Below are positions 1-64,000 of a stretch of 64,000 nucleotides of DNA, one piece after another. The stretch's first letter is position 1; each line of letters starts with the position of its first letter. The DNA is from Candidatus Woesearchaeota archaeon. Its GTDB lineage: Archaea > Nanobdellota > Nanobdellia > Woesearchaeales > JABGUJ01. The position numbers and the translations under genes were made by a program. The notes below the pieces were generated by a model. The model was not told where the DNA came from and ran no database searches. It saw only the letters and a program-made list of their open reading frames with translations. The stretch covers positions 317,534-381,533 of the forward strand of contig JABGUJ010000001.1 in assembly GCA_018646625.1 (NCBI GenBank), given 5' to 3'.

Positions 1-1049
1 ACAACCAACAAATGCTTCGGCATCTTAGTCAAAAGTTCTTTCCCTTTTGCCGTAACCAAAACATCATCCTCAATTCTAATACCATACTTCCCTTTCAAAT
101 AAACACCAGGTTCAATTGTAATAACATTACCTGGAACTAGTTTATGTTTAGATTTTGGAGAAACAGAAGGACCTTCATGCACTCCAACACCAACACCATG
201 ACCTAAACCATGACAAAAGTCAGAACCAAGTATCTTTCTAGCATGCAAATCAATATCCATACACCTAACACCTGGCTTAACCATATCGAGACACTCAAGC
301 TGAACCTTTAACACCTTCTCATACAACAACAAATCTGCTTTCTTCGGCTTACCAATGAACACAGTCCTAGTCATATCAGAACAATAATTATGATACCTAA
401 TTCCAAAATCTATAACACAAAATCCTTTTTTCAATTTACAATCAGAAACTTCAAAATGAGCTTCACTAGAATGCACTCCAGAAGCCACTATCGGTTTAAA
501 CGAAAGCTGCAAACCTTGAGAATTGGCTAACGCAGTCATAAAAGCGGCAACATCTGATTCTCTCTCAAATTCATCAAAGTGAGAAAACGTTTCATAATAA
601 ATTTCTTCAGTAATCTTACATGCTTTTTTCATTATAGCAATTTCTTCGGCACTCTTCACTTCACGAAGTGAGGACAAGTAATCGGAAATATCGACAAATG
701 ACAACTTTGCCTTAATCTTTTTCTTAAGCAAAGAAGATCCCTTCAACGTAACAGAAGAATAATCCAACGCTACCCTCATACCTGAACGTAACTTACCAGA
801 AACAAAAGCAAATATATCATCTCTAGCAACAACTTTGCTAAACGCCTTTTCAGCACTCTGCTGCTCCATCCTGGGCACCACCAAAATAGCAGCACCAGAT
901 TTAGGAACTACTAAAACACCAACTCCATGAAATTTTGACAAGTAAATAAAATTCTCATTAATGTTCTGGGCATGGAAATTATAAAGAATACTATAATCAA
1001 TCTTCTTTTCACGCATATGCTTCTGTAATCTTTTTACTACATCTACCAT
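1..1049 (-). CDS. M24 family metallopeptidase (Xaa-Pro aminopeptidase-like), C-terminus truncated by window edge
   Basis: Minus-strand reading from ATG at 1049 is open to the window edge; translation contains HGVGVGVHEGPSVSP and ITIEPGVYLKGKYGIRIEDDVLVT, typical of M24 peptidases. Not in the ORF track because it is truncated. Confidence 0.9.
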   Translation of the reverse strand, partial: MVDVVKRLQKHMREKKIDYSILYNFHAQNINENFIYLSKFHGVGVLVVPKSGAAILVVPRMEQQSAEKAFSKVVARDDIFAFVSGKLRSGMRVALDYSSVTLKGSSLLKKKIKAKLSFVDISDYLSSLREVKSAEEIAIMKKACKITEEIYYETFSHFDEFERESDVAAFMTALANSQGLQLSFKPIVASGVHSSEAHFEVSDCKLKKGFCVIDFGIRYHNYCSDMTRTVFIGKPKKADLLLYEKVLKVQLECLDMVKPGVRCMDIDLHARKILGSDFCHGLGHGVGVGVHEGPSVSPKSKHKLVPGNVITIEPGVYLKGKYGIRIEDDVLVTAKGKELLTKMPKHLLV

Positions 1050-1093
1050 AACCCACCAAAAGCGTTAAATATTACTTAAACCTTTCTCAAAGC

Positions 1094-2290
1094 ATGAGGA
1101 AAAAGAGGTTGAAGAACGGATTAACCCTAATCCAAGTTCCACAGAATTCTAAATCTATAACTATAATGGTTTGTGTAAAGGTAGGGTCAAATAATGAAAC
1201 CACCAAACAAGCAGGTCTTAGTCATTTTCTTGAACACATGATATTTGAAGGAACAAAAAAGAGATCTGCAAGAGAGATTGCTGAAAGTATAGAGAAAGTA
1301 GGAGGAGAATTTAATGCAATGACCTCTAATGAAAGAACATGCTTCTATGTGAAGTTGCCCCATGAACATGCGGAACTTGGCGCAGAAATATTACATGACA
1401 TAATTACTAACTCAACATTCGAACTCAAAGCATTCGATAAAGAGAAAAAAGTTGTCTTAGAAGAGATAAACATGGTTAACGACCAACCACTACATTATCA
1501 ATGGATTCTATTTGAGAAAAGTTTGTTTACAAAAATACCTACAAAAGATCCAATCTATGGTAACAGCAAAGCAGTAAAAGCATCTACTAAACAGATGATG
1601 AAGTTGTATCACGATAAATACTACGTACCAAATAACATGATTGTTACAACTGTAGGCAATCACAAAAAACTCAAGACTATAGAAAAAAGATTCTCACAGT
1701 TAAAGAGAAAACCTGTAAAGGCGCTTAAGATCATAAAAGAACCAACACAAAAGAAAGAAAAGACAGTAACAGAGAATAGAAAAAACGTTCAAAGTTATGC
1801 AATCATCGGATACAAAACAGTGCCAAGAGCACACAAAGACAGTTATGCTTTAGACGTCATAAAAGCAATTTTATACAAAGGATTGTCTGGTAAGGTCACT
1901 GAAGAAATCAGGTTAAAAAGAGGATTAGCATACTCCGCAGGAGCACATCATGAATCCATGAAAGATTATGGTTTTTTCTCAATATTCTTCAACACAAACA
2001 AGCCAAGTTTAAACAAATGTAAAGAATTAGGATTAGCAGTCATAGCAAACATAGGTAACACAACACAAAAAGAGCTAAAAGAAGCCAAAACATTTATTGC
2101 AGGGCATAGTCAACTTAAATCAGAAGATCCTATAAGACTGGCTGAAGATCTTGTGTTCTGGGAATCAGTAAAAGACGCTAAAAAAGCTAACGAATATCTA
2201 AAAGAAATCAAAAAAGTAGACTTAAAAAGATTAAAAAGTGTAGCCACAAAATATCTAAACCAAAACTACACCATGATTGTTGTAAATTAA
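1094..2290 (+). CDS. M16 family zinc metallopeptidase (processing peptidase-like)
   Basis: HFLEHMIFEGT (HxxEH inverted zinc motif) and RLKRGLAYSAGA region. Confidence 0.92.
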   Translation: MRKKRLKNGLTLIQVPQNSKSITIMVCVKVGSNNETTKQAGLSHFLEHMIFEGTKKRSAREIAESIEKVGGEFNAMTSNERTCFYVKLPHEHAELGAEILHDIITNSTFELKAFDKEKKVVLEEINMVNDQPLHYQWILFEKSLFTKIPTKDPIYGNSKAVKASTKQMMKLYHDKYYVPNNMIVTTVGNHKKLKTIEKRFSQLKRKPVKALKIIKEPTQKKEKTVTENRKNVQSYAIIGYKTVPRAHKDSYALDVIKAILYKGLSGKVTEEIRLKRGLAYSAGAHHESMKDYGFFSIFFNTNKPSLNKCKELGLAVIANIGNTTQKELKEAKTFIAGHSQLKSEDPIRLAEDLVFWESVKDAKKANEYLKEIKKVDLKRLKSVATKYLNQNYTMIVVN

Positions 2291-3363
2291 CGAGTCACTT
2301 CAAAACTTTGAACTTGTTCTAACAACTTCTTTGCATCGGCATCGTTCTCAAAATGTTCTCGCACCGGTTTAACCATTTCGTTAACATAATGAGACACAGC
2401 TTGCTTCAAATCAGCAGGATGCAAATCACCTTTGCCAAAAGCATCTTCCAGCTCAGAGTAACTCTTAAACAACATGTTGCCGCCCCACTTTTCAGGTCGC
2501 TCAATCTTCAACTCATCAAATTTTTCAAATACCAAAAACTTACAGTATTCAAGAATTGGATTATCAACGATCTCTTTCTCAGGACAGTATGCTTTGTTGA
2601 TCTTCCTTTTAATCTCGTCTGCAGCATCAGTCATAAAAATAGCAGAGTCTGGATTCGACTTCGACATCTTTTTAGCAATTGCAGCATCCGCACCAGTAAG
2701 ATCGTTCTTAGGAGGTTCAGTTAAGCCCATAAGCATGTGGTGAGAAATAACAATTGGCTTTTTGTATCCTAATTTAGGCGCCACTTCTCTAGCCAACACA
2801 TTCACTTTTCTTTGATCTTGACCTAGCTGCGCAATATCTGCTTCTAAGTGAAAAATATCAGCACACTGCATGCAAGGATAAAATATCTGAGCAGCCGACA
2901 AACTTTCGCCTTCACTTCTACCCATAATTTGTGCGCATCTTGTAATTCTAGTAACGGTATTCAATCTTGCAATACTCAAAACCTTCAACCAATAATCAGT
3001 ATCATTCATAACATCACTTGCCCAAAGGAACTCTACATTTTCCAAATCCATCCCACAAGCTTTCCAAACTTCAATGAAATATTTTCCAGTAACCTTGATC
3101 TTCTCAAGATCGCCACCCATTTTGTTATTCATTAACGCAAACCAATCAGCAACCCAAAACTTAAATTTAACACCTGCTTTAGTCAGCTTGTTAACATTAA
3201 TCGCTCTAAGAATTCCTTGCGCAATATGTATTCTACCTGATGGCTCAAATCCATCGTAAGCAATAGGATTTTCTTTTGTTTCCAAAAGTTGCTTTAACTC
3301 CTCTTCATTAATAATCTCTTCTCCAACTTGCTTAATCAGATTTAGCTTCGAATCAGTATCCAT
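2287..3363 (-). CDS. tyrS: Tyrosyl-tRNA synthetase (archaeal type)
   Basis: YDGFEPSGRIHIAQG, WVADWFALMNNKMGGD, KKMSKSNPDSAIF (KMSKS). Confidence 0.95.
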   Translation of the reverse strand: MDTDSKLNLIKQVGEEIINEEELKQLLETKENPIAYDGFEPSGRIHIAQGILRAINVNKLTKAGVKFKFWVADWFALMNNKMGGDLEKIKVTGKYFIEVWKACGMDLENVEFLWASDVMNDTDYWLKVLSIARLNTVTRITRCAQIMGRSEGESLSAAQIFYPCMQCADIFHLEADIAQLGQDQRKVNVLAREVAPKLGYKKPIVISHHMLMGLTEPPKNDLTGADAAIAKKMSKSNPDSAIFMTDAADEIKRKINKAYCPEKEIVDNPILEYCKFLVFEKFDELKIERPEKWGGNMLFKSYSELEDAFGKGDLHPADLKQAVSHYVNEMVKPVREHFENDADAKKLLEQVQSFEVTR

Positions 3364-3398
3364 TCAAATCACCTACAACTGGTTCTTAATATGCTTAT

Positions 3399-4400
3399 TT
3401 AAAGTTTTTGCTGATCCGCGCCAGATACAGTGCGATCCGCAAGACAATAACCGTCGCACTTACCAGATTTACGTTTTTCACATTCAATGCACTCTTCAGA
3501 AGAATAACAACTTAATAAAGATTTAACTGTTTGGTGGTCATTGATTTCGTACAAAAGTTCATCATATGAATTAAAAGCTGTAATCTTCTTATCAATCAGC
3601 ATAAAATATGGACAAATTCCTACTGTTAAATCGGGATTAACATTCAATACCCCGCAAGTCACATCAGAATATCCTCGTGAATTAAGATCAAATTCACGCA
3701 CATCCTCATCAGGAAATAAACATTTGGGCAGAGGACAATCAAAATGCACCTTAACCCCAATATCATCCGCTGCCTTGATTATATCAAGTATTCCTACCCT
3801 ATATTTTTTTATTTCAGATAATTTGACATGGGTATTGCATTTAGTCAGAGCGGGTCTAGCCACATCTATTCTCATCTTACTAAAACCAAAGCGTTTACAA
3901 TAATCTAGAATATGATCAGCCCTCTGTTCAGGAGAACGCAAGGTAAGTCCTAATGAAACCCGTTCTTTAACTTTTGAAAGATATTCTAAATTAGAAACAA
4001 ACAAATCATGCTGCCCGGACATATATGATTCAGGAGAATCGGTGTTAACAAGAATTGAAACAACCCCTTTCAAAAATAAAGTATCAACTCTTTCTCTGAA
4101 ACATAATAAATTAGTAAATAAACTTACTTTAAAATTAGACTCACAAAGCAGCCTAACAAAATTTTGAAAATCAGGATGCAAAGTTGGCTCTCCGCCAGCA
4201 AGAGAAATGCCTTCAACATTCTGCTTTTTGCACCAATTAACAAAAAGCATGAAATCCAACTTACTCATTGTCAAAGATTTCTTCACATACTGAAAACAGT
4301 ATTCACAAGAGCGATTACAATCTGAAGTAAATATCAAAGTCAGATTTCCTTTTGGAGGATTCAAAGATTGTGACACCATAAGAAAGGCATATTCCCTCAA
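3399..4400 (-). CDS. Radical SAM protein with C-terminal SPASM-like cysteine cluster
   Basis: CNRSCEYCF (CxxxCxxC), GGEPTLHP, C-terminal CIECEKRKSGKCDGYC. Confidence 0.88.
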   Translation of the reverse strand: MREYAFLMVSQSLNPPKGNLTLIFTSDCNRSCEYCFQYVKKSLTMSKLDFMLFVNWCKKQNVEGISLAGGEPTLHPDFQNFVRLLCESNFKVSLFTNLLCFRERVDTLFLKGVVSILVNTDSPESYMSGQHDLFVSNLEYLSKVKERVSLGLTLRSPEQRADHILDYCKRFGFSKMRIDVARPALTKCNTHVKLSEIKKYRVGILDIIKAADDIGVKVHFDCPLPKCLFPDEDVREFDLNSRGYSDVTCGVLNVNPDLTVGICPYFMLIDKKITAFNSYDELLYEINDHQTVKSLLSCYSSEECIECEKRKSGKCDGYCLADRTVSGADQQKL

Positions 4401-4535
4401 CTTATAAAAACGTTTCTAGAAGCTCTAAAAGTAACGAAATACAAATAATCAGAAATCAGACCCACCAAAACATTTATATACAAAAGCGCATACCAATATA
4501 GCAATTAGGGGTTAAACTCAAAAGAGGGATACTAT

Positions 4536-4799
4536 ATGGCTGAAGAAGAAAAGAAGTTCTCTAAACAACTAATCGGTAAGACTGTTGTTTCTAAAACAGG
4601 AAAGAAATTTGGCGAAGTTGGCGACATTGTCTTTGAAACTCGTTCAGGCGAGCTAATACATCTACTACTGACTAATCCTACTGTTTATGTGGAAAAACTA
4701 GACTTAGAAAAAGACAAAGACAACAATTTGCTGATACCATTTAGCTCAGTGATAGCTGTCGGGGACTTTTTAGTTGTTGCAGAGGAAGATATTGCATAA
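4536..4799 (+). CDS. PRC-barrel domain protein
   Basis: LIGKTVVSKTGKKFGEVGDIVFETRSGELIHLLL...IPFSSVIAVGDFLVV; TATA-like element upstream (atttatataca). Confidence 0.85.
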   Translation: MAEEEKKFSKQLIGKTVVSKTGKKFGEVGDIVFETRSGELIHLLLTNPTVYVEKLDLEKDKDNNLLIPFSSVIAVGDFLVVAEEDIA

Positions 4800-4891
4800 G
4801 CTCATATAACGAGCTATTTTTTGTTTTTACTTCTCTATAATCTAAGAAAAGCTTTTATACTAGCAAATATTAATTTTTAAAGGGTGTTTAT

Positions 4892-5845
4892 ATGGAATAC
4901 ACAATATGGACTGAGAAATACAGACCACAGACCTTCTCAGAAGTTAAAGGGCAACAAGAAATAATCAAACGAGTAGAAGCATTTGTAACACAAAAAAACA
5001 TGCCTCATCTGTTATTTTCAGGTCCTGCAGGAGTTGGTAAAACTACCCTCTCCTTAGTTATTGCAAAAACACTCTTCGGTCCACAATGGAGACAAAACGT
5101 TCTGGAACTAAACGCCTCTGATGAAAGAGGAATCGATGTTGTACGAAATAAAGTAAAAGACTTTGCAAGAACTAAAGCTATCGGCGACGTACCTTTCAAA
5201 ATCATATATCTAGATGAGTGTGACGCTTTAACTAAAGAAGCACAGCAAGCTCTTAGAAGAACCATGGAAAACTACACTCAAACTTGTAGATTTATTCTAA
5301 GCTGCAACTATAGCAGCAAGATTATTGATCCTATACAGTCCAGATGTGCTATTTTCAGATTCAAACCTCTTCCTAAAGAAGAAATATTCAAAATTATTGA
5401 TAAGATTAAAAAAACAGAATCACTTTCCATAACTGACGAAGCCAAAGAAGCACTATACGTCATCTCTGGCGGAGACGTTAGACGATTAGAAAACGTACTT
5501 CAAAGCTGTTCAGCACTACAAAAAGATATTGACGGAGAATTAGTATATTCCTTGGCAAGCGTTGCCAGACCAAAAGAAATCAAAGAAATCCTCGAATTCG
5601 CATTAAAAAATCAATTCATGAAAGCCAGAGACCATTTATTAAGCACAATGTTGAACTATGGTTTATCAGGTCAAGACGTTATTCAACAAATTCAAAGAGA
5701 AATAATGAATTTGGATGTTGATGGACGAAAAAAGATGGAATTAATCGCTGCCTGCGGCGACGTTGAATTTAGAATGACGGAAGGCAGTGACGAATATGTT
5801 CAATTAGAATCATTCCTTGCAAAAACGGCACTTGCCGGCAAGTAA
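4892..5845 (+). CDS. rfcS: Replication factor C small subunit (clamp loader)
   Basis: WTEKYRPQTFSEVKGQ, GPAGVGKTT Walker A, IIYLDECDALTKEAQQALRRTME, SCNYSSKIIDPIQSRC. Confidence 0.97.
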   Translation: MEYTIWTEKYRPQTFSEVKGQQEIIKRVEAFVTQKNMPHLLFSGPAGVGKTTLSLVIAKTLFGPQWRQNVLELNASDERGIDVVRNKVKDFARTKAIGDVPFKIIYLDECDALTKEAQQALRRTMENYTQTCRFILSCNYSSKIIDPIQSRCAIFRFKPLPKEEIFKIIDKIKKTESLSITDEAKEALYVISGGDVRRLENVLQSCSALQKDIDGELVYSLASVARPKEIKEILEFALKNQFMKARDHLLSTMLNYGLSGQDVIQQIQREIMNLDVDGRKKMELIAACGDVEFRMTEGSDEYVQLESFLAKTALAGK

Positions 5846-5851
5846 TCTCAG

Positions 5852-6760
5852 ATGGAACAAAAAAAAGAGGGTGTAGGAGAAAAGAACGAGCTGCTTCATA
5901 GCTTAATTAGCAGCAATAAACTTCTTAGCGATGCTAATGCAGAATTAGGTGCACATCTACAAGATAAAAGCACAGAATTAACTGCACTAAAAACTCAACT
6001 TAACGATCTTCTTGAAAATACCGTTAGCAAAGATCAATTTGAAAAAATCCGAGTACATATTTCTAGAAAAAATGAAACTTTAATCAAATTAAATTCTGAG
6101 ATTGAAGATCTAAGAAAAAACAACATAACTGGTGACGCATTAATTGGTGTACTAGGTAAGCTAAAAATCGCATTAAAGAATGAAAAAATAGAAAATTCTC
6201 TGAAAGAAAAAGACATACAAAGACTAAAGATATTCTTAGATGAACGAGAAGAAATCATCAAGACATTAATGCATGAAACAGAAGACGCCAAAAGTTACGC
6301 CAAGCAAGCAGAAAAAATGCTCGGCACCGTACAAGAAAAATCCCACGCTAAAGACGATCTTCTTGCCAAATTAAACCAAGAAGTCGAAGAAAACAAACTC
6401 AAAACAATAGAAGCCAAACAACATCTTACTACAACAAAGAAAAGTTACGCAGTTCTTAAAGAACACATTAAGTCCATTGAAGGAGAAAATTCTAAACTAT
6501 TAGCGGATAACAATAATCTAAAACAAACTAAATCAAAGATATTAGAAATAACAAAAGAAAATCAAACACTCAAAAGCAAACTATCCACTATAAAGAACAG
6601 CCACGATGAAAAACATTCACTCTTGATAAACAACGTCGAACTTCTCGAAACATTAAGAACTGAATTAGACAATGTCAAAAGAGAATCTGCACTAAAAAGC
6701 AACAAACAAAAAGAGCTTATTGATGGCTTCATCGCAGAAACAAGAAATAAGATAAACTAG
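5852..6760 (+). CDS. Coiled-coil protein of unknown function, 6 nt downstream of rfcS
   Basis: Long ORF with heptad-rich, Lys/Glu-rich composition. Confidence 0.75.
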   Translation: MEQKKEGVGEKNELLHSLISSNKLLSDANAELGAHLQDKSTELTALKTQLNDLLENTVSKDQFEKIRVHISRKNETLIKLNSEIEDLRKNNITGDALIGVLGKLKIALKNEKIENSLKEKDIQRLKIFLDEREEIIKTLMHETEDAKSYAKQAEKMLGTVQEKSHAKDDLLAKLNQEVEENKLKTIEAKQHLTTTKKSYAVLKEHIKSIEGENSKLLADNNNLKQTKSKILEITKENQTLKSKLSTIKNSHDEKHSLLINNVELLETLRTELDNVKRESALKSNKQKELIDGFIAETRNKIN

Positions 6761-6797
6761 TTCTATTAAAAAAACAAGAAAGAGAAAAATAAAAAAA

Positions 6798-7751
6798 TTA
6801 ACTGTTGTCAAATGAGTCTACATCTGAATTTACTGTTATGGTTTGACCAATGATGTCTTGATACCAATAATCCAATATTAAATCCATTTGTGAAGTGTAC
6901 AAAGCCTTATCTGGCAATGGGCTACTTCTACATCTGATGTAAACAGCTCCTTGAGACAATCTTGCAGTTGCTGGTTGACCTGGTGCAATAGCTCCTGATC
7001 CTCTAGAAGTACACTCCCAAGTTACTTGGTCTCCTGCTTTTTGAACAAGCTGGAAAGTTACTTCATCATATCTAGGATCAACGTCTGTCACAGAGTCAAC
7101 TCTTGCTTTACCAGTTCCAACATTTGCTATTTCAACTTCAACCATCACTCTTCCCTGACCTGCAGGTTTTTGAGATGCCTTGGTTGCAATTATTGGAGCT
7201 CCAGATGAGAATACAGGTAATGCTGGTTGTGTTGCATCACAAATTCTTTCATCTCTCAAGTCTTCTTTAAAGCAAACTTGAGGTAAAGCTATATGTGTTT
7301 GATAGTGATAATCAATCTCTGCAAAGAAATTTGCTTCGTAAAATGTTCCAGGAACATTTGTCATGGCAGCTTCTCCAAAGTTAAGAAACTCTGTTCCACC
7401 TTCTGGCAAAAATTCAGAAACTCTTTCAATTATCATAGGATTACTTACTTCTCCGTTCAAAGCAGAACCAAATTCAGCAAGGTTAATGCCTTTAATGGAT
7501 GCAATAAGTTCTCCGGCTTCAAGTGTGTATTCGCCCTTATTCAATACTTGAATATCAACAGGAAAGATCTCCCCCTCAAAAACTGCATTAGTTGTTGACG
7601 CTTGAGATGTTCCACCGACTGGCTCAAAGCTTGCAATAATTCCTTGACTTCCTCCATAATATGGACTAGAAAGTGTACTAACCTCTCCGCCTCCACATCC
7701 TGATACAAAGACCAATGCAAACGCCATTAGAGCAATCAAGATTCTTTTCAT
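6798..7751 (-). CDS. Predicted secreted lipoprotein, member of a tandem paralogous family (copy 1)
   Basis: Signal peptide with lipobox-like VSGC; shares Y-x-TH...C...GAP-x-x-A-TK signature with the next two ORFs. Confidence 0.8.
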   Translation of the reverse strand: MKRILIALMAFALVFVSGCGGGEVSTLSSPYYGGSQGIIASFEPVGGTSQASTTNAVFEGEIFPVDIQVLNKGEYTLEAGELIASIKGINLAEFGSALNGEVSNPMIIERVSEFLPEGGTEFLNFGEAAMTNVPGTFYEANFFAEIDYHYQTHIALPQVCFKEDLRDERICDATQPALPVFSSGAPIIATKASQKPAGQGRVMVEVEIANVGTGKARVDSVTDVDPRYDEVTFQLVQKAGDQVTWECTSRGSGAIAPGQPATARLSQGAVYIRCRSSPLPDKALYTSQMDLILDYWYQDIIGQTITVNSDVDSFDNS

Positions 7752-7817
7752 GATGTCTCGCCTCCTTTTTAATGAATAATTATGGATGATGAATATAAAT
7801 AATTACCGATATATTCA

Positions 7818-8843
7818 CTAATATCCTCTATTCCCTATGTTTTTTATGTTAAGTTGTTGTGTTATACTCGTTTTATAGCCATAATACAAGTTAACCTGAA
7901 TGGGTGTTGTATATTCTCTGTCTTGTCCAAACGCTGGTTGCGCTTCAGCATATATAACCCCTTTCCCATTTACTAGTTTCAATTTTTCTGGTTTCACAGA
8001 ATCTACAGAGATAGATCCTGCCCCAACGATTATGTTAGTGTTAAGAACATCAATAGAATCAATTTCATTATATTCCAAAGTTTTTTCACATGAAAAACTA
8101 GGATCAGAAACAACTCTGCCATTACCTTTATTCTCAACATGTATTTTGAACATCATTTTTTGTCCTGGTACAATCTCATGTTCAATTTTAGTAACAGCCA
8201 ACGGAGCACCTTGTCCCCCGCTTAATGAAATATCATTTACTTGACAAATTTTACTCTCTTGTTCTATCGAGTAAGGATCGGGATCAATACAAATTGTAGC
8301 AGATGCATGTGTTGCATAAGGATAACACGCAATTAAATTAAGTGTTGGTGTATAATGATCTGTTGCGGGAGGTAAGTATACATCTCTAATTGAAAACTCT
8401 CCTTTAGAACCAAACACATCAAATCCCCCTTCGCCGTTAAACTCGGAAACAGGAGGCAAATCTGAATTCACTGGCGCAGCCATGGGAGTTGATAATCCGT
8501 GAACAATATTAGGATCAAACCCGGTCATGAATAATTGTATCGCGCCTTGTCTTATTGGTTCGGCACCTTTATTTCTCAACTCTATTATCAAAGGAACTTC
8601 ATCATTAGCATTGGCATACACTATTGGTGGTGGCGTTCCTGGAGCAAAACTCATCTCCAATCCGCTTGTTCCAGTATATGGATCAAAACCTAATTTGCCT
8701 GAACCACCTTTACTACCAGACCCTCCACTCCCTCGTATCTCGCTTATACTACATCCACTAAATGCTAAAATAAAAACTGAAAGAATTACAAAAAGTCTAA
8801 CGACACTCATACATCTCATCTCTTTTTTCATGTAAACATACAC
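7818..8843 (-). CDS. Predicted secreted lipoprotein, tandem paralog (copy 2)
   Basis: Lipobox FSGC; GTSGLEMSF; CYPYATHASATICIDPD; GGQGAPLAVTKI. Confidence 0.8.
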   Translation of the reverse strand: MYVYMKKEMRCMSVVRLFVILSVFILAFSGCSISEIRGSGGSGSKGGSGKLGFDPYTGTSGLEMSFAPGTPPPIVYANANDEVPLIIELRNKGAEPIRQGAIQLFMTGFDPNIVHGLSTPMAAPVNSDLPPVSEFNGEGGFDVFGSKGEFSIRDVYLPPATDHYTPTLNLIACYPYATHASATICIDPDPYSIEQESKICQVNDISLSGGQGAPLAVTKIEHEIVPGQKMMFKIHVENKGNGRVVSDPSFSCEKTLEYNEIDSIDVLNTNIIVGAGSISVDSVKPEKLKLVNGKGVIYAEAQPAFGQDREYTTPIQVNLYYGYKTSITQQLNIKNIGNRGY

Positions 8844-8887
8844 CTTTTATAGCATATTTAAAGCTTTCGTTCATACCGTCTGAAAAC

Positions 8888-9922
8888 TCAATAAACAACA
8901 ACTGCAGGGTCTCTTCGGATCAAGACTTCTGATGAAATTGTTTTAGTATACCCATAAGTTAATTCTATTTCTAATAACGTTTCAAACGCAAGAATATTTT
9001 GTGGAATAAATTGATCTGGATTCACGACTTCACAAAGTATATTGTCACGCTCATAAGTTAACCTAAACGGCGGAGTAGGATTACATTTCAACGACACACC
9101 ATTTAATCTAACATCAATATAATAAGTATTAAAATCACCATAAGTAATGGCTTTAGCAGAACAAGCTTGTTGTATTTTATCAGGATTAAACACTTCTCCA
9201 TCGCCGACGTTCTGTATTCTTATCTGAAAAGCTGGCCTAAACATAATGACATCATCTAATTTTTCATCTGCAGGCAACATTTTGGGAATCACTTCAGTAA
9301 CCGCCACTGGCGCACCTTGATCAGACATTGATGCCGGTTGCATTTCGCAAGATTTTTCAACGTCCTGCACCCTATCATACATATCAGGATCTAAACAAAC
9401 TAACGGTCTTGCATGAGTTTTGTAACGATAGCATCCCGTAACCAAAATATTACTTCTATGAGTTTCTGTTTGTCTATCAATATGTTTTGCATTCACATTG
9501 TAAAATAAACCAACTCTCTCTCCATGCGGGGATTCAATAGATTTCCCCATAAGATTAAATTTCATCGAAGGATCAGAACTCGAACCTGTGAAAATATCGG
9601 GTGAAGAAACCTCCCATGTTTCTCCCTCTACTGGTTTCATATATTGATCTTCTAAACTAACAGTAATATAACCATCAAGAATATCTTGTGCACCTTCATT
9701 ACTCAGATCAACACCAACCTTAAAATTATGTCCTTCTATGACATCATCAGGTGGCGCATTCTTCATAAATTCCATCTCCAGACCTTGTGTTCCTTCATAG
9801 ATGTCAACTTTAGTTATTGATGCAGACCCTTGGCCTCCGCCTCCAACCATAGAACATCCTGTAAACAAGAGCATTGTAATAATAGAAATAAGTGCCAGAA
9901 ACCTCTTAAACCCTCTTTTCAT
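8888..9922 (-). CDS. Predicted secreted lipoprotein, tandem paralog (copy 3)
   Basis: Lipobox FTGC; GTQGLEMEF; CYRYKTHARPLVCLDPD; SDQGAPVAVTEV. Confidence 0.8.
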   Translation of the reverse strand: MKRGFKRFLALISIITMLLFTGCSMVGGGGQGSASITKVDIYEGTQGLEMEFMKNAPPDDVIEGHNFKVGVDLSNEGAQDILDGYITVSLEDQYMKPVEGETWEVSSPDIFTGSSSDPSMKFNLMGKSIESPHGERVGLFYNVNAKHIDRQTETHRSNILVTGCYRYKTHARPLVCLDPDMYDRVQDVEKSCEMQPASMSDQGAPVAVTEVIPKMLPADEKLDDVIMFRPAFQIRIQNVGDGEVFNPDKIQQACSAKAITYGDFNTYYIDVRLNGVSLKCNPTPPFRLTYERDNILCEVVNPDQFIPQNILAFETLLEIELTYGYTKTISSEVLIRRDPAVVVY

Positions 9923-10017
9923 AGGATATTTAAAATAAACTGCCTATAAATAACTTTCTGTTGAATTTGATTTATAAAGACTTAGAAAGATTTATATAGT
10001 AAACTTGTCACTTAAAA

Positions 10018-10575
10018 GTGACGAAAATGATAGAATCTATAGATTCCATTGCTGGCGGCGGGAAAAGAGCGATTGCAGGATTAGCATTACTAGCTATGCT
10101 AACTGGTTGTTCCGCATTTCAAAGAATTGGTAGACAATGGGAAAAAGATCTTGATCATTATGTGGCAGAGCCTGCGAAAGGAATTGCCGCAATCGCAGTT
10201 GGCGCAGGTAAAACATTAGTTTACGATCCTGATTCTGACAGCATTATTATTGGTGTAGCAAAAGGTGTTGCATCTGGTGGATATCACATAGTAAATGGCG
10301 CCGTATCAATTGGTGACACTGCAATAACTGTTACAACTGACATGTTCAAAAGATTTGAATTCTGCTACGGTACCGGTTATTTAGATGGACCATACTGGGT
10401 AACTGATCAAGGAAAATATTCTATCGAAAGAGGCGAAACTCTTGATGAAACATGTAGTTGGCAAAAAAGTGTTGATCCGCAACATAATACAAGACCACCA
10501 AGAGTTAAAGAAAAACCAAGAACTAATCCATACCAACACAGACCATACTCTCCCCGTACAGGACATAGAGGATAG
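10018..10575 (+). CDS. Predicted lipoprotein of unknown function
   Basis: Hydrophobic segment and lipobox IAGLALLAMLTGCSAF; TATA-like element upstream (tttatatag). Confidence 0.7.
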   Translation: MTKMIESIDSIAGGGKRAIAGLALLAMLTGCSAFQRIGRQWEKDLDHYVAEPAKGIAAIAVGAGKTLVYDPDSDSIIIGVAKGVASGGYHIVNGAVSIGDTAITVTTDMFKRFEFCYGTGYLDGPYWVTDQGKYSIERGETLDETCSWQKSVDPQHNTRPPRVKEKPRTNPYQHRPYSPRTGHRG

Positions 10576-10625
10576 ACATTTCTAGAACAAACTTTATATA
10601 CGCATCTTTATTCTATTTTATAAAT

Positions 10626-13600
10626 ATGAGTATATTAAAAGAGGCTGGTGCTAGAGTTAGAGATGCTTTTGATCAACACGTTCGCGGTCACGCTGCTGAA
10701 ACAATCAAAATGCGTCAAATTCATCGAAAAGTTTCTAGCGCAATTTCTGAAGACATGCAACTATATGCAGAAAAAGTATTTGCTGAAAAAGTTGAACTAT
10801 TAGAATTTCTAAAAACAGCAGCATTCGAACATTTCATCTACGAAACAATCGCATTAGCATACTCCGGCACATTAACCACTAAAAGATTAGAGGCAACCCC
10901 TGCATATCAAGATCTTAAAAGATTAAAGGAAATTATTGATGATACTGAAACACGGTTTGTAACAGAAATGATTGCACGTTACCAAAAACTTGCTAACAAC
11001 CACGAACTCCTACTAAAAATGCACATGCGAGTTTTAATTGGCAGAAGTGTACGTAAAGGCGAAGCGGTCAAAACCGAGAAAGGAGAAATACAACATGTAG
11101 GTAAAGTATTGGGATTTATGAGAAGTTATCGTGAAGAGCTAGCGGAAATGAGTACTGCGCTTAGCACATTAATAAAAGCTCTACACCCTGTGAAATTAAA
11201 GAAAGGTTGTGAAGCATTAGCTCATTCAGGTGTGGCTGCTGAAGTACGAACAGCAACACAAAGATTTCTTGGAAATAGAAGAACCATGTATGGCATTCAA
11301 GATTTCAATGATTTACAAGAAGTAAAAGATAAAGTGTTTGGACAAGCTCGTGATTCATTAATGCAATATGTTCATAAACAAGAACAAACATTAGTAGAAG
11401 CAATAAAATCGCCAGAACATTCTCAAACCATTAACAACGCATTTCCTGAAATTAGACGATTAACTACACTATTAGAAAAAAATGCAACAGAACAAAGAGC
11501 ACTTATCAAAAGAACAGAGAAAGTTCTTGGAGATTTATTTGATATTGAAGTATCATTATTATCCGCAAAACAAAAAGCGGATCTTAGAAAAATGGGCGCG
11601 ATGCGTCGGTTTGCGCGTTCAGGTTATGGAAGATTTGCAATGGCTAGCGTTACTGCAACAATCGCCGTAGGCGCGGTTAGTAATATCGCATATGCGCAAG
11701 AAGCCGATAGACCGGCCGTTGTCGAACAAGTTAGAGATGAAAGAGCAATTACGACAGCCATAGAAGACGTAACACAAAGAATTACCCAAGATGCAAATCA
11801 TCTTAGAACCCGGACAGAACACATATTCAAACAAGTAATGGCTGCAAGAAACAATGCTGAAAGAAAAGCCGCACTAATTGACTTCGCATACTTTAATAAT
11901 ACAAAATTCTTAGTATTCGAATTTTTAAAAATAATCCGAGGAACCAATCCCTCAAACATAGACGAACAAATTGAACATATGGGGAGAACCCTAGATTTTC
12001 AACTTAAAAGATTCATGACTATACAAGAACAAGGAGACTCTGTATTTAGAGATACAGATCTTAGAACTTTAAGAAGAGAAATCACGCCTTGGATTCAAAC
12101 ATTAAAAACCAGTCTTGGAGAAAGACCAGAACCACCAGCACATCCCGCAGGTCCGGGCGTTGATGATGATCACGACGGAGCAACCGATGAAGCTGATAGA
12201 GATGGAAACGAACCACCAGTACGTCCTCTTGTAAGACCTGATGATGGTGCTGAATCTTTACCCCCTGTACTACCGCCTCTCGAACCCGACACAATGAAAA
12301 CTCCTAGGGAGATCATTGCAGAGATCATAGATTTGGCAAACCACAAAATACCTGTTGCAGATATTCACATCTCCGACTATAGAGACGTCCTTGGAGAAAT
12401 GGGGAGAGGAAGAGAAGTACAAAACTTCGAAATAAAATCTAAGAGAATAAAAATTATGCTAACACAATATGCCTACTTAGCTCAAGGAGCGGAGAACACA
12501 GATTATCCTGATGACGTGAGAAGAGCTATTAGAATTAAAGCCGACCAAATTTATGCAAGCGCTCATGATACAATGGAAAGAATAGGACTCGCACTATTTC
12601 ATGAAGGTCTCAGGACATCTGATGCAATAGATGCAGGCATAAGAACACACGAATCATTCACAAAGTATCTGAAAGCTTTGGAAACTGAAGCAATACAAGA
12701 ACAAGCAGAAGCAGAACAACAAGAAATAATTATACACGCTCAAAGAACATTCACAGAAGCTGAAAGAGATGGAGACTTATCAAAACTAAATTCTGCAGTT
12801 AGCCAATTAGGAAGTCAAATATCCACATTACAAGTAATGGGTGAAGAACTTGAAAGAAGCCAAGGAGATAGTTATGATCCAAGTTACATTGAAGGCAGAC
12901 AACAACCATTTAGAGATGCTCTTGCACCTATGCAAATAAGACTAGACAAAATAAATGAACTAAGAGGGATATTTTCATTAAAAGATATAATCGGAAACGA
13001 AGCAACACTAAGATTCATTGTTCCAGATGCAGATTTACCGGTGATTGCAAAAGAAATGCCTCAAGATCAAGCAAAAATTCTTATTGAAAAATATATGGTC
13101 CTTCATCAAGAGTTGGAAAGCGATTCAACAAATGCAAACCGATACTTTACAAGACACTTTCACTTATTTGAAGAAGTAGTTAGATATCAAGCAGCAGAAG
13201 GACATAAACGTGTTGAAGAAGCGAGAACTGCATTTGGACAATCACAAGAACCAGATGCCAGAAATCCTGAAGAACTTTCTGATAAAGCGCTAGTTGCGTT
13301 AGAATATGCAGGGATCTTCTTGAAAGCATTAGAACCTTCAGAAAGTTTAATGGAAGAACATAGACGATTAAAAGCAGAAATAGATGGAATCGAATCGCAA
13401 ATACATTCTCAGGCTGTTGATAGATTATACCAAGAAGCCACAACAGAATACACAGCTAACGAATACGGAGACGCGGTTGATTCGTATTTAGATTACTTCA
13501 AATCCCTTCCAAAAAGCGGAGAAGCAGCCGCACAATCAGACAAAATCCAAACTGCAAAAACTAACATCCTTGAAGCGATCACCCATATGGATATGGGAGA

Positions 13601-15044
13601 ACTTAAAGAGGCTCTCCACGGAACTGAAGGCAGCCCAGGATTCAAAGCACTTACCACAGCAATGCATGAAACTGGTGCAGAAGGCACAACTCCAGAACTC
13701 AAAGCAACATTAAGAGAGATTTCAGATGCACTTACTGCAAAAATAACTGAATTGGGAGGTAACCCAGATACTCATGGAGATTTTGATCCAGACATTATAA
13801 TTGGAAATTCACAACGAGATTTTGAAAGTGCAGAAAGAGAAGGAAACTTGCCACTTCTTAGAGATATTGATTCAAGACTCATAGGATTTATGCACGCTAT
13901 TGAAGAAGGATCAAGCACGTTACCAGAAGATCAAAGAGAAATTGCAAGACAAGTCATAGAAAAAATAGATGCAGAACATGATAGAGTACGAGAAAGATTA
14001 AGAGCAATACTTCAAATAGAGGTTGCATGTCAGGTTTCGCGTTTGTTGCCTGCAGATCAATTAGATGAATTCAACATGGATGCTCCAAATCATGGTAAAA
14101 TAATAGATCATTTAGATTTAGTCAAAGCTATTCAGTTTGCAAAATCATACATTAGACTTAATGAAAAATTAGCGGAAGATGAAAGTGCAAGAACATACTT
14201 CTCAAAACACAAGGAGCTATTCGGGGAATTAGTAAATCAACATTACTTGAACACAATCCACTATCTAGAAGAAGCTCGAAGGTTATACATAGAAGCCGGA
14301 GATAGTGATGACGAAGATGAAGCTACAGAAAAGAGATCCCAAGCAAAGGCGCACATTGAAACGGCGGGCAATTCTGTCTCAATTGTAGCAACAGGTAAAG
14401 GAATTCTAAGTTTAGACTATGAAGAATTATCAGATAAATACAAAGAAACTCAAAGAATGGAACGTCATGGTGTAGAACGAGAAGATGGTGGATTCACTAT
14501 AAGAGGAGTTCAAGATAAAGAAGTAATAATTATTGATGACGCTGAATGGGGCGAACATCACATAAAAATCCATTCAGTGAGACAAGATCCAAACGGGGTT
14601 GTATTCGTTACAATAGATGCGGATAAAACATACCACATATTCTATGCGGCAACTGGAGAAGACCCAAGTGAACTAATTGAAGCCAGCAAAGTAGTGGAAA
14701 CAACAAAAGGTTGTTGCTTCAGAACTATTGACAATCATACTGCATTCACATTTACAGATACGGAAGGCAAAGAAAGAGTATATTATGATGGCGGCGTAAC
14801 TCTGGGTTATGATGATGTGTTCTTGATCGGAGCAAAAGTGCTAGAAGACAAACTTCTATTTGGTGCAGTAGTTGAAGGAGAAAGACATATTATCTATGGA
14901 GACTCAATACTTCCAAGAACAGATAGAGCTGGACAAGAAATGGGTAGAAGCCTGAGTGTTTCGGGCGCATCAATAGAAGATGACGAAGGAACAAGAATTC
15001 TAAAAGTAAAGATTGGTAGAACAACTTACGAGTTTGAACTTTAA
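10626..15044 (+). CDS. Giant coiled-coil envelope-associated protein with internal membrane/signal segment and internal duplication
   Basis: 1472-aa ORF; hydrophobic FAMASVTATIAVGAVSNIAYAQ near aa 340; acidic DDDHDGATDEADRDGNEPP linker; two homologous ~220-aa units; beta-rich C-terminus. Confidence 0.8.
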   Translation: MSILKEAGARVRDAFDQHVRGHAAETIKMRQIHRKVSSAISEDMQLYAEKVFAEKVELLEFLKTAAFEHFIYETIALAYSGTLTTKRLEATPAYQDLKRLKEIIDDTETRFVTEMIARYQKLANNHELLLKMHMRVLIGRSVRKGEAVKTEKGEIQHVGKVLGFMRSYREELAEMSTALSTLIKALHPVKLKKGCEALAHSGVAAEVRTATQRFLGNRRTMYGIQDFNDLQEVKDKVFGQARDSLMQYVHKQEQTLVEAIKSPEHSQTINNAFPEIRRLTTLLEKNATEQRALIKRTEKVLGDLFDIEVSLLSAKQKADLRKMGAMRRFARSGYGRFAMASVTATIAVGAVSNIAYAQEADRPAVVEQVRDERAITTAIEDVTQRITQDANHLRTRTEHIFKQVMAARNNAERKAALIDFAYFNNTKFLVFEFLKIIRGTNPSNIDEQIEHMGRTLDFQLKRFMTIQEQGDSVFRDTDLRTLRREITPWIQTLKTSLGERPEPPAHPAGPGVDDDHDGATDEADRDGNEPPVRPLVRPDDGAESLPPVLPPLEPDTMKTPREIIAEIIDLANHKIPVADIHISDYRDVLGEMGRGREVQNFEIKSKRIKIMLTQYAYLAQGAENTDYPDDVRRAIRIKADQIYASAHDTMERIGLALFHEGLRTSDAIDAGIRTHESFTKYLKALETEAIQEQAEAEQQEIIIHAQRTFTEAERDGDLSKLNSAVSQLGSQISTLQVMGEELERSQGDSYDPSYIEGRQQPFRDALAPMQIRLDKINELRGIFSLKDIIGNEATLRFIVPDADLPVIAKEMPQDQAKILIEKYMVLHQELESDSTNANRYFTRHFHLFEEVVRYQAAEGHKRVEEARTAFGQSQEPDARNPEELSDKALVALEYAGIFLKALEPSESLMEEHRRLKAEIDGIESQIHSQAVDRLYQEATTEYTANEYGDAVDSYLDYFKSLPKSGEAAAQSDKIQTAKTNILEAITHMDMGELKEALHGTEGSPGFKALTTAMHETGAEGTTPELKATLREISDALTAKITELGGNPDTHGDFDPDIIIGNSQRDFESAEREGNLPLLRDIDSRLIGFMHAIEEGSSTLPEDQREIARQVIEKIDAEHDRVRERLRAILQIEVACQVSRLLPADQLDEFNMDAPNHGKIIDHLDLVKAIQFAKSYIRLNEKLAEDESARTYFSKHKELFGELVNQHYLNTIHYLEEARRLYIEAGDSDDEDEATEKRSQAKAHIETAGNSVSIVATGKGILSLDYEELSDKYKETQRMERHGVEREDGGFTIRGVQDKEVIIIDDAEWGEHHIKIHSVRQDPNGVVFVTIDADKTYHIFYAATGEDPSELIEASKVVETTKGCCFRTIDNHTAFTFTDTEGKERVYYDGGVTLGYDDVFLIGAKVLEDKLLFGAVVEGERHIIYGDSILPRTDRAGQEMGRSLSVSGASIEDDEGTRILKVKIGRTTYEFEL

Positions 15045-15059
15045 ATTAATTCTCAAAAA

Positions 15060-18000
15060 TCAAGGACAATAACTTGGCTTAGTCTTACTAAATGTTGTTG
15101 CGCTTGAACATGTCAATGGAATAAAACCAGCACATTTAGTGTGCTTAGTAATTGGATCACAATGAGTCAACATAACTGCATTAGCGACATCCCAAGATGC
15201 GGATGATCCGGTAACCAACTTACTAAAATATAAATCAAATTTTGAATTATCAATACCTACTGAAAGTATGCCATTTTTGAATGCATCTAAACAACCTGCC
15301 GCATTCACGTCAACACAACATACATCTACTTGATCAAAACCTTTTGTTAATGCAAATAATTCATTCAAACAGGAAATACAAGCAGGCCCACTCTTTCCTG
15401 CCAAATGCGAAACATCAGTACAACCAGCAACAGTGGGTGGCACAACAGGCACTGAAGCACCGGCTGCAATAACATAATCATTAGAAGGACCAAACACTAA
15501 AGAGGAACCTCCAGAAGCTAAAGTACAAGTAATTTTTATTTTATAATTACCAGGCGCTAAGCCCGAAAAAGTTGCAGAATAATCTTGACCAGTAACTGTA
15601 ACCGCTCCAGTACCTCCAGAAGACCCCGGAGTTGCATAAGTAGTAGTAGACGTCCCCATTGCAGAAACCCAACACCCTGTAACAGCATCTGCCAGATTCC
15701 AAGATACGCTTATAGAATCAGGAGGAACAACCGCAATCATTGGAGTGATTGTAGAAACAACAGTTGCTCCAGGAACAACAGCACCGGGATTTGATCCTGT
15801 TATAGAAGTTGGCCAAGTGCCTTGACTATTAGGACAATCAAATATTGGATTTTGCGATCTTTGGCAACTAGGATTAGTACTATAAGTTACAGATTCAGTA
15901 AAGTGACACATAGGATTACATATTTCTCCTAAAGCGCCGAACTGAGCATCTTTCTTGCATTCGTCATAAGTGAAATGTGAACCGGTCGCTTGGGTAGTTA
16001 TTCCACCTACAGGAATATTATGGTCGCCAAAATACATAAAGAAGTGTAAATGAATGCCTCCGTCCTTCAAACCACTTTCACCCATTTTTGCAATTATTTC
16101 ATTTTGGTTAACTGAAGATCCTCGAGTCACCAGGATAGAATCCAAATGAGCATAACCAGAGTAGAAAATTCCTTTTTGAGGATCATCATGCTCAAGTATA
16201 ATCAAATTCCCATATATTGATGTTGAACTGACACCATCACTATTATCTCTAGCATAAACAACAACTCCTGGTGCCACCGCCACAACACTCGGCTTAGGGT
16301 GTCCTGGTCCACCGGAAGTAGAACCAATATCAATACCTTGGTGCCAATATCTTGGACCAACATTTGGACGCTTACCGTAACAAGATATAACTCTATAATG
16401 CCCAGGAACTGGCCAAGTCAAAGGTCCTCCCCCAACTGAAGAAGAATAACCGGAAGGTACCGCCGAAACCTTTTTGCCTGCATAACACAATGTATTCAAC
16501 CATTTAGTATAGAAATCAAATACCGAATTTACAAATTGTTTTTTATGTTCTGAAGGATTAGAATTACAAAGTCCTTTATCTTTACCGGTATCGTATTCAC
16601 AGAAAGTATTTTTTATTTTATCATAATAGTCTTCAAGCGATTGAAGGAAAATATAATTAATGCTGTCTTTGGATACGGCTGTCGTATATTTATTAATGCT
16701 TGCAACCAACTCGCCAGAAGCTATATCAATCTCCTTCAACGTCTTATCAATCCTGCCAGTACCAGAGATTCCACCCATAAGATAATCAACTTGATTATTC
16801 TTATTTCTATCAGTCTTATTATCGATTGTGCCCGCACCAGACAATCGAGACATAATTGCCGCCATCATTGCTTCCATGTGTGCTTTTTTGAAATTTGAAT
16901 TGGAGGGTGTTTTGATTGCCTTCTTAACTTTTCCCTGCCAATCAGCATAGCTGGCCCTTAAAGTATTATCAACCATCGGACCTTTATCACTATACATTTT
17001 TTCAGTACAGGTTTGACCTTCCAACGTAACCGCTTTATAGCCCTCAACTTCTTCAACATTAACATAGATAGATTCTTCTAACTCGTATTCATAGTCTGCA
17101 GTAACTTTGAAATATTTTGTAGAAATTGGCGTTGCACCCAAAACTGTGGCTGCACCATCAGAAGTTGTACCTATGTTACAACGTAATGTTTGGTAAGTTT
17201 CACTAATATCAATATCTTTTGTTTTATCCCCTAAAGCATATTTCAAATAGTACACATAAACATTATGGTCTTCAATAAATTCAGTACATTCTGTACTCTC
17301 TTCCTGCTCCGCAACTGTTAATTGATCACAAAGTTTGAATGTGTACCCCCCGCAAAAAGTATCAATATCATTAGGCCCGGGTTCTGGATCTTTAACAATC
17401 TCAAATTCCTTAGTTGGCAACATAATTACAACACGATCCACCTTAGTAACCTTACCCATCCAATAATTATCAAAAGTCATACCTAATCTAAAATCATTAT
17501 TCCCGCTTGTAGAAGTAAATTCAGAATACAAACCAACCGGCAGATCTTTGTCCACTTGCATACCTATATGCACAGGACCATTACTGAATATCGCAATAGG
17601 TTGTCTATCCCCTATCTCATATTGACTAAATATATCGATATCTTGAGAAGTCATATCTCTTTTTCGTTCACGATCCATAAAATAAGTTTTGTAATAAGAC
17701 ATAGTTGTGAAGGTAAAATCAACATTAAGTTTAATTGTATGAGATCCTTTACCTAATTTACCTGAAGGAAATAGACAATCTATTTGTTGTTCAACATAAT
17801 TATATACTTCTATCACATTTTGTGGAAGAACTTCTCCACGAGGACCGCTGGCATCACAATACATTTTAACCTTGATCGGATCTTTTTCACGACCTTTAAG
17901 ATCTAAATTCTTGCCTTTCAAAGTTGCATAAACACTAACAGGCTCGTCTTCGTAATATTTTGGCTGGGTCATTCTAACATCACTAAGATATATACCAACA

Positions 18001-19181
18001 GGTTCATTCTCATTCTCATCAACCATACCCATATAGTACTCGCCACCAAACGACGCCAAGAACCTTTTTCCGGCAGAGCCTAACCTCCCGGGAAGCCCTC
18101 TGTTTTGCTCCCACAACAAATTACCTGCATCTAATAGCTTACCCCACACTAAACCTACGGCGCCGCCGGTATCTAAGTTCCAACCAACAACATTACTGGC
18201 GGTTTTTGCTCCGAAGTAAACCATCAACAAGGCAATCAAAATAATTACAAGAATAATAATATAGATCGTTCTAAACCGTTCAAACTCATCTGTTGCAAAC
18301 ATCAAATAAATTGGCCAAGGCGGTAAGATAATCAACGCAAACGTAATCATCAACCTAATCTCTCGATCCGTTGGCATAAATCCTAAACCTGTTAATGAAG
18401 GCAGAATAAATGAGATGCCCGAGATCAAGAAACACATTCCAAAAGCTCTCCAATTAAATGAGCCCCCTTTATGAAAAATCCAAAAGTATGCGATAATTGA
18501 CAAACCAACATAAAAGAAAAATCTTCTATTAAGTATTCCAGGAAAAGAATAATCAACAGCACCAAGCAAAGTAGGCGCAGTCAGATCTAAGATATGTAAA
18601 GCGAAAGTGAGAAAAAAGAAAGTAGGTAAAGCGCTCTTGTTAACAAACCATTTACCAGCACCAACAACTGCCTTGCCAGCACCAACAACTTTAGCACCCG
18701 CATTCATGGCTTTATTCGCGGCGCTCTTAGTGGCATTAGCCGTCGTACGAGCAGCATTCATAGTTGCACCTGCAGCGCGTTTAGCAGCATTTTGAGTTGC
18801 AGCAGCTTCAGTCTTAGCAGCTTTCAAAGAATTATCAGGAGCATTAGCAGGCGAAGGTTGAGCAGCATTTGGCGCAACAACATTTTGTGCAGGAGGATTA
18901 GGATTACGACCCATACTTGCAGCCCCGGCAGCAGCAGTACCCCTAACGGTTTCAGCAGCTTGTTTCAAAGCACCACCAATAGAATTAGTTTGTTGTTCTA
19001 CATGCTCAGTTTGTTTTAAATTATTAAGAGATTGTTTAATATCATTTGTAACAGTACTTCTAATTGCATCCTCTGCTAATTCGGATTGGTGTTCAGTTGC
19101 GGCATCTACTCGCTCTTTAGTCTCCTTCAACTCTGAAGCAACACTTTCCGCACTACCGTCTTCATCAGCCATCTTATACAA
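15060..19181 (-). CDS. Large polytopic membrane protein with extracellular M23 (LytM/peptidase) domain and Cys-rich C-terminus
   Basis: Ala-rich N-terminus, several TM helices (FFFLTFALHILDL..., IIYIIILVIILIALLMVYF), M23 motifs HQGIDIGS and HLHFFMY, terminal Cys-rich segment. Confidence 0.85.
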   Translation of the reverse strand: MYKMADEDGSAESVASELKETKERVDAATEHQSELAEDAIRSTVTNDIKQSLNNLKQTEHVEQQTNSIGGALKQAAETVRGTAAAGAASMGRNPNPPAQNVVAPNAAQPSPANAPDNSLKAAKTEAAATQNAAKRAAGATMNAARTTANATKSAANKAMNAGAKVVGAGKAVVGAGKWFVNKSALPTFFFLTFALHILDLTAPTLLGAVDYSFPGILNRRFFFYVGLSIIAYFWIFHKGGSFNWRAFGMCFLISGISFILPSLTGLGFMPTDREIRLMITFALIILPPWPIYLMFATDEFERFRTIYIIILVIILIALLMVYFGAKTASNVVGWNLDTGGAVGLVWGKLLDAGNLLWEQNRGLPGRLGSAGKRFLASFGGEYYMGMVDENENEPVGIYLSDVRMTQPKYYEDEPVSVYATLKGKNLDLKGREKDPIKVKMYCDASGPRGEVLPQNVIEVYNYVEQQIDCLFPSGKLGKGSHTIKLNVDFTFTTMSYYKTYFMDRERKRDMTSQDIDIFSQYEIGDRQPIAIFSNGPVHIGMQVDKDLPVGLYSEFTSTSGNNDFRLGMTFDNYWMGKVTKVDRVVIMLPTKEFEIVKDPEPGPNDIDTFCGGYTFKLCDQLTVAEQEESTECTEFIEDHNVYVYYLKYALGDKTKDIDISETYQTLRCNIGTTSDGAATVLGATPISTKYFKVTADYEYELEESIYVNVEEVEGYKAVTLEGQTCTEKMYSDKGPMVDNTLRASYADWQGKVKKAIKTPSNSNFKKAHMEAMMAAIMSRLSGAGTIDNKTDRNKNNQVDYLMGGISGTGRIDKTLKEIDIASGELVASINKYTTAVSKDSINYIFLQSLEDYYDKIKNTFCEYDTGKDKGLCNSNPSEHKKQFVNSVFDFYTKWLNTLCYAGKKVSAVPSGYSSSVGGGPLTWPVPGHYRVISCYGKRPNVGPRYWHQGIDIGSTSGGPGHPKPSVVAVAPGVVVYARDNSDGVSSTSIYGNLIILEHDDPQKGIFYSGYAHLDSILVTRGSSVNQNEIIAKMGESGLKDGGIHLHFFMYFGDHNIPVGGITTQATGSHFTYDECKKDAQFGALGEICNPMCHFTESVTYSTNPSCQRSQNPIFDCPNSQGTWPTSITGSNPGAVVPGATVVSTITPMIAVVPPDSISVSWNLADAVTGCWVSAMGTSTTTYATPGSSGGTGAVTVTGQDYSATFSGLAPGNYKIKITCTLASGGSSLVFGPSNDYVIAAGASVPVVPPTVAGCTDVSHLAGKSGPACISCLNELFALTKGFDQVDVCCVDVNAAGCLDAFKNGILSVGIDNSKFDLYFSKLVTGSSASWDVANAVMLTHCDPITKHTKCAGFIPLTCSSATTFSKTKPSYCP

Positions 19182-19228
19182 TTAACTAGAACTCACTGCT
19201 CCAATTCACCTCTTTTAATTATCAATAA

Positions 19229-20941
19229 TTAAATATGTTCCAAAGTAACTTCCATGCTTACAATATCAAGCTCAGATTCTGGAACCAATTCAATTCCGTT
19301 ATTACCAGGTTTAACGTATGGCGCAATGCTTTGGAAGTATACACTACTTCTCGTATCCATGTGCATTAAATGTCCGTTAATATATAACCCAGCTCTTTTA
19401 ACATCAACGTCGTTTACAAACTCGATTTTTAATATTGCATCGTACTCTGGCCTTAGAACACTAGACTCAGCATACTTTGATTCATACATTGCAGGAGGTC
19501 CACAAAGATTTGGAAACGTTCCAAATGTAACATAACCTGTTTCGCAGTCATCACACTCTGCTTGATTCAAACTAGATTCGCAAGTACTATCGATACCAGT
19601 TCTTGGTAAATCATAACACCAGAAATTTGCCGCCCTATCTTCATAACAGCAGTCTAAATCGTGATTTTTATTACAATAAGCAGGACAATCACCATCAGTA
19701 TCGTCACCACATTCTCCTATGCAGAACACAGGAGGATAACCATTAATATCTTCATAACCCGAATCGCACCTATTACAATCCCTTGCACTAACTACTTCAG
19801 CACACCTATCTCCTTCATCATCTGTTGGTAAGTCACACCAGAATTTACCCGAGCTAAGCATACAACAATCAATATCTAAATCTTCATCACAATCCACGGG
19901 ACAGTAACCATCAATCTGACCACAAAGTCCTTCAAACTGAGTAAGTCTTTCTCTTTCAACTTGGAAGATGTTGTCTTTCATATCAAAATAATATACAGGA
20001 TAACTTTGTTTCTTCAACTCTGTTTTTACAACAATATTATCAATCAAATAATTTCCACCTGCAGATGCAAACGTAATTCTATTCTCGCCAATAACTAAAT
20101 ACTGGGGCAAGAAAGATATTGGCCTTAACAAACCACAGTCAGGAACTCCAGAAAATACGACATTATCATTAATAGCAACAGTCAACACACCAGCTTTCGC
20201 AGGCATACAGTCTGGAAAGAATTTTAAGTATGCTTTTTCAGCATTTTCTTTTTCTGTTCTAGTCACAGTAAAAGTAGCAGTACTTTGTTGTCTTGAAACA
20301 TCTGTTACTTCAGCTAAAACTTTAACATCTTCAAGCAAATATTCATTAGACGCCCAAAATCTCCATCCAACTTCTGAAACTGCAACTTCTAATTTGTTAA
20401 CATTTTGCAAAATATCTTTAGGTAAAAGAACTGGATCAGCAACTTCAGAGTTATATCTCTTAGTTGTTACAACTTCTCCATTTAACTTAATTATCAAGAA
20501 ACCGCTTCTTTCTGTCGGTTTAAATGAAAACAAAATATTATGTGTATTGTCAATATCTTCTACAGTAAATCTAAAATCATCTTCAACTTGGTTAAATGCA
20601 TTATTCTTAGCATAAAGTGAGTCTGTTGATCTCAAAACTTCGGACTGAGTAATAGAAAACAAATTAACAGATGGAATGTTATGTTCCACTTCTAGATCGT
20701 TTGGCTTAACAAAATCTAGTCTACCGGGTTTTTCGCTAATAAGGGTAGCCATCACTTGCCCAGTACCATATCCTGAAGGCGCATTGCCCCCACCAGTATA
20801 TGCTGGACCTGTTTCTAAGATTTCATCCCTTACATCTGGAGGAAGAAACAATATATAGAATATAATGAACAAAGCCATTAAAGCCACGAAAACCGCTGCT
20901 TTCGCCCCTGTTGCCTGCCCCTTTTTACCTAAACATATCAT
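19229..20941 (-). CDS. N-terminally anchored secreted protein with tandem Cys-rich modules
   Basis: N-terminal TM AKAAVFVALMALFIIFYILFL; two consecutive CGxxDGxCPxxC...DxDCC...FWC modules. Confidence 0.75.
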   Translation of the reverse strand: MICLGKKGQATGAKAAVFVALMALFIIFYILFLPPDVRDEILETGPAYTGGGNAPSGYGTGQVMATLISEKPGRLDFVKPNDLEVEHNIPSVNLFSITQSEVLRSTDSLYAKNNAFNQVEDDFRFTVEDIDNTHNILFSFKPTERSGFLIIKLNGEVVTTKRYNSEVADPVLLPKDILQNVNKLEVAVSEVGWRFWASNEYLLEDVKVLAEVTDVSRQQSTATFTVTRTEKENAEKAYLKFFPDCMPAKAGVLTVAINDNVVFSGVPDCGLLRPISFLPQYLVIGENRITFASAGGNYLIDNIVVKTELKKQSYPVYYFDMKDNIFQVERERLTQFEGLCGQIDGYCPVDCDEDLDIDCCMLSSGKFWCDLPTDDEGDRCAEVVSARDCNRCDSGYEDINGYPPVFCIGECGDDTDGDCPAYCNKNHDLDCCYEDRAANFWCYDLPRTGIDSTCESSLNQAECDDCETGYVTFGTFPNLCGPPAMYESKYAESSVLRPEYDAILKIEFVNDVDVKRAGLYINGHLMHMDTRSSVYFQSIAPYVKPGNNGIELVPESELDIVSMEVTLEHI

Positions 20942-21062
20942 TAAAGCACCCTAATATTAACTCAAAAACATTTGAATCATAAAAATATATAAGTCTTTCT
21001 ATTTTTCATAGTTCTTAAAGCCTGTATCCCTTAAAATTCAATAAAACAGGACTTGCTTAAAA

Positions 21063-22115
21063 ATGAAGATTTTCAAAAAAGATTTGAAACAAGGATTTGT
21101 AGAACTCCAGACAGAAACACCTGAAGATCTCTGGTACTTGAGCAACATAATAGATACTGGAGATTTAATTAGAGGTAAAACTATTAGAAAAATAAAAATT
21201 GGTGACGCGGATCAAAGAAATGTTAAAATTATCAAGAAACCTGTTTTTCTGAAAATCAATGTAGAACGAAGTGAGTTAACAGATAATATACTAAGATTGT
21301 CGGGCAAAGTAACAGAAGGAACAGACGACATTCCCGCAGGCTCATACCACACGTTTAATGTCGAAGACAGTACACACTTTTCAATCACAAAGAAAGAATG
21401 GTTAAAATATCAACTAGACAAATTAAAAGAAGCAACTGAAGAGAAAGGTTCTGAAATTTTGGTGTGTGTGTTCGATAGAGAAGAAGCAATATTCTCATTA
21501 CTAAAAAAATACGGTTACGAAGTTCTAACAGAAATCAAAGGAGATTCCGAAAGAAAAGTCGAAGGAGTACAGACGACCGGTAACTTCTATAAAGATATTG
21601 TTAAATTACTAACAGAGTACAAAAAAAGATATGAGATTAATCAAATTATTCTTGGAAGTCCCGGATTCTTCAAAGAAGATTTAATGAAACAAATCAATGA
21701 TGCAGATCTAAAAAAATCAATAATTCTAGCTACATGCAACAATACAGGCAAATCAGGAATGAATGAAGTTCTAAAACGTCCCGAAGTTAGAGAGGCGTTA
21801 AAGAAAGACAGAATGTCTCAGGAGATGAAAATAGTCGAACAACTTTTAGAAGAGATATCAAAAGACGGTCAAGCAGCATACGGTGAAAAGCAAGTTAAAG
21901 ATGCAGCAAACGCAGGAGCAATTAAAACATTAATAATCACAGATAATTTCATCAGAGATCAAAGAGAAAAAGAAAAAAGTAAAGACATTGAAAAACTAAT
22001 GAAGCTAACTGAAAAGACAAATGGCGATGTAAAAATCATCACATCAACCCATGATGGCGGGCAAAAAGTGGATGGTTTAGGAGGTATCGCCGCAATTCTA
22101 AGATACAAATTGTAA
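21063..22115 (+). CDS. pelA: mRNA surveillance protein Pelota
   Basis: N-terminal ETPEDLWYLSNIIDTGDLIRGKTIRKI; ITSTHDGGQKVDGLGGIAAILRY C-terminal signature. Confidence 0.95.
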   Translation: MKIFKKDLKQGFVELQTETPEDLWYLSNIIDTGDLIRGKTIRKIKIGDADQRNVKIIKKPVFLKINVERSELTDNILRLSGKVTEGTDDIPAGSYHTFNVEDSTHFSITKKEWLKYQLDKLKEATEEKGSEILVCVFDREEAIFSLLKKYGYEVLTEIKGDSERKVEGVQTTGNFYKDIVKLLTEYKKRYEINQIILGSPGFFKEDLMKQINDADLKKSIILATCNNTGKSGMNEVLKRPEVREALKKDRMSQEMKIVEQLLEEISKDGQAAYGEKQVKDAANAGAIKTLIITDNFIRDQREKEKSKDIEKLMKLTEKTNGDVKIITSTHDGGQKVDGLGGIAAILRYKL

Positions 22116-22175
22116 CCTTTCAAGCCTCAAAGCCATAAATTTCTAAAAGTTCCGCTGTTTCCTGTAAGAGGGTAT

Positions 22176-22262
22176 ATGGCCAAAAAGCCTACGGTTAATA
22201 GGGTCTTTAAAAACCAAAAATTCTGCAGTTTGGTAGTTCTGGAAGGGGGTGAAAAAGCGTAA
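22176..22262 (+). CDS. Possible 28-aa small ORF (MAKKPTVNRVFKNQKFCSLVVLEGGEKA) upstream of a TrmB-family gene
   Basis: ATG preceded by a Shine-Dalgarno-like gagggt; ends TAA about 60 nt before the TrmB ORF. Confidence 0.35.
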   Translation: MAKKPTVNRVFKNQKFCSLVVLEGGEKA

Positions 22263-22324
22263 CATATTAATAGTAGTAGCACTTTTTTAGTCATTAGACA
22301 ATAAAAAACGGGGGTTGATTAATT

Positions 22325-23149
22325 ATGATTGTCAAAGACGAATTTCTCAGCAAGCTGAGGCGCTATTTTGCACTTAACTTGTACGAAGTAAAAATTTGGA
22401 CTGCTTTGCTATCTAGAGGGGTATCTACAGCAGGAGAGTTAAGTGACATTGCAAATGTCCCAAGATCAAGAAGTTATGATGTTCTTGAAAGCCTAGAGAA
22501 AAAAGGTTTTGCAGTTACCAAAATTGGTAAACCAATAAAGTATATCGCAGTTCCACCTTCAGAAGTTATTGAAAGAGTAAAGAAAAACATGAAGGCAGAA
22601 GCAGATGATAAAGTCAGCAGACTTGATCAATTAAGCAACAGCGATGTAATAACTGAATTAAACACACTACATACGCAAGGAATTGAACTTGTTGAGCCAA
22701 GCGATCTATCCGGATCACTAAAAGGCAGACACAACTTATACAATCACCTTGAATTAACAATTCGAAATGCAGAAGAAAGCGTCATTATAATGACGACGAC
22801 CCAAGGCCTTATGAGAAAGATCGAAGGTATGCTCCCAACATTCGAAAAGCTAAAGAAAAGAGGAGTTAGTACCAGAATTTGTGCTCCGATCACAAAAGAG
22901 TGTACTAATGTAATCAAAGAGCTAGGAGATATTGCTGAAGTTAGGCACACGCCATCCAAAGCAAGATTTTGTGTTGTTGATGGTAAAGAAGTTATCTTTA
23001 TGTTGCTAAATGACAGCGAAGTACATCCAACATACGATGTTGGTATATGGGTAAACACACCTTTCTTCGCATCTGCACTTAAAGAATTATTCGACTTGGC
23101 TTGGAAGGGATTAAAACCTCACAAACAAGTTGCAGTGGCTAAACATTAA
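22325..23149 (+). CDS. TrmB-family transcriptional regulator (paralog of 58859..59659)
   Basis: wHTH STAGELSDIANVPRSRSYDVLESLEKKGF plus C-terminal sensor domain. Confidence 0.88.
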   Translation: MIVKDEFLSKLRRYFALNLYEVKIWTALLSRGVSTAGELSDIANVPRSRSYDVLESLEKKGFAVTKIGKPIKYIAVPPSEVIERVKKNMKAEADDKVSRLDQLSNSDVITELNTLHTQGIELVEPSDLSGSLKGRHNLYNHLELTIRNAEESVIIMTTTQGLMRKIEGMLPTFEKLKKRGVSTRICAPITKECTNVIKELGDIAEVRHTPSKARFCVVDGKEVIFMLLNDSEVHPTYDVGIWVNTPFFASALKELFDLAWKGLKPHKQVAVAKH

Positions 23150-23232
23150 GCCACATTTTTTTCTATTTTTCTTTCACCTTATTTCCTAATTATCAATAGC
23201 TTTTTAAATTAAAACCTAATCACCAAAGCACG

Positions 23233-24768
23233 ATGGAAGAGAATAAAATAACATCTACTCTTCACCCGCTAGAACGGAAAATACTCCCTCTACTTTCTAA
23301 ATGTAAAACTTTGAAGGAATTAGTAGAGGCATCTAAATTAAAAGAAGTAGAAGTTATGCGAGCACTACAGTGGCTCTCTAATAAGAATATAGTTAAAATC
23401 CACATCAAACCTAAAGAAACGGTTGAACTTGATGAAAATGGCCTAGCTTATGTAAAAGCAGGTTTGCCTGAAAGAAGATTTCTAGAAGCGATTAAAACCA
23501 AAGCATTGCATTTGGATGCAATTGCAAAGAATGCAAAATTAGTGAGAGAAGAAGTTAATGCTTGTATAGGTTCTTTAAGAAAAAAAGCAGCAATAGAAAT
23601 AACTCCTGATAAAAAGATAAAACTCACAGAACCAGGTAAAAAAATACTATTAAAGGAATCACTTGAAGAAAAATTCTTGAAAAAACTGTCAAAGAAACCA
23701 ATCAACATCAAGGAACTCAATCCAGAAGAAAAGTTCGCACTTCAAAATTTTTTAAAACGTAAACAAATAATAAAACAAGTTCTTGAAAAACTTAGAGAAA
23801 CAGAACTAACTGATTTAGGTAAAAAAGTTATTAAGATAAAGATTAAAACTAGCAGTGACATTGAAAGAGTTACTCCCGAACTTCTAAAAACTGGAAAATG
23901 GAAGAATAAACAGTTTAGAAAGTACGACGTCAAAGCAGATGTTCCTGCACTAAACAGAGGAAAAAGGCACTTCGTTAATCAAGCCACAGACTATGCGAGA
24001 CAAATATGGGTAGAGCTCGGCTTTAAAGAAATGACTGGCCCAATATTAAACACATCATTCTGGAACTTCGATGCATTATTCACAGCACAAGACCACCCTG
24101 TACGAGAACTTCAAGATACATTCTACATTAAACATCCAGCAAAAGGTAAATTACCTCCAAAGAAACTAGTTGAAAATGTTAAAGCAACTCATGAACATGG
24201 TTGGAATTTGGGAAGCACTGGCTGGCAATATTCTTGGAATCCTGAAGACGCAAAAAAGAATGTTCTAAGAACTCACACTACTGTGCTATCCGCACAAACT
24301 CTTGCGGCATTAAAAACCGAAGATCTTCCTGCAAAATTTTTCGCAGTTGGAAAGTGTTTTAGAAACGAAACATTAGACTGGAGTCATCTATTTGAATTTA
24401 ATCAATTCGAAGGTATTGTCGTCGATCCAGACGCAAACTTTAAACACTTATTAGGATACTTGAAAAATTTCTTAACAAAAATAGGATTTCCTAAAGCAAG
24501 ATTTAGGCCTGCATATTTTCCTTATACTGAGATGTCAACAGAAATTGATGTATTCCACCCAGTACACAAAAAATGGTATGAATTAGGTGGCGCAGGAATA
24601 CTAAGACCAGAAGTTGTTGTTCCGTTGCTGGGAAAAGACATACCTGTATTAGCGTGGGGTCCTGGACTAGATAGACAAATGACTGAATTTTACAAAATTG
24701 ATGATCTAAGAGAACTTTACAAAAACGATCTAAAACAATTAAGAGAAATGAAGGAGTGGATGTTGTAA
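23233..24768 (+). CDS. pheS: Phenylalanyl-tRNA synthetase alpha subunit
   Basis: QDTFYIKHPAKGKLPP, THTTVLSAQTL, FQFEG-type motif (FNQFEGIVVD), GGAGILRPEV, GPGLDRQ. Confidence 0.96.
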   Translation: MEENKITSTLHPLERKILPLLSKCKTLKELVEASKLKEVEVMRALQWLSNKNIVKIHIKPKETVELDENGLAYVKAGLPERRFLEAIKTKALHLDAIAKNAKLVREEVNACIGSLRKKAAIEITPDKKIKLTEPGKKILLKESLEEKFLKKLSKKPINIKELNPEEKFALQNFLKRKQIIKQVLEKLRETELTDLGKKVIKIKIKTSSDIERVTPELLKTGKWKNKQFRKYDVKADVPALNRGKRHFVNQATDYARQIWVELGFKEMTGPILNTSFWNFDALFTAQDHPVRELQDTFYIKHPAKGKLPPKKLVENVKATHEHGWNLGSTGWQYSWNPEDAKKNVLRTHTTVLSAQTLAALKTEDLPAKFFAVGKCFRNETLDWSHLFEFNQFEGIVVDPDANFKHLLGYLKNFLTKIGFPKARFRPAYFPYTEMSTEIDVFHPVHKKWYELGGAGILRPEVVVPLLGKDIPVLAWGPGLDRQMTEFYKIDDLRELYKNDLKQLREMKEWML

Positions 24769-24769
24769 A

Positions 24770-26416
24770 ATGCCAAGCATCGTATTAAACAAAAAAGTAT
24801 TTGAAGAACTAATTGGCAAGAAACTCCCTCTCGAAGAGCTGCAAGACAGAATTAGCATGCTTGGAACTGACTTAGACCGAGTCGAAGGTAATGAAATTCA
24901 TGTTGAAGTATTCCCTAACCGCCCGGACATGTTATCTGAGCAAGGATTCGCAAGAGCGTTCTCCGCATTCATTGGATCCAAAACAGGATTAAGAGAATAT
25001 AAGCTAAAAGATAGTAAAGAAAAAGTAATCATCGACAAATCAGTAATAGATGTGCGACCGTTCACTGCATGTGCGATTGTAAAGAACATTAACTTCAACG
25101 ACGAGAAGATAAGAGAAATAATTCAGATTCAAGAAAAACTCCACATCACATACTGCAGAAATAGAAAAAAAGCAGCCATTGGAGTCTATCCTATGGAAAA
25201 AATAAAATGTCCAATTACTTTCTTCGCAGAAGATCCTAAAAAAGTAAAGTTTCAACCTTTAGAGTGCGATAAAGAAATGACAGGTTTGCAAATATTAAGT
25301 CAGCACCCTACCGGAAGAGATTATGCGCATTTACTAGAAGAACAAAAGAAATTCCCGTTCTTTAAAGATGCTAACGGACAAATACTTTCTATGCCTCCTG
25401 TAATCAACTCACACGTTACTGGTAAAATCACAGAGAAAACAAAGGAAGTATTCATCGAGTGCAGCGGATTTGATTTCAATACTCAATTGGTATGTTTAAA
25501 CATCATTGTAACCGCGCTTGCAGACATGGGTGGAGAAATCTGCTCAATGGAACTAGAATATCCTGATACTAAAAAAGTAACACCAGACCTTAGTCCAAGA
25601 AAAATTAAATTCGACTTAGATTATTGTAATAAACTTCTAGGATTAGATCTAAGAATGCATGAAGCTGCTAAACTATTTGAAAGAATGGGATTAAGCTTGG
25701 AAAAAGACGACGTTCTCATCCCTAGATACAGAGCAGATATTCTACATCAAATGGATTTAGTAGAAGACGTCGCCATAGCATATGGCTATGAAAACTTCGA
25801 ACATCAAATTCCTAAAGTTGCCACAATTGGAGAAATCGCACCAATTGAACAATTCAAAAGTAAGATCTCAAGGATTTTGGTCGGACTTGGAATGTTAGAA
25901 ACAAACACATATCATCTGATTAGCAAAGACGCACACAACGTCAGAATGAATAATGAAATGGATGTTATAGAGCTTGAGAATCCTGTTAACGTCGAGTACG
26001 ATATACTAAGAGGCTGGATGATTCCTAGTATGTTAGGCGTACTAAAAGACAATAAACATAACGAATATCCTCAGAACATATTCGAAATCGGTACAATCTT
26101 TAAGCACAGCACTAAAACAGAAACACTAGTTGAAGAAAATGAACGGCTGGGTGTATGTTTATGTAGTAAAAATGTCACATTCACAAAAATAAAGCAAGTA
26201 TTTGATTGTTTAATGAACGCCATTAATCTAGAATACGAAATAAAAGAAGTAGAGCACGGATCATTCATATCAGGTAGGACTGCAAGAGTAAGTGTCAAAG
26301 GCAAAGACGTAGCGTACATCGGAGAAATACACCCTCAAGTTCTTGAAAACTGGGATTTAGATGTACCTTGTGCAGCTTTTGAATTAAACGTAACAGAAAT
26401 CTTTAAATTTTTTTAA
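24770..26416 (+). CDS. pheT: Phenylalanyl-tRNA synthetase beta subunit
   Basis: Directly downstream of pheS; HVEVFPNRPDMLSEQGFARA, PPVINSHVTGKI, YGYENFEHQIP. Confidence 0.96.
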   Translation: MPSIVLNKKVFEELIGKKLPLEELQDRISMLGTDLDRVEGNEIHVEVFPNRPDMLSEQGFARAFSAFIGSKTGLREYKLKDSKEKVIIDKSVIDVRPFTACAIVKNINFNDEKIREIIQIQEKLHITYCRNRKKAAIGVYPMEKIKCPITFFAEDPKKVKFQPLECDKEMTGLQILSQHPTGRDYAHLLEEQKKFPFFKDANGQILSMPPVINSHVTGKITEKTKEVFIECSGFDFNTQLVCLNIIVTALADMGGEICSMELEYPDTKKVTPDLSPRKIKFDLDYCNKLLGLDLRMHEAAKLFERMGLSLEKDDVLIPRYRADILHQMDLVEDVAIAYGYENFEHQIPKVATIGEIAPIEQFKSKISRILVGLGMLETNTYHLISKDAHNVRMNNEMDVIELENPVNVEYDILRGWMIPSMLGVLKDNKHNEYPQNIFEIGTIFKHSTKTETLVEENERLGVCLCSKNVTFTKIKQVFDCLMNAINLEYEIKEVEHGSFISGRTARVSVKGKDVAYIGEIHPQVLENWDLDVPCAAFELNVTEIFKFF

Positions 26417-26420
26417 ATAA

Positions 26421-26966
26421 TCATTTCTTCAAATATTCATTAGCTTTCAAAATCAGAACACAACTAGGGGAGTGAGTTATCTCACCAGTCATGACCATAT
26501 TCATAGCTTCTTCGAACTTCATCTTAACCATTTCAATCTGCTCAGTACCTTCTAAATTAGATTCAGAGAACGTCAGATCTTTTGCCAAAAACAAAGTTGC
26601 AGGGGAATTAATCATACTAGTAAAAGGATCAACTAATCCCAAATCAATAAACTCTTTTGCTTCTATACCTAGTTCCTCTTTTAATTCTCTTTTGGCAGTA
26701 TCTTCAGGCACATCCTCTCCTTCCATGCCCCCGCTAGCGGCTTCTATACTATAGCGATTAACAGCATAACGAAATTCCTTAACTAAATAAACAAATCCCT
26801 CTTCATCTATGGGCAATACAGAAATTCCCGAAAGCATCTTGATTGTTCCATAAATACCTGGATTACCGTCTGGACGCACAACTTTATCCTCTACTACTTT
26901 AATCCAAGGATTTTCATACTTAACGGAACTACTTTCGATAGTCCAATCTCCTCGTTTAGATGTCAT
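26421..26966 (-). CDS. NUDIX hydrolase (ADP-ribose pyrophosphatase-like)
   Basis: EAASGGMEGEDVPEDTAKRELKEELGIEA (Nudix box). Confidence 0.9.
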   Translation of the reverse strand: MTSKRGDWTIESSSVKYENPWIKVVEDKVVRPDGNPGIYGTIKMLSGISVLPIDEEGFVYLVKEFRYAVNRYSIEAASGGMEGEDVPEDTAKRELKEELGIEAKEFIDLGLVDPFTSMINSPATLFLAKDLTFSESNLEGTEQIEMVKMKFEEAMNMVMTGEITHSPSCVLILKANEYLKK

Positions 26967-27027
26967 AAAAGATAGAATAAATCAAAGATATATAAAATAA
27001 ATTAAAAAATAAAATGAGAAAAAGCAA

Positions 27028-27249
27028 TTATTGCTCTTTCTTTTCTGCAAGTTGTTTTTCTCTTGCTTCTTTGAAATCTTTATGCAAAAATACAATTTGA
27101 TTAGCAGCTTCCTTACCCATTCTAAGAACTTTGTGAGGTTGCTTCTTTAAATCTTGAAGTCTTAAGACAAGCTCATCAATTGCATCGTCTGAAAGAACAA
27201 TCTGCATAAGTTTTGGTTTTGCTTCGTTTTCTTTATTTTCTTCTACCAT
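27028..27249 (-). CDS. Small conserved hypothetical protein
   Basis: 73-aa ORF immediately downstream of the L14e gene, same strand. Confidence 0.65.
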   Translation of the reverse strand: MVEENKENEAKPKLMQIVLSDDAIDELVLRLQDLKKQPHKVLRMGKEAANQIVFLHKDFKEAREKQLAEKKEQ

Positions 27250-27264
27250 TTTTGCACCACCTAA

Positions 27265-27705
27265 TTAGGATTTTTTAACATCTTCCTTCTTTTCTTCTAA
27301 AGGAACTTTTTCTTCAACCTTTGGTTCAGCTTTTGGAACTTCTACCTTAGGTTCTTCCTTTTTTTCAGTCTTTGCCGCTTTCTTAGGTTTCTCTTCTTCT
27401 TTTTCTTTAACCTTTCTCTGCTTAGTAGGCTTAGACAATACTTTCTTAGCTTTTTTATTCCAAACAGGCAAACCAAGTTTTTTGAACTCAGCTTCAACTT
27501 CTTCGTGTGTTGCCCCTTTCTTTATGTCCAGAACTTCACCTGTAGGATCTAAATGTTTAGCATTTATTTTTTTTCGTCTAACATCTCCATCAATTAGAAC
27601 AAAAACATCATCTATTACATCTACTACTACACATTTTCTTCCAGAATCTCTGCCTGCTATTTTAACAGCAACTCTTCCAACTTCAAACATAGTGTATACC
27701 TCCAA
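27265..27705 (-). CDS. rpl14e: Ribosomal protein L14e with Lys/Glu-rich C-terminal extension
   Basis: FEVGRVAVKIAGRDSGRKCVVVDVIDDVFVLIDGDVRRKKINAKHLDP. ORF-track start (27705) may be a few codons upstream of the true start (MFEVGR). Confidence 0.92.
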   Translation of the reverse strand: MEVYTMFEVGRVAVKIAGRDSGRKCVVVDVIDDVFVLIDGDVRRKKINAKHLDPTGEVLDIKKGATHEEVEAEFKKLGLPVWNKKAKKVLSKPTKQRKVKEKEEEKPKKAAKTEKKEEPKVEVPKAEPKVEEKVPLEEKKEDVKKS

Positions 27706-27793
27706 TAAATAACACAGAATAAGACTCTTCCATAATCCCCCTACACCTGAATTAGGCCTCTTGTTACCAAAGAGGATTCAACGGAGTAAAGAA

Positions 27794-28087
27794 TTATTCT
27801 GATCTTGCTATTGCAACAATTATTTTTCTTGAGCATGCTGAACACAGCTTGCCACCGAAAGGTCTCTCAGGTCTTCTTCCAGATTTAGGAATCTTGCTCA
27901 ACTTAGCAGGTGTTTCTCTTGGAACTCCTTTCAAAACAGCTCCGCAAGTACCACAAACAGCTTTAGATGGCTTCCTAGCTCTATAATGTAAAACAGATTT
28001 ACTACTAGGAGTCCTCACGTAAACCCTTCTTTGGGACCTTGACTTTCTTTTACCTTCTGGCATGAACCCTCGAAAAAAACAAGGCAC
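27794..28087 (-). CDS. rpl34e: Ribosomal protein L34e
   Basis: RVYVRTPSSKSVLHYRARKPSKAVCGTCGAVLKGVPRE...RPFGGKLCSACSRKII. The start is probably MPEGKRKSRSQRR, downstream of the ORF-track start. Confidence 0.93.
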   Translation of the reverse strand: MPCFFRGFMPEGKRKSRSQRRVYVRTPSSKSVLHYRARKPSKAVCGTCGAVLKGVPRETPAKLSKIPKSGRRPERPFGGKLCSACSRKIIVAIARSE

Positions 28088-28211
28088 TTATAAAGCTTTC
28101 CAAGCCAAAACAAAAGGTTTATAAATTGCATTTTTCAGAAAAACGATAGATTGATTTAAAAAGGCGCCAGAAAGCCTATATTGCACAAAATCACATTCAG
28201 AGGGAGACTAA

Positions 28212-28895
28212 GTGAAGATATCTAACCAAGTAATTGAAGACGTTGTGAGAGAAGTCTCGGGAGATAATGTAATTCCTTTGGTAAAACTTCTAAAAAACAA
28301 GACCAATGTTTCAGAGTTCGTTTTAGCAGAAAAACTTGAAATCGAAATAAACTCAGTAAGAAACATGCTTTACAGATTATATCAAGCAAACTTAGTTTCA
28401 TTCATTCGAAGAAAAGACAAAAAGAAAGGCTGGTACATATATTACTGGACATTTAATGCTAAACGAATCAAATATCTTCTTATTGACATTTACAAAAAGA
28501 GAGTTGAAAGACTAACTGATAAATTAAAACTTGAAGAAGGTCATCAATTTTTTATTTGCCCTAACAAGTGTGTCAGAATGGAGTTCGAGAACGCAACAGA
28601 TTTTGAATTCAAGTGTCCTGAGTGCGGAGAGTTAATGTTGTTACATGACAATTCTGATAAGATAACTGAATTGAAAAAAGATATCATAGAACACGAAGCT
28701 AAACTAAAAAACGCACTACCTAAAGAGAAAAAGGTTATAGTAAAAAAAGAAAAAGTTGAACCTAAAAAGAAGGTAGTGAAAAAGAAAGTTGTTAAGAAAA
28801 AAGTAGTGAAAAAGAAAGTTGTTAAAAAAAAGGTAGTTAAGAAAAAAGTAGTGAAAAAGAAAGTTGTTAAAAAGAAGAAAACAGCTAAAAAATAA
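28212..28895 (+). CDS. tfe: Transcription factor E (TFE alpha) with long Lys/Val repeat tail
   Basis: wHTH then Zn ribbon FICPNKCVRMEFENATDFEFKCPECGELM; C-terminal (KKKVV)n. GTG start. Confidence 0.9.
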   Translation: MKISNQVIEDVVREVSGDNVIPLVKLLKNKTNVSEFVLAEKLEIEINSVRNMLYRLYQANLVSFIRRKDKKKGWYIYYWTFNAKRIKYLLIDIYKKRVERLTDKLKLEEGHQFFICPNKCVRMEFENATDFEFKCPECGELMLLHDNSDKITELKKDIIEHEAKLKNALPKEKKVIVKKEKVEPKKKVVKKKVVKKKVVKKKVVKKKVVKKKVVKKKVVKKKKTAKK

Positions 28896-28897
28896 TT

Positions 28898-29803
28898 CTA
28901 ATTAAACATCCAAGGATATGCTCTTCTTAATTCTTCAATAAACACAGACGATTTATAGATGCCTAGTTCAGAGATTATTCCGGTGATTAAAACAGAATCC
29001 ACCGACTCAAACGCATAATTATTAATTCCGATTCCTTTGGATGGTTTATCCCATACTTCTTTCCTATGCCTCATTTCGATTTTCTCATCAAAACCAAACA
29101 ACGTCTTGGGATCAAATTTCCATGAGTTGGTACAACAATAAAAAGGAACATCAAAATTAGTACAAATCTGTGCAGCCAACTCGGAACCAATTTTATTGAT
29201 AACTTTACCTTCCGTAGAAACCGCATCAGCACCAATCAAAGCAAGATCTGCTTTACGCAATGCAAGCCGCATAGCACTATCAACATACAAAGTCACAGGA
29301 ATCCCTGCTGCGGCCAACTCAGTTGCAGTTTTTCTACCCTGAAACAACGGTCGCGTCTCCGTATTATGAACTTCAAATCTTTTACCTTGCCTTTTTGCTT
29401 CTAATAAAATCTTAACAACAGTTGAAGAATGACAATGTGTATAGATTACCATTCCGTTCTTAATCTTATTCGCTCCAAATTCAATTATTTTCTTATTCGA
29501 ATCAGCGAAATCCTTTAGAACTCCATTAACTCTTTCAATCAACGTTCTGACAATATCAGATTCCTTATGTTTAGGTAAGTGAGCAAAGATATATTCCAAC
29601 GCATTCCTCATACAAGGTTCTGTAGGCCGCGTAGCAAACAATTCATCCTTTGCAGCATGCAACTCTTTCAACAAATCTTTAGAAGTTTTAGCTTTCGATT
29701 CATCAACAACACAAACTAAAGACTTAACTGCCTCTTTAGCCACATTCTCTGCCCCTTGAATCTTGAGAGAGATAATATCATTAACTATTTGTTTATAACC
29801 CAT
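28898..29803 (-). CDS. Ribose-1,5-bisphosphate isomerase / eIF2B-like protein
   Basis: THCHSSTVVKILLEAKRQGKRFEVHNTETRPLFQGRKTATELAAAGIPVT; LIGADAVSTEGKVINKIGS. Confidence 0.88.
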   Translation of the reverse strand: MGYKQIVNDIISLKIQGAENVAKEAVKSLVCVVDESKAKTSKDLLKELHAAKDELFATRPTEPCMRNALEYIFAHLPKHKESDIVRTLIERVNGVLKDFADSNKKIIEFGANKIKNGMVIYTHCHSSTVVKILLEAKRQGKRFEVHNTETRPLFQGRKTATELAAAGIPVTLYVDSAMRLALRKADLALIGADAVSTEGKVINKIGSELAAQICTNFDVPFYCCTNSWKFDPKTLFGFDEKIEMRHRKEVWDKPSKGIGINNYAFESVDSVLITGIISELGIYKSSVFIEELRRAYPWMFN

Positions 29804-29842
29804 AATAAAAACACTCCGAAAGAGCTATTTAAATATTTATCA

Positions 29843-30490
29843 CTACTTCTTAATCTTCAAATAATCCAACTCAGGTTTAAAGACATATGCGAGATGTTCA
29901 TCAAAATATCCACAACGAAAATGTTCTAAGGGAATTCCTGTTCGCTTACTAAGCATCAATGCATAAAAGTAAATTTGCGTGGTCGCATATTTTTCCTTGT
30001 GTGCTTTAGGTTTAAAGTCCCAAATCCATATATCTCCGTTCTCTACACAGAGTGCATCTATATGTCCACTTAATGGACCAACATCTTCAAAAAAATCTCC
30101 AAATTTACATCCAGACATTGCTTCTAATTCTTCAGGCATTATCCAAATAGGTACTTCAACTGCCAAAGTATTATCATCCATCTCCAACATAGTAACTTGA
30201 ACATTAGAATGCGCTGTTTTGTACCTACCAACATCTAATCCAATCTGTGCCATCGCAGAAATTTCATGCCCTTTGATAACTTTAATATCGTCTTCAGGTA
30301 TATCTAAATTAAACCGTAAGGCGGATGATCTTGGGCCTGTAGTGAAATGAACGTCGGGACAATCTCGAAACATCTCATCCAAAAATAACCTTAAAGAATT
30401 ATAATTCTCAATACAAAGATTATCAATCTTTTGCGAATGCAGACGATAATGATAGAACCAACCGTGTTTAAAAGAAGTATGCCTAATCAT
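29843..30490 (-). CDS. PD-(D/E)XK superfamily nuclease, Cas4/RecB-like, stand-alone
   Basis: GHIDALCVENGDIWIWDFKPKAHKEKYATTQIYFYALMLSKRTG (E/D...DxK...QxxxYA pattern). Confidence 0.7.
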   Translation of the reverse strand: MIRHTSFKHGWFYHYRLHSQKIDNLCIENYNSLRLFLDEMFRDCPDVHFTTGPRSSALRFNLDIPEDDIKVIKGHEISAMAQIGLDVGRYKTAHSNVQVTMLEMDDNTLAVEVPIWIMPEELEAMSGCKFGDFFEDVGPLSGHIDALCVENGDIWIWDFKPKAHKEKYATTQIYFYALMLSKRTGIPLEHFRCGYFDEHLAYVFKPELDYLKIKK

Positions 30491-30523
30491 ATAAAGAAAA
30501 TAGAAAAAAGAAGGTATATAAAA

Positions 30524-30757
30524 TTACCTTTTCTTCCTTTTGCTTCGAAGCATGGACTCAATTTTTCGTTCTTCTTTTTCAATGAGTTCTTCTTCTTTTG
30601 CAATTCTCAAAGTAATTCGTTCGATGTTTTCATCCATCCTTGAAATTCTTCTTTCAAGCAATACCAGAATTCTTAAACTGTATACAATCGCTGCCAATGT
30701 ACCAACGATAACCGCTAATGTTATTCCTTCAAGACCGAGACCAGCCATGACATTCAC
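30524..30757 (-). CDS. Small membrane protein with coiled-coil tail
   Basis: One TM segment followed by charged helix. Confidence 0.6.
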   Translation of the reverse strand: MNVMAGLGLEGITLAVIVGTLAAIVYSLRILVLLERRISRMDENIERITLRIAKEEELIEKEERKIESMLRSKRKKR

Positions 30758-30855
30758 CTCTTTGATTCATTCTAGATTATAAACATCTAGTATACCAACT
30801 TTCAGGTTTCTCTTATATAAAAAGCTTACCTTTTAATAATACAGAAATTAAGGAG

Positions 30856-31767
30856 TTAGAGCCTTATTTTCATGAAATCTTCACCAGCTACAACATTATC
30901 AAAAACAGTTCTTGCATCTTCAATTAATGGCAAAGGTTCTTTGTAACGTTGAGAAAAATGATTCAAAACTAATTTCTTTGCCCCTGCTTGATTTGCCAAC
31001 AAACCAGCTTGTTGCGCGGTCATATGCTTATAGCCTTCAGCTTTGTCTAGTTTACTACTTTCATAAGTTGCTTCACAAACTACAACATCCGCATTCTCTG
31101 CTAAATCAACAGCGCTCGGACAAAATTCAGTATCTGCAACATAAGTAAACTTCTTACCTTCAACAATATAAGTAGCTTTTTCAACGTCTATCTCAGTTCC
31201 CTTGTAAGTAATAGATTCTCCTTTAGACAGCTTTTTCAAATGCGGACCATCGGGCACATTCATTTTCTTCATATGCGCAGTATCAATTCTTCTTCTATCT
31301 TTACTCACAAAACTATATCCGATGCATGGTAAACCATGTTCTAATGGGGCACACTCTAGATAGTAATCTTCATTTTCATAAAACATTTCGACGCCTTTAG
31401 GATCTAATTCGTACACTCTAATATCCATTTTAGAACTAAAAATTGTTGCTTTCATCAAATGTTCAATTCTCATCTTAGTATCTCTTGGACCCCAAATATC
31501 AATTCTAGGATTTTCTTCGCTATTTGATTTTGTTTGCATTAATCCAAGTAAACCTGAAACATGATCTCCATGCCAATGAGTAATTAGAATTTTAGTTACC
31601 GCAGTACGTTTAATACCTGTAATATTCATCTGCCTCTGAGTACCTTCACCACAGTCAAACAAAAGTCCTTCGGACTTATATTGCAAGAAAATACCCGCAA
31701 CATTTCTTTCCTTTGTCGGCACCATACAAGAAGTACCCAATAATGTAATTTGCATAGATCTATTCAC
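30856..31767 (-). CDS. rnz: Ribonuclease Z (tRNA 3' processing)
   Basis: LLGTSCMVPTKERNVAGIFL, DCGEGTQRQM, THWHGDHVSGLLGL, MTAQQAGLLANQAGAKKLVLNHFSQRY. Confidence 0.95.
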   Translation of the reverse strand: MNRSMQITLLGTSCMVPTKERNVAGIFLQYKSEGLLFDCGEGTQRQMNITGIKRTAVTKILITHWHGDHVSGLLGLMQTKSNSEENPRIDIWGPRDTKMRIEHLMKATIFSSKMDIRVYELDPKGVEMFYENEDYYLECAPLEHGLPCIGYSFVSKDRRRIDTAHMKKMNVPDGPHLKKLSKGESITYKGTEIDVEKATYIVEGKKFTYVADTEFCPSAVDLAENADVVVCEATYESSKLDKAEGYKHMTAQQAGLLANQAGAKKLVLNHFSQRYKEPLPLIEDARTVFDNVVAGEDFMKIRL

Positions 31768-31813
31768 CTAGAGTTGCATTATTAATAGTTACGGTTTCAA
31801 CCGCCAACAAAGG

Positions 31814-31835
31814 TTATTTTCCATATGGAAAATAA
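31814..31835. promoter_or_regulatory. 22-bp perfect palindrome TTATTTTCCATATGGAAAATAA between divergent rnz and endA
   Basis: Direct reading; sits in the divergent promoter region. Confidence 0.5.
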
Positions 31836-31893
31836 ATAACCAACACATCTAACTATATAAACATTTAAAAAAGAGACAAAGAACAGAGAAACC

Positions 31894-32427
31894 ATGGTAA
31901 AAAAAGAATTAATCAAAGCCAGCTTAATGGAAGATAAAGTGCTCTGTGAAAATTGTGATGAAGCAAGAGAACTTTACAACATAAGCAGATTTGGAGAAAT
32001 AAAAAGAAAAAAGCTGGAGTTATCTTTGATTGAAGCATTTTACCTAATGGAAAAAGAAAAGATCGTAGTGCTTGATGGAAGAAACAAACCTATGAGCCAC
32101 GAATCTTATATGAAAAAAGCAAAAAAGCGAGAACCAAATTTCTGGATTAGATATTCTGTTTTTAGCGATTTTAGGGATCGTGGTTACATCATCAAAACTG
32201 CTTTGAAATTTGGAGCAGACTTCAGAGTATATGATAGAGGTGTAAAGCCTGGAGAAGATCACGCTAAATGGGTTGTATTTCCGGTAAGTGAGGGTAACAC
32301 CCTAACATGGCATGAATTCTCAGCAAAAAATAGAGTGGCACACTCAACAAAAAAAAGACTTCTTTTAGGAATTGTGGATGCAGAAGGCGACGTAGTCTAC
32401 TACGAAACTCGTTGGATTCGACCTTGA
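31894..32427 (+). CDS. endA: tRNA-splicing endonuclease
   Basis: FRDRGYIIKTALKFGADFRVYDRGVKPGEDHAKWVVFPV...NRVAHSTKKRLLLGIVDAEGDVVYYETRWIRP. Confidence 0.95.
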   Translation: MVKKELIKASLMEDKVLCENCDEARELYNISRFGEIKRKKLELSLIEAFYLMEKEKIVVLDGRNKPMSHESYMKKAKKREPNFWIRYSVFSDFRDRGYIIKTALKFGADFRVYDRGVKPGEDHAKWVVFPVSEGNTLTWHEFSAKNRVAHSTKKRLLLGIVDAEGDVVYYETRWIRP

Positions 32428-32473
32428 GTCAACTTCCAAAAATATATAAACTCCTACAAATAAATTATTAGCT

Positions 32474-33409
32474 ATGGACATTGCCAACTTTGCCAAAATT
32501 GCACAAGACAAAGGCAAGTTTCTACAATTCATTGAATCTCGAGGACCCATTCTACCTGTAGATCTGGCCAAAGCCATGAAAATAGACTCAATGTTTGCAG
32601 GCGCAATTCTTTCTGAACTCCTATCCAACAAACAAATTAAAATCTCAACTGCAAAGATAGGCGGATCTCCCGTATACTATACCAAAGGCCAAGAATCAAA
32701 ATTAGAAATTCTCTATGATCACTTACCAGAAAAAGTGAGAAGAACCTATGATATTTTGAAAGAGAGTAAAATATTGAAAGATAAAGAAATGGGGCCTGTA
32801 GAAAGAACTGCACTAAGAGAGCTAAAAGATTTTGCAATAATGCTAAACGTTACGGCGGGGGAAGAACAACTAGTATTCTGGAAATGGCACCTATTGGCCG
32901 ATGAAGAGGCTGCAACAATCATAAAGAAAAAGCTGGGTTTAGTTAAAGAGAAAAAAGAGCCACCGAAGCCAATCAAAGAAGAAAAGATCGAACCCCCTAA
33001 ACCAATACCTGAACCAAAAAAACCAGAAATCAAAAAACCAGTACCCAAAATAGAAAAACAAAAACAACTATCTCCAACAGAAAGTACAATTACAGAAACT
33101 GATGACTTTCTAAACATAATTAACTCATATTTCAAAAACAACAATATCGCAGTTCACAGCACAGAAGTCATTAGAAAAAATTCAGATGTCGAATTAGTTA
33201 TAGAAATACCAAGCGTTTTTGGAGAACTACAATATTTCTGTAAAGCCAAGAATAAAAAGAAATGCAATGATGGTGATTTAAGTTCGGCATTCATCAGATC
33301 TCAAAGCCTCAAACTCCCAATTATTTTTCTCACAACTGGTGAGATTACAAAAAGAGCTCAAGAAATGCTTGAAAAAGAATTCAAAGGCATGACTTTGAAA
33401 AAGCTCTAA
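32474..33409 (+). CDS. Winged-helix protein with possible nuclease-like C-terminal domain
   Basis: N-terminal wHTH-like region, KPxPKP linker, C-terminal ELVIEIPSVFGELQYFCKAKNKKKCNDGDLSSAFIRSQSLKLPIIFLTTGEI. Confidence 0.6.
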   Translation: MDIANFAKIAQDKGKFLQFIESRGPILPVDLAKAMKIDSMFAGAILSELLSNKQIKISTAKIGGSPVYYTKGQESKLEILYDHLPEKVRRTYDILKESKILKDKEMGPVERTALRELKDFAIMLNVTAGEEQLVFWKWHLLADEEAATIIKKKLGLVKEKKEPPKPIKEEKIEPPKPIPEPKKPEIKKPVPKIEKQKQLSPTESTITETDDFLNIINSYFKNNNIAVHSTEVIRKNSDVELVIEIPSVFGELQYFCKAKNKKKCNDGDLSSAFIRSQSLKLPIIFLTTGEITKRAQEMLEKEFKGMTLKKL

Positions 33410-33477
33410 AATAGAAAAGTATTTATAGTCTCCCTCGTCGATAAATTCACTAAAAAATAGAGGGAGGAACGAAGTCT

Positions 33478-34194
33478 ATGAAATCAAATATTGTTAGCGC
33501 ATTAAGTATATTAGTTGTACTTTTATCCATTTTAGGTTGTGCAGAGGTTCAACAAACTATTGAAGAACCCGCACAAGAACCAGTTATTGAAACATCAGAG
33601 CCGGTTATCATTGAAGAAAAACAACAAATAACAGTAACACCCGTTGATGAAGATACTTCTGTCATCATTACCAAACCCGAAGAGGAACTAGAACCAGAAG
33701 TAAACATCACCACACCAAGTAATGAAACAGTAGAAGAGTATACTTTAAGCCAAGAAGAAATAGAAAAACTAGGAAACCATAAACTAGGAGAGGAAAGATC
33801 TGTTATTGCTAGCGGATTCAGAAAGATGAAACTTGGCGAAACGTACGTTTTCGGAATAAAAGTAAGAAACGTATACCACTACGATTCAAATTTTAGTTTA
33901 AGACTAGAATCATACACAACTGAACAAAAAGAAGGAATGAGCTTCAGCGAAGTACATTATTCGAAAAACGTAGAAAGATGGTTTAAAAACGACGAATTTA
34001 AAAACTTCAAAGTGGAAAAGAACTCTGAAGTATTAATTCCTATAGCGATTGAAGTTGGATCAACACTAAAGCCTGAAGAACCCGTTAAAGACGGTACAAG
34101 GGTAACATACAACTTTGAACTTGTTATTGTTGATGAAAACTCAAAACCAATAGAAACCTACAGCTACGAAACAATTGTTATAAGAGTTGTTTAA
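33478..34194 (+). CDS. Predicted lipoprotein (paralog of next gene)
   Basis: Signal peptide with ILGC lipobox, acidic linker, shared FRKMKLGETYVFGIKVRN domain. Confidence 0.75.
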   Translation: MKSNIVSALSILVVLLSILGCAEVQQTIEEPAQEPVIETSEPVIIEEKQQITVTPVDEDTSVIITKPEEELEPEVNITTPSNETVEEYTLSQEEIEKLGNHKLGEERSVIASGFRKMKLGETYVFGIKVRNVYHYDSNFSLRLESYTTEQKEGMSFSEVHYSKNVERWFKNDEFKNFKVEKNSEVLIPIAIEVGSTLKPEEPVKDGTRVTYNFELVIVDENSKPIETYSYETIVIRVV

Positions 34195-34206
34195 AGGGGG
34201 TTAAAA

Positions 34207-34872
34207 ATGAAAAAACTAATAGCATTATTTGCAATTCTCGCAGTCTGCATATTTTTAACAGCATGCGGTGAATCCACAGTTCAACCTACTAAAACAATAG
34301 AAAGCACTCCTGATGCAGAAGTAGTAGCAGAGCCAGAAGTTGAACCAGAACCTGTTGTTGAAGAACCGGAGATAGTAGAAGAACCTGAAGCAGTTCCAGA
34401 AGTGAGTGAAGTTCCAACAGAACTAACTGACTTGGAAATTGAGGCTGCAAGAAGCTCTATAAAAGGCGCTACAAGAGCAAAAGTCTATCCTGCATTCAAA
34501 AATCTGAAAGTTGGAGAAACAGGAATCTTTGGATTGGCAATAAAAAACACCAAACCAAAAGCCTACCAATACACGATAGAAATAAGAGATGTTTCTCTTG
34601 AAGAAAAAATTGGTTCCGGCAGTTATCAAAGAATAAATGATGACATAGACATAACTAGCTGGTTAGATGAAAATTACTTAAGCAACTTTGAAATTGCTGC
34701 AAACGAAGTAGGAGTCCTTCAATTAACCATTACTGCTAAAGATATGGTTAAAGCAGACTTAGAAACTAGACCTGGAATGAGAATAAAACTCTTCATAGAC
34801 GTTTTTGAGTACGACGGAGGCTTTACAGAACAAGCAGGCAAAGCAGAGCTTGATATTAGGGTTGTAGAATAA
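34207..34872 (+). CDS. Predicted lipoprotein (paralog of previous gene)
   Basis: Signal peptide with LTAC lipobox, EPE/EV-rich linker, shared FKNLKVGETGIFGLAIKN domain. Confidence 0.75.
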   Translation: MKKLIALFAILAVCIFLTACGESTVQPTKTIESTPDAEVVAEPEVEPEPVVEEPEIVEEPEAVPEVSEVPTELTDLEIEAARSSIKGATRAKVYPAFKNLKVGETGIFGLAIKNTKPKAYQYTIEIRDVSLEEKIGSGSYQRINDDIDITSWLDENYLSNFEIAANEVGVLQLTITAKDMVKADLETRPGMRIKLFIDVFEYDGGFTEQAGKAELDIRVVE

Positions 34873-34929
34873 ACCCTTCTTTTTCTATTTTTCACTAATT
34901 TTATAAATAAACCTTTCAAAAGATAACAT

Positions 34930-35964
34930 ATGGGAGTACAAATAACGAACCTTCTAACAAGCAGAGATACTTCAATAGATGAACTTGCAGGAAAAACATT
35001 CGCAGTAGACTCATACAACATGCTATATCAATTTCTAACTACTTTGAGAACATATGATGGATCTCCGCTAAGAGACTCAAAAGGAAACATCACATCACAC
35101 ATATCTGGACTATTTAGCAGAACAATTAGCTTCATGAGCAAAGGACTAAAGTTAGCGTTCGTGTTTGATGGTGAAGCCCCAGTACTAAAGCAAAAAGAAC
35201 GAGAAAGAAGAGCTGAAATAAAAAAAGCCGCCGAAGCACAATATGAAATTGCTAAAGAACGTAAAGATGTTGAAGGTATGAAAAAGTTTGCGGGCAGAAC
35301 TGCAAGATTAACAAAAGAAATGGTTGATGAGACAAAAGAACTTCTTGAAGCGTTTGGTCTTCCTGTTATTCAAGCACCATCAGAAGGTGAAGCTCAAGCT
35401 GCACGCATGTGCAGTAATGGAGATGTTTACGCACTTATCTCTCAAGATACTGATTGTTTAGCATTCGGCACTCCAAGAATGGTGAAAAATTTATCTGTTA
35501 GTCAAAGAAAAAAGATGAACAGCAAACTAAGTTATGAATCCGTAAAACCTCAATTATTAGAACTAGAAGTTAATCTAAAAAACCTTGAATTAACTAGAGA
35601 TCAACTTATCGCATTAATGATGTTAGTAGGTACTGATTTTAATATTGGCGGAATAAAAGGAATAGGTCCAAAAAATGGATTAAAACTAGTTAAAGAACAC
35701 AAAGATGACTTTAACACGTTATTCAAAGAAGTGAAATGGTCTGACTTCTTCGACTATGATTGGAATGACGTATTTAATACAATAAAAGACATGCCTGTAA
35801 CTGATGATTACAAGCTTGAGTGGAAACCAATCAATGAAGATAAGATCTACGAAATTCTTCATGAAAGACACGAATTTTCAAAAGAGAGAATCAAACACTC
35901 ATTAGATAAATTAAACAAAATCAAAGACGCACAATCACAAAAAGGTCTTGGAGACTTTATGTAA
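34930..35964 (+). CDS. fen: Flap endonuclease 1
   Basis: GKTFAVDSYNMLYQFL, FVFDGEAPVLKQKE, QAPSEGEAQAARM, SQDTDCLAFG, IGGIKGIGPKNGLKL. Confidence 0.96.
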   Translation: MGVQITNLLTSRDTSIDELAGKTFAVDSYNMLYQFLTTLRTYDGSPLRDSKGNITSHISGLFSRTISFMSKGLKLAFVFDGEAPVLKQKERERRAEIKKAAEAQYEIAKERKDVEGMKKFAGRTARLTKEMVDETKELLEAFGLPVIQAPSEGEAQAARMCSNGDVYALISQDTDCLAFGTPRMVKNLSVSQRKKMNSKLSYESVKPQLLELEVNLKNLELTRDQLIALMMLVGTDFNIGGIKGIGPKNGLKLVKEHKDDFNTLFKEVKWSDFFDYDWNDVFNTIKDMPVTDDYKLEWKPINEDKIYEILHERHEFSKERIKHSLDKLNKIKDAQSQKGLGDFM

Positions 35965-35965
35965 A

Positions 35966-37003
35966 ATGCTAGTTATCAAAATCCCACTAAAAATAGCAAA
36001 CAAAGTACAGGAATTCATTAGAAAAGATGATTTATCTGTAAAGGATTATGATTTTTATAAAGATAAAGAGAATCTATACTTGGCAGTAAACGAAAGTAAA
36101 GAGATATTAAACAAATTCCCAGATGTAAAGACATCAAAGAAAGAATTAACAAAACGTAGAAGAACTCCTACTACATTAAAAGAAGCTTTGAAAGACGACA
36201 TACCTAAAGAACTATTATCAAATCTAAAAACTGCTTTCGACACTGTCGGCGATATCGCAATAATAGAAGTAGATGAAGAATTAAAAAAATATGAAAAAAT
36301 TATTGCTACAAAACTTCTAGAAATAAATAAACAACTGAAAGTTGTTACAAAAAAAGAAGGAATTCATGGTGGTACGTTTAGAACTCAGAAACTAAAGGTT
36401 CTGGCAGGAGAAGAACGAAAAGAGACTATATATACTGAAAATAATTGTAGATTAAAATTAAATGTTGAAGAAGTATATTTCTCTCCAAGATTAAGTACAG
36501 AACGAAAAAGAATTATGAAACTAGTGAAAAAAGGAGAGAACATCCTTGTCATGTTCTGCGGCTGCGCACCATATCCTTGCGTTTTAGCAAAGAACTCCGA
36601 AGCCAGACATATAACAGGCATAGAAATAAACCCGCAAGGACACAAATACGGATTAGAGAACATAAAACTAAACAAATTAACAAATGTAGACTTAATAAAC
36701 GCAGACGCTACCAAAGTAATGCCTTTGGAAGAAAACAACAAGCCAATAATTTTTGACAGAATCCTTATGCCTTTACCTAAGTCCGCAGAAGATTTTTTAG
36801 ATGCAGCATTGAGTAACGCAGGCAAAAACACAATAATTCATTTCTATGACTTTTTACATGAAAGTGAGTTTCATCTTGCAATAGAAAAAATAGAAAAAGC
36901 GTGTAAAAGAAATAAATTAAAACACGAAGTTATTGGAACATACAAGTGCGGTAATCACGCACCAAGGGTGTTTCGAATCTGTGTGGACTTTAAGATAAAA
37001 TGA
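35966..37003 (+). CDS. trm5: tRNA (guanine-37-N1) methyltransferase Trm5
   Basis: HGGTFRTQKLKVLAGEERKETIYTENNCRLKLNVEEVYFSPRLSTER; NILVMFCGCAPYPCVLAKNS. The ORF-track start at 35948 lies within fen; ATG at 35966 is preferred. Confidence 0.92.
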   Translation: MLVIKIPLKIANKVQEFIRKDDLSVKDYDFYKDKENLYLAVNESKEILNKFPDVKTSKKELTKRRRTPTTLKEALKDDIPKELLSNLKTAFDTVGDIAIIEVDEELKKYEKIIATKLLEINKQLKVVTKKEGIHGGTFRTQKLKVLAGEERKETIYTENNCRLKLNVEEVYFSPRLSTERKRIMKLVKKGENILVMFCGCAPYPCVLAKNSEARHITGIEINPQGHKYGLENIKLNKLTNVDLINADATKVMPLEENNKPIIFDRILMPLPKSAEDFLDAALSNAGKNTIIHFYDFLHESEFHLAIEKIEKACKRNKLKHEVIGTYKCGNHAPRVFRICVDFKIK

Positions 37004-37389
37004 AAGATGTTCAAAAAGCAGTAATAAAAAAAGACGACAAATTTCTAATTTTACTAAGATCAAAAACCGCAGACTTTTTTCCAGATTATTGGGATTTTCC
37101 AGGAGGAAAGCTAGAACCAAACGAAATACCTGAAGAAGGTATAGAAAGAGAAGTAAAAGAAGAAACAACTTTAACAATAAAAGCCAAAGAGGTTGTTGGA
37201 GTATACGAATACGATCTAACAAACTGCGGCCATAACGATTTCAGATTTACTGTATATAACATAGAAATTCTAGAAGGAAAAGTAAAAATAGGATTTGAAC
37301 ACCAAGAGTTCAAATGGGCCACAAAGGAAGAAGTTCTAAATCTCAGGATAGAGCCCTTCTTAATTGAATATTTTAAAGAACACCCATAG
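37000..37389 (+). CDS. NUDIX hydrolase (MutT-like)
   Basis: FPGGKLEPNEIPEEGIEREVKEETTLTI; ATGA overlap with trm5. Confidence 0.9.
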   Translation: MKDVQKAVIKKDDKFLILLRSKTADFFPDYWDFPGGKLEPNEIPEEGIEREVKEETTLTIKAKEVVGVYEYDLTNCGHNDFRFTVYNIEILEGKVKIGFEHQEFKWATKEEVLNLRIEPFLIEYFKEHP

Positions 37390-37419
37390 CTTTAAATAAC
37401 AACAAAAGTCGTAAGGTGG

Positions 37420-37488
37420 GTGTGCAATGATTAAGTGAACACCGGTCGAGCGCAAGCGATGAGATTCGGAAGTAACTGCTGAGCACAC
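37420..37488 (+). ncRNA. Candidate C/D-box sRNA
   Basis: 6-bp terminal stem GTGTGC/GCACAC immediately enclosing a C-like box (AATGATTA) and D box (CTGA); internal D'/C'-like TCGAG...GCGATGAG; TATA-like tttaaata about 26 nt upstream of the stem start. Confidence 0.6.
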
Positions 37489-37496
37489 AGCATTTT

Positions 37497-38843
37497 CTAA
37501 AATGATAATCTATACTTAGAAACTATTGCTCCAACTCCCAAACCCAAACAAGACGCAAGTATTGCACCGAAAACATACACTGGTTGAAATTCTCCTTTAA
37601 TTAAAGACAACGCCAACAAAATTACGAATGCAACAGTACCGAAAATCATTGAATAGTATAAAGTAGATGCCTTAACCTTGCCTTTAACCCATGTAGCTAT
37701 TGCTGCCACCGATAAAACAGAAGTTACGGCCGCAAAAAACGCGCCCAGCACTAGATCCTGAACCAATACTGCCAATACAACTGCCAACAAACAAAGAACA
37801 AACATAACTTTTCTAATGTTACTAACCATTTGAGATTTGGTATAATGAAACAGATCTTGTACGACAGATGATGATGCAGTAAAAACATAAGTATCAATAG
37901 AACTCATAATTGCTGCAAACAACAATACAACTGCCAGCCCCACTAAACCTGGAGGCAACAGATTCTGAAATGCATGAATTAATGCTAAATCCTGATCTAC
38001 ACCAGGAAATTTCGCTTTAACAACCAAAGCAACCATCCCAAGCAAAGCACCAAAGATTGCATAAACAATAGACGACAAGATAAATCCTTTTTTCAAAGAA
38101 GCAACATTTTTAGTCGAATACACTCTCTGCCAAAGCTCAGGCATTCCAAAAGGCAACATAACCCCAAACAAAAAGAACCCAACAATTGTAGCAATTCCTC
38201 CACCAAACAAATTCCATTCCGCTAGTGGAATCACTCCAACATCAAATATCATAACGGCCAATATTACTAGCAAAACAAACATTGCACCATATTGAATCAC
38301 ATCTGTTTTCACTACTGCTTTGAATCCGCCAAGTAACAAATATACTAAAACAATAGCAACCATGATCAAAGCGCACAACCAAAACGGCCAGCCTGTAAAA
38401 AATACAAATATCTTTGTACCTGCCATTAAATTAAGAGACAAGAAACCAAACATCAGAAATATAGTCAATGCAGAAGCAAACCCTGCAACTTTTTTTCCAT
38501 AATTATGTTTAAAGTAATCAGATAAAGTATAATATCTCTCACCAGAATGTGATCTTAACTTTAATGCGAATGGCAAAAAAACCAAAACACCTAATGCCAT
38601 TCCAATAAAATACCAGATTGCGGAAAATCCCCAAAGATAAACCATTGCGACAAAGATCATAATTATTGATCCGGTCTTGCTGGCATTCACAGTAGCCATA
38701 GTACTCCACGCACCAAGTTTCCTTTCTGCAATTAAGAAATCTTCATCACTTTGTTTTCTAGATGAGATATAACCTATCACAACCAAAACCACGAAATAGG
38801 CAACTACCAACAATAAATCCCACATTGACAACATATTATCCAT
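37497..38843 (-). CDS. Sodium:solute symporter family (SSF) transporter
   Basis: ~13 TM segments; SSRKQSDEDFLIAERKLGAWSTMATVNASKTGS; ALKLRSHSGERYYTLSDYFKHNYG. Confidence 0.9.
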   Translation of the reverse strand: MDNMLSMWDLLLVVAYFVVLVVIGYISSRKQSDEDFLIAERKLGAWSTMATVNASKTGSIIMIFVAMVYLWGFSAIWYFIGMALGVLVFLPFALKLRSHSGERYYTLSDYFKHNYGKKVAGFASALTIFLMFGFLSLNLMAGTKIFVFFTGWPFWLCALIMVAIVLVYLLLGGFKAVVKTDVIQYGAMFVLLVILAVMIFDVGVIPLAEWNLFGGGIATIVGFFLFGVMLPFGMPELWQRVYSTKNVASLKKGFILSSIVYAIFGALLGMVALVVKAKFPGVDQDLALIHAFQNLLPPGLVGLAVVLLFAAIMSSIDTYVFTASSSVVQDLFHYTKSQMVSNIRKVMFVLCLLAVVLAVLVQDLVLGAFFAAVTSVLSVAAIATWVKGKVKASTLYYSMIFGTVAFVILLALSLIKGEFQPVYVFGAILASCLGLGVGAIVSKYRLSF

Positions 38844-38974
38844 TTGAAATATCCTCGTAAACTGCCTAAAACGCCCTAATTATTAACAAAACATCAAGAC
38901 CAACTAAAGTATATAAACCTTTGTTGTTGTGATAAACCACAACATTATTATACAACCAGAACAACAACCAGATC

Positions 38975-39694
38975 ATGCAAATTGAAAACTTAATGGAAGC
39001 CGGCTTAACAAAACATCAAGCGGAAGTATACTTAGAAGTTCTAAAAGGGCCTGGAAGAAGTGGCGGTGAATTAGCTAAACGACTCTCAATAGATAGATCA
39101 TTTGCATACAATATCCTTAATGCACTGATAGACAAAGGACTGGTCAGCCACATCACAGAAAAGAACATAAGATTATTTTATCCGTCCGATCCTGAAAATT
39201 TATTAAATGAAATTGAAGAAAAAAGAACAAAAGTTTCTACAATAATTGAAGAATTAAAAAAAATCAATGCACAAACAAAAGAATCCCGTGCAGTTACAGT
39301 TTACGAAGGTAAAGCGGGCGTTAAAATATACGCGAGAGAATGTGTAGAGCGAGATTCATTCTGCCTTTTAGGTGGTGGAGAACGCCCCGGCATACTAGAC
39401 ACATTAAAATCAGACTTCCCTCACTATCTAAATCTGTTTGAGAATAAAAAAACCAAAGGCAGAGCCATAACTTCTAATAGTTTTAGAAAAATCATGGATA
39501 ACCTATTTGAAAAAAGTGAGATAAAAGTTAGAACTCTTCCTAATCTAAAAACCAGGGCAAGCTTTACAATATTCAAAGATAAAATAGCTATCTGTTCTAC
39601 AGAAGAAAAAGCAATGGTAATAATGATAGAAGATAAAAACGTTGCAGAAACACTACAATGCTACTTTGATAATTTATGGAAGATAGCTAATTAA
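38975..39694 (+). CDS. TrmB-family transcriptional regulator
   Basis: LMEAGLTKHQAEVYLEVLKGPGRSGGELAKRLSIDRSFAYNILNALIDKGLV. Confidence 0.85.
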   Translation: MQIENLMEAGLTKHQAEVYLEVLKGPGRSGGELAKRLSIDRSFAYNILNALIDKGLVSHITEKNIRLFYPSDPENLLNEIEEKRTKVSTIIEELKKINAQTKESRAVTVYEGKAGVKIYARECVERDSFCLLGGGERPGILDTLKSDFPHYLNLFENKKTKGRAITSNSFRKIMDNLFEKSEIKVRTLPNLKTRASFTIFKDKIAICSTEEKAMVIMIEDKNVAETLQCYFDNLWKIAN

Positions 39695-40857
39695 CCAAAC
39701 ATTCTCATAAAGTCTTCGCCTTCTTCTTCTTCTTCACGCTTAACTTTAACAACCGCTTCCAAGAAATCTTTTCCAGTTACTTTTGTTCTATTAGCGCGAA
39801 TAGCAAAGTAACCTGCTTCAGTACAGACCGCCTTAATCTCGGCACCAGAATATCCTTCAAGTTCTTTGTAGATCTTATCAAGATTGGCTTTTTTATCCAC
39901 AGTCATGTTACGAGTGTGGATCGAGAAGATTTTAACAATACCTTCCTTATCTGGATTTGGAACCTTTATCAACCTATCCAGCCTACCTGGACGCGTCACC
40001 GCAGGATCAAGGATATCTTTTCTGTTCGTACAACCAATAATTTTTACGTTGTCCAAACTCTTGAACCCATCAATTTCTGCTAATAACTGCATAAACGTTC
40101 TCTGAACTTCTCTCTCACCCGAGGTTCCGATCTCTATCCTAGTTGCAGCTAATGCATCAATCTCATCAATGAATATAATGGAAGGCGCCTTCTCTCTTGC
40201 CAAGTCAAATACTTCTTTAACTAACTTAGCACCTTCTCCAATAAATTTCTGAACCAACTCAGAACCAACAAGTTCTATGAATGTTGAATTAGTAGAAGAC
40301 GCAACCGCCTTTGCAAGTAATGTTTTACCAGTACCGGGAGTACCATACAACAAAATACCTTTTGGCGGATGGATTCCGACTTTCTTAAACAACGCAGGCT
40401 TGAGAAGTGGAAGTTCAATAACTTCTCTAATTTCTTCAGCCTGATTATCCAATCCACCCACATCATCCCAACTCACAGTAGGTTTGTCTATGATGACAAA
40501 CTTTTCAATATTAAATTTCTTCCTTCCTGGAATTTTCTTAAGAACTGTTAAGTTTTTTTGTTCAACTAAAACCGCATCGTCCGATTTAAGACCAGGACAG
40601 TCTGGCCCTTTCTCAACAAAAAATTCATTACCATTATTTAATCTTACAAGAACATTCTCATCTAGCATTTCTCTAACTTCTGCGACCAACAAAGGTGGTT
40701 TTTGAAACATATCAAGCTGCTTTTGTGCTCTAGACAACTCAGATCTTAGATTAATCACAGTCTGTTGAAGCATCTTATTCTCGTCTTCCAAGCCGTTGGC
40801 ATCCACACTATAGCTACCAATAATTCTGTTTAGAATCTCCTTATCCTCGTTCGCCAT
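39691..40857 (-). CDS. pan: Proteasome-activating nucleotidase (PAN), AAA+ ATPase
   Basis: [58 protein letters not shown]; coiled-coil N-terminus. Confidence 0.95.
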
Positions 40858-40911
40858 AGTACCTCATCAACCCATCATTGATATATAAAGCTTCTTGTTT
40901 AAGAATGAAAA

Positions 40912-41277
40912 CTAAGAATTGGAAAAAGACCAACTCAGATGAGAAACTTCTGCACAATCTATTTCAGTCAAATTCACCTCGGGACTGCCAGGAGTATAAA
41001 TCCAAGATTGTTCATAACACCTACACTCACCACACTCTCCGAAACAGAAATGAGAAGTAGAACCAATCTTAACATCGCTAAACAAAAAACCATCACAATC
41101 ACAATTAATTTGGTGTCCCGCCGTGCCCCCATATCCGCAAGTTTCAGAAAATGGTTTTAAAACAGGGGTGATCGCCACTTGATTCCAAAAGAATTTTCCA
41201 CCGGGAGTAAAGAAAGATAAAACAATCAACAAAACCAATAAACATAGCAGTCCTAATAACGCTCTCTTCCACATCAT
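40912..41277 (-). CDS. Small secreted/anchored Cys-rich protein
   Basis: N-terminal TM and 9 Cys in the C-terminal 75 aa. Confidence 0.6.
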   Translation of the reverse strand: MMWKRALLGLLCLLVLLIVLSFFTPGGKFFWNQVAITPVLKPFSETCGYGGTAGHQINCDCDGFLFSDVKIGSTSHFCFGECGECRCYEQSWIYTPGSPEVNLTEIDCAEVSHLSWSFSNS

Positions 41278-41397
41278 ATAACAGCTACAAGACCCAAGAC
41301 TTAAAATAACTTACCATAACTTCAAACAGAATTAAACATAAACCATACAAAAATTTATATAGATTCCAAAAAGAAGGAAAAAGTAAGGTGATTAAAC

Positions 41398-42474
41398 ATG
41401 GTTGACCCAAGAGTTAAGAAACTAGCAGACATTCTTGTTAATTATTCTATTAAAGTAAAGAAAGGAGATATAATAAACGTAAAAGGCGGCGCAGATGCAA
41501 AAGACCTTTTGCTAGAAGTATGTAAACTCATTCTGAAAAAAGGAGCAGCTCCGCGATTAAACGTAGGCTTGCCAGGATTTGCATATACTTACTACAAACA
41601 CGCTCAAGACAACATCCTAAAACAAGATCCGAAAATTGCCATGTATGAAGCAAAGAACTGTCAAGGTGTTATTCACATCGGTGCAGAGTACAACACAAAA
41701 GAACTCACACATGTAGATCACAAAAAAGTCGCACTTAGAAGAAAACACACGCACAAAGTTAGTGAGTTTATCGTAAACAAACAAGATAACTGGGTGATTT
41801 GTGAATATCCAACTAACGCTTTAGCTCAAGATGCAGAAATGTCTTTAGAAGAATTTGAAGACTTCGTATATGGCGCAACAAACGTTAACTGGGCAAAAGA
41901 AAAAACACGAATGAAGAAACTTGCAGATGTCGTAAACAAAGGTAAGAAAGTGAGAATCAAAGCAAAGAACACAGACATATCTTTTAGCATTAAAGGAAAG
42001 AAAGCAAAAATCTGCGCAGGTGACAGAAACATGCCTGATGGTGAAGTATTTACTGAGCCGGTTAAACATTCAGTTGAAGGACATATTGAATACACGTTCC
42101 CCGCAATATATGGTGGAGTAGAAGTTGACGGAGTAAAACTAGACTTCAAAAAAGGTAAAGTTGTGAAAGCAACAGCCAAGAAGAATGAAGAATACCTTCA
42201 TAAAATGATCAACATCGATCCCGGAGCTAGCTACTTAGGAGAATTTGGTATTGGAACAAACTACGGTCTCAAAAAATTTGTTAAACAAATACTCTTCGAT
42301 GAAAAGATTGGCGGTACAATTCATTTGGCGTTAGGAATGGCGTACAAAGAAACAGGTGGAGAAAACAAATCTGCTCTGCACTGGGATATGATTAAAGATA
42401 TGCGTGAAAACGGAGAACTCTGGATTGATGATAAATTAATCCAAAAGAATGGAAAGTTCTTAATCAAATTCTAA
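41398..42474 (+). CDS. M29 family aminopeptidase
   Basis: LADILVNYSIKVKKGDIINVKG; LGEFGIGTNYGLK; IGGTIHLALGMAYKETGGENKSALHWDMIKDMR. Confidence 0.93.
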   Translation: MVDPRVKKLADILVNYSIKVKKGDIINVKGGADAKDLLLEVCKLILKKGAAPRLNVGLPGFAYTYYKHAQDNILKQDPKIAMYEAKNCQGVIHIGAEYNTKELTHVDHKKVALRRKHTHKVSEFIVNKQDNWVICEYPTNALAQDAEMSLEEFEDFVYGATNVNWAKEKTRMKKLADVVNKGKKVRIKAKNTDISFSIKGKKAKICAGDRNMPDGEVFTEPVKHSVEGHIEYTFPAIYGGVEVDGVKLDFKKGKVVKATAKKNEEYLHKMINIDPGASYLGEFGIGTNYGLKKFVKQILFDEKIGGTIHLALGMAYKETGGENKSALHWDMIKDMRENGELWIDDKLIQKNGKFLIKF

Positions 42475-43056
42475 CAATAATTCTTTCATTATTTTTTTTG
42501 TTTCTGATGTTAGGTTAGTGTTACGCCCAGTCAAAGTAGAATTAATCATGCATAACATATCCTCTATAGATCCGTAATATTCTTTATCATCTAATAAGTC
42601 TGAAACTATGATACTTATCTCCGCATTAGAATTAGAAGGATCTGATAATCTAAACTCCGATCTTGAAACATCTTCAACAGAAACGGAAGGAAACTCCACA
42701 CCCACAACAAAACCAGTTAAAGGGCTATGAGAAAAAATAGAAAGTGAGAATAAAAATAAAAACGCAATTAATAAACTTGCTACAAGAACTGCTCTAGACG
42801 CATAACTTGAATTAGTATTTCTAATTTCATTAACTTTCTCATCTCTTAGTTGTTTGCACTCTTTAACATGATCATCCAACATCTCAAGATACTCTTCAGG
42901 GCTTTTGTCTTGGAGATAATGCTCTAAATAAAATTTGTATTTGGCATAATCAATAGTATTAGAATCAACTTTCTCTACAAAGTCAACTAACCGCCTCTTC
43001 TGCTCCTCGCAGTACTCTATTCTATTATCTAGTTCTTTTAACATCTTTTTCTTCAT
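42460..43056 (-). CDS. Coiled-coil membrane-anchored protein with post-TM LTGFVV motif
   Basis: N-terminal coiled coil, TM VLVASLLIAFLFLFSLSIFS followed by HSPLTGFVVGVEF. Confidence 0.7.
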   Translation of the reverse strand: MKKKMLKELDNRIEYCEEQKRRLVDFVEKVDSNTIDYAKYKFYLEHYLQDKSPEEYLEMLDDHVKECKQLRDEKVNEIRNTNSSYASRAVLVASLLIAFLFLFSLSIFSHSPLTGFVVGVEFPSVSVEDVSRSEFRLSDPSNSNAEISIIVSDLLDDKEYYGSIEDMLCMINSTLTGRNTNLTSETKKIMKELLLEFD

Positions 43057-43189
43057 ACAAAGTAAGAATATTCTCTGGCTTCCCTATATACTTCAAAACC
43101 TTTTGCACAACTCTGCCTTTTACTCGTTTATTGGCTACAAGATAATAATATTTTTGCCCATTCACCTCTTTTGTCCGAATAAAAGCCAT
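43025..43189 (-). CDS. 54-aa small protein resembling the N-terminal module of IS1634-type transposases (not in ORF track)
   Basis: Manual translation: MAFIRTKEVNGQKYYYLVANKRVKGRVVQKVLKYIGKPENILTLYEEKDVKRTR*. Confidence 0.6.
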   Translation of the reverse strand: MAFIRTKEVNGQKYYYLVANKRVKGRVVQKVLKYIGKPENILTLYEEKDVKRTR

Positions 43190-43358
43190 GAAAACTTAGG
43201 CACTACAAAGCTATTTAAATAAATATATCTCCCGATATAGATAATGCAAAATATATAATTAAAAACTTAGGCACTACATAGGCACTAGAACTCACAACCC
43301 GAAACACCAACAAAATAACAGAAGAAGATCTAACTACCAATTACAAAGAAAAGAAAAA

Positions 43359-43511
43359 TGGGGGCATGGGGATTCGAACCCCAATCTGACGGTATCTTCC
43401 TCGAAGCAAAAGCCTCAACAGACCGAGACGTTACATCATCGCCGCAAAATTCTGCAGCTCATCGCTCCAAAACTGGAGCCGACCATTCTAGCCAGGTTAT
43501 ACTATGCCCCC
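43359..43511 (-). tRNA. trnW: tRNA-Trp (CCA) containing an intron of about 75-80 nt
   Basis: Minus strand: acceptor GGGGGCA/TGCCCCC, T-arm TGGGG-TTCGAAT-CCCCA, D-loop AACCTGGCTAGA, anticodon loop CT-CCA-G at expected distance from 5' end; total 152-153 nt. One mismatch in the inferred anticodon stem; exact splice sites not resolved. Confidence 0.75.
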
Positions 43512-43539
43512 GACATACCTCAACAAATCCCCAAGCTCT

Positions 43540-43884
43540 TTATAAAGATTTTGAAAAAGAGACCTTATCGCCTAATTTAACAGAATTAGCACAGCCACAA
43601 GGCAACTCCACTATATAGGATGCCAACTTAGATGGAGAATAAACTGTAAACGGCTTAAAGTTCTCCTTAATCTCTACAACCTTTTTTGATGAATCTAAAA
43701 ACAAAACATCTATTGCATAAAAAACAAACATCATATGCAAAGAATACCTTCCTGGCTTGTTAAAAGGAAAAACTAACGCTTTATCACATATCTTAGAACT
43801 AAACATCAAACCTCTGGCTTTCTTCCAAGAAGTATCACAGCACTCAACATTAGAAACTAATTTCTTACCATTAACTTTCATCAT
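43540..43884 (-). CDS. DUF192 family protein
   Basis: CCDTSWKKARGLMFSSKI...FPFNKPGRYSLHMMFVFYAIDVLFLDSSKKVVEI. Confidence 0.88.
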   Translation of the reverse strand: MMKVNGKKLVSNVECCDTSWKKARGLMFSSKICDKALVFPFNKPGRYSLHMMFVFYAIDVLFLDSSKKVVEIKENFKPFTVYSPSKLASYIVELPCGCANSVKLGDKVSFSKSL

Positions 43885-44351
43885 CTTCCAGTATGACCAA
43901 ACCCGCCTTTTCCGCGTTCAGTATCGTCTAAATCTTCAACAACTTCTATTTGAGGAGAATAAACCTTCTGAACTAATAACTGCGCAATCCTGTCCCCTTT
44001 AGAAACAGAATAATCTTCTTTAGTTGTATTTAATATAAATATCTTATACTCGCCTCTATAAGTCGGATCTATCACACCACCCATTGTTTTTAAACCAAGC
44101 TTAGCCATGCCGCTTCTATCCCAAACTAACGCGGCATAACCAATAGGAAACGCAATAGACAAACCAGTACCAATTAACTTTCGATCGCCCGGCGCAATTA
44201 CAACATCTTCAACAGAATGTAAATCAACAGCAACATCACCAACTAGTGCATGCCTAGGAACAATTGCATCATCGCGCAATTTTTTTATTTTCATCTCAAC
44301 TTTTTCCATTTTATAAAAAAGATTAATTGAATTGCATATTAAGCTTACCAA
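43881..44351 (-). CDS. dut: dUTP diphosphatase / dCTP deaminase-like
   Basis: GDVAVDLHSVEDVVIAPGDRKLIGTGLSIAFP, DRSGMAKLGLKTMGGVIDPTYRGEY, KGDRIAQLLVQK, RGKGGFGHTGR. Confidence 0.93.
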   Translation of the reverse strand: MVSLICNSINLFYKMEKVEMKIKKLRDDAIVPRHALVGDVAVDLHSVEDVVIAPGDRKLIGTGLSIAFPIGYAALVWDRSGMAKLGLKTMGGVIDPTYRGEYKIFILNTTKEDYSVSKGDRIAQLLVQKVYSPQIEVVEDLDDTERGKGGFGHTGR

Positions 44352-44418
44352 AAAAATAAAACAGCTATTAGAACATATAGTTCAAAGTAGGCATAAAACA
44401 TTCGCCAAAATATCAAAA

Positions 44419-44440
44419 TCTCCAGTAGAAACCAAGGAGT
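44419..44440 (+). promoter_or_regulatory. ORB-like element (origin recognition box), degenerate copy
   Basis: TCTCCAGTAGAAACCAAGGAGT; close to 44504..44526 copy. Confidence 0.45.
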
Positions 44441-44503
44441 CCCTCTTATCATACATAACCACACCAAAGCCCCTAAAACCACAAAAAAAGCAGAAGAAAG
44501 GAT

Positions 44504-44526
44504 TCTCCACAGGAAACCAAGGGGGC
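44504..44526 (+). promoter_or_regulatory. ORB-like element (origin recognition box)
   Basis: TCTCCACAGGAAACCAAGGGGGC, same dyad plus G-string layout as the elements at 58437 and 58671. Confidence 0.6.
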
Positions 44527-44662
44527 AGCTATTCCCTAAAATATAGCTTCTCACGCTTCCTTTGCAAAATAAAAGTATTTATAAAGGAAAGAGCTTTACT
44601 TTTATAAAAGCGGGAACAATCTCACTTTTAAACAAAAATCGCAATCCTGGGGGTGCTTATAA

Positions 44663-45223
44663 ATGGGAAAACACGATATACGAGTTGTTAACATTGTTGT
44701 ATCAACTTCTTTGGAGCACGACATTCCTTTAGAGAAGATGGCAGCTACTCTGTCAAACACAGAATACAACCCAGAACAATTTCCTGGTCTTGTAATTAGA
44801 GTTAAAGAACCTAAAACTTCCGCTCTAATCTTCAACTCTGGTAAAGTCGTTTGTACTGGAGCAAAAACTCTTTCAGATGTATCTGAGTCTCTTAAACAAA
44901 TTAAGAAGAGTTTAGAAAAAATTAATGTCAAGATTACCGTCGATCCGGAGATCAATGTTCAAAACATTGTTGCATCAGGTTCAATTGGTAGAGATCTTAA
45001 TTTAAATGTTCTAGCAATGAAACTGGAGAACACTGAATACGAACCAGAACAATTCCCTGGTTTGGTTTATAAACTAAAAGGCTATCTGCCTGAAGACCAA
45101 ACTCAGAAAGCAACTTTCCTATTGTTTAGCAATGGAAAAATTGTTTGTACTGGAACTAAAAGTGAAGACCAAGTAGATTTAGCTGTTGATAAGTTAATTG
45201 AGAACTTGGACAACTTAAAATAA
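44663..45223 (+). CDS. tbp: TATA-box binding protein
   Basis: Two imperfect repeats: VVSTSLEHDIPLEKMAATLSNTEYNPEQFPGLVIRVKEPK...FNSGKVVCTGAK and NIVASGSIGRDLNLNVLAMKLENTEYEPEQFPGLVYKLK...FSNGKIVCTGTK. Confidence 0.97.
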   Translation: MGKHDIRVVNIVVSTSLEHDIPLEKMAATLSNTEYNPEQFPGLVIRVKEPKTSALIFNSGKVVCTGAKTLSDVSESLKQIKKSLEKINVKITVDPEINVQNIVASGSIGRDLNLNVLAMKLENTEYEPEQFPGLVYKLKGYLPEDQTQKATFLLFSNGKIVCTGTKSEDQVDLAVDKLIENLDNLK

Positions 45224-45237
45224 TTTTGAATTTACCT

Positions 45238-45312
45238 GTCTAGTGCGGACAATTCCTGAATACACCGAATTCTGGCATCTCAGGGATCATCCCACACCAC
45301 TGGTCACTAGAC
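45238..45312 (+). ncRNA. Candidate structured RNA closed by an 8-bp stem, upstream of mcm
   Basis: GTCTAGTG...CACTAGAC perfect terminal stem, internal CCTGA/TCAGG and GGGA/TCCC stems; ACA directly after CACTAG. Confidence 0.4.
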
Positions 45313-45365
45313 AACTTCATTTATAAAGTTATTATAGTAGCTTGAGCGTTATTAAAAAAGGATGA

Positions 45366-47399
45366 TTGAAAATGGATACAATTGAAGTAACGGAACAAAT
45401 TTCCCGATTCAAGGAGTTCTTTGAAGAAAACTACATGGATGAACTTCTTGAAAGAATAAGAGTAGGAAAAAATTGGTTAGACATAGACTTCGCAAAACTT
45501 TCTAAACATGATATAGAACTAGCAGAACTATTACTTGATTATCCTGAAGAAGTTCTAAAAGCTGCAGAAATTGGAATAAAAGAATTTGACTTGCCTGAAG
45601 AAATAAAAAGATTTCACATTAGACCTTTCAACCTACCAGAATCTCAAACAATCATGATCAGAGATATCAGAAGTAAACATATTGGAGGACTATTAACAAT
45701 TACCGGCACCGTACGACAAAAATCAGACGTACGTCCGCAAGTTACAACTGCAAGATTTGAATGCCCAAGTTGTGGTAATGTAATGTCTGTATTACAATTA
45801 GAAAATAAATTCAACGAACCAACAAGATGCGGCTGCGGAAGAAAAGGAAAATTCAGATTATTAAGTAAAGAGCTAGTAGATGCACAAGGAATTGTACTTG
45901 AAGAGGCGACTGAAGATCTAGAAGGTGGTGAACAACCAAAAAGAATGAATGTGTTCTTAAAAGATGATTTAGTTAGCCCGATCTCAGATAAAAGAACCAA
46001 CCCGGGTTCAAAAATAAGAATAGTGGGTTCAATAAAAGAAGTTCCAATCATATTAAGATCTGGAAGTCAGTCAACTAAATTTGATTTACTAATAGATGCA
46101 AATCATGTAATTAGCGTAGAAGAAGATTTCACTCAAGTACAAATATCAAAAGAAGAAAAAGAAGAGATATTAACTCTTTCAAAAGATCCGAAAGTATACG
46201 AAAAACTGGTACAATCAATAACTCCATCTATTTACGGTCACGATAAAATAAAAGAAGCACTAGTACTGCAATTAATTGGAGGCGTACATAAAAAAAGAGC
46301 TGACGGAGTATCAACCAGAGGAGACATGCACGTACTTTTAGTAGGTGATCCCGGTTCGGGTAAATCTATGATGCTTAAACGTTGTTCAGTTGTCGCTCCA
46401 AAATGTAAATATGTATCTGGTAAAGGTGCATCCGGCGCAGGTTTAACTGCGGCAGTTGTTAAAGATGAATTTCTTAATGGTTGGAGTCTTGAAGCAGGCG
46501 CATTGGTTCTTGCCAACAAAGGCTTCTGTATGATAGACGAGTTGGATAAGATGAGCAAAGAAGACAGAAGTGCAATGCACGAGGCTCTTGAACAACAAAC
46601 CGTAACGATTAGTAAAGCAAACATTCAAGCAACACTACAATGTCAGACAACTGTTCTTGCTGCAGCAAACCCAAAATTTGGAAGATTCGATCCTTATGAA
46701 CTGCTAGCAAAGCAAATTGACTTACCTCCTTCTTTAATAAACAGATTTGATTTGATTTTTCCAGTACGAGATATGCCAGAACCTGAAAAAGATGAAGCAT
46801 TAGCAAAGTTTGTACTTAATCTTCACAAAGCTACGGATATACGAAAATCAGAGATAGGAGACAATCTGCTCAGAAAGTATTTAGTCTATGCAAGAACAAA
46901 ATGCAAACCTCAACTAAACGATGATGCATTAGAAGAAATCAAAGCATATTACGTAAAAATGAGAAACACAGGAACCGAAGATGGTGGTGTTCAACCCATC
47001 CCTATTTCCGCGAGACAGTTAGAAGGTCTTGTGAGATTATCGGAAGCATCAGCAAAATCTAGACTTGCAACTACTGTAAACAAAGATGATGCAAAACGAG
47101 CAATTGAACTACTACATTTCTGTCTGAGCCAAATTGGATTAGATCCAGACACAGGAAAAATTGATATTGACAGAATAAGCTCAGGAATAACTGCATCTCA
47201 ACGTGGCCAAATTGGTGTTGTAAAAGAAATTATAAAAGATCTGGAAGACAAAGTTGGAAAGGTCATACCAATAGATGACATAATCAAGGAAGCAGATACT
47301 CAAGATATTAGAGAAAGTGCAGTTGAAGAAGTTATTGAAAAACTTAAGAGATCGGGAGATGTTTTCGAACCTAAACGGGGCTTTTTAAGTAGAATTTAA
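45366..47399 (+). CDS. mcm: Minichromosome maintenance helicase MCM
   Basis: SITPSIYGHDKIKEALVLQLIGG, LVGDPGSGKSMMLK, GFCMIDELDKMSKEDRSAMHEALEQQTVTISKA, LINRFDLIFPV. Confidence 0.97.
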   Translation: MKMDTIEVTEQISRFKEFFEENYMDELLERIRVGKNWLDIDFAKLSKHDIELAELLLDYPEEVLKAAEIGIKEFDLPEEIKRFHIRPFNLPESQTIMIRDIRSKHIGGLLTITGTVRQKSDVRPQVTTARFECPSCGNVMSVLQLENKFNEPTRCGCGRKGKFRLLSKELVDAQGIVLEEATEDLEGGEQPKRMNVFLKDDLVSPISDKRTNPGSKIRIVGSIKEVPIILRSGSQSTKFDLLIDANHVISVEEDFTQVQISKEEKEEILTLSKDPKVYEKLVQSITPSIYGHDKIKEALVLQLIGGVHKKRADGVSTRGDMHVLLVGDPGSGKSMMLKRCSVVAPKCKYVSGKGASGAGLTAAVVKDEFLNGWSLEAGALVLANKGFCMIDELDKMSKEDRSAMHEALEQQTVTISKANIQATLQCQTTVLAAANPKFGRFDPYELLAKQIDLPPSLINRFDLIFPVRDMPEPEKDEALAKFVLNLHKATDIRKSEIGDNLLRKYLVYARTKCKPQLNDDALEEIKAYYVKMRNTGTEDGGVQPIPISARQLEGLVRLSEASAKSRLATTVNKDDAKRAIELLHFCLSQIGLDPDTGKIDIDRISSGITASQRGQIGVVKEIIKDLEDKVGKVIPIDDIIKEADTQDIRESAVEEVIEKLKRSGDVFEPKRGFLSRI

Positions 47400-47445
47400 A
47401 GATCTACAAAAATATTATATACTTCAAATATTCACAATCAGTGGG

Positions 47446-48132
47446 GTGGAACATATCGCAGACATTACACCAGATAGCGTACAAAAAAGGCAAGTAGCAT
47501 TCAAAGTTAAAGTAGATGAAATTTCTAATGGCCAATTTATAAAAGAAGAAGGCTGGAAACCTAACTACGTTCTAACCTCATATGGTAACATTTCTAGAAT
47601 TAATATTATGGCTATGATCATCGCCAAACTAGATGATGAAAAAAACTATACAGTAGATGATGGCTCTGGTACAATAGATCTAAGATGGTTTGAAGATGTT
47701 GACTCATTCAAAAACTTCAATACGGGCGAACTAGTAAACATTGTAGGGAGAATAAGAGAATACAACAATATAAAGTATATTCTTCCGGAGATCATAAGAA
47801 AAATTGACAATCCTAAATGGTTAGAATTACGAAAGCACGAGTTGGGAAAAAGAGAGAAGTGTCAAGAAACATTACAACCAGTAGAACAACCTAAACCAGA
47901 ATCGCCAACCGTAACTGAATTTGAAGATGTTGTGAATGCGACCCCTGCAAAGGAATCAACAGTTGATAAATTAATAAAAGTAATAAAAGAAAAAGACGCA
48001 GGAGAAGGTGTAGATATAGATGAAGTTATTGCCGCATCATCCATTCCAGAAGCGGACTCTTTGATCAAGAGACTTCTAGAAGAAGGAGACATCTTCGAAA
48101 TCAAACCGGGAAGAATAAAAGTTCTAGAATAA
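47446..48132 (+). CDS. OB-fold (RPA/SSB-like) single-stranded DNA-binding protein
   Basis: OB-fold segment INIMAMIIAKLDDEKNYTVDDGSGTIDLRWFEDVDSFKNFNTGELVNIVGRIREYNNIKYILPEIIRKI plus C-terminal wHTH-like EGVDIDEVIAASSIPEADSLIKRLLEEGDIFEIKPGRIKVL. Non-ATG start. Confidence 0.8.
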   Translation: MEHIADITPDSVQKRQVAFKVKVDEISNGQFIKEEGWKPNYVLTSYGNISRINIMAMIIAKLDDEKNYTVDDGSGTIDLRWFEDVDSFKNFNTGELVNIVGRIREYNNIKYILPEIIRKIDNPKWLELRKHELGKREKCQETLQPVEQPKPESPTVTEFEDVVNATPAKESTVDKLIKVIKEKDAGEGVDIDEVIAASSIPEADSLIKRLLEEGDIFEIKPGRIKVLE

Positions 48133-48134
48133 GT

Positions 48135-48584
48135 TTACAACGCTTTTTCAAGAATTGAAGAAGCACCATCATCCTTAACTGTTTTATAACCTAATCGTTC
48201 ATATAACTTCTTGGCCTTATTATCATTAAACACCTTTAATCTTATTCTAGTAAGATCATGTTCTTTTGCCTTCTTTTCCATTAATCCAACGAGAAAAGTA
48301 CCAAGACCTTTACTTCTTAACTTGGTAGAAACTTGTACATTATTGATATATGCCGCATCCCTGCCACATTTCAAATCAAAGAAAGCAATCCTCTTGCCTT
48401 CATACTCTACAATCATAATTTTATTCTTATCAAAACCATCTTCAAAAGACTGAGAGTTCCAAGACCCCCAATGCCTTATGAAAGCATCATACATATTTTC
48501 CTTAAGAAGTTCGAAAACAAAATTATAGTCGGCGTCTTCACAGTTCCTCAACAAAAATTTATGTCCCTTTATATCAATATTCAC
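48135..48584 (-). CDS. GNAT family N-acetyltransferase
   Basis: INNVQVSTKLRSKGLGTFLVGLMEKKAKEHDLTRIRLKVFNDNKAKKLYERLGYKTV. Confidence 0.9.
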   Translation of the reverse strand: MNIDIKGHKFLLRNCEDADYNFVFELLKENMYDAFIRHWGSWNSQSFEDGFDKNKIMIVEYEGKRIAFFDLKCGRDAAYINNVQVSTKLRSKGLGTFLVGLMEKKAKEHDLTRIRLKVFNDNKAKKLYERLGYKTVKDDGASSILEKAL

Positions 48585-48613
48585 AAAAACACCTTGTCAA
48601 TACAAACTAAGCC

Positions 48614-49465
48614 TTAAAATAAAGCAGGAGTAACAAACACCTCAACTACAGCAGCAAAAAACAAAATAACAACAGATATGATTAACAAATCAGAACTGTC
48701 CATTAACACATTATAGAACTTCTTTGTACCAAAATGATGATTAATTACAGCAAACGAAATAATTCCTCCAGCCAGCCCGCCAACAAAATATGCTAAAATT
48801 TCGAATATCCCGTGAGTAAAGTAACGTAAAAAAGAAGATGACAGAATAGATGCATAAGAAATCACATGAGATGCGCCTTCTACAACCAGCGCAGCATTAA
48901 GTTTAGATTTAGCCAACATCCCAATGGCGGTTGCGATAACAGATGCATTCCATGTAAGGATAAATATCGCTCCAGCACCATAAAAGAATGAAAACAAAAT
49001 ACAAAACGCCAACACTTTCAAATTATTCAATAATATTTGAAAAAACACATTAGTCTTTCCAATAAAATGACCTGTTGCAGGAGAATTTATTTGTGAAATA
49101 GTATCCGCTTGAATCTCAAATGCCGCTAAAGAAACCTCAGCAGGCAAAATTAAATACCAAAACGTAAAGGCAATTGTTATTCCAATAAAAAGAAAAGTCA
49201 AATAAGATAATGCTTTAGTATGTTCTTTCAACAACCCCATCTCCCTTTCTGCAACCAAATCTTTTTCTTCTTCTCCTTTCAAAAGTTTATAGATGAACGG
49301 CACAGATGCGAGAACTGTAAGAAAAACCATGATCAATCCTGCTTGGTCACTAAAGATCCACAAAGCTAGTAAAAGAGCAAGTGACGCATAAAGAAATCCA
49401 ATAAAGAGCAAAATCCATGGTCTTTTTTCTGCACTTAATGGATTAATTATAGATTCAAAAACCAT
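48614..49465 (-). CDS. SpoIIM/DUF95-like membrane protein
   Basis: Multi-TM; NNLKVLAFCILFSFFYGAGAIFILTWNASVIATAIG and HGIFEILAYFVGGLAGGIISFAV. Confidence 0.8.
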   Translation of the reverse strand: MVFESIINPLSAEKRPWILLFIGFLYASLALLLALWIFSDQAGLIMVFLTVLASVPFIYKLLKGEEEKDLVAEREMGLLKEHTKALSYLTFLFIGITIAFTFWYLILPAEVSLAAFEIQADTISQINSPATGHFIGKTNVFFQILLNNLKVLAFCILFSFFYGAGAIFILTWNASVIATAIGMLAKSKLNAALVVEGASHVISYASILSSSFLRYFTHGIFEILAYFVGGLAGGIISFAVINHHFGTKKFYNVLMDSSDLLIISVVILFFAAVVEVFVTPALF

Positions 49466-49553
49466 ATAGCCTGTAATACCCGAAAACGACTATTTAAACA
49501 TTTCTAATGACAATGATTAATTTTATATATAAGCCACCAGTCCGTGAAACTAC

Positions 49554-49973
49554 ATGAGTGTACCAAATTACGAAGAAATGCTGAAGAAGGCTAGAAAAGA
49601 GCTTCCAGAGTCTGTAATCTTTGCAGAAAGATTTGAAATTCCTAAAGCTAAAGGCCATCTTGAAGGTAATAAAACCATCGTAAGCAACTTTGGTCACATT
49701 GCAAAGGACCTTAGAAGGCCTGTAAATCACATGTTCAAATATATTCTAAAAGAACTTGCAACTCCTGGAGTTATGCGAGACTTAAACACTGCTGTGTTTG
49801 GAACAAAAGTATCCGCTACAAGAATTAACGAAAAAATTGAACAATACACTAGAACTTTCGTTATCTGTTCAGAGTGTGGTAAACCAGATACTCAAATAGC
49901 GAAAGAAGGTAATGTAACTAATCTAAAATGTTCTGCGTGCGGTGCAAAAAAACCAATTAAATCTAAAATTTAA
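49554..49973 (+). CDS. eif2b: Translation initiation factor aIF2 beta subunit
   Basis: VSNFGHIAKDLRRPVNHMFKYILKELATPG; Zn ribbon CSECGKPDTQIAKEGNVTNLKCSACGAKKPIK. Confidence 0.96.
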   Translation: MSVPNYEEMLKKARKELPESVIFAERFEIPKAKGHLEGNKTIVSNFGHIAKDLRRPVNHMFKYILKELATPGVMRDLNTAVFGTKVSATRINEKIEQYTRTFVICSECGKPDTQIAKEGNVTNLKCSACGAKKPIKSKI

Positions 49974-49974
49974 A

Positions 49975-50268
49975 ATGTTCATCAAGCAACACACTACTCA
50001 AGATAAACGAATTCTATTAGCAATTTGTGATAAAGAAATCAAAGGTCAAGAAATAGAAGAAGATGGTGCTTGTCTTAATCTAAAGGCTGATTTCTACAAC
50101 GGTGAAGAGGTCTCTGAAGAAACAGCCATCAGTATGATACGAACCGCGGATCTATTAAACGTTGTTGGAACGCGCGCAATAGAATTAATCAAAAGGCTTG
50201 GCTTAGCTCATGAAGATGAAACAAAGAAAATATGTAATGTGCCTTACATCCTGATAACTCTGGAATAA
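49975..50268 (+). CDS. DUF424 family protein
   Basis: ILLAICDKEIKGQEIEEDGACLNLKADFYNGE...ADLLNVVGTRAIELIKRLGL; internal ATG at 49975 follows aIF2beta stop. Confidence 0.85.
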   Translation: MFIKQHTTQDKRILLAICDKEIKGQEIEEDGACLNLKADFYNGEEVSEETAISMIRTADLLNVVGTRAIELIKRLGLAHEDETKKICNVPYILITLE

Positions 50269-51099
50269 TTATTTCTTAACTACGTAGAATATTTCACCAA
50301 CTTTCTGAATACACTCAACTTTATATCCTAGTCGTTTGCACATCAATTCAAACCAACCCCTTTGTGGATGATTCATTGGTTTATTGGATAGTGTTTTAGC
50401 TGAGAAACTGACCACAACCCACTTTGCATTCACTGATTTTATTAATTTTTCACTAAGTTTGTGATCTTTACCCAAATCCAAGTGATCTAACAATTTAAAC
50501 ATAAAGCAAACATCGACGTCAGGAAATTCAATCTCGGATGATTTCAACTCTAGTAAATCAACCTCTTTGAAACTAAAATCCACACCCTCTCTTGATTCAA
50601 AAAACTTAGAAATAAACTCAAGATCTCCTAGAGAAATGTCCCATGCTTCGTATTTAACTTTAGATAAACCCATCAAATCAAAAGACAAAGGATTCATTCC
50701 ACATCCCAAATCCAAAATGGATGCAGGTTTGCCTGTAATCGCAAAAAGTTCATCAAAGATTTCGAGATAAATCTCAATCCGTTCTTTTGATGATTTGTGG
50801 GTTTTTAACAACATAACATAGTTTTCTTCAGAATCGTCTTCTAGATACGTTCGCAAGTGTTTTTCTCTTCGTTTGGCAAATCTTGTGAAAAACATACCAA
50901 ACGCTTGACGACACTCCCCTCTTAATCTTTTAATCATCAAAGCAGAATCTTTAGCCCCAACATCTTCCAAACTAGACACTTTCGGGTGAGTACGCCTATA
51001 CTCTGCAAGTTTATGCATAACAAAATCTTCAGAAATATGTCTAGGCTCTTGTTTTTCTTTAATTTTATCAACAATTCCTTGTTCAGTTAACCGAACCAT
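50269..51099 (-). CDS. 16S rRNA methyltransferase ArmA/Rmt (FmrO)-like, SAM-dependent
   Basis: LLKTHKSSKERIEIYLEIFDELFAITGKPASILDLGCGMNPLSFDLM; CFMFKLLDHLD. Confidence 0.75.
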   Translation of the reverse strand: MVRLTEQGIVDKIKEKQEPRHISEDFVMHKLAEYRRTHPKVSSLEDVGAKDSALMIKRLRGECRQAFGMFFTRFAKRREKHLRTYLEDDSEENYVMLLKTHKSSKERIEIYLEIFDELFAITGKPASILDLGCGMNPLSFDLMGLSKVKYEAWDISLGDLEFISKFFESREGVDFSFKEVDLLELKSSEIEFPDVDVCFMFKLLDHLDLGKDHKLSEKLIKSVNAKWVVVSFSAKTLSNKPMNHPQRGWFELMCKRLGYKVECIQKVGEIFYVVKK

Positions 51100-54000
51100 T
51101 TGCCAAGTCCCTCTTGTCTATCTTTTTCTTTACCAAAAACACCATCCACTCTTCGTTTAAGCAACTCTAAACTCTGTTGCAAATAAACAGGTACGTCGTA
51201 TTTCTCCGCTAAACTAATTGATGGTTGCAGGTATTTAACAATGCTTCCTTCTGAAATCGTAAATATAATCTTCCCACCACATTCAGTACACTTCCCAATC
51301 AAAGGCGGACGACGATACTTGGTATTACATTTAACACATCTAAATTGTTGTTGAGAAAATTTCCTCAAATTACCTTTTGTATCTCTAATAAAATGCCTTT
51401 CAATAACTAACCGCGCCACATCGGCAGTTTTAACAGATCTCAACTTCTCTGCAATCTCCATTTGCCCTTTCAATTTTTCTTCCATAGAAGGCAAAATCTT
51501 ATACGCAGAGCAATTTATTCCAACATTAAAATCATCAGTATCGTGAGTAAATCCCATCCCTTCATATTGCTCTTCAGTATTCAGAGTATCTTTAATCATT
51601 TTCAACTTAACATCCCATGGTTTCTTGTATTCTAAGCACGCATTATAGAACTCCAAAGGATATTTCCATACAATATCAATATCGAAAGCCATATCATCGA
51701 CTTCTCCCGGAGCCAAAATCGAAGTTAAAACTAAAGGGGCATCCATCATACCTCCTCTGCTATTGGGGAGATACTTCTGAGAAAAATTAAGGAATGCATC
51801 TAACAACAAAAAGAAACAACTCTCATCACCATCACAATCTCGCCTCATGGCTGCATGCATATAAGGATGTGAAAAGAAACCTTGAGTTTTAGAAAATCCT
51901 AAAATTCTACACACAGACCCTGCACTTGTGTGAGGCGCCAACCCAATAACAAAATGACCAACCAGATCTTCTCGTTTTTTTACATTATAATATGGTTGCA
52001 TCCCATATAGCGACACCAATGTGTCGTCAATAAACTGGGTGGTTTTGATCAAAACATTGTCGGCCATTTCATCCGGCGATTCAGGACAACAAGGAACAAG
52101 TATATCTTGAGGCATTAATTCTAAAATTTGATCTTCTTCTTCCAAAGGTCTTCCTTTAATATCAAGTTCATAACCAAGTTCTTTTAATCGCTCAACCCCT
52201 ACACCAATTTCCTTAGGTTTAAAATGAGTAACAGGAATTTCACTACAATCATATCTAATCGTCCCATCCTTATTAACAAAAACTCCGTTGTAAGCTCTTA
52301 ATATTCCTTTTAACAAATGCTCAGGTATGTGCTCTCTATTCGAGGTTCCTCTCACCCCTTTAATTAAATCAGGAATTGCTCTCAAATCAGCCATTTTCAA
52401 ACAAGAATTGTATATTCTTCTAAGATCAATTGCTCTTTTTGACGATGCATCGGCCTTTCCATGATTTTTACAAACTTCTTCATCCACCACACCACACACT
52501 TTACAAGCATATTGCTTCCTGGTATGCCCTCCGCACTTTTCGCAAACACTTAAAGGAGTATCAATTTGGCAAGCATCACAAAAACGAATTGGAAACTCTG
52601 CATTAACTTTTCCACCCTCTAGTGCTGCTTGGAAAGATCTCAACCGTCCCCCTTCTTCTCCAACTGGAAACAAAACATGAGGCGTACCAGTCATTTTTCT
52701 CATTTTAGCCTTCTCAGGCCTACCCATTCTACATCCAATAAATAAACCAGATTTGTCTCTCAACCTAACAGAAGAAATATACTTCACTACATCCATGATT
52801 TTCATTTCTTTGTTTTTCTCTATCAACTTAAGAACTTCTTCTTCCGACTTAGAATCCAAACCCAAAGTACAGATTAATGCATTACCGTAATCCTCTTTAA
52901 TTATTGCATATTCATTCGCAGAAACTTCATGAGGCACACCCAACAATTCTAGTGCTCTTTTACCATCTTCTTCTATTTTCAAAACGAATTTATCTTTTTC
53001 TCCCTGCTTCTCGATTTTGCGACATTTAATCCATTTGATTAAAGAAATTAATTGTTCGTTCTCCAACGCAGTAAAGTGAAAAATATATTTAGGATGCAAA
53101 GGAATACTAAATCGTTTACTAACCTTCAAGGCAAAAGAGAATCCAACTTCTGTTCTTAACGAGTCCTCAAACAAATCTCTTAAGAAACCTTTATCTGCTC
53201 CGAGTTCCATAGACAATTTATCTAAATCCAAACGACCATATTCCTTCTCAACTGCTTCCTGGAATTCTAGAATCCACCACTCTTCGCAATAGCCTGGAGG
53301 TAATAATTTGTGTGCCCTATTAAGAAAATCCCCATAATTAATCAACACATCTCCTAGATATAGAACTTCAACAACTCTTTTCTTATACTCTCGTGCTTTG
53401 GCATCACTATCCAAATAAACAACAGAACCATCATCTATCTTCACAATAGGTCCTTCAATTGTATCGCAAGAAGTATACGCGGCACCCTTTCCGGGACGTT
53501 CAACTTTAAGCTGAGTTGCTGTTGCAACATAATCATTCAAAACATGCATGCTCGCAGGATGAATGCTTTGCGCACTATACCCTGAAGTTCGACTTCTTCC
53601 AAATCGTAATCTAAATCCGCCGTGAGCTAAAGGATGCCCAATCACTGGACGACCTGCGACCAAATCAGCAATAAATGTATAATCAGGAGTTATGTTCCCT
53701 TCATCGCCCGCAGATGCTTTTTTACCGTGCGCATGAACTTCTTTCTTAATCTTAACGAACTCCTCCATGAAGTTCCATTGATCCATATCAAAATCATTCC
53801 CCCATTTAGAAAGTTGTTTCCATAACTTTTCCGCCTTAAGAGGTAAACAACTAGAATACAACAAACAATACCCGCTTCTAATTATGTTTGTTTTAATTCT
53901 TGGAAGATCTTTATAATTAGAAACTTCGAACTTCTCAGACTTATCGCCATTAATCTCTATAGGCATATTTTTACCCATAAATTCCATTTCCTTTTCGCTT

Positions 54001-54659
54001 GGATAATATTGAAGGTTAGTTACCCTCTCATGATAATCAGAAATCTCAACAAAGATTCGTTTCACTTCATCTTCAGTCGGATCATAAGGTAAATATCCTG
54101 TTTTCTTTCTAACATAATCCGCAATCAAAACACAAGAAGCCGCAGCAGTACCGCCCGCATTTCTCACAGGACCTGCAAAATTCAAACATAAATATTTTCC
54201 CTTACCATCAAGCCTGTCTTTTTCTTCAATATTGGTTAAACCTTCTAATGGTGCGGTTACCACCCCCACAGTTTGATACGCAAACCCTGTTCTAACACCC
54301 ACCTCAATTGCTTCTAATTTATTATCAAATTTACAAAACTTTTCCGCAGCTATTTCTTCAGCAATCTTAAACGCGACTCTCCAATCCAACTTACCATATT
54401 CTTGTTCCAGCTCAATAATTCTATCTACGACACCGCTATCAACAATCTGCGGAGCAACAGTAGATATTAACCCTACTACCCTCTCAGCCATATTCTTTGC
54501 AAGCTTAACTTCTACTCTATCTACCGGATCGAAACCTTTAGCTCTTGCTTCGGAAGCTATCTTGAACTCGGTTTGTACGCCGTGCTCTATAGTATCAAAA
54601 TAAGCCAACATCTTAGAAGATGCGATTATTTTCTCTTCTGCTTTTGTTTCTTCTTCCAT
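51087..54659 (-). CDS. polC: DNA polymerase D large subunit (DP2)
   Basis: YLCLNFAGPVRNAGGTAAASCVLIADYVRKKTGY, HPLAHGGFRLRFGRSRTSGYSAQSIHPA, CDGDESCFFLLLDAFLNFSQKYLPNSRGGMMDAPLVLT. Confidence 0.97.
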   Translation of the reverse strand: MEEETKAEEKIIASSKMLAYFDTIEHGVQTEFKIASEARAKGFDPVDRVEVKLAKNMAERVVGLISTVAPQIVDSGVVDRIIELEQEYGKLDWRVAFKIAEEIAAEKFCKFDNKLEAIEVGVRTGFAYQTVGVVTAPLEGLTNIEEKDRLDGKGKYLCLNFAGPVRNAGGTAAASCVLIADYVRKKTGYLPYDPTEDEVKRIFVEISDYHERVTNLQYYPSEKEMEFMGKNMPIEINGDKSEKFEVSNYKDLPRIKTNIIRSGYCLLYSSCLPLKAEKLWKQLSKWGNDFDMDQWNFMEEFVKIKKEVHAHGKKASAGDEGNITPDYTFIADLVAGRPVIGHPLAHGGFRLRFGRSRTSGYSAQSIHPASMHVLNDYVATATQLKVERPGKGAAYTSCDTIEGPIVKIDDGSVVYLDSDAKAREYKKRVVEVLYLGDVLINYGDFLNRAHKLLPPGYCEEWWILEFQEAVEKEYGRLDLDKLSMELGADKGFLRDLFEDSLRTEVGFSFALKVSKRFSIPLHPKYIFHFTALENEQLISLIKWIKCRKIEKQGEKDKFVLKIEEDGKRALELLGVPHEVSANEYAIIKEDYGNALICTLGLDSKSEEEVLKLIEKNKEMKIMDVVKYISSVRLRDKSGLFIGCRMGRPEKAKMRKMTGTPHVLFPVGEEGGRLRSFQAALEGGKVNAEFPIRFCDACQIDTPLSVCEKCGGHTRKQYACKVCGVVDEEVCKNHGKADASSKRAIDLRRIYNSCLKMADLRAIPDLIKGVRGTSNREHIPEHLLKGILRAYNGVFVNKDGTIRYDCSEIPVTHFKPKEIGVGVERLKELGYELDIKGRPLEEEDQILELMPQDILVPCCPESPDEMADNVLIKTTQFIDDTLVSLYGMQPYYNVKKREDLVGHFVIGLAPHTSAGSVCRILGFSKTQGFFSHPYMHAAMRRDCDGDESCFFLLLDAFLNFSQKYLPNSRGGMMDAPLVLTSILAPGEVDDMAFDIDIVWKYPLEFYNACLEYKKPWDVKLKMIKDTLNTEEQYEGMGFTHDTDDFNVGINCSAYKILPSMEEKLKGQMEIAEKLRSVKTADVARLVIERHFIRDTKGNLRKFSQQQFRCVKCNTKYRRPPLIGKCTECGGKIIFTISEGSIVKYLQPSISLAEKYDVPVYLQQSLELLKRRVDGVFGKEKDRQEGLGKWFG

Positions 54660-54660
54660 T

Positions 54661-55575
54661 TTAGTAATATGTTGTACGAATCATCGGTTCTCGTATACTC
54701 AACCCTTCTTCTTTATTATCACAAATATCCGAAAATAAACATTTATTTTTACATGAATTTGGTGTTTGTTTAGTAAACGTACACTTTTCACTCACACACG
54801 AACTACAACACACCTTAAATCTAGCACAACAACTTCGCCCAATCTGCCAAAGAATAAAAGATTGTTGTGGAATTTTCAAATTCGAAAAAGTAGACATTAA
54901 CTTAGCTGCGCCAGAAACTGCAACACGCACAGATGTGTCTTCTTCTAACGTAAACACTTCTTTACCCTTCATCTTAGCCAGCAAATCACCAACATCTACT
55001 ACACCTAATCTAGTAAACATTCTAACAACATGATAGTCAACAGCAGGTGGTGCGTTTTCTAAATCATCAAACTGCGCCATTCCTTGATTCATTAAATCGC
55101 TAAGAAACGCGGCACTTTTCTTTCTAACAGGATCTTCAGAATATGCATCAAACAAATCTAATCGGTTCAACAACCCAGATGGGCCACCAAGCTTACAAAA
55201 AGATTCATCAACCAGTCTCTTAACACTTCCAGAATAATTTGAAACTAATTTTTCACATATATCCCTTACAAATGCCGTTCTCTCTTCAGCACGAACTCTA
55301 TCTTCATCCAAACCTTCAAACCAAGACCCATATTCTTTTGAAGATAAATTCTGCAAATATTCTGCATTAAACTTATCCGGATGCGTCTCAATAAATCTTC
55401 CCCACGCACGCAAATGTTTATCGTGATTAATATTATGACAAATAGACATAACTAGTAAAGATTTTAGTAACTCACTCTCATTTGCTTCAGATTTAACTTC
55501 AACAACCAAAGGAGCTTTCAAACTACTCAAAACCAAACCGACTTGCTCGCATTTTTGTTCATTAAGCTTAACCAT
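54661..55575 (-). CDS. Helix-hairpin-helix / Fe-S cluster-like protein of unknown function, between PolD subunit genes
   Basis: DPVRKKSAAFLSDLMNQGMAQFDDLENAPPAVDYHVVRMFTRLGVV; C-terminal CCARFKVCCSSCVSEKCTF...CKNKCLFSDIC. Confidence 0.65.
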   Translation of the reverse strand: MVKLNEQKCEQVGLVLSSLKAPLVVEVKSEANESELLKSLLVMSICHNINHDKHLRAWGRFIETHPDKFNAEYLQNLSSKEYGSWFEGLDEDRVRAEERTAFVRDICEKLVSNYSGSVKRLVDESFCKLGGPSGLLNRLDLFDAYSEDPVRKKSAAFLSDLMNQGMAQFDDLENAPPAVDYHVVRMFTRLGVVDVGDLLAKMKGKEVFTLEEDTSVRVAVSGAAKLMSTFSNLKIPQQSFILWQIGRSCCARFKVCCSSCVSEKCTFTKQTPNSCKNKCLFSDICDNKEEGLSIREPMIRTTYY

Positions 55576-57035
55576 TATGTTTCTTTCTCCCCGAAATTCA
55601 TTATTCTTGCTTCACGCGTACGTAAATTAACAACCGGAACTTTAGAAGGCTGCGCCTTTATACCTAACTTTATTTGATAATCAGATGTAGGAATCCATGT
55701 AGAGCAATTAATCATAGTAATATTTCTATAGTTAGCTATAGCCGCTCTATGAATGTGCCCAGTAATAAAAAAATCAGGAACTTTATCTATAACCAAATAA
55801 TCTTTTTCAGCATCAGGTAAGTAAAGTGTTGATGTATGCATTGGCGCTAAATGTCTTCTTTGCAACAAAAATTTCATTATAAGGTCGCTTCTGTCCTGTC
55901 CCCCTTTCTCTCTTATCCCTTTAACTACATCTGCATAGAATGGAAAACTAAATCCGTGATACAACAAAACATCAAAACCAGGAAATCCTTCTTTTTTACC
56001 AACATTAACCATGGCAGGATTACTAACCAAAACAACATTAGGCAATTTCCATATTGATTCAGCAAAGTCCTTATACAAAACTGGCTGTGGTTCTGCTATT
56101 CTCATAGCATCGTGATTACCAGGACAAATAATTATCTTCATATGTGTAGGGATCATTGCAATATATTCAGTTAGTGCTTCATACTGTTGGTAAATATCAT
56201 CAATTTCCAGATCTTTTTCCTGTCCGGGATAAATACCCACCCCTTCAACCAGATCTCCCACCAAAAAGATGTATTTTACTTTAGAAGCGATATCTCTTTG
56301 ACTCTCCGTTCCAGTATCTCCTTTCAACCAACTTACAAATTTCAAAAAATCATCTTTCAAAAACTCATTATTGCCAAAATGAAAATCTCCAATAAACACC
56401 GCATACTCTTCTTCAGGTGATTTACGAAGTTCTTTAGTCATGGGAATATCAGGAAACAATAAACTATTTGCAAAAACAATATTATCACCATTAACACCAA
56501 CTATCCCTATTGTTTCATCCAAAACAATATCTCTACCCAACGCTAAAAGGTCGTTTCTATTTTTATTTATCAAAACTTTAACTTTACCAGTAGGATCTTC
56601 AAGAGTGAGCATTATATGACCGTTTGGAGTTTCATTTTTTTCCAACACCAAACCTATTATAGAAACATTATCCTTCTCTTTTCTACTAATCACTCTAGAA
56701 ATAGAAGTTAATCCTTGCATTTCTTGCCTACGCATAAGCATGGCTTTCAACGCATTATATCTAGCATTAAAATAACCAACAAAATGTTGAACTTCCCTTT
56801 TGTGAGGTTCTTTATCATAACAAGAAATTATCTCAACCGACCCACCAGTTTCGGGACCTTTAACACTCGCCCCCGCACCTATAAGTAATTCTTTTTTGAT
56901 CTCGTCAAGTTCATCACAAGATTCTGCTACCTTTATTCTAGAAAGAATATCTGAATCTATCAACATCTCTCTATCTAAGAAATACTTTACTAGCTCCTTT
57001 TTGCTACAGGTTAAGTCTTGAATCACTTTTTGCAC
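55575..57035 (-). CDS. polB: DNA polymerase D small subunit (DP1), calcineurin-like
   Basis: OB region NGHIMLTLEDPTGKVKVLINKN; FIGDFHFGNNEF, LVGDLVEGVGIYPGQ, CPGNHDAMRIAEPQP, ITGHIHRA. Confidence 0.96.
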   Translation of the reverse strand: MQKVIQDLTCSKKELVKYFLDREMLIDSDILSRIKVAESCDELDEIKKELLIGAGASVKGPETGGSVEIISCYDKEPHKREVQHFVGYFNARYNALKAMLMRRQEMQGLTSISRVISRKEKDNVSIIGLVLEKNETPNGHIMLTLEDPTGKVKVLINKNRNDLLALGRDIVLDETIGIVGVNGDNIVFANSLLFPDIPMTKELRKSPEEEYAVFIGDFHFGNNEFLKDDFLKFVSWLKGDTGTESQRDIASKVKYIFLVGDLVEGVGIYPGQEKDLEIDDIYQQYEALTEYIAMIPTHMKIIICPGNHDAMRIAEPQPVLYKDFAESIWKLPNVVLVSNPAMVNVGKKEGFPGFDVLLYHGFSFPFYADVVKGIREKGGQDRSDLIMKFLLQRRHLAPMHTSTLYLPDAEKDYLVIDKVPDFFITGHIHRAAIANYRNITMINCSTWIPTSDYQIKLGIKAQPSKVPVVNLRTREARIMNFGEKET

Positions 57036-57057
57036 TTCCAGCGAAGATGTTAAAAAG

Positions 57058-58269
57058 TCAAGCCAAACCTAGATCGTTCTTTAAGATTGATCTTATCTTT
57101 GGTTCAATGCTTGGTTGTGTGGCAAGAGAAATTTCTTTCGTCCTACCGTATCTTCCTTTTGAAATCACTTTTGCATTAATTATACCTAACATATCTAACT
57201 CCGCCAAAATATCTGACAGCCGTCTTTGTGTTAGTGGCCTTAATGCGGTTCTATTACAAATTGATTTGTAAACGTCATAAACCTCTCCGGTTGAAATATT
57301 ACCTTTTCTTGTCTCAGATATGGCATAAATGGAATAAAGTACTGCTTGGAACTGTTTAGGTTGTGTAGAAACAATATCTACCATCCTATCTCTCTCGATT
57401 TTTTCTTCAGCTAAATCTAAATGTTCTATCTCAACATGTAATTCATTAGATCGCTCAGCCAACTCTCCCGCAATTCTCAACAATTCAAGAGCTCTTCTCG
57501 CATCTCCGTGTTCTTTTGCGGCATACGCCGCGCATTTTTCTATCACTCCAGATCGTAATATCCCATCACGAAACGCAACTTTTGCTCTTTGATTTAGTAT
57601 ATCTTGAATTTGCAACGCATTATATGGTGGAAATACTAATTCTTCTTCACTTAAAGAAGATTTAACTCTTGGATCTAAATTGTCAGTAAAAACTAAATCA
57701 TTTGATATTCCAACAACAGAAATTTGTGCATTTTTTAATTCTGAATTAATTCTTGTAAGGTTGTATAAAATTTCATCCCCTGCTTTTTTAACAAGTTGAT
57801 CTATTTCATCCAATATTAAAAGAACAACTTGTTTATTGTGATCTATTGCATTGTAAAAAATTTTGTAAACTTCATCTGTTGGTAACCCTGTTGGAGGTAC
57901 CGCTTTACCAAACTCTCTAGCAAGCTGTGCAATTAATCTATATTCGGTATCTGCAACTCTTTTTAGTTTACAATTAATATAAAAAACTTTGACTGGAATC
58001 TTATTTTTTTTACTAACTTCAAGAATGTGATTTGTTGTATGCCTTACCGATAATGTTTTGCCGGTTCCGGTTTTACCATATACGAATAAATTTGATGGTT
58101 TGTTTAAACGTAATGCTGGAGCTAAAATTTTAGCGATTTGTGTTATTTGATCATCTCTGTGTGGGATGTTATCTGGAGTATAATTAGCTTGAAGTACTTC
58201 TTTATCAAGAAATAGAGGTTCTTTAGTCAAATAATCTTCAAATAACCCCGTAATACCTTTCTTAACCAA
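57058..58269 (-). CDS. cdc6: Orc1/Cdc6 replication initiator
   Basis: NLFVYGKTGTGKTLSVRHTT, VVLLILDEIDQLVKKAGDEILYNLTR, GISNDLVFTDNLDPRVKSSLSEEELVFPPYNALQIQDIL, wHTH. Confidence 0.97.
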   Translation of the reverse strand: MVKKGITGLFEDYLTKEPLFLDKEVLQANYTPDNIPHRDDQITQIAKILAPALRLNKPSNLFVYGKTGTGKTLSVRHTTNHILEVSKKNKIPVKVFYINCKLKRVADTEYRLIAQLAREFGKAVPPTGLPTDEVYKIFYNAIDHNKQVVLLILDEIDQLVKKAGDEILYNLTRINSELKNAQISVVGISNDLVFTDNLDPRVKSSLSEEELVFPPYNALQIQDILNQRAKVAFRDGILRSGVIEKCAAYAAKEHGDARRALELLRIAGELAERSNELHVEIEHLDLAEEKIERDRMVDIVSTQPKQFQAVLYSIYAISETRKGNISTGEVYDVYKSICNRTALRPLTQRRLSDILAELDMLGIINAKVISKGRYGRTKEISLATQPSIEPKIRSILKNDLGLA

Positions 58270-58436
58270 TTCAATCGTCCTCTTTTTTCAAAACAAGCGT
58301 TTTCATGTGCTTATCTCCAGACGAAGAGAAGGTATATAAACTTTTTCTTTGTTTTTAAATGATCTTTATGAAAACAAAATATCGTAAATACAGAGTCTAA
58401 AAAGCACATTGACAAAAAAAACATCCCATACCTCTG

Positions 58437-58458
58437 ACCCCCTCATTTCCTATGGAAA
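58437..58458 (-). promoter_or_regulatory. Origin recognition box (ORB) A
   Basis: Minus strand TTTCCATAGGAAATGAGGGGGT. Confidence 0.8.
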
Positions 58459-58529
58459 TGGAAATTCTCTGTTAAATGTACGTTCATCCGTACAAATTTC
58501 AACGAATCAGATTTTTTCATCCACTTCCG

Positions 58530-58592
58530 TTATTATTATTATTATTATTATTATTTTCTATATAGTAAATATATAATATAATATAATATAAG
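58530..58592. repeat. AT-rich microsatellite-like tract (TTA)n / (ATATA)n, putative DNA unwinding element
   Basis: ttattattattattattattattattttctatatagtaaatatataatataatataatataag. Confidence 0.8.
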
Positions 58593-58670
58593 ATCAAAAA
58601 ATAAAAAATTTTCAAAAACGTTTTAGAACTTAAAAAAGCTAGAAGAGAGGCTCCAAAGCAAAAAAAACAG

Positions 58671-58692
58671 TTTCCACAGGAAATAAGGGGGT
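58671..58692 (+). promoter_or_regulatory. Origin recognition box (ORB) B
   Basis: TTTCCACAGGAAATAAGGGGGT. Confidence 0.8.
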
Positions 58693-58858
58693 AACTCCCC
58701 CAAGATGTCTAGCACACCACAACAGTTTTCATCACTGACGCATAGTTAAAATTAGAAACATTTAAATAAGGGTTGTGCCTCCAACAAGTAGTTAATCAGT
58801 TATTTCAGAACTTAAAAGAGGATGGTGATTATAACAAATATAGTGGGTTGATAAGAAA

Positions 58859-59659
58859 ATGATCGTCCAAAAGAATTTTTTAAGCAAACTAAAAGACTTC
58901 GGTCTGAATACATATGAGAGCAAGCTTTGGACAGCGCTCCTTTCAAGAGGAATCTCAACAGCAGGAGAGCTTAGTGACATAGCTAACGTTCCAAGATCAA
59001 GAAGTTATGATGTTCTTGAAAGCCTTGAGAAAAAAGGATTCATCGTTGTTAAAATTGGCAAGCCAATAAAATACATCGCAGTTCCACCAGAAGAAGTTCT
59101 GGAAAGAGTTAAGAAAAAAATAAGTTCTGATGCAGAAAAACAAAATCAAGTTCTAGACACTCTTAAAGATTCTGAAATTTTAACTGAGCTAAATCTCTTA
59201 CACACACAAGGAATTGATCTAATCGACCCTAGTGATCTTTCTGGTGCAATAAAAGGTAGAAACAACATCTATAATCATCTAGATTTAGGTGTAAAAAAAG
59301 CCGAAGAATCAATTACAATTATGACAACTGCGGAAGGTCTTACAAGAAAGACTGATGCATTGAAGTCTTCTCTAAAAAAAGCAGCCGACAAAGGAGTTAA
59401 AATCAAAATTGCAACTTCTGGAAAGGGTGCGGAAGGAGCAGTAAAAGACTTGAAAGGCATTGCAGAAGTTAGAGATTCCAAAGACATTAAATCAAGATTT
59501 TGTATTGTTGATGGAAAGGAAGTAACTTTTATGATCTTAAATGATGATAAAGTTCACCCAACTTACGATGTTGGTGTTTGGTTAAACACCCCTTTCTTCG
59601 CACAATCACTTCAAGCACTTTTTGATTCTAACTGGAACTCAATGAGTCAATTAAAGTAA
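58859..59659 (+). CDS. TrmB-family transcriptional regulator (paralog of 22325..23149)
   Basis: STAGELSDIANVPRSRSYDVLESLEKKGF identical to the other copy; FCIVDGKEVTFMILNDDKVHPTYDVGVWLNTPFFA. Confidence 0.88.
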   Translation: MIVQKNFLSKLKDFGLNTYESKLWTALLSRGISTAGELSDIANVPRSRSYDVLESLEKKGFIVVKIGKPIKYIAVPPEEVLERVKKKISSDAEKQNQVLDTLKDSEILTELNLLHTQGIDLIDPSDLSGAIKGRNNIYNHLDLGVKKAEESITIMTTAEGLTRKTDALKSSLKKAADKGVKIKIATSGKGAEGAVKDLKGIAEVRDSKDIKSRFCIVDGKEVTFMILNDDKVHPTYDVGVWLNTPFFAQSLQALFDSNWNSMSQLK

Positions 59660-59738
59660 TTTTTTATTTTTACCTTATTCTCTTATTTTCTCAACACCAT
59701 TAGTTTGAAATCCCGCGGAATAATAACCAATAAATAGT

Positions 59739-59760
59739 TCTCCACATGAAATAAAGGAGT
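59739..59760 (+). promoter_or_regulatory. Degenerate ORB-like element upstream of hjc
   Basis: TCTCCACATGAAATAAAGGAGT, 18/22 matches to ORB B; partly overlaps a possible ribosome-binding site. Confidence 0.4.
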
Positions 59761-59768
59761 AACAAGAG

Positions 59769-60191
59769 GTGATAATCATTTCTAGAAAGTCTCAAGGGAT
59801 TGCAGCAGAAAGAGAACTCCTTCACAAATTCTGGAACACGGGAAAATTCATAGCTATGCGAGCACCCGGTAGCGGAGCAATAAAATATCCCGTACCTGAT
59901 TTATTAGTTGGTAACCACCTAAGACGGTTCGCAATAGAGTGCAAAACAACAAAAAGTCAACGACAATACCTACGATCAGAACAAATTAACGATCTAAAAA
60001 CATTTTCAGATACTTTCGGGGCAGAACCTTGGGTTGCCGTAAGATTTCCCGACAAAAATTGGTATTTTCTATCTCTAGAAGACTTAGATAAAACGGCAGG
60101 AAATAATTTTGTTATTTCATTAGAATCTGCAAAAAGAAAAGGGCTTTTTTTTGAAGAAATAATCAACTCCGATCCTCTTTCCTCATCTTAA
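59769..60191 (+). CDS. hjc: Holliday junction resolvase Hjc
   Basis: SQGIAAERELLHKFWNTGKFIAMRAPGSGAIKYPVPDLLVGNHLRRFAIECKTTKSQRQYL. Confidence 0.94.
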   Translation: MIIISRKSQGIAAERELLHKFWNTGKFIAMRAPGSGAIKYPVPDLLVGNHLRRFAIECKTTKSQRQYLRSEQINDLKTFSDTFGAEPWVAVRFPDKNWYFLSLEDLDKTAGNNFVISLESAKRKGLFFEEIINSDPLSSS

Positions 60192-60747
60192 CACAACTTT
60201 CGAATTGTTGAGTTTTATCCCAACCACAACTTCCTTCAACACATTTACAAGAAACCAATTCATAACATTCCGCTTCTGGCAAAACAGAACAAACACTATA
60301 TCTCATATCTAAATATCTTGAAGTGCACATTTCACCATTACATCCCGCAACTATGCAATCATCATCCCCTTTGCAATCATAATCAACCAAAAATTTTTTC
60401 TCTTTATCTTTAACACTCACCGTAACAATATTTGAAACCAATCCATCAATAGATACTTTAACTTCATACCCCCCTATTTTTTCAAAAATATGTAGATTTT
60501 CTATGATTTGGTCTTTACACTCAACCTCATGAGCATATAGTTCTCCATCTCCCCAATTCCAATTAACTAAAACAGACGAATCACATTCAAGATTATTTAG
60601 GCCCAATTCAAACTCAACTTGAAAAGGCGCACTACCTGTATTATTAGAGTGATTAAGAATAACGCTCGGTTCTACAACAGAACCACATCCAAAAATAAAC
60701 AACAAAAACACTAAAAACCATTTCATAGAAATAAAAAAATAAAACAA
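60163..60747 (-). CDS. Lipoprotein with PKD-like domain and C-terminal Cys cluster
   Basis: IFGC lipobox; VNWNWGDGELYAHEV...HIFEKIGGYEVKVSI; CKGDDDCIVAGCNGEMC...CSVLPEAECYELVSCKCVEGSCGW. Confidence 0.75.
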   Translation of the reverse strand: MFYFFISMKWFLVFLLFIFGCGSVVEPSVILNHSNNTGSAPFQVEFELGLNNLECDSSVLVNWNWGDGELYAHEVECKDQIIENLHIFEKIGGYEVKVSIDGLVSNIVTVSVKDKEKKFLVDYDCKGDDDCIVAGCNGEMCTSRYLDMRYSVCSVLPEAECYELVSCKCVEGSCGWDKTQQFESCVKMRKEDRS

Positions 60748-60757
60748 CTATAAGAAT

Positions 60758-61462
60758 TTAATGAAGCAATCTAGATCTTTCTTCTTCATAAAACAAATGA
60801 GATGCTTTCCCCATTTCTGCATGAAAGTGATCTGCCTCTGTTCTTACTTGTAACTCCATTTTTTGACCCCTATAGATTACTTTGAGGTGTCTGGCTCTAT
60901 ATCCATTCATTTTCTCAACAAGCCTGAACGCATCATTAGGATCAACATCAGGAGACAAAGTAAGATTATCTAACAAGAATTCAGAAACATATAATGCATC
61001 AGCTTCGGTAGGTGTTACTATTCTTGCTCTATGAACATCACCAAGTTCTCCAGTCATTTCTTCACCTAGCGCAGCTCTTAACATTTTTTCTTCTAAAGAA
61101 TCAAGACTTTTTTCATTAGTAAAAAGCATAGATACTCTTGCATTTGGATTTCTGGATGTGTAATTACCATTTACACCTCCAATTAATTCATAAGGATGCA
61201 TTCCGAGTTCATCCGCTTCTAGAACATATTGTGCCAATTCACCTAAACTTGATCTGCCTTCTTTTATCAAAGCATATAGCGCAGCCGTTTTTTCTGCTTC
61301 ACCTACAACATCACCAACAAGGCGTCTTTCTAATCTTTCACCCATAAAAATAGGTATTTGTTCACCACCTGTAGGCAAAGCAAGCCCCATACTCAACGGG
61401 CATTCTCTTATCAGCTCAAGTCTTGTTTCTTCGTCCATTTTCCCCATAGCTCCATTAGTCAA
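60758..61462 (-). CDS. RelA/SpoT synthetase-like domain protein
   Basis: GDVHRARIVTPTEADALYVSEFLLDNL and NGYRARHLKVIYRGQKMELQVRTEADHFHAEMGKASHLFYEEERSR resemble conserved (p)ppGpp synthetase motifs. Confidence 0.7.
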   Translation of the reverse strand: MTNGAMGKMDEETRLELIRECPLSMGLALPTGGEQIPIFMGERLERRLVGDVVGEAEKTAALYALIKEGRSSLGELAQYVLEADELGMHPYELIGGVNGNYTSRNPNARVSMLFTNEKSLDSLEEKMLRAALGEEMTGELGDVHRARIVTPTEADALYVSEFLLDNLTLSPDVDPNDAFRLVEKMNGYRARHLKVIYRGQKMELQVRTEADHFHAEMGKASHLFYEEERSRLLH

Positions 61463-61549
61463 CCAAGCCTAACGCTTTCTAGCCACACAATCTAAGGGGT
61501 TAGTTTTTTATTTAAACGTTGTGACAAACCAACACCTATTAACGGCGTT

Positions 61550-61567
61550 TTGACACATATGTGTCAA
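61550..61567. promoter_or_regulatory. 18-bp perfect palindrome TTGACACATATGTGTCAA
   Basis: Lies between divergent RelA-like and AbrB-like genes. Confidence 0.55.
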
Positions 61568-61635
61568 CCAACTAGTTTGGAATCTTCCAAAAGAAACATT
61601 TAAATACTGTATTTTCTTATTTTCAGAATAAAAAT

Positions 61636-61722
61636 CCTAAATTCGGCCCATTAGTCTGAATTTGGGTGCTTTTTGCTTTAAAATCAGAAAAAGCTAAAGA
61701 AAATCAGTAATTCGCTCTGATT
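61636..61722 (+). promoter_or_regulatory. Leader region with three consecutive predicted hairpins upstream of the AbrB-like gene
   Basis: CCTAAATTC/GAATTTGGG, GCTTTTT/AAAAAGC, AATCAG/CTGATT arms read directly. Confidence 0.4.
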
Positions 61723-61748
61723 TTCAGAGAGATGGACGTCCAAACAAA

Positions 61749-62039
61749 GTGAAGAAGTATCCCAAGATTGTCCAATGCGATAAGCGTGGGCAAATTGTAA
61801 TACCAAAAGACATCAGAGATGAGCTTGGGATAGCCGAAGGCTCCGGTTTCTACATGTATTCTGTTACAGACGAAGGAATTCTACTCAAAAAAATACCGGA
61901 AGAGACTCTTGGAGATCAAGATAAAATTCTCGACGAGATCAAAGATAAGGGAAAGCAGATTGGTGTAAGGTCGAAGAACGTAGAGAAATCTGTGAAAGAT
62001 TATAACAAAAAAGGCAGAGGCAAGCTGGAAGAAATATGA
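61749..62039 (+). CDS. AbrB/SpoVT-family DNA-binding protein (GTG start)
   Basis: VQCDKRGQIVIPKDIRDELGIAEGSGFYMYSVTDEGILLKKI. Confidence 0.88.
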   Translation: MKKYPKIVQCDKRGQIVIPKDIRDELGIAEGSGFYMYSVTDEGILLKKIPEETLGDQDKILDEIKDKGKQIGVRSKNVEKSVKDYNKKGRGKLEEI

Positions 62040-64000
62040 AGCAAGAACATAAGACGGTAACATTGGTGATCGGCTTAATGATAGTTGCGACTCTTGCATT
62101 CAACCTATTCTTTGGCGGTTCAAACATCACAGGCAGATATGTACTTCAACCAGAAAGAGGAACGTTCCACTTAGATTATGATATCAAATTAGAACATGAT
62201 TTCTATGATTATCCTGCAGATGGAATTTCTGCTGCGATTGTAATAAATGACAGCATAGAACTAGATTGTGATGAATCCGTTCTAAACGGAAACGGCCAAG
62301 GAATTGGTATACTAGTAAATGCGCCAAATGTAATACTAAAAGATTGTGTAATTGATAACTACGCGTACGGAATTTACGTTAACACAACATCAAGGCCTGT
62401 AATTATTGGTGGAGAAATAACCGGCAGCGATGAGAAAGACATATTTTACTTAGGTGAAGTTTCCGAGGGATTCTCAGCAGATAACTTTGATTCTGCATTA
62501 TCAACCGATTTTGATAGAGAAGATTTAGAAGAAATAGAAGAACTTCAATTAGGAAAAATAAACAAAGGAAAGATTGTATTTGGAACCGCACAATCTGCTT
62601 CGCTATACGGAACTAGTTCGGCAGAAACAATTGATGTATCCAACACAAACCTAGATGATGCAGTAACGATTGAACATAATTTAATTAGTGTAGATTCTGA
62701 TAATTATCCGGAATTGGACGTACCTTCAACTTTAACATTCTTTGATCTAGATTACGACAACACTCCGATTATTTACAAAGACAACCAACCATGTGGCGAA
62801 GAGTGTGAAATTCTAGAATATGCATATGGTGTGCTAGTATTCTATGTAGACCATTTCTCTAATTATACAACAGGAGCAAATGCAAACCTAACGACAGGGG
62901 ATGATTCAGATTCACCTCCAAAATATATAAACCAAGACATAACCTTCTGGGCGATATATCAAAACGCATCCACCGGCCTCATACTAAACAGCTCAAATGC
63001 AAACGCAAGTTGTAATATCACATTTACAAATGGAACCACAAATAGCATGACATTTGTATCCGGAACAGGTTTCATGATATTGGCTAATATTACAACAGCA
63101 GGAACTAGCCATGTGAATATGAGTTGTAACGGAACAGGATATGAAACACTAAACTTAACAGAGTATTATACAGTAAACACACTAGGAAATGTAACTTATG
63201 ATGAATTTCCAATGACTACACCAGATTTATCTTCTTTAACAGGGGAGCAATTGGAAAACTACACAGGTGCAGAGATATCTAACAGTTACGGAAACATATG
63301 GTATGAAAACAGCGCAGTAAACTTTACAAACTTAAATTTGAACGATTTAATAGAGATATCGCAAAATTCAATATTTGTAAATGTAACTGCCGCACAAACA
63401 CTAAACAAATCTGCAAGACTATACATAGCAAATCTGACATTTAACCATACGCCGACCATATTTATGGATGGAGAAATATGTGCGCCCCCAGACTGTAATA
63501 TAACAACATACACTGCAGGAGATTTATATTTTTATATATCACACTTCACAACATACACAACAGGAATAGGTACAAATCTAACAGCATTCGATATAAGTGA
63601 CCCGGAAGGCGGCGCCATAAACAAACAAATAGAGCAGCAAGCAACATTCTTTGCTAACTACACAAACAGAACTAGCGGAGCAGCAATCACCGGGGCAGCC
63701 TGTACAATAAACTTCTCTGACAACTCAACCGAATTCAATGCAATGACCTATAATGTAACATCTGAATTATATGAATACAACAGAAGCTTCTCTACAGCAA
63801 CATCTTACACATATACAATAAATTGTACGAGCAACGATTTTGAGAACTTATCAGCATCCGACTCAATAACAATATCCTCAACCTTAAGCGCGCCCATACT
63901 TATGCAGTTGGCTCAAGTACAAATATCTTCACCAATACAAGTATATGGTTATACTAATGAAACTGGAGTTAATGTGACTGTTTTTGCACAACAACCAACA
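62036..64000 (+). CDS. Large surface protein, Asn-glycosylation-sequon rich, truncated by window end
   Basis: Manual translation from ATG at 62036 (overlaps previous stop): MKQEHKTVTLVIGLMIVATLAFNLFFGGSNITGRYVLQPERGTFHLDYDIKLEHDFYDY..., open to window end, Thr/Asn-rich Ig-like repeats. Confidence 0.85.
   Translation, partial: MKQEHKTVTLVIGLMIVATLAFNLFFGGSNITGRYVLQPERGTFHLDYDIKLEHDFYDYPADGISAAIVINDSIELDCDESVLNGNGQGIGILVNAPNVILKDCVIDNYAYGIYVNTTSRPVIIGGEITGSDEKDIFYLGEVSEGFSADNFDSALSTDFDREDLEEIEELQLGKINKGKIVFGTAQSASLYGTSSAETIDVSNTNLDDAVTIEHNLISVDSDNYPELDVPSTLTFFDLDYDNTPIIYKDNQPCGEECEILEYAYGVLVFYVDHFSNYTTGANANLTTGDDSDSPPKYINQDITFWAIYQNASTGLILNSSNANASCNITFTNGTTNSMTFVSGTGFMILANITTAGTSHVNMSCNGTGYETLNLTEYYTVNTLGNVTYDEFPMTTPDLSSLTGEQLENYTGAEISNSYGNIWYENSAVNFTNLNLNDLIEISQNSIFVNVTAAQTLNKSARLYIANLTFNHTPTIFMDGEICAPPDCNITTYTAGDLYFYISHFTTYTTGIGTNLTAFDISDPEGGAINKQIEQQATFFANYTNRTSGAAITGAACTINFSDNSTEFNAMTYNVTSELYEYNRSFSTATSYTYTINCTSNDFENLSASDSITISSTLSAPILMQLAQVQISSPIQVYGYTNETGVNVTVFAQQPT

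Follow-up and report, generated by a model that had tools for sequence, protein, structure and literature searches.

An inverted pair of ORBs enclosing an AT-rich tract, at 58437-58692 of the 64-kb stretch of DNA that was analysed here (the window), is very probably the central part of the oriC from which a Woesearchaeales archaeon replicates its chromosome; judged from its sequence, we assign this reading a probability of roughly 0.88. The DNA itself shows the motif, how its copies are arranged, that it is unique to this place and that it is conserved together with orc1 and the PolD genes. A sequence-only reading of the window had already proposed a probable oriC, and the ORB consensus, the inversion of the pair, the AT-rich centre, the adjacent initiator gene, the rarity of the motif and its retention in relatives all argue for that proposal. 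The putative core consists of three elements:

58437-58458, minus strand: ORB proximal to orc1, TTTCCATAGGAAATGAGGGGGT, G-string toward orc1; 3 of 20 positions mismatched against the published common archaeal ORB motif
58530-58591, no strand: putative duplex unwinding element (DUE), with the repeats and the lowest GC of the window
58671-58692, plus strand: ORB distal to orc1, TTTCCACAGGAAATAAGGGGGT, its G-string pointing outward from the AT tract; 2 of 20 positions mismatched against the published motif

The two 22-mers are indeed present at the positions and on the opposite strands where the sequence-only reading had placed them; they are identical at 20 of 22 positions and 212 nt lie between the copies. 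Their dyad plus G-string build, which had been taken for archaeal ORB architecture, is confirmed as such by the small number of mismatches to the published consensus (2 and 3 out of 20). In a refinement of the earlier description, the dyads are on the inner side of each ORB, facing the AT tract, and the G-strings on the outer side. The enclosed repeats had likewise been recognised and are now located as (TTA)8.7 at 58530-58555 and (ATATA)4.2 at 58571-58591. The tract that they form comprises the lowest-GC stretches of 60, 100 and 150 bp of the 64-kb window, the 60-bp minimum being 3.3% GC inside the pair vs. 11.7% for the next best elsewhere in the window.

Two matches to the 22-mer with ≤3 mismatches exist in the window, against 0.01 matches expected from shuffles, and the whole genome of 1,572,594 bp has no others, both being at the pair; the reversed 22-mer, which served as a control, has no match in the same 1,572,594 bp. 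The sequence-only reading had named frequent occurrence of the 22-mer elsewhere as an argument against an origin, and the genome-wide search returned only these two copies. An independent test motif was available in the common archaeal ORB motif of Ori-Finder 2, TCCA[CG]T[TG]GAAA[TC][GA]AAGGGGT (PMC4164010), which was not derived from the sequences analysed here. Allowing ≤3 mismatches, this motif matches the window five times (the pair, 59741-59760, 44421-44440 and 44506-44525), each time in intergenic DNA of replication genes, the five sites spanning at most 15.3 kb. It has no match in a further 1,038,229 bases of this genome, the scan having taken in about two thirds of the genome, as stretches. 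With regard to a plasmid relationship, the intergenic region had no match in a plasmid collection.

The pair is situated 0.2-0.4 kb upstream of orc1, which is followed on the minus strand, to the left of the pair, by both PolD genes and an ORF between them:

58330-58341, minus strand: putative TATA-like box of orc1, TTTATATA, read from the sequence
57058-58269, minus strand: initiator gene orc1/cdc6, coding for 403 aa from the listed TTG start; the product has the Cdc6_C winged helix and lid and keeps the GRYG wing
55575-57035, minus strand: PolD small subunit DP1 (Pfam DNA_pol_E_B, Metallophos)
54661-55575, minus strand: 304-aa ORF between DP1 and DP2
51087-54659, minus strand: PolD large subunit DP2 (Pfam PolC_DP2 domains)

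These Pfam domains and the gene order bear out the earlier placement of the locus just upstream of cdc6 and the PolD genes. A TrmB-like regulator and an Hjc resolvase are encoded to the right of the pair on the plus strand. With 24.2 bits, the match of the 304-aa ORF to a queuosine salvage protein stays below the cut-off of 25, and a RelA/SpoT-domain protein is encoded near the putative origin, at 60758-61462 of the window. Among solved structures, Orc1-1 of S. solfataricus (2qby_A, 4e-111) and ORC1 of A. pernix (2v1u, 1e-97) are closest to the Orc1 of the window, which keeps the recognition helix, the GRYG wing and the PRVKSSL segment that the sequence comparison found to be common to 2qby_A and 2v1u and which we take to include the DNA-contacting residues of both structures. 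The genome contains two more Orc/Cdc6 paralogues with ~31% identity (G000:C4:179907-181079 and G000:C2:164421-165365), neither of which has ORBs nearby; relatives, too, usually possess a homologue of these at ~30% identity. Since both paralogues are devoid of the GRYG wing, the Orc1 of the window is likely the reader of the ORBs.

The named relatives of this Orc1 (56-70% identity) nearly all belong to Candidatus Woesearchaeota or Nanoarchaeota, in line with the earlier impression of a DPANN-type genome, and the orc1 gene is shared by further genomes of this order and class. From Woesearchaeales and other orders of this class, we examined 68 distinct orc1 loci for which ≥1 kb of upstream sequence was available. 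When ≤4 mismatches are allowed, an ORB is present upstream of orc1 in 67 of the 68 loci and an inverted pair with the geometry of the window (G-strings outward, proximal and distal copies on opposite strands) in 47, the other 21 having no inverted pair at this threshold; at ≤3 mismatches, 61 loci contain an ORB and 32 a pair. Shuffled upstream sequences gave 1.0 loci with any site and none with a pair, the reversed motif did not occur in the 68 upstream regions, and pairs of opposite geometry were not encountered among the orc1 loci at ≤3 mismatches. The distance between the ORBs varies from ~0.1 to 0.8 kb across the pairs in relatives (median gap 334 bp for the 39 pairs measured), and all of these 39 pairs enclose a 60-bp stretch of 85-100% AT. 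Downstream of orc1 on the same strand, DP1 is found in 43 and DP2 in 39 of the 46 named loci, several of the remaining ones being cut by contig ends. Contig ends also occur ≤400 bp upstream of orc1 in 14 out of 93 distinct relatives (L008, L011, L016, L017, L020, L029, L033, L047, L057, L067, L070, L286, L287, and L290) vs. one ≤400 bp downstream; the ORB/AT-tract region is a place where assemblies are prone to break.

The AT tract is made of microsatellites and the window is AT-rich, which could raise the suspicion of a chance match or a low-complexity artefact. We rejected this explanation, which seems to us hardly conceivable, on the basis of the two-copy genome count and the reversed control (0 of 68 loci); the number of matches expected in the window is only 0.01, and the sites have been kept across many families.

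The sequence-only reading had also suggested a skew inflection as a check on the origin. Raw GC skew of the window and its contig mainly reflects gene orientation together with a one-sided bias and is uninformative; third-codon-position skew was therefore used, computed per gene strand and then averaged to yield the strand component. The genome (G000) consists of the contigs C1, C2, C3, and C4; the window is C2:317534-381533 and the ORBs are at 376.0-376.2 kb of C2. On this contig, the strand component (GC/AT) weakens from -0.39/+0.31 to -0.17/+0.04 without a change of sign. The best change point is at 395.5 kb, ~20 kb from the ORBs, with a likelihood interval (393.5-398.4 kb) that excludes the ORBs and a bootstrap interval (325-406 kb) that includes them. 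In the relative G018, the component goes from -0.34 (GC)/+0.16 (AT) at 330-350 kb to +0.17/-0.17 at 414-434 kb; its ORBs lie at 394.6-395.0 kb and the best change point at 406-416 kb, 11-21 kb beyond them (bootstrap 395.6-424 kb). The GC component of the single-contig relative G010 is -0.15 at 755-775 kb and +0.14 at 780-800 kb, with the ORB at 764.1 kb. A sign change within about 5-25 kb of the equivalent site is thus seen in these two relatives, whereas the genome of the window shows a change in strength only, some 20 kb off. In G012, whose orc1 lacks a recognisable ORB, the skew does not reverse near this gene, and G044 has no strand skew. Overall, the skew support for the origin is mixed: fair in two relatives and weak in the genome itself.

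Independent of contig order, the strongly skewed DNA of this genome adds up to ~0.79 Mb, half of the 1.57-Mb total: the whole of C4 (339 kb), the part of C2 before ~376-396 kb and the first ~63 kb of C1. Within this half, third-codon GC skew is ~-0.45 and AT skew ~+0.35 whichever the gene direction, and the other half is nearly neutral; one boundary of the skewed half is near the ORB pair, and halves that mirror each other would be expected of a symmetric bidirectional origin. An end-overlap search among the contigs produced no usable overlaps. The reverse of C1 was joined to C4 because the 16S rRNA gene is split between both contig starts (C1, minus strand, model positions 1-971; C4, plus strand, model positions 1167-1478). 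In this split gene (L151, L222) ~195 model positions are missing, possibly due to an intron or an assembly gap. If C4 is assumed to join C2, the antipode of the ORB pair would be at ~C1:71 kb. Given this assumed join, the skew step on C1 at 62-64 kb (with a wide bootstrap upper limit) fits one replichore running from the pair to the antipode.

Three further sites in the window, all missing from the sequence-only reading, match the published motif:

44419-44440, plus strand: second ORB-like site, in tandem with the next, TCTCCAGTAGAAACCAAGGAGT; 85 bp from the first, ≤3 mismatches vs. the published motif
44504-44525, plus strand: first ORB-like site upstream of TBP-MCM, TCTCCACAGGAAACCAAGGGGG; ≤3 mismatches vs. 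the published motif
44663-45223, plus strand: TATA-binding protein (TBP) gene, the first gene behind these sites; identified by sequence reading
45366-47399, plus strand: MCM replicative helicase gene, directly 3' of TBP; identified by sequence reading
59739-59760, plus strand: TCTCCACATGAAATAAAGGAGT, a weaker ORB-like site immediately before Hjc; 2 mismatches vs. the published motif over 59741-59760
59769-60191, plus strand: Hjc-family Holliday junction resolvase (Pfam Hjc, 2.3e-25)

Both sites at TBP-MCM are direct copies pointing toward TBP at 44663. TBP homologues are present in 57 of 60 relatives, and the linkage of TBP and MCM is present in relatives as well. Thirty relatives (L172-L201), chosen by their TBP and not by an ORB, were scanned over 500 bp upstream, and 20 of them possess an ORB-like site with ≤4 mismatches vs. 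0.15 expected from shuffles. All 17 sites with ≤3 mismatches have one and the same orientation, and in relatives they often come as two direct copies 75-85 bp apart. Where TBP is located elsewhere (G006), the ORB-like sites stay in front of MCM. This suggests that the TBP-MCM sites may be Orc1 targets that regulate or titrate the promoter of the helicase operon. A second origin at this position was considered and is not favoured, since the copies are direct repeats in one orientation and are not inverted around an AT tract. Within the flanks covered, Hjc is present in only four named loci of relatives.

In about a dozen genomes ORBs, often in tandem, adjoin a gene for a small coiled-coil protein with a helix-turn-helix-like segment at its C-terminus (motif LxELKxxIVDQxxYCSKATFYRYLxEL), for which a Pfam search returned no significant family. 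Nine such loci (L082-L086, L092, L094, L095, and L097, in genomes G003, G004, G028, G021, G050, G008, G024, G055, and G038) were found through their ORBs and are, therefore, not independent evidence. In most, the ORBs precede the gene; in L082, L083, and L092, they are 3' of it. Three further loci of this protein were tested, of which the one in G016 has a site with ≤3 mismatches and the other two have none.

The occurrence of ORBs in fixed orientation in the TBP-MCM promoter region implies that, in this group, ORBs are not confined to origins. It could be argued from this that the pair at orc1 is an operator and nothing else, at which Orc1 autoregulates its own promoter while replication starts elsewhere: the proximal ORB is oriented to orc1 as the MCM sites are to TBP, and the skew of the genome keeps its sign at the pair. 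However, autoregulation does not call for another ORB, inverted and farther upstream by 0.1-0.8 kb, nor for the most AT-rich DNA between the two, and 47 of the 68 relatives have both; the skew reverses near the pair in G018 and G010; and the proximal ORB is ~95 bp away from the TATA-like box, which is on its orc1 side, so that the two do not overlap. An exclusive operator role is, in our opinion, very unlikely. A sigma-70 promoter scan was set aside as uninformative for an archaeon.

The chances are about even that both functions are combined, with the pair acting as oriC while Orc1 also sets the transcription of orc1 and has further targets in the TBP-MCM and Hjc sites. The same class of ORB is present beside orc1, TBP-MCM, and Hjc and nowhere else in the 1.04 Mb examined, and the frequency of the TBP-MCM site among relatives given above points in the same direction; the additional sites could, however, also be Orc1 titration sites or auxiliary elements of the origin instead of operators. 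Slightly more tentative, at somewhat under even odds, is the idea that the Orc1 of Woesearchaeales also regulates a small replication regulon through canonical ORBs in promoters, with orc1, TBP-MCM, and Hjc as members here and the coiled-coil/winged-helix protein in some relatives. If this were true, origin licensing and helicase supply would be coupled through one DNA-binding protein and, provided that the ORBs at TBP-MCM are functional, an archaeal initiator would control its own helicase supply. In the open-access papers searched, Orc1 control or titration at the promoter of a helicase operon was not described.

For the pair as oriC, we infer from studied archaea that Orc1 binds, MCM is loaded, the duplex melts and replication fires in both directions. 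In known archaea, ATP-bound Orc1 monomers bind ORBs with polarity, and inverted ORBs flanking the DUE direct MCM hexamers onto it (PMC12141716). Here, the Orc1 from the adjacent gene would bind both ORBs as ATP-bound monomers, its winged helix contacting the dyad (TTCCA..GGAAA) and its AAA+ initiator-specific motif the G-string. The inverted placement of the ORBs on either side of the AT tract would bring two oppositely oriented MCM hexamers onto this tract; the (TTA)n/(ATATA)n repeats would then melt and two forks would leave.

The type of origin is already known as a kind. A described replication origin for Woesearchaeota or DPANN was not found in the open-access papers searched. The Orc1/ORB/DUE layout would extend through this DPANN order, and a searchable 22-bp consensus may allow replication and growth rate to be inferred from metagenome coverage in these mostly uncultivated archaea with small genomes.

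Pyrococcus has a single Orc1-type oriC that is linked to PolD genes. Its ORB repeats are located directly upstream of cdc6 (PMC4010727), as is the case here, where PolD genes are likewise downstream on the same strand and where there is, also as in Pyrococcus, apparently a single ORB-bearing locus for initiation. The locus of the window differs in that only two strong ORBs are present and flank the AT tract, that the ORB core is TTCCAYAGGAAAT with an outward GGGGGT, and that the host belongs to the Woesearchaeales, with a putative origin function. Methanomassiliicoccales have two orc1/cdc6 genes, one of which has ORBs in pairs nearby, with the consensus GTTCCAGTGGAAATGG-AGGGGTA (PMC4153887), and thus share an ORB pair near orc1, although many of their pairs are downstream of orc1, whereas the pair here is upstream and arranged around an AT tract. 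A precedent for an Orc1/Cdc6-family protein at promoters is Saccharolobus Orc1-2, which is described as a non-initiator (PMC9738581); unlike in that case, the sites here are canonical ORBs that, by sequence, would belong to the initiator Orc1. There is also a parallel in layout with Sulfolobus, although the ORBs are 212 bp apart here and a median of 334 bp apart in relatives, against the 130-bp ORB3-DUE-ORB2 region of S. islandicus, a third ORB is not close by as in Sulfolobus oriC1 (a weak site is ~1.05 kb away), and there is no sign here of a second or third ORB-defined origin. In S. islandicus oriC1, both ORBs flanking the DUE are each required in vivo (PMC12141716). The Orc1 of the window is close in sequence to Orc1-1 of Sulfolobus and, as in the ORB2-DUE-ORB3 arrangement of Sulfolobus oriC1, two inverted ORBs are placed around a putative AT-rich DUE.
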